A DNA stretch of 22,430 nt from positions 1 to 22,430 of IMG/VR virus record IMGVR_UViG_3300043464_000667; one strand, given 5' to 3'. The notes beneath the pieces were generated by a model. That model saw nothing but the letters and a program-made list of their open reading frames with translations. It ran no database searches and was not told the origin of the DNA. Below are positions 1 to 22,430 of this stretch, piece by piece; position 1 is the first letter of the stretch, and every line of letters starts with the position of its first letter. Origin of the DNA: a virus. Made by a program: the position numbers and the translations under genes.

Positions 1-119
1 AATGAGTTCTGCGGATAAAACTAAACTAGATGGTATTGCTAGTGGTGCTACTAATGTAACAAACACAAATCAATTAACTAACGGTGCTGGTTTTATTACT
101 AGTTCAGGTACAGCAGCTA
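1..119 (+). repeat. Direct repeat A, copy 1, in the tail fibre gene (copy 2 at 1306-1424)
   Basis: Bases 1-84 match 1306-1389 exactly, and similarity continues to about 119 with a few substitutions. The unit encodes the SSADKTKLDGIASGATNVTN module and the segment after it. Near-identity at the DNA level, not only the protein level, points to recent duplication or gene conversion. Confidence 0.85.
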
Positions 120-3112
120 ATGTAAGTGGAACAGTAGCAATTGCTAACGGTGGTACTGGGCAGACAACTCGTCAAGCTGCCATGGACGCACTAGCTGGGT
201 CAGTTACTGCGGGTCAGTACTTGCGTGGTGATGGTACCGATGTGGTTATGTCGGCTATACAAGCAGGCGACGTACCAACCCTAAATCAGAACACTACAGG
301 TAGTGCTGCTACATTAACAACAGCTCGCACAATTGCACTAACCGGTGATGTGGTTTATACCAGCGACTCATTTAATGGGTCAGCAAACGTAACAGGTACT
401 GCAACTCTTGCTAACAGCGGTGCAACTGCAGGTACATATGGCAGTGCTACAAATATACCCCAAATTGCAGTAGATGCAAAAGGTCGAATTACTTCTGTAA
501 GCGATGTAGCCGTTAGTATTCCTTCTGGCTCTCTTACATTCACAGGAGACGTAACTGGTACAGGCTCTACTGGTTCTAGTACCGCACTTACACTTGCCGC
601 AGCAGGTACTGCTGGAACTTACACAAAAGTTACAACAGACAGCAAAGGCCGTGTTACGTCAGGCACAACATTAGTTGCAACAGACATTCCCAACTTAGAT
701 GCTGCAAAAATTACCAGTGGTGTTATTGATGCTGCCAGATTACCCAGCTATGTAGACGACGTTGTAGAAGCTGCAAACTTAGCGGCGTTTCCAGCAACTG
801 GCGAAACTGGTAAAATTTATGTTGCACTAGACACCAACAAAGTTTATCGTTGGAGTGGTACTGTATATGTTTATATTACCAGTGGTGCGGTAGATTCAGT
901 AGCGGGTAAAACAGGTGTTGTAACACTTGTTGCTGGTGATGTTGGTTTAGGTAACGTAGAAAACAAAAGCTCAACAACTATTCGCGGCGAGATTACCAGT
1001 GGTAATGTTACCGCTGCACTTGGATTTACACCTTATAACGCAACAAATCCGTCAGGATATATTACCAGTGCTGGAACAGCCGCCAACGTTTCAGGAACTG
1101 TGGCTGTAGCCAATGGTGGTACTGGAGCAACTACAGCTGCAGCTGCACTAACTAGTTTAGGTGCTTATCCAGCCTCCAATCCAAGTGGTTACACAACCAA
1201 TACTGGTACAGTAACTGGCGTAACTGGCACAGCACCTATTGTTAGCTCAGGTGGTACAGCCCCTGCTATTTCCATTAGTGCAGCTACTACTAGTGCAGCA
1301 GGCTCAATGAGTTCTGCGGATAAAACTAAACTAGATGGTATTGCTAGTGGTGCTACTAATGTAACAAACACAAATCAATTAACTAACGGAGCTGGTTTTA
1401 TTACTAGTTCAGGTACTGCAGCTAACGTCTCAGGAACTGTTGCCGTCGCCAATGGCGGTACTGGTTCCACAACTGCAGCAGCTGCCCTAACTAGTTTAGG
1501 TGCTTATCCAGCCTCTAATCCAAGTGGTTATACAACCAATACTGGTACAGTTACCTCAGTAGCCGGTACAGGTACTGTAAGCGGTTTAACTTTAACAGGA
1601 ACTGTTACAGGCAGTGGAAATCTTACACTAGGTGGTACATTATCACTTACCAGTGGAGATGTTACTTCAGCACTAGGCTTTACGCCTTATAACGCAACTA
1701 ACCCAAGTGGTTATATTACCAGTTCAGGTACTGCAGCTAATGTAAGTGGAACTGTGGCAATTGCTAATGGTGGTACAGGTCAAACAACTCGTCAAGCAGC
1801 TATGGATGCCTTGGCCGGTGCAGTTACTAGTGGCCAATACTTACGTGGTGACGGTACAGACGTAGTAATGTCAGCTATTCAAGCCGCTGATGTTCCAACC
1901 CTAAATCAAAACACAACAGGTACTGCGGCTAATGTAACAGGTGTAGTTGCAGTTGCCAACGGCGGTACAGGCACAGCAACACCAGGTTTAGTTGCTGGTA
2001 CAAACATCACTGTGAGTGGCTCTTGGCCAAATCAAACAGTTAACGCTGCTGGCGGATTAACGGGGTTTACTGCAGCTGAATCCACTACCTTGCCCAACGA
2101 CGTAACTTATGTTAATTCCCTTACGGTTGCCGCCGCCTCAACCAATGCTGACGTAGCACTAGTAGCTAAAGGTACAGGGGCAACACTTGCACAAGTTCCT
2201 ACTGGCACTGTTGTTGGGGGAAATAAACGCGGGCAATATGCAACCGATTTTCAAAAAGCAAGAAATGCGGCTACGCAAGTAGCTTCTGGTGGTTGGTCTT
2301 CTATTCTTGGTGGGCAAAACAACGCGGCTACTGCTAATTTCAGTTTTGTTGGTGGTGGGCAAAACAATACAGCAGGCAATCAAGGTGCTGCTGTTGTTGG
2401 CGGCGCAAACAACTCAGCAAGCGGAAACAGCTCTGTTGTTGTTGGCGGCCAAAGTAACACAGCAAGCAGTTTTTATGCCGTAGTTGTTGGCAGCGATAAC
2501 AGCGGAGCAACTGGAAGCAATTCGGCTGTTATTGGTGGATCAACCAATACGGCAAGTGGTTCAGCCAGTGCTGTTTTAGGCAGCTCAAACAGCACTGCAA
2601 ACGGTCAAAACTCTGCTGTTGTTGGTGGTCGATATGGAACGACTAGGTCTATTATTGGTAATACCGTTTTACCAGCAAGTAGTAATCCGATTGCAACAAC
2701 TGCTGGTGTTTCTCAATCAGCTACGCTATTACTTGGTCGTCAAACCACAGACGCAACAGCAACTGTACTAACCAGCAACACATCAGCTGCAAGCACAACC
2801 AACCAAGTAGTCCTTCCAGACAACTCGGCATATTATGTTAAAGGCAGCATCATTGCTACCATAACGGGCGGCGGCAACACAAAGTCTTGGGACTTTGTTG
2901 CAACCATCAAGCGTGGGGCTAGTGCTGCATCAACAGCAATTGTTGGCACAGTAGCTTTAAACGTGCAAGCTGCAGATGCAGGCGCAGCTACATGGTTGGC
3001 TGCAATCACCGCCGATACCACAAACGGTGGCTTGGCCGTTACAGTAACTGGGCAGGCAGGCACAACAATCCGCTGGGTTGCAAAACTTGAAACAACTGAG
3101 GTAACCTACTAA
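1..3112 (+). CDS. Large repeat-built tail fibre protein, 5' end outside window
   Basis: Probable tail fibre, part of the host-recognition apparatus. At least 1036 residues are visible and the frame is open at the window edge. The ATG at base 2 is not a credible start: the first ~119 bases recur inside the gene at 1306-1424, where the same Met lies mid-protein. The first ~700 residues are tandem fibre modules with recurring segments such as TNQLTNGAGFITSSGTAAN, VANGGTG, LGFTPYNATNPSGYI and an AGTYTKVTTDSKGRVT-type segment known from phage fibres. About residues 760-880 switch to short repeats (GGQNN, VVGGANNSASG, VIGGSTNTASG) like the left-handed beta-roll head repeats of YadA-type trimeric adhesins. 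A different, non-repetitive domain of roughly 130 residues closes the protein. The stop overlaps the next start (TAATG). The fold and trimeric state are inferred; the receptor is unknown. Confidence 0.85.
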   Translation, partial: MSSADKTKLDGIASGATNVTNTNQLTNGAGFITSSGTAANVSGTVAIANGGTGQTTRQAAMDALAGSVTAGQYLRGDGTDVVMSAIQAGDVPTLNQNTTGSAATLTTARTIALTGDVVYTSDSFNGSANVTGTATLANSGATAGTYGSATNIPQIAVDAKGRITSVSDVAVSIPSGSLTFTGDVTGTGSTGSSTALTLAAAGTAGTYTKVTTDSKGRVTSGTTLVATDIPNLDAAKITSGVIDAARLPSYVDDVVEAANLAAFPATGETGKIYVALDTNKVYRWSGTVYVYITSGAVDSVAGKTGVVTLVAGDVGLGNVENKSSTTIRGEITSGNVTAALGFTPYNATNPSGYITSAGTAANVSGTVAVANGGTGATTAAAALTSLGAYPASNPSGYTTNTGTVTGVTGTAPIVSSGGTAPAISISAATTSAAGSMSSADKTKLDGIASGATNVTNTNQLTNGAGFITSSGTAANVSGTVAVANGGTGSTTAAAALTSLGAYPASNPSGYTTNTGTVTSVAGTGTVSGLTLTGTVTGSGNLTLGGTLSLTSGDVTSALGFTPYNATNPSGYITSSGTAANVSGTVAIANGGTGQTTRQAAMDALAGAVTSGQYLRGDGTDVVMSAIQAADVPTLNQNTTGTAANVTGVVAVANGGTGTATPGLVAGTNITVSGSWPNQTVNAAGGLTGFTAAESTTLPNDVTYVNSLTVAAASTNADVALVAKGTGATLAQVPTGTVVGGNKRGQYATDFQKARNAATQVASGGWSSILGGQNNAATANFSFVGGGQNNTAGNQGAAVVGGANNSASGNSSVVVGGQSNTASSFYAVVVGSDNSGATGSNSAVIGGSTNTASGSASAVLGSSNSTANGQNSAVVGGRYGTTRSIIGNTVLPASSNPIATTAGVSQSATLLLGRQTTDATATVLTSNTSAASTTNQVVLPDNSAYYVKGSIIATITGGGNTKSWDFVATIKRGASAASTAIVGTVALNVQAADAGAATWLAAITADTTNGGLAVTVTGQAGTTIRWVAKLETTEVTY
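91..303 (+). repeat. Direct repeat B, copy 1, in the tail fibre gene (copy 2 at 1711-1923)
   Basis: The unit encodes the ANGGTGQTTRQAAMDALAG and GQYLRGDGTDVVMSAIQA segments through VPTLNQNTTG. It recurs 1620 bases downstream with almost the same protein sequence. DNA differences are mainly at third codon positions, so this pair looks older than repeat A. Confidence 0.85.
1148..1212 (+). repeat. Direct repeat C, copy 1, in the tail fibre gene (copy 2 at 1487-1551)
   Basis: A 65-base unit encoding LTSLGAYPASNPSGYTTNTG and the residues just after it. It differs from 1487-1551 at only two bases that I can see, both synonymous C/T changes. The offset of 339 bases keeps frame. Confidence 0.8.
1306..1424 (+). 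repeat. Direct repeat A, copy 2, in the tail fibre gene
   Basis: This is the second copy of the module at 1-119, offset by 1305 bases (a multiple of 3, so the frame is kept). The first mismatch is T85 versus A1390. Because this copy sits mid-gene with an in-frame Met, it shows that the Met at base 2 is internal and that the gene extends upstream of the window. Confidence 0.85.
1487..1551 (+). repeat. Direct repeat C, copy 2, in the tail fibre gene
   Basis: Partner of 1148-1212, 339 bases downstream and in frame. With repeats A and B it makes the region from 1 to about 1925 a mosaic of interchangeable fibre modules. Confidence 0.8.
1711..1923 (+). repeat. Direct repeat B, copy 2, in the tail fibre gene
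   Basis: In-frame partner of 91-303. The encoded proteins differ at only a few residues (for example Phe/Tyr before ITSSG, and GSVTAG versus GAVTSG). The separation of 1620 bases is a multiple of 3, so recombination between copies would delete or duplicate whole modules without breaking the frame. Confidence 0.85.
2288..2640 (+). repeat. YadA-head-like short repeats inside the tail fibre gene
   Basis: Degenerate repeats of about 14-17 codons, each with a VVGG- or VLGG-type strand followed by an N/S-rich turn (GGQNNAAT, GGQNNTAG, GGANNSASG, GGQSNTASS, GGSTNTASG). This matches the register of the left-handed parallel beta-roll of YadA/Hia head domains. That fold assignment rests on the pattern alone. 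Confidence 0.6.
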
Positions 3113-3957
3113 TGGCTATACAATTTGACAATTCAAACACGGGCGTAGTTACGCTTAGACCAGCTACCAGCGGAACAGTTACATTAACATTGCCCTCAGC
3201 GGACGGTACAAACGGTCAAGCACTAACAACAAACGGTTCTGGGCAACTGGCTTTTACAACCGTTGGTGGAGCAGAAGCAGATACACTAGCTACAGTAACT
3301 GGTCGAGGTGCTACTACTGCAACTGCGGTTGTTATAACCAACAGCACAGCATCTACTACAACCTCAACAGGTGCGCTAACTGTAGCTGGTGGTGTTGGTG
3401 TTGCAGGAGCTTTACAAATTGGCGGGAATTTAACTAGTAACAATTCTTTATTTACTATTGGAGTTAGTCCCACAGGAGCCTTTCAAAGTGGCAAGAGCAT
3501 TAAGCTTGAAGCAGGCAGTACTCTTGCATCAGACTATAATGGTGGTGATGTAACAATTAAAGGTGGAAACGGTGCAGAGTATACTAGTGCAGGTGCCGTT
3601 GTTATTACAGGAGGCAACGCCGATACTGGCAATGGTGGAGGATTATACCTAACTGCAGGCAATTGCGCCGGAGCCACAGGTGCAAGTATTACTATTAATC
3701 CTGCTGCTGGCTTTATAGGTAATGGTGGCTCTATTGTTTTACAAGCAGGTGCCAATGCAGGCTTGGGGTTTGCAAATGTACAAATTACACGAACAACTGC
3801 ATCAACTTCAACAACAACAGGTGCACTAACTGTAGCAGGCGGTCTGGGCGTTGCTGGTGCAATTTATGCAGGCAACATATTTTCTAATGGTGTTCAACTA
3901 GCTCCCGCTAGCGCAGGACAAAGTTTTATCACAGCAATGGTTTTTGGAGGAATATAA
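3112..3957 (+). CDS. Tail fibre-like or other virion structural protein
   Basis: 281 residues, starting in a TAATG overlap with the fibre gene. No signal peptide or membrane helix is seen. The composition is Gly/Thr/Ala/Ser-rich and beta-prone, like the preceding fibre. Two copies of a TASTTTSTGALTVAGGVGVAGA-type motif (about residues 79-100 and 227-249) bracket a middle part with GGDVTIKGGNG and GGLYLTAGN strands. From memory, the TTTGALTVAGGVGVAG motif is common in structural and fibre proteins of T4-like cyanophages. The likely role is an accessory fibre or tip component co-expressed with the large fibre. No enzymatic motif is seen. Confidence 0.7.
   Translation: MAIQFDNSNTGVVTLRPATSGTVTLTLPSADGTNGQALTTNGSGQLAFTTVGGAEADTLATVTGRGATTATAVVITNSTASTTTSTGALTVAGGVGVAGALQIGGNLTSNNSLFTIGVSPTGAFQSGKSIKLEAGSTLASDYNGGDVTIKGGNGAEYTSAGAVVITGGNADTGNGGGLYLTAGNCAGATGASITINPAAGFIGNGGSIVLQAGANAGLGFANVQITRTTASTSTTTGALTVAGGLGVAGAIYAGNIFSNGVQLAPASAGQSFITAMVFGGI
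3946..3951 (+). promoter_or_regulatory. Shine-Dalgarno GGAGGA supporting a GTG start at 3958
   Basis: GGAGGA lies inside the end of the preceding gene and ends 6 bases before GTG 3958, which directly follows the TAA stop (3955-3957). A near-perfect ribosome site at this distance makes the GTG the preferred start. Confidence 0.8.
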
Positions 3958-4362
3958 GTGGCAAACCCAAATTTAATTAGTACAACCGCAATTCGTGGAA
4001 ATACAGCATACGTTATACCGGCTACTACATCAGCCGGACAAACTAACTGGACACACAACGGTACAACAGCACTTACAGGATTAACTCCAGCAGTAAATAG
4101 TGTAAATAAAGTAAATAGCATTGTAGCTACAAATGTGACCGGCAATAACGTTAACTGTACTGTTTCAGTATCAAACAATGCAACCTGGAGTTCTGGAACA
4201 CCTTTTCATATTGCATTCAATTTAACAGTTCCTCCTAATGCTTCTATTATTATAACAGATAAAACTAATGCTCTTTATATAACTGAAAACCAGTCCATTG
4301 GAGTTCAAACAAGTGTTTCAAGTGCATTGAATTTTGTTGCAAGTTTTGAGGTAATAACATGA
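3958..4362 (+). CDS. Small probable virion protein (beta-rich, unknown)
   Basis: 134 residues with a GTG start placed directly after the upstream stop and backed by a GGAGGA site. The protein opens MANPNLISTTAIRGNTAYVI and is rich in Asn, Thr and Val, with a segment (VPPNASIIITDK) that looks like edge strands of a beta sandwich. It has no signal peptide, membrane helix or cysteine pattern suggesting secretion (one Cys only). From memory, similar small MANPN-type proteins occur as structural proteins in cyanophages. Its stop overlaps the next start by four bases (ATGA), so it is probably translationally coupled to the Gly-rich adhesin gene. It may be a virion decoration or fibre-associated protein; the exact role is unknown. 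Confidence 0.65.
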   Translation: MANPNLISTTAIRGNTAYVIPATTSAGQTNWTHNGTTALTGLTPAVNSVNKVNSIVATNVTGNNVNCTVSVSNNATWSSGTPFHIAFNLTVPPNASIIITDKTNALYITENQSIGVQTSVSSALNFVASFEVIT

Positions 4363-5351
4363 GTTTAAGATGGCCAGGCGGAAGAATTTCATCTATAGCA
4401 CCCGTAACAACTGCAGTTGCAGCAATAGGAATATGGACAAGTAATACTCAAGCACAGGCTAAAGCCGCTGGTTTTTGGCCAGGCAGTGCTACCCCAACAG
4501 TTGAATATCTTGTAGTTGGTGGCGGTGGTGGTGGTGGATGTAACCACGCTGGCGGTGGTGGAGGTGGTGGTATGAGAACTGCAACTAATTTTGCAGTTAC
4601 TACAGGTACCGCAATTACAGTAACAGTTGGTGCAAGTGGTGCAGGTGCAACCTCAGTTTTTGCCAAAGGTGTTAATGGTACTGCTACTACATTTTCAACT
4701 ATAACTGCTGCTGGTGGCGGTGGCGGTGGTAATCGTCACGACGGAAACTTAAGTGGCGGTGCTGCTGGTTTAGCAGGTGGTTCTGGTGGCGGTGGCGGTG
4801 GCGACGATTCAACTGGTGGTGTTGGTTTAACTGGTGGAGCTGGAAATACTCCATTTACATCACCAGATCAAGGTAAAGCAGGTGGTAACGGGTGTACAGG
4901 TGGCACACTGTCCGCTGGCGGTGGTGGTGGTGGTGGCGGTGTGTCCGGGGTACTAGGAGTTAACGCAAATGCCACAACAGGAAAGGCCGGTAATGGCGGT
5001 AATGGAACGCTTTCTTCTATTACTGGCACATCAATACAATATGCTGGCGGTGGCGGTGGCGGGGCATACCTAGACGCAAATAGAATTGGTATTGGTGGTC
5101 TTGGCGGTGGCGGTAACGGATCAAAAGACACTAGTCCTGCTGCCACGCAAGGCACAGATGGTTTAGGTGGCGGTGGCGGTGGCGGTGGTGCAAATGCTGC
5201 TGCTGGTGGCCGCGGCGGTAGTGGAATTTGTGTTATTAGATATCCAGACACATTTCCAGCTGCAGTAGCAACAACGGGTAGTCCAACAGTTACTGTGTCT
5301 GGTGGATTCAGAGTCTACCAGTGGACTTCTTCAGGAACAATTACATTTTAA
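4359..5351 (+). CDS. Glycine-rich putative receptor-binding adhesin
   Basis: 330 residues. A short N-terminal part (about 1-50) is followed by a long region with at least seven poly-Gly runs of 5-8 residues, separated by loops such as NRHDGNLSGG and GVSGVLGVNANATTGKAG. The C-terminus is ordered and hydrophobic (ICVIRYPDTF and FRVYQWTSSGTITF). This matches the general plan of phage Gly-rich domain proteins. It also recalls tip adhesins such as gp38 of Salmonella phage S16, where poly-Gly strands pack as polyglycine-II helices and loops contact the receptor; that comparison is inferred. A conserved VEYLVVGGGGGGG entry segment is typical of the Gly-rich family. It is the fourth gene of the fibre cluster and overlaps the upstream stop by ATGA. 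Confidence 0.75.
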   Translation: MSLRWPGGRISSIAPVTTAVAAIGIWTSNTQAQAKAAGFWPGSATPTVEYLVVGGGGGGGCNHAGGGGGGGMRTATNFAVTTGTAITVTVGASGAGATSVFAKGVNGTATTFSTITAAGGGGGGNRHDGNLSGGAAGLAGGSGGGGGGDDSTGGVGLTGGAGNTPFTSPDQGKAGGNGCTGGTLSAGGGGGGGGVSGVLGVNANATTGKAGNGGNGTLSSITGTSIQYAGGGGGGAYLDANRIGIGGLGGGGNGSKDTSPAATQGTDGLGGGGGGGGANAAAGGRGGSGICVIRYPDTFPAAVATTGSPTVTVSGGFRVYQWTSSGTITF

Positions 5352-5363
5352 AAGGAGTAGTTA

Positions 5364-5693
5364 ATGTCTTTATTTGCTAAAATTGAAAACGGCATGGTTA
5401 CTAGTGTAATAGTTGCTTCTCAAGATGTTATTGATTCTGGTGCGTTTGGTAATGGGTGGCTTGAAACTTGGGCTGAGACTGTTAATAATCCAAGAAAAAA
5501 TTACGCAGGTATTGGGTATACTTACAACGACACTTTAGATGCATTTATTCCACTACAACCATTTCCAAGTTGGACTTTAGATGAGAGTTGTCAGTGGATT
5601 GCTCCAGTACCCTTTCCAGCAAATGCTTCTGTGGATGAGTATACTTGGGATGAGTCTAATACTTCGTGGAAACGTATAACTACACCAAATTAA
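5364..5693 (+). CDS. Small phage protein of tail-fibre neighbourhoods (unknown)
   Basis: 109 residues, acidic and rich in Trp, Pro and Tyr, with no signal peptide or membrane segment. It contains RKNYAGIGYTYNDTLDAFIP and PFPSWTLDESCQWIAPVPFP. From memory, these segments recur in a small protein often found near tail fibre genes in cyanophages and other aquatic phages. Translation is well supported by AAAGGAG at 5351-5357, six bases before the ATG. The beginning (FAKIENGMVTSVIVAS) suggests a small beta-sheet unit. It may be a virion or fibre-assembly factor; no experimental function comes to mind. Confidence 0.65.
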   Translation: MSLFAKIENGMVTSVIVASQDVIDSGAFGNGWLETWAETVNNPRKNYAGIGYTYNDTLDAFIPLQPFPSWTLDESCQWIAPVPFPANASVDEYTWDESNTSWKRITTPN

Positions 5694-5738
5694 AAGTTGG
5701 CTACACAGCTTTACAACAATTAAACAAGTTAAATTAAA

Positions 5739-6149
5739 ATGTGGATACTACAATTTTTACCAAACTGGATATTTTATTTACTGCTATTTGCAGCAGTAAT
5801 AGTATTTTTACTAACTAAATTCGTTGCTATATTGCCTCAGACAAAATTAATACAAACAGCAAGTATTGCAGTAGTTATTATTAGTGTTTACATGATAGGG
5901 GCTATTTCAAATAATGATGCTTGGTTATCTCGCGTCAAAGACCTAGAGGTCAAAGTAGCGGAAGCAGAAGCTAAAAGTGCTACGGTTAATACAGAAATAG
6001 TCACTAAAGTGCTTACCAAAACTCAGGTAGTTCGTGAGCGCGGTGAAACGGTAGTAAAATACATTGATCGTGAAACTATTAAAATTGACGAACGCTGTAC
6101 AATTCCACCTGAGTTTGTAGAAGCACACAACAAGGCGGCTACCAAATGA
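5739..6149 (+). CDS. Putative inner-membrane spanin (Rz-like)
   Basis: 136 residues. Two hydrophobic helices (about 8-28 and 37-57) precede a charged alpha-helical region (about 64-100, DLEVKVAEAEAKSATVNTE) predicted to form a coiled coil, then a short tail with one Cys. In spanin pairs the inner subunit spans the periplasm and fuses inner and outer membranes with its lipoprotein partner at the end of lysis. The next gene is such a lipoprotein and overlaps by ATGA, and an endolysin follows, which strongly supports the role. Two helices instead of the usual one is a departure from lambda Rz. No good Shine-Dalgarno is visible upstream; the gap 5694-5738 holds no gene. A holin-like role for the helices is an alternative. 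Confidence 0.65.
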   Translation: MWILQFLPNWIFYLLLFAAVIVFLLTKFVAILPQTKLIQTASIAVVIISVYMIGAISNNDAWLSRVKDLEVKVAEAEAKSATVNTEIVTKVLTKTQVVRERGETVVKYIDRETIKIDERCTIPPEFVEAHNKAATK

Positions 6150-6412
6150 AAATTATATTACTAAGTTTAGCACTATTACTAACTGGTTGCTCCACAACTG
6201 TGCCAGTCACGCAAAAGTGGCCGGAGGCCCCAGGCTTGCAAAGCATGCAACCTTGTGGTGAACTCAAAAAGCTGGGCACCGACCCTAAATTGTCGGATGT
6301 TGCCCGTACTGTTACACTAAACTATACTGAGTACTATTCATGTGTAGTTAAACTGGAAGCTTGGCAAGAATGGTATGCCAAGCAACAAATTATTCACCAA
6401 GGATTAAAATGA
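6146..6412 (+). CDS. Putative outer-membrane spanin lipoprotein (Rz1-like)
   Basis: 88 residues with a lipoprotein signal: Lys2, a hydrophobic run, then the lipobox LLTGC with the lipidated Cys at position 15. The mature protein (about 74 residues) begins CSTTVPVTQKWPEAP, with prolines near the anchor as in many outer spanins, and continues into a helix rich in Tyr, Trp and Lys. It would sit in the inner leaflet of the outer membrane and contact the inner spanin. It overlaps the inner spanin by four bases and the endolysin by four bases (ATGA at both ends). From memory, outer spanins of aquatic phages share a PEAPG...CGELKKL...LSDVA pattern. Confidence 0.75.
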   Translation: MKIILLSLALLLTGCSTTVPVTQKWPEAPGLQSMQPCGELKKLGTDPKLSDVARTVTLNYTEYYSCVVKLEAWQEWYAKQQIIHQGLK

Positions 6413-7035
6413 CAGAATTAACCCTGCAACAACTGCAGCAACTAATACCAAAAAATCCGTATGTTAAGCAGTGGCACTCAGCACTAGCACAACTACTACC
6501 AGACTACGAAATCAATACGCCACAACGTATTGCTGCTTTTGTAGCACAGTGTGCACATGAATCAGGTAATTTTACTCAACTGCGTGAAAACTTAAATTAC
6601 AAAGCGGTTACACTTCGCAAGATTTTTCCCAAGTATTTTCCCACAGATGAGTTGGCACAGCAGTATGCAAGTATGCCCAACAAGCAGCAAGCAATCGCTA
6701 ATCTAGTCTATGCCAACCGCATGGGCAACGGACCACCGGAGTCCGGCGATGGTTGGCGATTTGCTGGCAAAGGTTTAATTCAACTTACGGGCAAAGATAA
6801 CTATACCTGGTTTGCGGCTAGCTTGCAGATCAGTGTTGAAGCCGCTGCTGAGTACTTGGAAACCTTTGAGGGTGCTGCACAGTCGGCATGCTGGTTCTGG
6901 GAAACAAACAAGTTAAATACTTGGGCTGACCGCGGGGATATTCTTACCCTAACCAAACGTATTAATGGCGGAACCATTGGACTAGAAGATCGTATCAAAC
7001 ACTATGAACATGCACTACATGTACTAGGAGCATAA
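6409..7035 (+). CDS. Endolysin, glycoside hydrolase family 19 (chitinase-like lysozyme)
   Basis: 208 residues from the ATG at 6409, which overlaps the outer spanin stop (ATGA). An in-frame ATG at 6361 lies inside the spanin gene and is less likely. GH19 signatures are clear: AHESG (Glu51, proposed catalytic acid), NLNYKAVTL, YANRMGNG, and ESGDGWRFAGKGLIQLTGKDNY (about 111-132, second Glu candidate Glu111), ending with RINGGTIGLEDR. GH19 enzymes of phages cleave the glycan backbone of peptidoglycan. There is no signal peptide or SAR helix, so export should depend on a holin, which is not identified with certainty here. Length is normal for single-domain phage GH19 endolysins, and no separate cell-wall-binding domain is present. 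Confidence 0.92.
   Translation: MTELTLQQLQQLIPKNPYVKQWHSALAQLLPDYEINTPQRIAAFVAQCAHESGNFTQLRENLNYKAVTLRKIFPKYFPTDELAQQYASMPNKQQAIANLVYANRMGNGPPESGDGWRFAGKGLIQLTGKDNYTWFAASLQISVEAAAEYLETFEGAAQSACWFWETNKLNTWADRGDILTLTKRINGGTIGLEDRIKHYEHALHVLGA
7026..7030 (+). promoter_or_regulatory. Shine-Dalgarno AGGAG supporting a TTG start at 7037
   Basis: AGGAG lies within the last codons of the endolysin gene, six bases before TTG 7037. The rare TTG start is preferred because the protein from this point begins with a complete signal peptide. Confidence 0.7.
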
Positions 7036-7036
7036 T

Positions 7037-7573
7037 TTGCTACAACGCATAATTTTAGCACTTGTGCTTGTGTGTGCAACCAGCACACAAGCACAAGATC
7101 TCAATAACACAGTAAACACAAACAGTACGGTTAATACTCGTAGTGATAGTACTGTACGCTCGCCTCCAGCATCGGCTATTAGCCCAACAATCAACACAGC
7201 TAATTCAGACTTGTGTACTATTGGTGTAGCCGGTGCTGTGCAAACACAAATCTTGGGTATTAGTGCAGGAGCTACTGTAGTAGACCTAAACTGTGAACGG
7301 CTCAAGTTATCAAAAACACTGTTTGACATGGGCATGAAAGTTGCGGCTGTAAGCACACTGTGTCAAGACCGCAGAGTGTTTGATGCAATGATGATGGCAG
7401 GTACTCCTTGTCCGTATGACGGAACTATTGGAACCGAAGCTCGTGCAGCTTGGAAAGCCAACGAAGCTCAGCAGCCCAGCAATAATCCCAAAAGCAAAGG
7501 TCTAAACAATGACACTAAAACACTGCTTGGTAGTGGTGGCTTACTTGTTCTGCTGCTCCTACTCCTACTCTGA
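7037..7573 (+). CDS. Secreted protein of unknown function with hydrophobic C-tail
   Basis: 178 residues from a TTG start. Residues 1-19 (MLQRIILALVLVCATSTQA) form a signal peptide with likely cleavage after QA. A low-complexity Asn/Thr/Ser stretch follows (about 22-45, NNTVNTNSTVNTRSDSTV), then a conserved-looking domain with SPTINTANSDLCTIG, LNCERLKLSKTLFDMGMKVAAV and MMMAGTPCPYDG. Four Cys in the mature part (in DLC, LNC, LCQ and PCP) could pair in the periplasm. The last ~14 residues are nearly all Leu, Val and Gly, as in a C-terminal membrane anchor. From memory, proteins with the MMMAGTPCPYDG segment occur in several aquatic phages without a function. First of five secreted-protein genes; its end overlaps the next gene by 65 bases. 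Confidence 0.75.
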   Translation: MLQRIILALVLVCATSTQAQDLNNTVNTNSTVNTRSDSTVRSPPASAISPTINTANSDLCTIGVAGAVQTQILGISAGATVVDLNCERLKLSKTLFDMGMKVAAVSTLCQDRRVFDAMMMAGTPCPYDGTIGTEARAAWKANEAQQPSNNPKSKGLNNDTKTLLGSGGLLVLLLLLLL

Positions 7574-8366
7574 AACAATAAATGCTCGTAGCCCAAACGC
7601 AGCACAGCAGGGTTTGAATTGGGTAATGAAAGAGGTACTGCCGCAGTATACAGGTTTAACTGTTGGTGGTGTTAACTATACCTACACAGCAGTTAAAAAC
7701 CCCAAAGACCCGCTGGCGGTAACGGTTGAGAATTTGAACGCAACTGGCAGTGGGTATGTATTTCGTAGTCGTGATGACTGGTCAGGACTGCCTGGCAATA
7801 CAATCACACGCACAGTACCTACTGATAATATTCCCATTAACCTGTGGGGTCCTGGACAGATCAAGCTAGAAGGCGTAGGCTCAGTAACAGATCCCAGTGT
7901 GCGATATATTTACCGCTACGATACTTGTAAATTTACTCCTGTAACAGACACAAGTTGCGCAAACTATAAGCCACCGCAACCAACGCTTAGTTTACCAGAA
8001 GCGGAAATGCCAGTTGAGTGGAAGAATACCAGCACAACACAAACTCCAGAAGAGCAGGAACGTGATCGCAAGTTCTTGCAAGAAAATGCAGGCTTTCGAG
8101 CTGCAACCAAACCACCTAGTCGTGGCACTAACGCACTAATAAACGCACAAGCAGTCTCACTATCGGCTGCACTAGATGCGCTTAATAACCCTGCAGGATT
8201 TGCACTGTATAGTGCTAAAATACCTGGTGGAACATACGCAGAAACTGTGGTATTAAAAGACCGTGTTCTGCTAGATAGCCGTAATAGCAGAAGATTTAAT
8301 CAAAGCCAACAACAATTGCATGAAGCTATGGTTAATCTTCAATTTAATCTAATCAAGGAACCTTAA
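7509..8366 (+). CDS. Secreted protein of unknown function
   Basis: 285 residues. Residues 1-21 (MTLKHCLVVVAYLFCCSYSYS) form a signal peptide, so the start inside the previous gene is credible; AAAGG at about 7497-7501 gives a ribosome site. The mature protein has an N-terminal beta-rich part (VGGVNYTYTAVKNPKDPLAV, GYVFRSRDDWSGLPGNTI, IPINLWGPGQIKLEG), a Cys pair (YDTCKF and TSCANY), and a helical C-terminal half with TPEEQERDRKFLQENAGFRA and NSRRFNQSQQQLHEAM. From memory, the DDWSGLPGNTI segment is conserved in marine phage proteins of unknown function. No enzymatic motif is recognised. The large overlap with the upstream gene suggests coupled translation. Confidence 0.75.
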   Translation: MTLKHCLVVVAYLFCCSYSYSETINARSPNAAQQGLNWVMKEVLPQYTGLTVGGVNYTYTAVKNPKDPLAVTVENLNATGSGYVFRSRDDWSGLPGNTITRTVPTDNIPINLWGPGQIKLEGVGSVTDPSVRYIYRYDTCKFTPVTDTSCANYKPPQPTLSLPEAEMPVEWKNTSTTQTPEEQERDRKFLQENAGFRAATKPPSRGTNALINAQAVSLSAALDALNNPAGFALYSAKIPGGTYAETVVLKDRVLLDSRNSRRFNQSQQQLHEAMVNLQFNLIKEP

Positions 8367-8863
8367 TGATTAAACAAATACTTTCGACGTTGCTACTAGC
8401 CTCAACACTAGCGGCACAAAGTGCAGAGATACCTATTCGTGGCAGTGTTACTTCCAAATGTGTTATTAACACAGACACTCCAGGGGTATACGGAAACCCA
8501 GTACCTAACTTACTAAGCACCGCCAGAGCAGACGGTGGTATGGCTCCAGTGGTTCGCTACGACGTAGTACAAGGCGGATTTTACAAGGCCAGTATTACTA
8601 CTCCTAGTGCATTTACCGCTAGTCCAGTTCTACCTGATGTAGTAAACTGGACTGGAACTGTCGACGTAACGCGAGTAACTGATGCAGCTATGTCAGCCTA
8701 TACAAGCAATAAAATTGTATATAACAATACCACAGAAATTAACTTAACAGTGCCTGGCAGTGTTTGGTTTTCTGCTACCTCAAAAGCAAACTATGGATTT
8801 GAGAAATCTTTTCCAGCAGGCGAATATCGCGCAGTAGTAATTGCGGAGTGTATTGCTAAGTAA
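8366..8863 (+). CDS. Secreted pilin-like or spore-coat-U-like protein (putative)
   Basis: 165 residues starting in a TAATG-type overlap, with AAGGAA at 8355-8360 as ribosome site. Residues 1-19 form a signal peptide ending AQSA. The mature protein begins EIPIRGSVTSKCVINTDTPG and ends FPAGEYRAVVIAECIAK. The N-terminal G-x-V-x-x-x-C and terminal G-x-Y-x-x-x-V patterns, with one Cys near each end, recall fimbrial subunits and the spore coat U/Csu pilin family, where this Cys pair closes an Ig-like sheet. That is inference from pattern and size. It lies just before a gene whose product looks like a small Ig-like chaperone domain, which fits a pilin/chaperone pairing, but no usher is present. Confidence 0.6.
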   Translation: MIKQILSTLLLASTLAAQSAEIPIRGSVTSKCVINTDTPGVYGNPVPNLLSTARADGGMAPVVRYDVVQGGFYKASITTPSAFTASPVLPDVVNWTGTVDVTRVTDAAMSAYTSNKIVYNNTTEINLTVPGSVWFSATSKANYGFEKSFPAGEYRAVVIAECIAK

Positions 8864-8866
8864 CTT

Positions 8867-9253
8867 ATGCAACTCTTTTGTAAATTACTAGTAGCCTTGT
8901 TTTTTACAATTGGTGGGTTCGTTAGTGCCCACCAATTTACTCCTACTTACCCAAAGTTTGAAACTTCTTTTGTTCAAGGAGTGCAACAAGCAAAAATGGA
9001 GTTGTTTAATACCCGGCGTGAAGTGTGGTTTTACGAAATAGATGTGTTTGACAAAGACTGGAATAAACTGCCATTTGCTTCGTCTCAAGGTAAAATAGTA
9101 CGTATAGAGTACTTAGAGACTAAAACTATAGATGTGTATGTAAAAACCCAGGATGTAAGCAAAGTAACATATATTTGTACTGAATCACGGTTACTAAAAC
9201 AAGATGTCAAAGGCACATCCGTGTCCTCTAGGATATGCTCAAAAGTTAAATAA
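8867..9253 (+). CDS. Secreted small Ig-like protein, chaperone-domain-like (putative)
   Basis: 128 residues. Residues 1-21 form a signal peptide ending VSA before HQFTPTYPKF. The mature ~107 residues alternate strands: KMELFNTRREVWFYEIDVFDKDW, LPFASSQGKIVRIEYLETKTIDVYV, VTYICTESRLL and SSRICSKVK. The Asn-containing strand followed by a hydrophobic strand resembles the N-terminal domain of periplasmic pilus chaperones (PapD/FimC type), but the usual second domain is missing. Two Cys (in YIC and RIC) could form a disulphide. The gene starts three bases after the upstream stop without an obvious ribosome site, so translation is probably coupled. An unrelated secreted beta-sandwich is the main alternative. 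Confidence 0.55.
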   Translation: MQLFCKLLVALFFTIGGFVSAHQFTPTYPKFETSFVQGVQQAKMELFNTRREVWFYEIDVFDKDWNKLPFASSQGKIVRIEYLETKTIDVYVKTQDVSKVTYICTESRLLKQDVKGTSVSSRICSKVK

Positions 9254-9681
9254 TGACTAAATTACAACAATGTAGTGTTGCCCTGTTATTTTTTTGCAGT
9301 ATTGCCGGGGCTAATACTACAGGTTCTTTGAACCTTTCCCTGCCTGGGTTACCTGGCAGTTTTCAATCAGATAGTTTTAGGGCTAACGGACTTGACTGCT
9401 CTATGGCTATTGGCTCTAGCACTAACGTTGAGTTTGGTGTTATAGGCCTTGTTAATCGTGATAATCAGCAGGTTACTACTGCTCCAGTAAACCCAAACGA
9501 CCCTCGAAAAAATGTTGGTGTATATGGTAGAATTATTATACCTATTGGAGCACCAAAAGATCGGCTAGACTGTAACGAGCTTTATCAGCTAGAACTAAGA
9601 AAAAAGCGCATGGAAATTCAAAAACTTGAAGGTGAGCTTAATAATCTGCGAAACCTAAAATTTGAGAATGCGCCTAAATAA
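9253..9681 (+). CDS. Secreted protein with C-terminal coiled coil, unknown function
   Basis: 142 residues starting in a TAATG overlap. Residues 1-20 (MTKLQQCSVALLFFCSIAGA) form a signal peptide. The mature N-terminal part is Gly/Ser/Asn-rich (GSLNLSLPGLPGSFQSDSF), then GLDCSMAIGSSTNVEFGVIG and NVGVYGRIIIPIG suggest beta strands. The last ~45 residues (DRLDCNELYQLELRKKRMEI, then QKLEGELNNLRNL) form a strongly predicted coiled coil with a Cys at its base. From memory, the RIIIPIG...LDCNELYQLEL pattern occurs in uncharacterised proteins of marine phages. It is the last of the five secreted-protein genes. It may be a periplasmic oligomer or an envelope-stress or exclusion factor; this is not determinable from sequence. 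Confidence 0.65.
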   Translation: MTKLQQCSVALLFFCSIAGANTTGSLNLSLPGLPGSFQSDSFRANGLDCSMAIGSSTNVEFGVIGLVNRDNQQVTTAPVNPNDPRKNVGVYGRIIIPIGAPKDRLDCNELYQLELRKKRMEIQKLEGELNNLRNLKFENAPK

Positions 9682-9690
9682 GGAGCTGTT

Positions 9691-10269
9691 ATGACACAAG
9701 ATTTAAACAAAAAAGTAGAAGAACTAGAGGCTGCTGCAAAGCAGTATGCAAGCAAAGATACTGTTATTTCAATAGGCGGTTATGAGTTTACGCCTGCTAA
9801 ACTAATGGTGGCTTTTACACTTGTAAGTTCACTACTAGGTGGTCTTTATGGTGCTTTTGAAGTCTACAAGGATTATCAAAGCATGAAAAAGAAAATTGCT
9901 AACTATGAAGCTCCGGACTTATCGGAGTTTGACAAGCGACTAGCTGTTATTGAGGAAAATAGTTCAAAAACCAGCGACTATACTCGTGACATTAAAAATG
10001 ATTTAAAATCAGATATTCGCAGAAACGAATCAGTAACTGAGCAAGTTGAACGTAGTGTTAAGTCAGCTCAACGTGAAACTGAACTAGAAATGCGACAAGC
10101 ACGCAAAGATGTTCGTGAAGATCTAGACAAAGCCAGATCAGAAGTAAACGCTATCCGCAAAGAAATGGCCGATGCTCGTCGTGAGATTACACGAGAAGTT
10201 GAACAGCTTAAAAAAGAAGTTGACAACAGAATCCAAAAAGCTATTGATAACCCACTAGCAGGAAAATAA
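9691..10269 (+). CDS. Single-pass membrane protein with long charged coiled coil
   Basis: 192 residues, with AAGGAG ending five bases before the ATG. A short helical N-terminus (1-22), a small Gly-containing segment (ISIGGYEFTPAK), then one transmembrane helix (about 37-57, KLMVAFTLVSSLLGGLYGAF). From about residue 60 onward the protein is almost entirely charged heptad-like helix (KSDIRRNESVTEQVERSVKS, then REVEQLKKEVDNRIQKA). By the positive-inside rule either orientation is possible. Such proteins could act in membrane tethering, lysis or virion assembly. No homologous family of known function is recognised. It follows the secreted cassette and precedes other membrane proteins, so it belongs to the envelope-directed part of the late strand. 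Confidence 0.65.
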   Translation: MTQDLNKKVEELEAAAKQYASKDTVISIGGYEFTPAKLMVAFTLVSSLLGGLYGAFEVYKDYQSMKKKIANYEAPDLSEFDKRLAVIEENSSKTSDYTRDIKNDLKSDIRRNESVTEQVERSVKSAQRETELEMRQARKDVREDLDKARSEVNAIRKEMADARREITREVEQLKKEVDNRIQKAIDNPLAGK

Positions 10270-10270
10270 T

Positions 10271-10537
10271 ATGAACACAGATCTTAAACTATTTAAGTGG
10301 CTAGGAATCTTAGTACTGCTACCAGTTGCACTAGCATTTTTTGGTGGCGACCGCTTTCGTTACCCTTGCCAAAATCCCGAAAACTGGGATACACCACAAT
10401 GCAAGCGACCAATCTGTGATGTAACACGTACTTGTCCAGATCATGTGTTTAAAGGTCAGCGAGATCCTCGAACAGATCCACAAGCTACTCAACCAACCAC
10501 TTCAACCCCAACTCCAGGAGTCTCCTGTGCAAAGTAA
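10271..10537 (+). CDS. Small membrane-anchored Cys-rich protein, unknown function
   Basis: 88 residues one base after the upstream stop, with AGGA at 10260-10263. An N-terminal hydrophobic helix (about 9-24, WLGILVLLPVALAFFGG) is either an uncleaved anchor or a signal peptide. Six Cys follow in a compact region (FRYPCQNPENWDTPQCKRPICDVTRTCPD and the final SCAK), suggesting disulphides or a metal site. The tail is Pro/Thr-rich. From memory, the FRYPCQ-P-NWD-x2-C pattern is shared by small hypothetical proteins of pelagiphages and cyanophages. Its last codons contain the ribosome site and start of the next gene, so the two are probably made together. Confidence 0.65.
   Translation: MNTDLKLFKWLGILVLLPVALAFFGGDRFRYPCQNPENWDTPQCKRPICDVTRTCPDHVFKGQRDPRTDPQATQPTTSTPTPGVSCAK
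10516..10520 (+). promoter_or_regulatory. Shine-Dalgarno AGGAG supporting a GTG start at 10527
   Basis: AGGAG is six bases before GTG 10527, inside the preceding gene. An in-frame ATG further up at 10443 has no comparable site and would add 28 residues overlapping the upstream gene; GTG 10527 is preferred. Confidence 0.7.
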
Positions 10538-10976
10538 TGAATTCTTATACAGCGACGAGCAGCTAATGGCTCGACTAAAATTCTTTATTGGGGTATGTTT
10601 AGCACTTACCCTAACAGGAATTGTGTTTGTAGTTTTATACTCGCTTATTTTCGTAACTCAACCACTAAACGCTATTAGTCCAATTGACCAAAAGTTTTTT
10701 GAACTAATTGTGCCAATTGCTACCTTTTTAACAGGTACACTAAGTGGAATTATGTTAGCAGGCGGTAGCAAAGAAGAAGTAGATGCCTCAATTGCACTAA
10801 TGAAGCAGGCACAAGACAATGCTACAGCTGCGGCTAAAACCAGCTATATCCCTCGTCAAGAACCAACGTTTAGTCCAGGACTAAGCACTACTCAGGGATT
10901 TAATGGCACTAGTGCAGAAGTTCGTATGATTAATGGCAAGCCCGCCCCACAACCAGCCCCACAACCGGAGATTTAA
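10527..10976 (+). CDS. Two-helix membrane protein, unknown function (holin candidate)
   Basis: 149 residues from GTG 10527, chosen for its AGGAG site. The product begins MQSNEFLYSDEQLMARLKFF. Two transmembrane helices are visible (about 18-41 and 53-76), separated by a short loop (VTQPLNAISPIDQK), with both ends predicted cytoplasmic. The C-terminal ~70 residues are polar and end in a PAPQPAPQPEI repeat. From memory, very similar proteins are conserved in cyanophages and other aquatic phages without a proven function. The two-helix hairpin and location a few genes from the endolysin make it a holin candidate, but the long soluble tail is unusual for small holins, and the 2-helix spanin gene at 5739 is a competitor. 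Confidence 0.65.
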   Translation: MQSNEFLYSDEQLMARLKFFIGVCLALTLTGIVFVVLYSLIFVTQPLNAISPIDQKFFELIVPIATFLTGTLSGIMLAGGSKEEVDASIALMKQAQDNATAAAKTSYIPRQEPTFSPGLSTTQGFNGTSAEVRMINGKPAPQPAPQPEI

Positions 10977-11168
10977 ATGAAACTACTAATTGCAACCGCA
11001 CTAACATTTAGCCTATTGGCGCCACCACTGGCCTTTGCTGCCGAAACAAAAAAGGTATGCGTTGACCAAACAGATCCTAAAACAAAGCAAACCAAGCAAG
11101 TTTGCAAAGAAGTAAAAGTGCACCAAAAGCTTGAAGGCACCAAAGTTCCTGAAAAGTCCGGCAAGTAA
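10977..11168 (+). CDS. Tiny secreted Lys-rich protein, unknown function
   Basis: 63 residues, starting one base after the upstream TAA within TAAATG. Residues 1-21 (MKLLIATALTFSLLAPPLAF, then A) form a signal peptide; the mature ~42 residues are Lys/Thr/Val-rich with two Cys (KKVCVDQTDPKTKQTKQVCKEV), a likely disulphide, and end KLEGTKVPEKSGK. From memory, small proteins with AETKKVCVD...KKLEGTKVP occur in many aquatic phages and are unannotated. It is the last gene before the phoH promoter. A periplasmic, possibly nucleic-acid- or envelope-binding peptide is possible given the basic character, but there is no direct evidence. Confidence 0.65.
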   Translation: MKLLIATALTFSLLAPPLAFAAETKKVCVDQTDPKTKQTKQVCKEVKVHQKLEGTKVPEKSGK

Positions 11169-11177
11169 AATTTATGT

Positions 11178-11206
11178 TTGACCCTGGCTGAGTATTGTAG
11201 TATAAT
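11178..11206 (+). promoter_or_regulatory. Near-consensus sigma70 promoter for the phoH unit
   Basis: TTGACC at 11178-11183, a 17-base spacer, then TATAAT at 11201-11206. The predicted transcription start near 11213 leaves a leader of about 35 bases with AAGGA at 11238-11242 before the phoH ATG. This is the clearest promoter on the plus strand and lies in the only sizeable gap of the region. Confidence 0.8.
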
Positions 11207-11220
11207 AAACGTACTCAGCC
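11186..11220 (+). terminator. Inverted repeat around the phoH -10 box (terminator or operator)
   Basis: GGCTGAGTA (11186-11194) is the exact reverse complement of TACTCAGCC (11212-11220), with a 17-base loop holding the TATAAT box. In read-through RNA from upstream this folds into a 9-bp stem followed by ACTTTTATCT, weakly terminator-like. As DNA it could be an operator that covers the promoter. Confidence 0.55.
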
Positions 11221-11247
11221 ACTTTTATCTACTAACCAAGGAAGCAC

Positions 11248-11943
11248 ATGGCAAGTTCCTCAGGCAAAAAAGCCCGCAAATCTGTCTCAAATAATACAAA
11301 TCCTCCAAACCCAGTAGAGTTTGGGTTCAGGGATGTAAAACCACTAAACTTTATTCAAGGCGAGTATTTGGAAGCAATAAAAACTTCTGAAATCGTTTTT
11401 GGTATAGGAAGTGCAGGTACTGGCAAAACATATGTTGCAGCCAGTTTTGCAGCAGGAGAGCTTTTTCACCGACGTATACATAAAATTATTCTTACCAGAC
11501 CAAATGTTGAAACTGGTCGTGGACTAGGATTTTTGCCAGGAGAATTAGACGAAAAATATGCCCCATACCTACAACCTTTTGATCAAGTTTTTAGTAGAAC
11601 ACTTGGCAAAGGCTTCTATGAGTATGCACTAAAATCAAAAACAATTGAGCCACGGCCTATTGGTTTTATGCGGGGAGCAAGCTTTGAAAACTGTATTATT
11701 CTAGTTGATGAAGCTCAAAACTTAACTAAAACAGAACTCAAAATGCTGTTGTCTCGTATTGGAAAAAACTGCCGAGTTGTGCTCAGTGGAGATCCAAAAC
11801 AAACCGATATTCAAGATTCAGGACTGATGGATGCTGTTAGAAGGTTAGACAGACTTGAAGGGGTAAGCGTTATTAATTTCCGCGATGAAGATATTGTAAG
11901 ATCACAGATGTGTAAGCGAGTTATCTTAGCTTACAACAATTAA
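11248..11943 (+). CDS. phoH: PhoH-like ATPase
   Basis: 231 residues. Walker A is GSAGTGKT (54-61), Walker B is ILVDEAQN (151-158, Asp154/Glu155), and the SGDPKQ sensor motif is at 180-185, all diagnostic of PhoH-type ATPases, as are LTRPNVETGRGLGFLPGEL and the DSGLMDAVRRL segment near the C-terminus. PhoH proteins are widespread in aquatic phages; roles in RNA metabolism or phosphate starvation have been proposed, but the reaction in phage infection is not settled. A basic Ser/Asn-rich N-terminal extension (about 1-25) precedes the core. It is the first gene after the 11178-11206 promoter, with AAGGA as ribosome site, and is followed nine bases later by the next gene. Confidence 0.93.
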   Translation: MASSSGKKARKSVSNNTNPPNPVEFGFRDVKPLNFIQGEYLEAIKTSEIVFGIGSAGTGKTYVAASFAAGELFHRRIHKIILTRPNVETGRGLGFLPGELDEKYAPYLQPFDQVFSRTLGKGFYEYALKSKTIEPRPIGFMRGASFENCIILVDEAQNLTKTELKMLLSRIGKNCRVVLSGDPKQTDIQDSGLMDAVRRLDRLEGVSVINFRDEDIVRSQMCKRVILAYNN

Positions 11944-11952
11944 GGAGCCACT

Positions 11953-12591
11953 ATGGCAAAAAGTTATAAACCCACTAGCGGCATGGCCTCAGCAGCCCGT
12001 CGTGCACTAAAGTGGAAAGATGAGGGCAAGCCAGGCGGTACACTTGTGGGTCTTGCCAGAGCAAATCAACTCAAAGATCGTAGTCCACTATCGGAAAGCG
12101 TTGTGCTACGAATGTACAGCTTCTTTGCACGACATGAAGTAGACAAAAAAGCAACTGGTTTTCGCAGTGGCGAAGAAGGTTTTCCATCAAAAGGTCGGGT
12201 AGCTTGGGATTTATGGGGTGGTGATGGTGGCTATTCGTGGAGCACAGCAAAACGCAACACAATTATGCGTGCACGCGAAGCCAAGGCCATGCACTTGGTA
12301 TCCGTAACTAAATCGCAGATTCCGCACATAATGTTGATGGCTGCTGCACAGACTCTGGAAGACTACGCCAATGAGTACATTTCAGAACAACTGGATGCTT
12401 TTGGTCAGTTTATGTACCACGCACAACTACTACGCAACAATCACTTAGATACTTATTTACTAGATTTGCACTTAGTAGAGCAACCGTACCGTGATATTTT
12501 GGTACTAGTATTTCACGAACTAGCTCCAGAAGACATGGTTGACTATGAAGACGTAGACGACGAAGATTCTGACGAAGATACTCCACTTTAA
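11953..12591 (+). CDS. Protein with a widespread unnamed phage module and acidic tail
   Basis: 212 residues, with AAGGAG at 11942-11947 six bases before ATG. The N-terminal ~95 residues (SGMASAARRALKWKDEGKPG, GLARANQLKDRSPLSESVVLRM, FFARHEVDKKATGF, GRVAWDLWGGDGGYSWS) match a module I recall from many phage and prophage proteins, where it stands alone or is fused to portal or head-protease-like proteins; no biochemical role is known to me. The middle is alpha-helical (IPHIMLMAAAQTLEDYANEY and LLDLHLVEQPYRDILVLVFH). The last ~20 residues are strongly acidic (EDVDDEDSDEDTPL). No signal peptide is seen. Co-transcribed with phoH. DNA- or protein-binding roles are guesses. Confidence 0.6.
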   Translation: MAKSYKPTSGMASAARRALKWKDEGKPGGTLVGLARANQLKDRSPLSESVVLRMYSFFARHEVDKKATGFRSGEEGFPSKGRVAWDLWGGDGGYSWSTAKRNTIMRAREAKAMHLVSVTKSQIPHIMLMAAAQTLEDYANEYISEQLDAFGQFMYHAQLLRNNHLDTYLLDLHLVEQPYRDILVLVFHELAPEDMVDYEDVDDEDSDEDTPL

Positions 12592-12608
12592 CTTTACGGA
12601 AAGCACTT

Positions 12609-12683
12609 ATGGCAACTAAACCAAAACCTCCTGCAAAAATGCCAAAAACTCCAGGTAAAAAACCAAAACCCGGATATAAATAA
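12609..12683 (+). CDS. 24-residue Lys/Pro-rich peptide (putative)
   Basis: An ATG-to-TAA frame encoding MATKPKPPAKMPKTPGKKPK followed by PGYK. It begins 17 bases after the upstream stop and its TAA touches the base of the terminator stem. Weak ribosome site (ACGGAAAG, about 12596-12603). Lys, Pro and Ala dominate, so it is strongly basic and unfolded, and could bind nucleic acid or the acidic tail of the upstream protein. Support is the good spacing, the clean start and stop, and the non-random composition; a chance frame cannot be excluded. Confidence 0.5.
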   Translation: MATKPKPPAKMPKTPGKKPKPGYK

Positions 12684-12719
12684 AAAAGCCCCACACTATT
12701 GCTAGTGTGGGGCTTTTTT
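12682..12719. terminator. Bidirectional intrinsic terminator between convergent gene blocks
   Basis: A6, then GCCCCACACTA (12688-12698), a TTGC loop, TAGTGTGGGGC (12703-12713), then T6. The 11-bp stem is perfect, GC-rich and flanked by A6 and T6, so RNA from either strand has a strong hairpin plus a U-tract. It ends the phoH unit on the plus strand and the long nrdJ-side unit on the minus strand. Confidence 0.95.
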
Positions 12720-12729
12720 GTTTGGCTAA

Positions 12730-12927
12730 TTATTCAGCTGCTACGATTTCTTCGTTTGCTTTTTCTTCAACAGGTTGCATTGCTGCAATCTGTGTTTGAG
12801 CCTGGGTTCTAATTTTTTCACTTAGTGGATTGCAAAGTTTAGCTGGCAGTTCTTGCAAAGCTGCAAGTACTACATTGGTTTCTTCTAAGTTTAACTCTAG
12901 TGTAAAAGTTGGGTTTTGGTTTGTCAT
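12730..12927 (-). CDS. Small phage protein (unknown), end of the minus-strand unit
   Basis: 65 residues: MTNQNPTFTLELNLEETNVVL, AALQELPAKLCNPLSEKIRT, then QAQTQIAAMQPVEEKANEEI. A short beta-like opening is followed by a helix-turn-helix-like pair of amphipathic helices and an Ala/Glu-rich tail. From memory, proteins with F-T-L-E-L...LNVVLAAL-x-ELP are very common small phage proteins without an assigned role. It starts nine bases after the nrdJ stop and is the last gene before the bidirectional terminator. No Shine-Dalgarno is obvious. One Cys. Confidence that it is a real gene is good because of the recurrent pattern and clean operon position. Confidence 0.7.
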   Translation of the reverse strand: MTNQNPTFTLELNLEETNVVLAALQELPAKLCNPLSEKIRTQAQTQIAAMQPVEEKANEEIVAAE

Positions 12928-12936
12928 AAGTTTAAA

Positions 12937-14904
12937 TTATTTAATAGGGCAGGCACCGGTTGCGCACTCGGCATCGGTAATTTCGTCAAAACTGTTAGTG
13001 TTGTTTAAGTCAACATCTGTAACGGTGGCTACATAATCGCGGTAGGTTTGCTCGTCTACAACTTCTTGTGGAAGATATAGGTAGCCTAAGTCTTTGGCAG
13101 TTTTGGTAGGGTCTGTGCGGTAGATGAAGGAGACCCCTACATAACAATCCCAGTTGTCTAGCAACCAGTCAATGATTGCAGGGATCTCTGATGGGTCATA
13201 ACTAATAGTTACTGACGTGTTTTGTTGATTCCACGAAGTTTGCAATAATTTGTATCGCTCTAATTGTGTAACAGCACTTTCAAGGTTAACTTCTTTACCT
13301 TCAACTTCATCAAACGGAACACCGTCCCACATTACTGGGAACGTAACAAGAACTCCAGAATCATCAACAGGATGATTAATAACACGGTAATTCGCTTCAC
13401 GTAGCTTTTCAACCACCGGGTCATGTTTGCTAAACTGAACATTGTTGAAAATATACTTTCCTAGTGGTTTGTGTACGCCTTCGGTTGTATCCATGATTTT
13501 TGACAGAGTACCAGATGGCTTAATACAAGTTACGTTTTTAGGAGCAGGTAATCCAAGCTCCAAACTCATACCAACAGCGGCCGATGTAGCAGTACGCTTT
13601 AGGTATTCGTAGTCATAACTGCCCATGTCGGGACGCATTGCAATACCTGTTAAGCCTACGCCGCAAAGTCGTAGGAAATAGTTATTAAGATGCCAAGATT
13701 CCTGAAGAATGCCGTCCTGTAAGTTAACACACGTTTGTCGGTAGTTGGCACGAGCTGCCAGTCGTATAGCGTTGTGCAAACCGGCAGTGTCGCCTTTGAA
13801 CTTGGCAATGTCAGTTTCGGTAAGGTTACAAAAAGCCTTGTTACCGAGTAAGATTTCAACGCATGGATTGGCTCCCTTAAACCACGGAGCGCGTCGGAGG
13901 GCTTCGACTTCATTGATAAATCCAGGTTCAGAGCCGCCTGCTTTAACCATCATCCCAAAGATGCGTTCCAAGTCAGACTTAAGTGGTTTCTTTTTAAATA
14001 CTAGCGAATTGTTTGATTGTGTGCGGTGTGCGTTACCATGCAACCACCAGTCTTTTTTGGCTACCGCAAATTCTTCCCACTCTGGCTGGTCGTAATCGAA
14101 AAGTGCGATTTCAGCACTGCGGCGACTAGATAGAATGGTACCCAGATGATTAACAATGTCAAGAATGTCCATGCGAGTAAGCAAGCTATCAGCACGACCA
14201 TTAAGTATATTGGCAATAGAGGTATAAGCAGTAGAAATGGCACTGTCACCCGAACTAATCCATCCATAGCCTTTTAGCCTTTCACCAGCAGGTCGTAGTT
14301 GACTAAAATCAAGAACCAGAGTATCAGCAGGGTACTTACCCGCAAGCAGCTTGCCAATAGACTTTGCCCAAGCTTCTGCTGAATCTCCGATTTGGATTGT
14401 CCAAGTTTTGGTAGCTTCTTCCCAATATTCAACGTTTTCTTCATTACCACCCTTTTCAGTACGAGTACTACGAACTACTCGAATGTTCTTGATTGGCTTT
14501 GAAAATCCGTTTAGCGTACCAACAATTGGTTTAAAGCCAACGCCACAACCTTGTAGCAGCAACCATAGCACGTCTACTACGTCGTAAATTGTTTCAACGT
14601 GTGTGAATGAGCAGTTAAATTGCGATGCTTCACGAGTTTTAGCTACCGGAGTGCCACCAAGCCAAAGTGTTCGACCACTCATTAATACTTTACGATCTAG
14701 CATTAGTTGCTCAAGATCATACAATTCTGCGTACTCTACGTCGTTTAAGTCACGACCAACTGCCCGTTCCCACAACCACTGTTGGTGGTCAATAACTCGG
14801 GCTACTGTTTCTTGCCAGGTTTCAAATTGTTTACCGTCGTCTGAGGTAGGGCGATTGTATGTACGACGTGTGATTACTTGTGCTCGTGTGCTTACTGCTG
14901 TCAT
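12937..14904 (-). CDS. nrdJ: Ribonucleoside-triphosphate reductase, class II, adenosylcobalamin-dependent
   Basis: 655 residues. It reduces ribonucleotides to deoxyribonucleotides for phage DNA synthesis, using a radical made from coenzyme B12. Active-site features seen: Cys98 (SQFNCSF) and Cys359 (KAFCNL), the redox pair; NPCVE (346-350) with thiyl-radical Cys348 and Glu350; and a C-terminal ECATGACPIK with Cys647 and Cys652 spaced C-x4-C, the shuttle pair of monomeric RTPR-type enzymes such as Lactobacillus leichmannii. Length is a little below that enzyme (739 residues). The ATG is clear; the ribosome site (GAGAAAGA region) is weak. It lies downstream of dut and the 5'-3' exonuclease in one unit. 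Thioredoxin/glutaredoxin reductants are needed; a glutaredoxin gene is at 18840. Confidence 0.95.
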   Translation of the reverse strand: MTAVSTRAQVITRRTYNRPTSDDGKQFETWQETVARVIDHQQWLWERAVGRDLNDVEYAELYDLEQLMLDRKVLMSGRTLWLGGTPVAKTREASQFNCSFTHVETIYDVVDVLWLLLQGCGVGFKPIVGTLNGFSKPIKNIRVVRSTRTEKGGNEENVEYWEEATKTWTIQIGDSAEAWAKSIGKLLAGKYPADTLVLDFSQLRPAGERLKGYGWISSGDSAISTAYTSIANILNGRADSLLTRMDILDIVNHLGTILSSRRSAEIALFDYDQPEWEEFAVAKKDWWLHGNAHRTQSNNSLVFKKKPLKSDLERIFGMMVKAGGSEPGFINEVEALRRAPWFKGANPCVEILLGNKAFCNLTETDIAKFKGDTAGLHNAIRLAARANYRQTCVNLQDGILQESWHLNNYFLRLCGVGLTGIAMRPDMGSYDYEYLKRTATSAAVGMSLELGLPAPKNVTCIKPSGTLSKIMDTTEGVHKPLGKYIFNNVQFSKHDPVVEKLREANYRVINHPVDDSGVLVTFPVMWDGVPFDEVEGKEVNLESAVTQLERYKLLQTSWNQQNTSVTISYDPSEIPAIIDWLLDNWDCYVGVSFIYRTDPTKTAKDLGYLYLPQEVVDEQTYRDYVATVTDVDLNNTNSFDEITDAECATGACPIK

Positions 14905-14919
14905 CTAATATCTTTCTCG

Positions 14920-15381
14920 TTATTGTCCGGTACTGCCGAAACCGCCAGTACCTCGTTGTGTGTCATTCCATGCATCACGGAATGTGGGTAATTCAACTCG
15001 CTGAATTACCAGTTGTGCAATTCTGTCGCCCGGCTCGATTGTATAAGGGTCTTCTGAAATATTTTTTAGCAAAACTTTTAAATTTCCACGATAATCGGAA
15101 TCAATGACTCCAACCGAATGTGGGATTGTAATGCCTTTTTTCCCTTGCGAACTCCTATTGAAAATAAAGCCTGCAAACCCTCGCGGAATTTTAATGGCTA
15201 CTCCTGTATCAACAAGTTTTTGTTCTCCAGGATAAATTTCGTGGGCTTCAAGTGCACGCAAATCTGCACCAGCGTCACTGGGATGTGCACGTTGTGGAAG
15301 ATGTGCGCCTGGCTGTAGCTGGCAGTCAATTGTGGGTTCTGGGATGCAGACGTTGGTATTAATAAAATATTGGTTGCTCAT
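14920..15381 (-). CDS. dut: dUTPase (deoxyuridine 5'-triphosphate nucleotidohydrolase)
   Basis: 153 residues, the normal size of homotrimeric dUTPases. All five motifs are present in order: I DAGADL (36-41), II NRSSQG (75-80), III GVIDSDYRG (91-99, catalytic Asp94), IV GDRIAQ (118-123) and V RGTGGFGSTG (143-152) at the C-terminus, which closes over the active site. It hydrolyses dUTP to dUMP and pyrophosphate, keeping uracil out of DNA and supplying dUMP for thymidylate. An N-terminal extension (about 1-25) precedes motif I. Its start overlaps the upstream exonuclease stop (ATGA) and nrdJ follows 15 bases downstream, so these three genes form a nucleotide/replication unit. Confidence 0.96.
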   Translation of the reverse strand: MSNQYFINTNVCIPEPTIDCQLQPGAHLPQRAHPSDAGADLRALEAHEIYPGEQKLVDTGVAIKIPRGFAGFIFNRSSQGKKGITIPHSVGVIDSDYRGNLKVLLKNISEDPYTIEPGDRIAQLVIQRVELPTFRDAWNDTQRGTGGFGSTGQ

Positions 15382-16223
15382 TTTAAATAAAGTTCTAGTG
15401 TTTGGTCGATTGTGGCAAGGTTATCGTCACCAATAGCTTCGCGACAGTGTGTTACCAAGTCCATTAGCTGGTAGTTAAGCAACAACACGTCGCGGCATTG
15501 ATTTAGCTCTTGAATATACTTGTACTTACCGGGTAGTGGAATGTTTGCAATAATGTCGTAAGTACTGCCATACTCAGCCACAAGTGAAACTGCTCGTTTA
15601 GGCCCAATGCCAGGGACACCAGCAACATTGTCGCCGCTGTCACCTGTAAGGCACTTAATACTAATGTAATCTTCAGGATTGAAATCATAGTGGTCATTCC
15701 AGTTGTCAATGGTAACTTCTTTGCGGGTAACGTAACTGAATCGCGAAACGCCAGGCTGTACCAACAAGTCCCAGTCTCGGTCTGAGGAGATCAGCCAAAT
15801 ATCGTCAGTGCTCAGTTTCGACTTTTGCGATACAATATAAGCTGCAATATCGTCGGCTTCTACGCCTTGAAACTTTAGCACTGGATAGCTGGTTGTGTTT
15901 TCGATAGTGGCAATGGTGTCCAAGAAATCTTCAAAGAAAAGCTCAAAGGCTGCGCGTTCAGCATCTGTTTGCTGTTCTTGCTTGTCTTTGCGATTTTGCT
16001 TGTACTCAGGGCTAAGAGTTTTGCGATAAGTGCTGGAACCTTGGTCACAAGCAATGATAACGTGCGAAGCTTTGTATGACTTTTTTAGGCTATCAACTGT
16101 GCGAATATAGTCAGTGGCAAAATCTGTTGCACCACTATGCTTATACCTAAACGCTAAGTTTAGGGCATCAACAACCAGCAGTGTGTTGTTTGATTCTGTG
16201 GCTTTTTTAAATGTAATACTCAT
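15378..16223 (-). CDS. 5'-3' exonuclease / flap endonuclease (FEN family)
   Basis: 281 residues, similar to T5 D15 exonuclease and T4 RNase H in length and plan. Metal ligands are visible: Asp19 (LLVVDALNLAFR), GVEADDIAAY with Glu122, Asp124, Asp125, SSDRDWDLL with Asp148/Asp150, and LTGDSGDNVAGVPGIGPKRA (192-211) with Asp195/Asp198 leading into the helix-3-turn-helix DNA-binding motif. The helical arch region carries KQNRKDKQEQQT. The enzyme removes RNA primers or 5' flaps during replication and recombination. It is the first gene after the 16249-16277 promoter with a leader of only about 19 bases and no clear Shine-Dalgarno. Its stop overlaps the dUTPase start. Confidence 0.92.
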   Translation of the reverse strand: MSITFKKATESNNTLLVVDALNLAFRYKHSGATDFATDYIRTVDSLKKSYKASHVIIACDQGSSTYRKTLSPEYKQNRKDKQEQQTDAERAAFELFFEDFLDTIATIENTTSYPVLKFQGVEADDIAAYIVSQKSKLSTDDIWLISSDRDWDLLVQPGVSRFSYVTRKEVTIDNWNDHYDFNPEDYISIKCLTGDSGDNVAGVPGIGPKRAVSLVAEYGSTYDIIANIPLPGKYKYIQELNQCRDVLLLNYQLMDLVTHCREAIGDDNLATIDQTLELYLK

Positions 16224-16241
16224 GTTGTACTTTTGTGGTTA

Positions 16242-16258
16242 AGTGTATATTATACACT
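16242..16258. promoter_or_regulatory. Perfect 17-base palindrome covering the -10 box (operator candidate)
   Basis: AGTGTATA-T-TATACACT, two exact 8-base arms around a single central base, centred on the -10 hexamer and the predicted start. This is the usual geometry of a dimeric repressor site. The repressor is not identified in the window. Confidence 0.5.
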
Positions 16259-16277
16259 AAAAACCAAAGTATTTCAA
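16249..16277 (-). promoter_or_regulatory. Sigma70-like promoter for the exonuclease-dut-nrdJ unit
   Basis: On the minus strand TTGAAA (16277-16272), a 17-base spacer, then TATAAT (16254-16249). Predicted start near 16242. The -35 box overlaps the stop of the upstream nuclease gene (16274-16276), so the unit can also be reached by read-through. Confidence 0.75.
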
Positions 16278-16732
16278 GTTACAAATTCTGGGTGCTCATG
16301 TTGCAGCCAGTCTTCTAGTAATGCAACATAAAACTCATGTGATTCGTGGTTGTAGTAAATACAGCGATAGTTTTGTGAATTTGGCATTTCATCAAAAGCC
16401 ACAAAAATCTTTGAGCGATTAAATTTAAAGATTAATAGCGGCTTTTTTTCAACTTGCTTACCCTGACGTATGGTTTGCTCCCAAAATTCTACTAACTGTG
16501 GGGTTTTGCTTGTAAGCAGTTGTGACGTAAGGTGATCTTCGGCATAACCTTTTACTTCAACACACCACAAGTTGGTACGGCCTGGAACATATAAATCACC
16601 TTTTAGTAGGTGTTTTGCGTCCAGTGCACCACTCCCAGGTATACGTTCCCACCCTAAACCGGTATGTTTGCGTAGTAGGTCACGTACTACGGTTTCGGTA
16701 CGTGCACCTTTTGCACGTGCATCAACGACCAT
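16274..16732 (-). CDS. PD-(D/E)XK endonuclease, Holliday-junction-resolvase-like
   Basis: 152 residues. A basic N-terminus with KGARTETVVRDLL (Glu13) precedes a GSGALDAKHLLKGDLYV segment (Asp46), then NLWCVEVKGY with Glu59-x-Lys61. Glu13...Asp46...Glu59-x-Lys61 fits the PD-(D/E)XK nuclease core. The GARTE N-terminal motif and the size resemble archaeal-type Hjc resolvases and phage recombination nucleases. The C-terminal half (KPLLIFKFNRSKIFVAF) supplies further strands. It would cut branched DNA intermediates; the substrate is inferred. Its start codon overlaps the stop of the 99-residue gene (TAATG), placing it in the unit with the SbcC/SbcD-like genes. A VRR-NUC or other restriction-like nuclease is the alternative. 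Confidence 0.75.
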   Translation of the reverse strand: MVVDARAKGARTETVVRDLLRKHTGLGWERIPGSGALDAKHLLKGDLYVPGRTNLWCVEVKGYAEDHLTSQLLTSKTPQLVEFWEQTIRQGKQVEKKPLLIFKFNRSKIFVAFDEMPNSQNYRCIYYNHESHEFYVALLEDWLQHEHPEFVT

Positions 16733-17031
16733 TACGCTTGCGTCGCTTTGGCAGTTTTACGTGCAGGTTTAATGATTTGCTTGGCAGGCGGGGCGGTAAC
16801 AATAGTGGCGGGGTCTGGTACTGCGTCAACAACTGGTGCTGTGGTTGTGGCTGGTTGAAAGTCAACTGTTTTAACTTCCCTTTCATCCACGCTGTATATA
16901 ATACTACCACTGTCGGCAGTTAAGCTAGCCAGTTCTTTCTCAGTAATAATCATGTTTAATGTTACTGGTTGGCGCACGTCGTTTCGCACAATAGTGGCGT
17001 TAGCCGCTGTGCTTCGTTCAATTTTAATCAT
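16732..17031 (-). CDS. Unknown 99-residue protein in the recombination unit
   Basis: 99 residues. The N-terminal half (MIKIERSTAANATIVRNDVR, VTLNMIITEKELASLT, GSIIYSVDEREVKTVDF) looks like a small mixed alpha/beta unit. The C-terminal ~40 residues are an Ala/Pro/Thr-rich linker ending in basic KPARKTAKATQA, as in nucleic-acid-contacting tails. No family is recognised. It begins one base after the SbcC-like gene and its stop overlaps the nuclease start, so it is expressed with both. A small adaptor or modulator of the recombination complex is possible from position only. Confidence 0.65.
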   Translation of the reverse strand: MIKIERSTAANATIVRNDVRQPVTLNMIITEKELASLTADSGSIIYSVDEREVKTVDFQPATTTAPVVDAVPDPATIVTAPPAKQIIKPARKTAKATQA

Positions 17032-17032
17032 A

Positions 17033-18871
17033 TTATACCTCTATTTGTGATATGTTGTTGTGTTTAACAACATTTACCTTTTCCAGTAGTGGATGTGTAA
17101 ACCCGTGTGATACTAAAAAGGTGTTTAAATGTTCTTCTCGTAACAGAACTTCTACTAGTCGCTCTTTGCCGTCTACATCAAGTGCTTCAACGGTTTCGTC
17201 TAGTATCAACAAGTTAATCCTGCTCGAACTTAGGGTCTGCATTAGTTTGCGAATTGCCAACAATGTGGCTACGTTTACTCTGGCACGTTCGCCACCGCTT
17301 AGTGCCAGCATTTCAATGTCACGGCCGTTATCGGTGATAACAACATTTAGTTTGTCACTAGCCGATATTTTAAAACCAATTTGAAACCTGCCGTCTGATA
17401 AGTCTACTAGGTAACTATTGGTGATTTCTTCTAAGTCTTTTACTAGACACTCAATTTTGTAAGCAACTAAACCAGTTGTTGAAAAAGTCTTTGTTAACAC
17501 ATTAACAATACTCATGCGCTCTGATAGCTCATGCAAATTGTTACTGTAAGTTTCCAGTTCACTATTCATTTCTGTGATCTGAGCACTCAGCGATTCTACA
17601 CGAGCATTGTGTGCACTAGCAGCTAAATTATGCTTTTCGGCTTGTGCAATCGCTGTTTTTAAGTTGCTGATTGCAGTTTGCAGTGCCTGAAACTTTGAAT
17701 CCAGTTCATTTTTGTCTAGTAAGTCTTCTGATAACTCTGTGTCAATAAGTGCGTGATACTTTTCCCACTCTTCACGAGATTTATTTGCAGACTCCCATAC
17801 TTGTGTACGTTTGGCAATATCTGCACGCAGTGTGTCTAGTTCAGAGATACGTGCTGTTAACCCTGCGTTACTTGCTTCGGCACTTTGTTGAATAGTTTGC
17901 TGCTCAGCTACTAATTCAGCAATCTTAGCTTCGTCAATTTCTTGCAAACAAGTTGGGCACGTTCCGTGCAGTGCAGCAATCTTTTTAACAAATGCTTGCG
18001 AGTCACGAATTGTTTTTGAATGTTCAACTACTTGCTTGTCTAGCTGAGCACTCTCGGACACCAGTGGCTTTGTATCTTCGGTTGGCTTTTCTGGAATAGG
18101 AAACAGTTTAATTTTACTCTGTACTTGCCGGTAAGTGTTGTTTTGTGTGATCTTTTTATTAATTGAATCAAGACCAGTAATCTGAGTTTCTAGTTCAGCA
18201 CTACCAGTTACCAAGTCATCTGGAATGGTAGGTACTGGTTGCAACTGTTTTTCAGTTAAATCAGTTTTTGCATACTTGTCTAACCAGCTATTTACTGTTG
18301 AGACTTGTGCTTGCACTTTAGCAATGTCTTTGCTTAGTTCTTGTGCGGTTTCTTTGAAAACTTCTTGTGCTTGAGTGTACTTGCCCAAGTTCAAGATTTC
18401 AATCAAGAACTTTTTACGCGCTGTATCAGGTGCGGTTAAAAACTCTAAGCTACCTGCGTTTGACTGATAAACAATCTGCGAGAAAGTTTTGTGGTCAAAG
18501 CCCAGTATTTCCTCAATGGCTTTGTAGGTTTGTGTGCTGGTATGTGCACTTATGTCACTAGCACCACGATATAGTTTAACAGTTTGTGTTGATCCACGGC
18601 GAGTTTTAATTGTGTACTCGGTATCGTCTTTTTCAAACACCAGTGAGATTTCATAGTGTTTGTCATCAACATAACGGTTGATAATATCTGCTTTTTTAAT
18701 TGACTTTGAGTTCTTGTTGAATAGTACTTCTTCTAGGATAAGTGCAATGGAACTCTTGCCATGACCGTTTTTGCCTACTAGTTGTGTTAATTGTGCGTTG
18801 GAAAAATCTATTAAGTTGTCTGCGCCGTAAGAGAAGGCATTAGACCATGCTAGTGTTTTTATTGTTATCAT
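17033..18871 (-). CDS. SbcC/Rad50/gp46-like recombination nuclease ATPase
   Basis: 612 residues. Walker A GKNGHGKSS (33-41), Q-loop near Gln132 (SQIVYQSN), two long coiled-coil arms flanking a zinc-hook CPTC (305-308), signature LSGGERARV (524-532), Walker B INLLILDE (552-559, Glu559) and the SHGF switch near 588-591. This is the full layout of the SMC-like subunit of Mre11-Rad50/SbcCD and T4 gp46, at gp46-like short length. With the SbcD-like partner it processes DNA ends for recombination-dependent replication. The start overlaps the glutaredoxin gene by 32 bases and no strong ribosome site is visible, suggesting coupled translation. Confidence 0.94.
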   Translation of the reverse strand: MITIKTLAWSNAFSYGADNLIDFSNAQLTQLVGKNGHGKSSIALILEEVLFNKNSKSIKKADIINRYVDDKHYEISLVFEKDDTEYTIKTRRGSTQTVKLYRGASDISAHTSTQTYKAIEEILGFDHKTFSQIVYQSNAGSLEFLTAPDTARKKFLIEILNLGKYTQAQEVFKETAQELSKDIAKVQAQVSTVNSWLDKYAKTDLTEKQLQPVPTIPDDLVTGSAELETQITGLDSINKKITQNNTYRQVQSKIKLFPIPEKPTEDTKPLVSESAQLDKQVVEHSKTIRDSQAFVKKIAALHGTCPTCLQEIDEAKIAELVAEQQTIQQSAEASNAGLTARISELDTLRADIAKRTQVWESANKSREEWEKYHALIDTELSEDLLDKNELDSKFQALQTAISNLKTAIAQAEKHNLAASAHNARVESLSAQITEMNSELETYSNNLHELSERMSIVNVLTKTFSTTGLVAYKIECLVKDLEEITNSYLVDLSDGRFQIGFKISASDKLNVVITDNGRDIEMLALSGGERARVNVATLLAIRKLMQTLSSSRINLLILDETVEALDVDGKERLVEVLLREEHLNTFLVSHGFTHPLLEKVNVVKHNNISQIEV

Positions 18872-19112
18872 TTAGGAGTTTTCGTTTTAATTCTTGCAAG
18901 CCGCCTACATACTCACCATCTAGAAAAATTTGTGGAACACTGCGTGCGTGCGGAACAAGTTCAACTAAGTCTTTTTTAGTGTACCCGTTGATACCCAGCA
19001 TACGTTCTTCGATTTGGATGCCCTGCTGGTCTAGCAAACGCTTGGCTTCTGTACAAGCTGGGCAGTTGGTTTGTGACCACACTTGTGCGGATTTAGGTGA
19101 GTTTTTCTGCAT
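18840..19112 (-). CDS. grx: Glutaredoxin
   Basis: 90 residues with the thioredoxin fold signature: AQVWSQTNCPACTEAKRLLD holds the active-site C17-P-A-C20; SVPQIFLDGEYVGG (58-71) holds the cis-proline and the Gly-Gly of the glutathione-binding site. The dithiol CPAC centre differs from the common CPYC. Glutaredoxin can deliver electrons to ribonucleotide reductase; the phage nrdJ product carries the matching C-terminal Cys pair, so a functional link is plausible though inferred. Unusually, it sits between the SbcD- and SbcC-like genes, overlapping the former by 20 bases and the latter by 32. AAGGAA lies about ten bases before the ATG. Confidence 0.92.
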   Translation of the reverse strand: MQKNSPKSAQVWSQTNCPACTEAKRLLDQQGIQIEERMLGINGYTKKDLVELVPHARSVPQIFLDGEYVGGLQELKRKLLNDNNKNTSMV

Positions 19113-20049
19113 GATTTTGCATTTCCTTTAAAACTTTGTCTACAGTAGGTTCTGGTAATTCTAGAATATAAGTTAAGTACTCGCGTACTTCGGCATCCAG
19201 TGACATTTCAGGTTCTAGCATAAGTGCTGAGTCACTATCACGTTTGATAACTTTTGAAGCAATCAATTCTGAATCGGCTAGTTCTCCGAGTTCTTGCATA
19301 TCTCCTTGCACTTCGTAGACGGTATGATCAAAGTCCGTAGAAATTGGCGTCTCGTCTGCGGTGATTGTTCGCTTAATGAGTTGCGGCAAGTTGAATTTAA
19401 GCCACGTATGTTCCAAGCTATCAGCATCAAGCAGAATAGCACCGGTATCAACCCTGGAACGATGAAAACTAGTAGTATAAGGACTACCAGGGTATAAAAT
19501 ATTTCTTTGAGAATTTTCATATGAGTGCAAGTCACCTGCTAGTACAACACCCCAACGGTCGAATAGTGCTAAATCAAGCTCTGGCTTAACGTGTGGCGGA
19601 ATCTCGCCACGAACGTGTGTGCAAAGAATACGATTATTTAACGCACAGCCGTGCTTTTCAAAGTCTTTTAGTTTGTTGTAAGGAATAATATCTACACCAA
19701 AACCACAATTTTCATAGTAATCGTCAACAACACTCGCCAGCGGGTTGAGTCGGTGTGTAGACTTTTTTAGGTGCGTCAAGAAAGTTGTGTCTTTTTTCAA
19801 CATTTCGTGATTGCCTGGATAGATCAGTGTGGGCTTGGTAAACGACTCTACAAAGTCAAAGTAAAGTTCTACTTCGTCCATTGTTGGTAAACGGTCAAAA
19901 ACATCGCCGCCTATGATTACCAAGTCTGCTGATTCCTGCATTTCACCAAACTGCTCAACAAACATCTTAAAGCGATTTTTAGCCCAGTCTAGCGGAACGT
20001 TTTTCTGACCTAGTTTAATATGCACATCCGCTGTGAAAAGTATTTTCAT
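19093..20049 (-). CDS. SbcD/Mre11/gp47-like recombination nuclease
   Basis: 318 residues, a calcineurin-type metallophosphoesterase. Metal-binding motifs in order: DVH (Asp8, His10), GGDVFD (Asp49), GNHE (Asn80, His81), CTHVRG (His145) and GDLHS (His175). These match the nuclease core of Mre11/SbcD and T4 gp47, and the length is close to gp47. The C-terminal ~100 residues probably form the ATPase-binding region. It forms the catalytic subunit with the SbcC-like protein encoded two genes downstream. It lies after a hairpin terminator that separates it from the SSB gene, so some transcription must read through or start locally; no clear promoter was seen in 20050-20105. Confidence 0.93.
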   Translation of the reverse strand: MKILFTADVHIKLGQKNVPLDWAKNRFKMFVEQFGEMQESADLVIIGGDVFDRLPTMDEVELYFDFVESFTKPTLIYPGNHEMLKKDTTFLTHLKKSTHRLNPLASVVDDYYENCGFGVDIIPYNKLKDFEKHGCALNNRILCTHVRGEIPPHVKPELDLALFDRWGVVLAGDLHSYENSQRNILYPGSPYTTSFHRSRVDTGAILLDADSLEHTWLKFNLPQLIKRTITADETPISTDFDHTVYEVQGDMQELGELADSELIASKVIKRDSDSALMLEPEMSLDAEVREYLTYILELPEPTVDKVLKEMQNHAEKLT

Positions 20050-20066
20050 TATGTATAAGATAAGAA

Positions 20067-20097
20067 AGCCCGTTAAACCTTTTAGATCTAACGGGCT
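20067..20097 (-). terminator. Hairpin terminator after the SSB gene
   Basis: AGCCCGTTA (20067-20075) pairs exactly with TAACGGGCT (20089-20097) around a 13-base loop. In minus-strand RNA the stem is followed by UUUCUUAUC, a short imperfect U-tract. It probably reduces, rather than blocks, transcription from SSB into the SbcD-like gene. Confidence 0.75.
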
Positions 20098-20105
20098 ATG
20101 TGTGT

Positions 20106-20747
20106 TTAACCTAGTTCTTTAACAGCTTCTTGTGCAGCTTCATCGCCGCTTTCGCTGTCTTCAGTGTTAGTAGTAATCTTTTCCAAGAGGGCAAGCACTT
20201 CGGCTTCTGTTGGGCGAGGGTACTTTTCATCAATGGATTTGGCTTCGGCTGCTGCTGTACGTTCTGCATCAGTTAGCTTACGTGGCTTGCAACGCAACAC
20301 GCTCAGGTCGTAGCTGATGTTAAAAGCTAGTGGGCCTGTTTTGGTACGCTTAAACACAACATCCCAGCCTGTATCTGGATCAGTTGGGTCACCCAAGTCT
20401 TCTGCTGCTGACACAATCTGCTCAAACAGTTTCTTTTTCAAGTTTAAGGCTTTTACTTTGCCGTCTTTTGGGTCAATACAGTTAACTGTGTATGACCAGC
20501 TGCACTTTAAATCTGGAAAGTATTGAGGAACGTGATCTTTTTCGATGTTGTCGAATTTTTCTTTGTCGCGACTAAAAGCCAAGCACTCAACTGGAATGTC
20601 TTTGTTGTTTGCACCTTTTAACCAGTAGATATAACGTGGCAATACACCACCAATCAATCGTACCGTGTTTTCGCCGTCTTTGTACTCAAAAGCCTCAACT
20701 TTGTTGGAAATAGCTTTGCCTTTGGTGTTTTTAAATGAAATTGCCAT
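20106..20747 (-). CDS. Single-stranded DNA-binding protein, gp32-like
   Basis: 213 residues. From memory the sequence resembles phage ssDNA-binding proteins annotated as gp32-like: an N-terminal segment opening MAISFKNTKGKAISNKVEAF, a strand-rich core with ENTVRLIGGVLPRYIYWLKG and FPDLKCSWSYTVNCIDP, and an acidic C-terminal tail (NTEDSESGDEAAQEAVKELG) of the kind SSBs use to recruit partners. Cys55, His72, Cys82 and Cys90 are close enough to suggest a zinc site like that of T4 gp32, but this is uncertain. It coats and protects single strands during replication and recombination. A hairpin terminator follows, as expected for a gene expressed above its neighbours. It starts two bases after the 124-residue gene's stop. 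Confidence 0.75.
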   Translation of the reverse strand: MAISFKNTKGKAISNKVEAFEYKDGENTVRLIGGVLPRYIYWLKGANNKDIPVECLAFSRDKEKFDNIEKDHVPQYFPDLKCSWSYTVNCIDPKDGKVKALNLKKKLFEQIVSAAEDLGDPTDPDTGWDVVFKRTKTGPLAFNISYDLSVLRCKPRKLTDAERTAAAEAKSIDEKYPRPTEAEVLALLEKITTNTEDSESGDEAAQEAVKELG

Positions 20748-20749
20748 GT

Positions 20750-21124
20750 TTAGTTCTCGTATTTGAAATATATTTTGTTTTGTTTTATTTGGAGCAAGGG
20801 GTTTAATGCAATAGTGTTTAAGTCTAGGTCTTTAAAATAACTTAAGTCTAGGTAAGTAACTTCGTACAATTTGTATAAGCTATAGTCCCTCCGGCCTGCT
20901 AATCGAATATACTGTGCTTTAAAAGCTATATCCGATGAGTCGTTGAAAAGTGAAGCGGCATCCAACAAGAAACTGTGTCCGACAAGGTTGCGGTAATTAT
21001 TTGTGTCGCGATGGTTTTTCGGTATTAGTTTTTTGCTAAAGTGCCGTTCCAACATTAAAAGCATTAATTTAGGGTCACAGTTGGTTTCAGACTCCAGTAG
21101 TTCTAAGTTGAAGAATAGGGCCAT
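20750..21124 (-). CDS. Unknown 124-residue protein, first gene behind a strong promoter
   Basis: 124 residues, mixed charge, with aromatic-rich C-terminal strands (DYSLYKLYEVTYLDLSYFKD, LLQIKQNKIYFKYEN). The middle contains RNLVGHSFLLDAASLFNDSS and AFKAQYIRLAGRRDYSL. No signal peptide, membrane helix or catalytic motif is recognised. Its ATG is only about 13 bases from the predicted transcription start and no Shine-Dalgarno is visible, so translation may be near-leaderless. It is co-transcribed with SSB and lies between SSB and the UvsW-like helicase, so a replication or recombination accessory role is likely by context only. Confidence 0.65.
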   Translation of the reverse strand: MALFFNLELLESETNCDPKLMLLMLERHFSKKLIPKNHRDTNNYRNLVGHSFLLDAASLFNDSSDIAFKAQYIRLAGRRDYSLYKLYEVTYLDLSYFKDLDLNTIALNPLLQIKQNKIYFKYEN

Positions 21125-21143
21125 AATGTGTTGCTAAGACTAT

Positions 21144-21172
21144 ATTATATCATAGTGACCAACGCTTGACAA
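21144..21172 (-). promoter_or_regulatory. Sigma70-like promoter for the 124-residue gene and SSB
   Basis: On the minus strand TTGTCA (21172-21167), a 17-base spacer, then TATAAT (21149-21144). Predicted start near 21137. It occupies the gap between the helicase stop and the next gene. Confidence 0.8.
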
Positions 21173-21186
21173 GTGTAAATTTGTCA
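21167..21186. repeat. Inverted repeat containing the -35 box (operator candidate)
   Basis: TGACAA (21167-21172) and TTGTCA (21181-21186) are exact reverse complements eight bases apart. One arm is the promoter's -35 box, the other overlaps the helicase stop codon. A second, weaker dyad (ACTAT 21139-21143, ATAGT 21152-21156) flanks the -10 box. Confidence 0.4.
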
Positions 21187-22430
21187 TACCGTTATTACCT
21201 GCCAGCCTTTACGTAAGTAAAGCGCAAGTCTGTCATTGTTTTGTTTTTTATCTGCATATCCAGCAAAGTTAATGTCTACTACTAGTGGGTCTAGTTTGCC
21301 GTCGTGCATACGCTGTACACGACCCACAATTTGTTCTAGTAAACTATCGTTGCTCATTGGGGCGGCTAGGATAACACAGGACAAGCTGTTAATAGATATG
21401 CCTTCTGAAAAGATTTGCCGGGAGCCACAAATGGCTTTTTTCTCTCCAGACAAGACTTGCTGCTTAACAAGCTGTCGTTCTTCGTATTCGGTGTCGCCTG
21501 TAACAACCGCGCAATCTTCGCCAATGTATTCCTTTACTTTGTGTAGAAACTCTACTCTGTCTGCAATAACCAGCACACTGTGACCAGCACCGATATGCAT
21601 TTGTGCTAGATCGGCAATAAATTGCCGGTACTTTTCTGATTCTAGTAGTTCACTAACTTTTTCAACCCAAGGCACTCCAGGTTTAAGTGTAATTCCTGAC
21701 TTAACAATGTGCACCGTGGGCGTTAGCGTATGTGACTGCGGAGGTTTATAGACTAGTGGTCCAAAGTAATCGCCGAATACAATATGTTTGCCGTCTTTGC
21801 GAATCATTGTGCCACTAAGGGCGATTCTGTAGCGTGCATGAAAAGCATCCACTGTTTGTGCAAATGTAGTGGCAGGACAGTGGTGTGCCTCGTCCAAGAT
21901 AATAGTCCCAAAACTCTTAGCCAAATCTGCAATATGCTTAGCAAGGGTTTGTATGTTGGCAACTGTGATAAAGTGGTCTTCGTGGTCAATTCGTCCACCA
22001 CCAATAACGCCGGGCTGCGTCCCGAATAGGACTTCAATTTCTTCGCACCACTGGTCTCTGAGAGCTGCGGTGTGGGTGATAACAAGAGTTTTTTGTCCGA
22101 ACTTGTGTGCAAGGTGTAAGGCTGTAAAAGTCTTTCCCCATCCCACAAGGGCATTGATAAAGCAGGTGTCGTCGATTGGGTCATAAACAACTTGCTGTTC
22201 GGGTCGTAAACCAAATTTAGGCGTTGGGAAAGGTACATTCTCAAGCACTCGTTTATCAATGATTTCATAATCTTCGGGCACTAAGTCTAGTCTGCCTTGC
22301 GGAATTGACAAGATACCTTTTGGCAACACTTTGTAGTTTTTGATAGTTTCTATGGGACTAAACTTTTTAGCACCAGTGTCTTTTTTGATTTTGTACGTAA
22401 GTGCACTAATAATCTTTTTGGTATGTTCTA
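21184..22430 (-). CDS. Superfamily 2 DNA helicase, UvsW-like, 5' end outside window
   Basis: At least 414 codons are visible. A GTG at 22329 is possible but unlikely as start, because the frame stays open upstream through KKFSPIETIKNYK to the window edge. Motifs with residues counted from that GTG: I LVGWGKT (61-67), II DEAH (146-149), III SGT (182-184) and, near 335-345, motif VI QIVGRVQRMHDGK. The order and spacing fit RecG/UvsW/XPB-type SF2 helicases, and the VLPKGILSIPQGRLDLVP segment resembles the N-terminal region of UvsW-like phage helicases. UvsW-type enzymes unwind R-loops and migrate branches, shifting phages from origin- to recombination-driven replication. The gene precedes the SSB and gp46/47-like genes. 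Confidence 0.88.
   Translation of the reverse strand, partial: EHTKKIISALTYKIKKDTGAKKFSPIETIKNYKVLPKGILSIPQGRLDLVPEDYEIIDKRVLENVPFPTPKFGLRPEQQVVYDPIDDTCFINALVGWGKTFTALHLAHKFGQKTLVITHTAALRDQWCEEIEVLFGTQPGVIGGGRIDHEDHFITVANIQTLAKHIADLAKSFGTIILDEAHHCPATTFAQTVDAFHARYRIALSGTMIRKDGKHIVFGDYFGPLVYKPPQSHTLTPTVHIVKSGITLKPGVPWVEKVSELLESEKYRQFIADLAQMHIGAGHSVLVIADRVEFLHKVKEYIGEDCAVVTGDTEYEERQLVKQQVLSGEKKAICGSRQIFSEGISINSLSCVILAAPMSNDSLLEQIVGRVQRMHDGKLDPLVVDINFAGYADKKQNNDRLALYLRKGWQVITV

Follow-up and report, generated by a model that had tools for sequence, protein, structure and literature searches.

A conserved six-gene module of exported and membrane proteins in aquatic phages, with a candidate subunit-chaperone pair

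Gene content and conservation

The window analysed here is the whole of an IMG/VR record, a stretch of DNA of 22,430 bases. Tail-fibre-like genes occupy positions 1-5693, followed by a spanin-like overlapping pair (5739-6412, called by architecture only) and by an endolysin (phrog_181, E 4e-75), which lies directly before the module considered in this work. The first-pass annotation had described five consecutive, tightly spaced genes at 7037-9681, each with a signal peptide. All five open reading frames are present, with overlaps of 65, 1 and 1 bases and one 3-base gap, and a sixth gene, referred to as cc, belongs to the same unit. The features are as follows.

o1, 7037..7573, plus strand: TTG start, 178 aa; signal peptide, Asn/Thr/Ser-rich stretch, SPPPSA-like motif, conserved four-Cys domain and C-terminal poly-Leu hydrophobic tail
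o1/o2 two-frame overlap, 7509..7573, plus strand: encodes the probable o1 tail anchor in one frame and the o2 signal peptide in the other
o2, 7509..8366, plus strand: 285 aa; signal peptide, predicted periplasmic, two conserved Cys, variable linker and conserved C-terminal part
o3, 8366..8863, plus strand: 165 aa; predicted exported Ig-like, probably pilin-like subunit with invariant C32 and C162
o4, 8867..9253, plus strand: 128 aa; predicted exported; a stand-alone domain of the PapD N-terminal type, the last two strands of which hold the invariant C104 and C124
o5, 9253..9681, plus strand: 142 aa; predicted exported, two conserved Cys, beta-rich middle (..GVYGRIIIPIG..RLDCNELY..) and C-terminal coiled-coil-like helix
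cc, 9691..10269, plus strand: N-terminal transmembrane segment, long coiled coil and C-terminal NPLA motif

Export features are kept across the orthologues, with signal-like N-termini in 73/80, 82/85, 85/85, 87/89 and 86/87 sequences of o1 to o5, respectively, as called by the analyst's own heuristic rather than by SignalP. The mature proteins carry even and fixed numbers of cysteines (4, 2, 2, 2, 2 and 0 for o1, o2, o3, o4, o5 and cc), a pattern which fits oxidised exported proteins; four are found in 77/80 o1 sequences, and two in 82/85 of o2, 85/85 of o3, 89/89 of o4 and 86/87 of o5. A lipobox pattern occurs in only 0-3 of the 80-89 orthologues per module gene. The earlier description of a run of periplasmic proteins holds as far as export is concerned, but not for o1 as a free periplasmic protein, since a C-terminal hydrophobic tail, present in 80/80 orthologues, probably anchors it in the inner membrane.

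Within the window, the PHROG matches of o1-o5 are with phage families without assigned function only. No Pfam or NCBIfam identity was obtained for o1-o5: NCBIfam gave nothing near cut-off, the matches of cc being coiled-coil noise, and no Pfam pilin or chaperone family was matched by the window's own module proteins. An Rfam search returned no match. The T4-type late promoter TATAAATA has one match, which equals the chance expectation and does not lie at the module, and the counts of sigma-70-like and terminator-like sequences are near chance. Further downstream, positions 10977-11168 encode a Lys-rich exported protein of 63 aa, which has two mature Cys and weakly matches the T4 spackle family (E 0.057).

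Related loci were gathered by IMG/VR searches with o3, o4, o2 and o5 and by a GTDB contig search with o3. The full set o1-o2-o3-o4-o5-cc is found, in order, in 108 of the 133 scanned loci, which include contigs fetched twice and hold 84 distinct o3 proteins. Cultured reference phages apart, a gene is missing in 17 loci, and in 17/17 the loss falls at a contig end. The order is never broken, the sole insertions being located between o5 and cc; o2 is present in every locus that is not truncated by a contig end, and cc is in order in all full loci. Values of dN/dS range from 0.01 to 0.23 across all six genes. Given this range and an order kept in every related contig not cut by its end, the clustering is not a matter of chance. 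Among the loci examined first, about half had no detectable relatives of the window's lysis and PhoH neighbours nearby, so the module does not merely travel with the genes around it. Distance correlations among the six proteins (0.57-0.76) speak for shared history only. Co-occurrence in other phages had been set beforehand as a test of the five-gene run, and the kept order in related contigs bears it out, as does the confirmed recurrence in aquatic phages. The run of five is therefore real, but the unit is one of six rather than five, with cc always included, and the original observation is confirmed and extended to a conserved six-gene exported and membrane unit. In the literature searched, the module is not described.

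Predicted folds of o3 and o4

The protein o4 had been likened to a single PapD-type Ig domain, and structure prediction confirms this. Its AlphaFold model consists of one domain (pLDDT 91), for which the best PDB matches in Foldseek are chaperone-usher chaperones (probability 1.0, E 1.5e-4 onward). In VIA the top 19 rows are all chaperone-usher chaperones, with Z from 10.3 to 11.1; the PapD-like domains of MSP/VAP proteins score lower (Z up to 9.8), and a CsxA domain reaches 10.3. The model strongly suggests that o4 shares the N-terminal-domain fold of the PapD, FimC and Caf1M chaperones. The L shape formed by two Ig domains in chaperones is not found in o4, with its 128 aa and one modelled domain. 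In the model, the last two strands hold the invariant C104 and C124; in FGL chaperones a disulfide is found between the F1 and G1 strands (PMC4133393).

As for o3, the G-x-V-x3-C start and G-x-Y end pointed out earlier correspond to G26-x-V28-x3-C32 and G152-x-Y154, which are invariant or nearly so across 73 o3 sequences. The AlphaFold model is an Ig-like sandwich (pLDDT 90). Its top Foldseek matches are mostly pilins (CfaB, FimF, the PapG pilin domain, FimG and CsuA/B), with E of about 3e-3 and TM of about 0.4, while VIA gives Z below 8, with MSCRAMM Ig domains first and other Ig-like adhesins leading over pilins; a BFVD fold search with o3 gave nothing above noise. Judging from the model, o3 can safely be called Ig-like and only probably pilin-like. 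In pilins a disulfide joins strands A and B (PMC5625045). This bond is without counterpart in o3, the only mature cysteines of which are C32 in the first strand and C162 in the last.

Direct sequence homology of the window's o3 and o4 to pilins and chaperones was considered and rejected, as PDB profile searches gave chance matches and phage-only profiles of both proteins reached hhalign probabilities below 3% against spore-coat-U pilins and PapD_N. With Vibrio-phage and bacterial relatives added, o4 matches PapD_N with probabilities of 76-88% (E 2.3e-5 to 3.2e-6), its comparison with pilins giving under 1%. Bacterial o3 relatives match spore-coat-U pilins with a probability of 79% (E 1.6e-5, 137 columns), which falls to 24% when phage and bacterial sequences are pooled, and the cross-comparisons, of o4 with pilins and of o3 with chaperones, stay below 10%. 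As hhalign E-values are for single comparisons, the likeness of o3 to spore-coat-U pilins and of o4 to PapD_N, both via relatives, is moderate at the sequence level. The pilin-like call for o3 has gained moderate fold support and, through these relatives, profile-profile support, and the folds predicted for the two proteins are not of the unrelated kind that the first-pass annotation had named as evidence against itself.

It could be argued that o3 and o4, as Ig-like proteins of the periplasm, are unrelated, have reached pilin-like and PapD-like folds by convergence and act separately, for instance as inhibitors of host periplasmic enzymes. Ig-like folds are common, the structural scores of o3 are middling and window-type profiles show no sequence link; against this, o3 and o4 adjoin in every intact locus, phage or bacterial, they match two halves of one pathway, and the relatives strengthen each match independently. 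Convergence of this kind seems improbable.

Separable parts and their distribution

Relatives of o1 occur in Pelagibacter and Roseobacter phages and in more than 550 IMG/VR stretches. The loci obtained in a search with o1 only come mostly from SAR11-type phages. In them o1 is accompanied by a large o2-like protein and by a short coiled-coil membrane protein with NPL at its end, and o3-o5 are absent; an open reading frame ending in NPL follows o1 in 44/44 of these loci with enough sequence. The C-terminal NPL/NPLA motif closes the membrane coiled-coil protein paired with o1 (positions 9691-10269 in the window, and loci L045-L052 and L168-L247). Two Roseobacter phages, CRP-207 and CRP-810, have the gene for this protein annotated as lysozyme, for which the sequence gives no support. 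The overlap between o1 and o2 spans 56-86 nt in 80/80 loci, and 65 nt in 50 of the 80; the 65-nt overlap in the window (7509-7573) is a candidate for translational coupling or co-targeting.

Relatives of o5 are found in more than 570 IMG/VR stretches, and also in Vibrio phages and plasmids. Vibrio phage Ceto carries homologues of o3, o4 and o5 in tandem, as genes CETO_145-147, and its o3, used as query, has matches in 179 isolated Vibrio phages. By HMM, the trio was detected in 5/5 Vibrio phages examined, which fall into three size classes (about 60, 85 and 110-128 kb) and carry it without o1, o2 or cc. In all five it directly follows a large phrog_10818 gene, which probably encodes a tail fibre. 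Since SAR11-type phages have o1-o2-NPL but no trio, and Vibrio phages have o3-o5 but not o1, o2 or cc, the module is made of two separable parts, o1-o2-cc and o3-o4-o5, which the window joins by nesting the trio between o2 and cc.

Among bacteria, a plasmid search with o5 revealed trios in both Mesorhizobium and Vibrio, one plasmid of V. campbellii showing only o4-o5, and a genome search revealed one on an alphaproteobacterial contig. A Vibrio nigripulchritudo plasmid (L248:7712-8500) encodes, between its o3 and o4 homologues, a 263-aa exported protein with an o3-like end, which may be a two-domain, adhesin-like subunit, and a Mesorhizobium plasmid (L249:9344-9826) has a second o3-like gene after o5. 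One bacterial MAG (G001, the source of L133) holds four contigs with o5 homologues, at least one of them with the full phage module, and is probably contaminated with several phages. EAL or GGDEF genes lie close to three of the bacterial trio loci. Adhesion systems often have c-di-GMP genes close by, and these neighbours fit an adhesion or surface role there. The trio may represent a hitherto undescribed, usher-less chaperone-subunit system for surface or periplasmic assembly in bacteria, probably under c-di-GMP control, in which o5 would replace the usher as exporter or anchor and which phages would share and have built into an envelope module of their own to seal or re-coat infected cells; this broader reading is considered rather unlikely.

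Possible roles of the module

The earlier statement that no usher is present is confirmed for the window and 29 related virus records. The usher family (PF00577) was found in 0/30 of these module-bearing records, with a positive E. coli control, and the outer-membrane channel CsgG likewise in 0/30, a positive control having been used; as several records exceed 100 kb while none is rated complete and they may be fragments, the absence is strong, not absolute. A canonical chaperone-usher operon was rejected because none of the 30 records has an usher, and identity with curli (T8SS) because none has CsgG, together with the lack of a curli Pfam match in the window's module. Curli operons are known in pelagiphages (PMC7029224, PMC9599517, PMC9004378), and with neither usher nor CsgG in the 30 records they constitute a different cassette.

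The first-pass annotation had offered envelope remodelling, a block to superinfection, interference with host pili or a periplasmic structure as candidate roles, and the analysis does not separate these decisively. The preferred reading, put forward tentatively, is that o3 and o4 belong to an usher-less subunit-chaperone cassette which, together with a phage envelope module (o1-o2-cc), remodels the envelope of the infected cell, most likely against further adsorption or entry. It draws on the invariant order, the even cysteine counts, the fold and profile matches of o4, the Foldseek matches of o3 to pilins, the spore-coat-U match of bacterial o3 relatives, the stand-alone trio, the EAL or GGDEF neighbours of three bacterial loci and the separability of the two parts; the missing Pfam matches, the phage-only hhalign probabilities, the low VIA scores of o3 and the placement of its cysteines count against it. 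According to this proposal, o4 would fold or cap o3, probably by donating a beta strand to it; o5, with its beta stretches and coiled coil, would probably receive or anchor o3. The phage-specific set of o1, o2 and cc would tether this complex to the inner membrane and span the periplasm. Presumably late in infection, the cell would carry an assembly containing o3, either periplasmic or located at the outer membrane, most likely in order to shut out further adsorption or entry.

In phages, the trio or module lies near tail-fibre genes and also near endolysins. The former fits a role in adsorption or superinfection control, which is ranked slightly above lysis control, fitted by the latter. As a lysis accessory, the module would comprise an inner-membrane cc and a tail-anchored o1 with periplasmic partners, timing lysis or breaking the outer membrane beside the spanin-like pair. 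Its position directly after the endolysin in the window agrees with this, as do the recurrence of endolysins beside both full-module and o1-only loci, the trios of Ceto and pVp-1 a few genes before a holin and an M15 endolysin, and the layout of cc, N-in and C-out as in i-spanins or T-type holins. Nonetheless, the window already has an endolysin and a spanin-like pair, lipoboxes are lacking on the module proteins, many module loci adjoin no recognised lysis gene, and lysis has no need of a chaperone-subunit pair. A lysis role appears rather unlikely.

Another alternative is export of o3 across the outer membrane, o5 serving as anchor or pore, to give a surface fibre by which infected cells stick together or to surfaces. 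The c-di-GMP enzymes near bacterial trios favour such a fibre, and the same idea has been proposed for another phage-borne secretion cassette, with 'sibling capture' suggested for the curli genes of pelagiphages (PMC7029224). However, neither an usher nor another known outer-membrane channel was found in the module-bearing records, each of the 30 has exactly one o3 copy, and no clumping was seen by the authors who cultured a curli-bearing phage (PMC9004378). A surface fibre is considered quite doubtful.

If the envelope-remodelling proposal is true, a chaperone-subunit machine without an usher is carried by many aquatic phages and by cultured Vibrio phages, and in the latter the function of this large, so far unexplained set of exported genes in aquatic phages can be tested directly. 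It would represent a means, apparently undescribed, by which a virus rebuilds the envelope of its host, now testable in cultured phages, and points to an apparently undescribed small bacterial cassette which may assemble Ig-type subunits without a classical usher.

Comparison with known systems

Superinfection and lysis-control proteins such as T5 Llp, T4 Sp and Imm, and T4 RI resemble the module in being small exported or membrane proteins whose genes lie close to those for receptor binding or lysis. They are single genes without a chaperone-subunit pair, unlike the module, and o1-o5 match no family with an assigned function. The curli (type VIII secretion) operons of pelagiphages and of methylophage Melnitz resemble the module as multi-gene exported cassettes in aquatic phages with an unclear purpose, but consist of other genes, the module having neither CsgG nor a curli Pfam match. 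Likeness is also seen with the chaperones of chaperone-usher systems (PapD, FimC, Caf1M, SafB and CsuC), the N-terminal-domain fold of which is matched by o4 at Z 10-11, although o4 has one domain instead of two, no Pfam PapD_N match and no accompanying usher. Its two invariant cysteines in the last two strands recall the F1-G1 disulfide of FGL chaperones (PMC4133393), whereas its F1-G1 loop of about 13 residues is like that of FGS chaperones. With regard to the spore-coat-U/Csu-type pilins, o3 differs in having its second cysteine in the last strand rather than in strand B, in its single copy and in phage profiles without sequence homology; its best Foldseek matches are among them (CsuA/B, CfaB and FimF), and likeness is seen too in the G-x-V-x3-C start and G-x-Y end, in a gene directly before a chaperone-like gene, and in bacterial relatives which match SCPU profiles at 79%.
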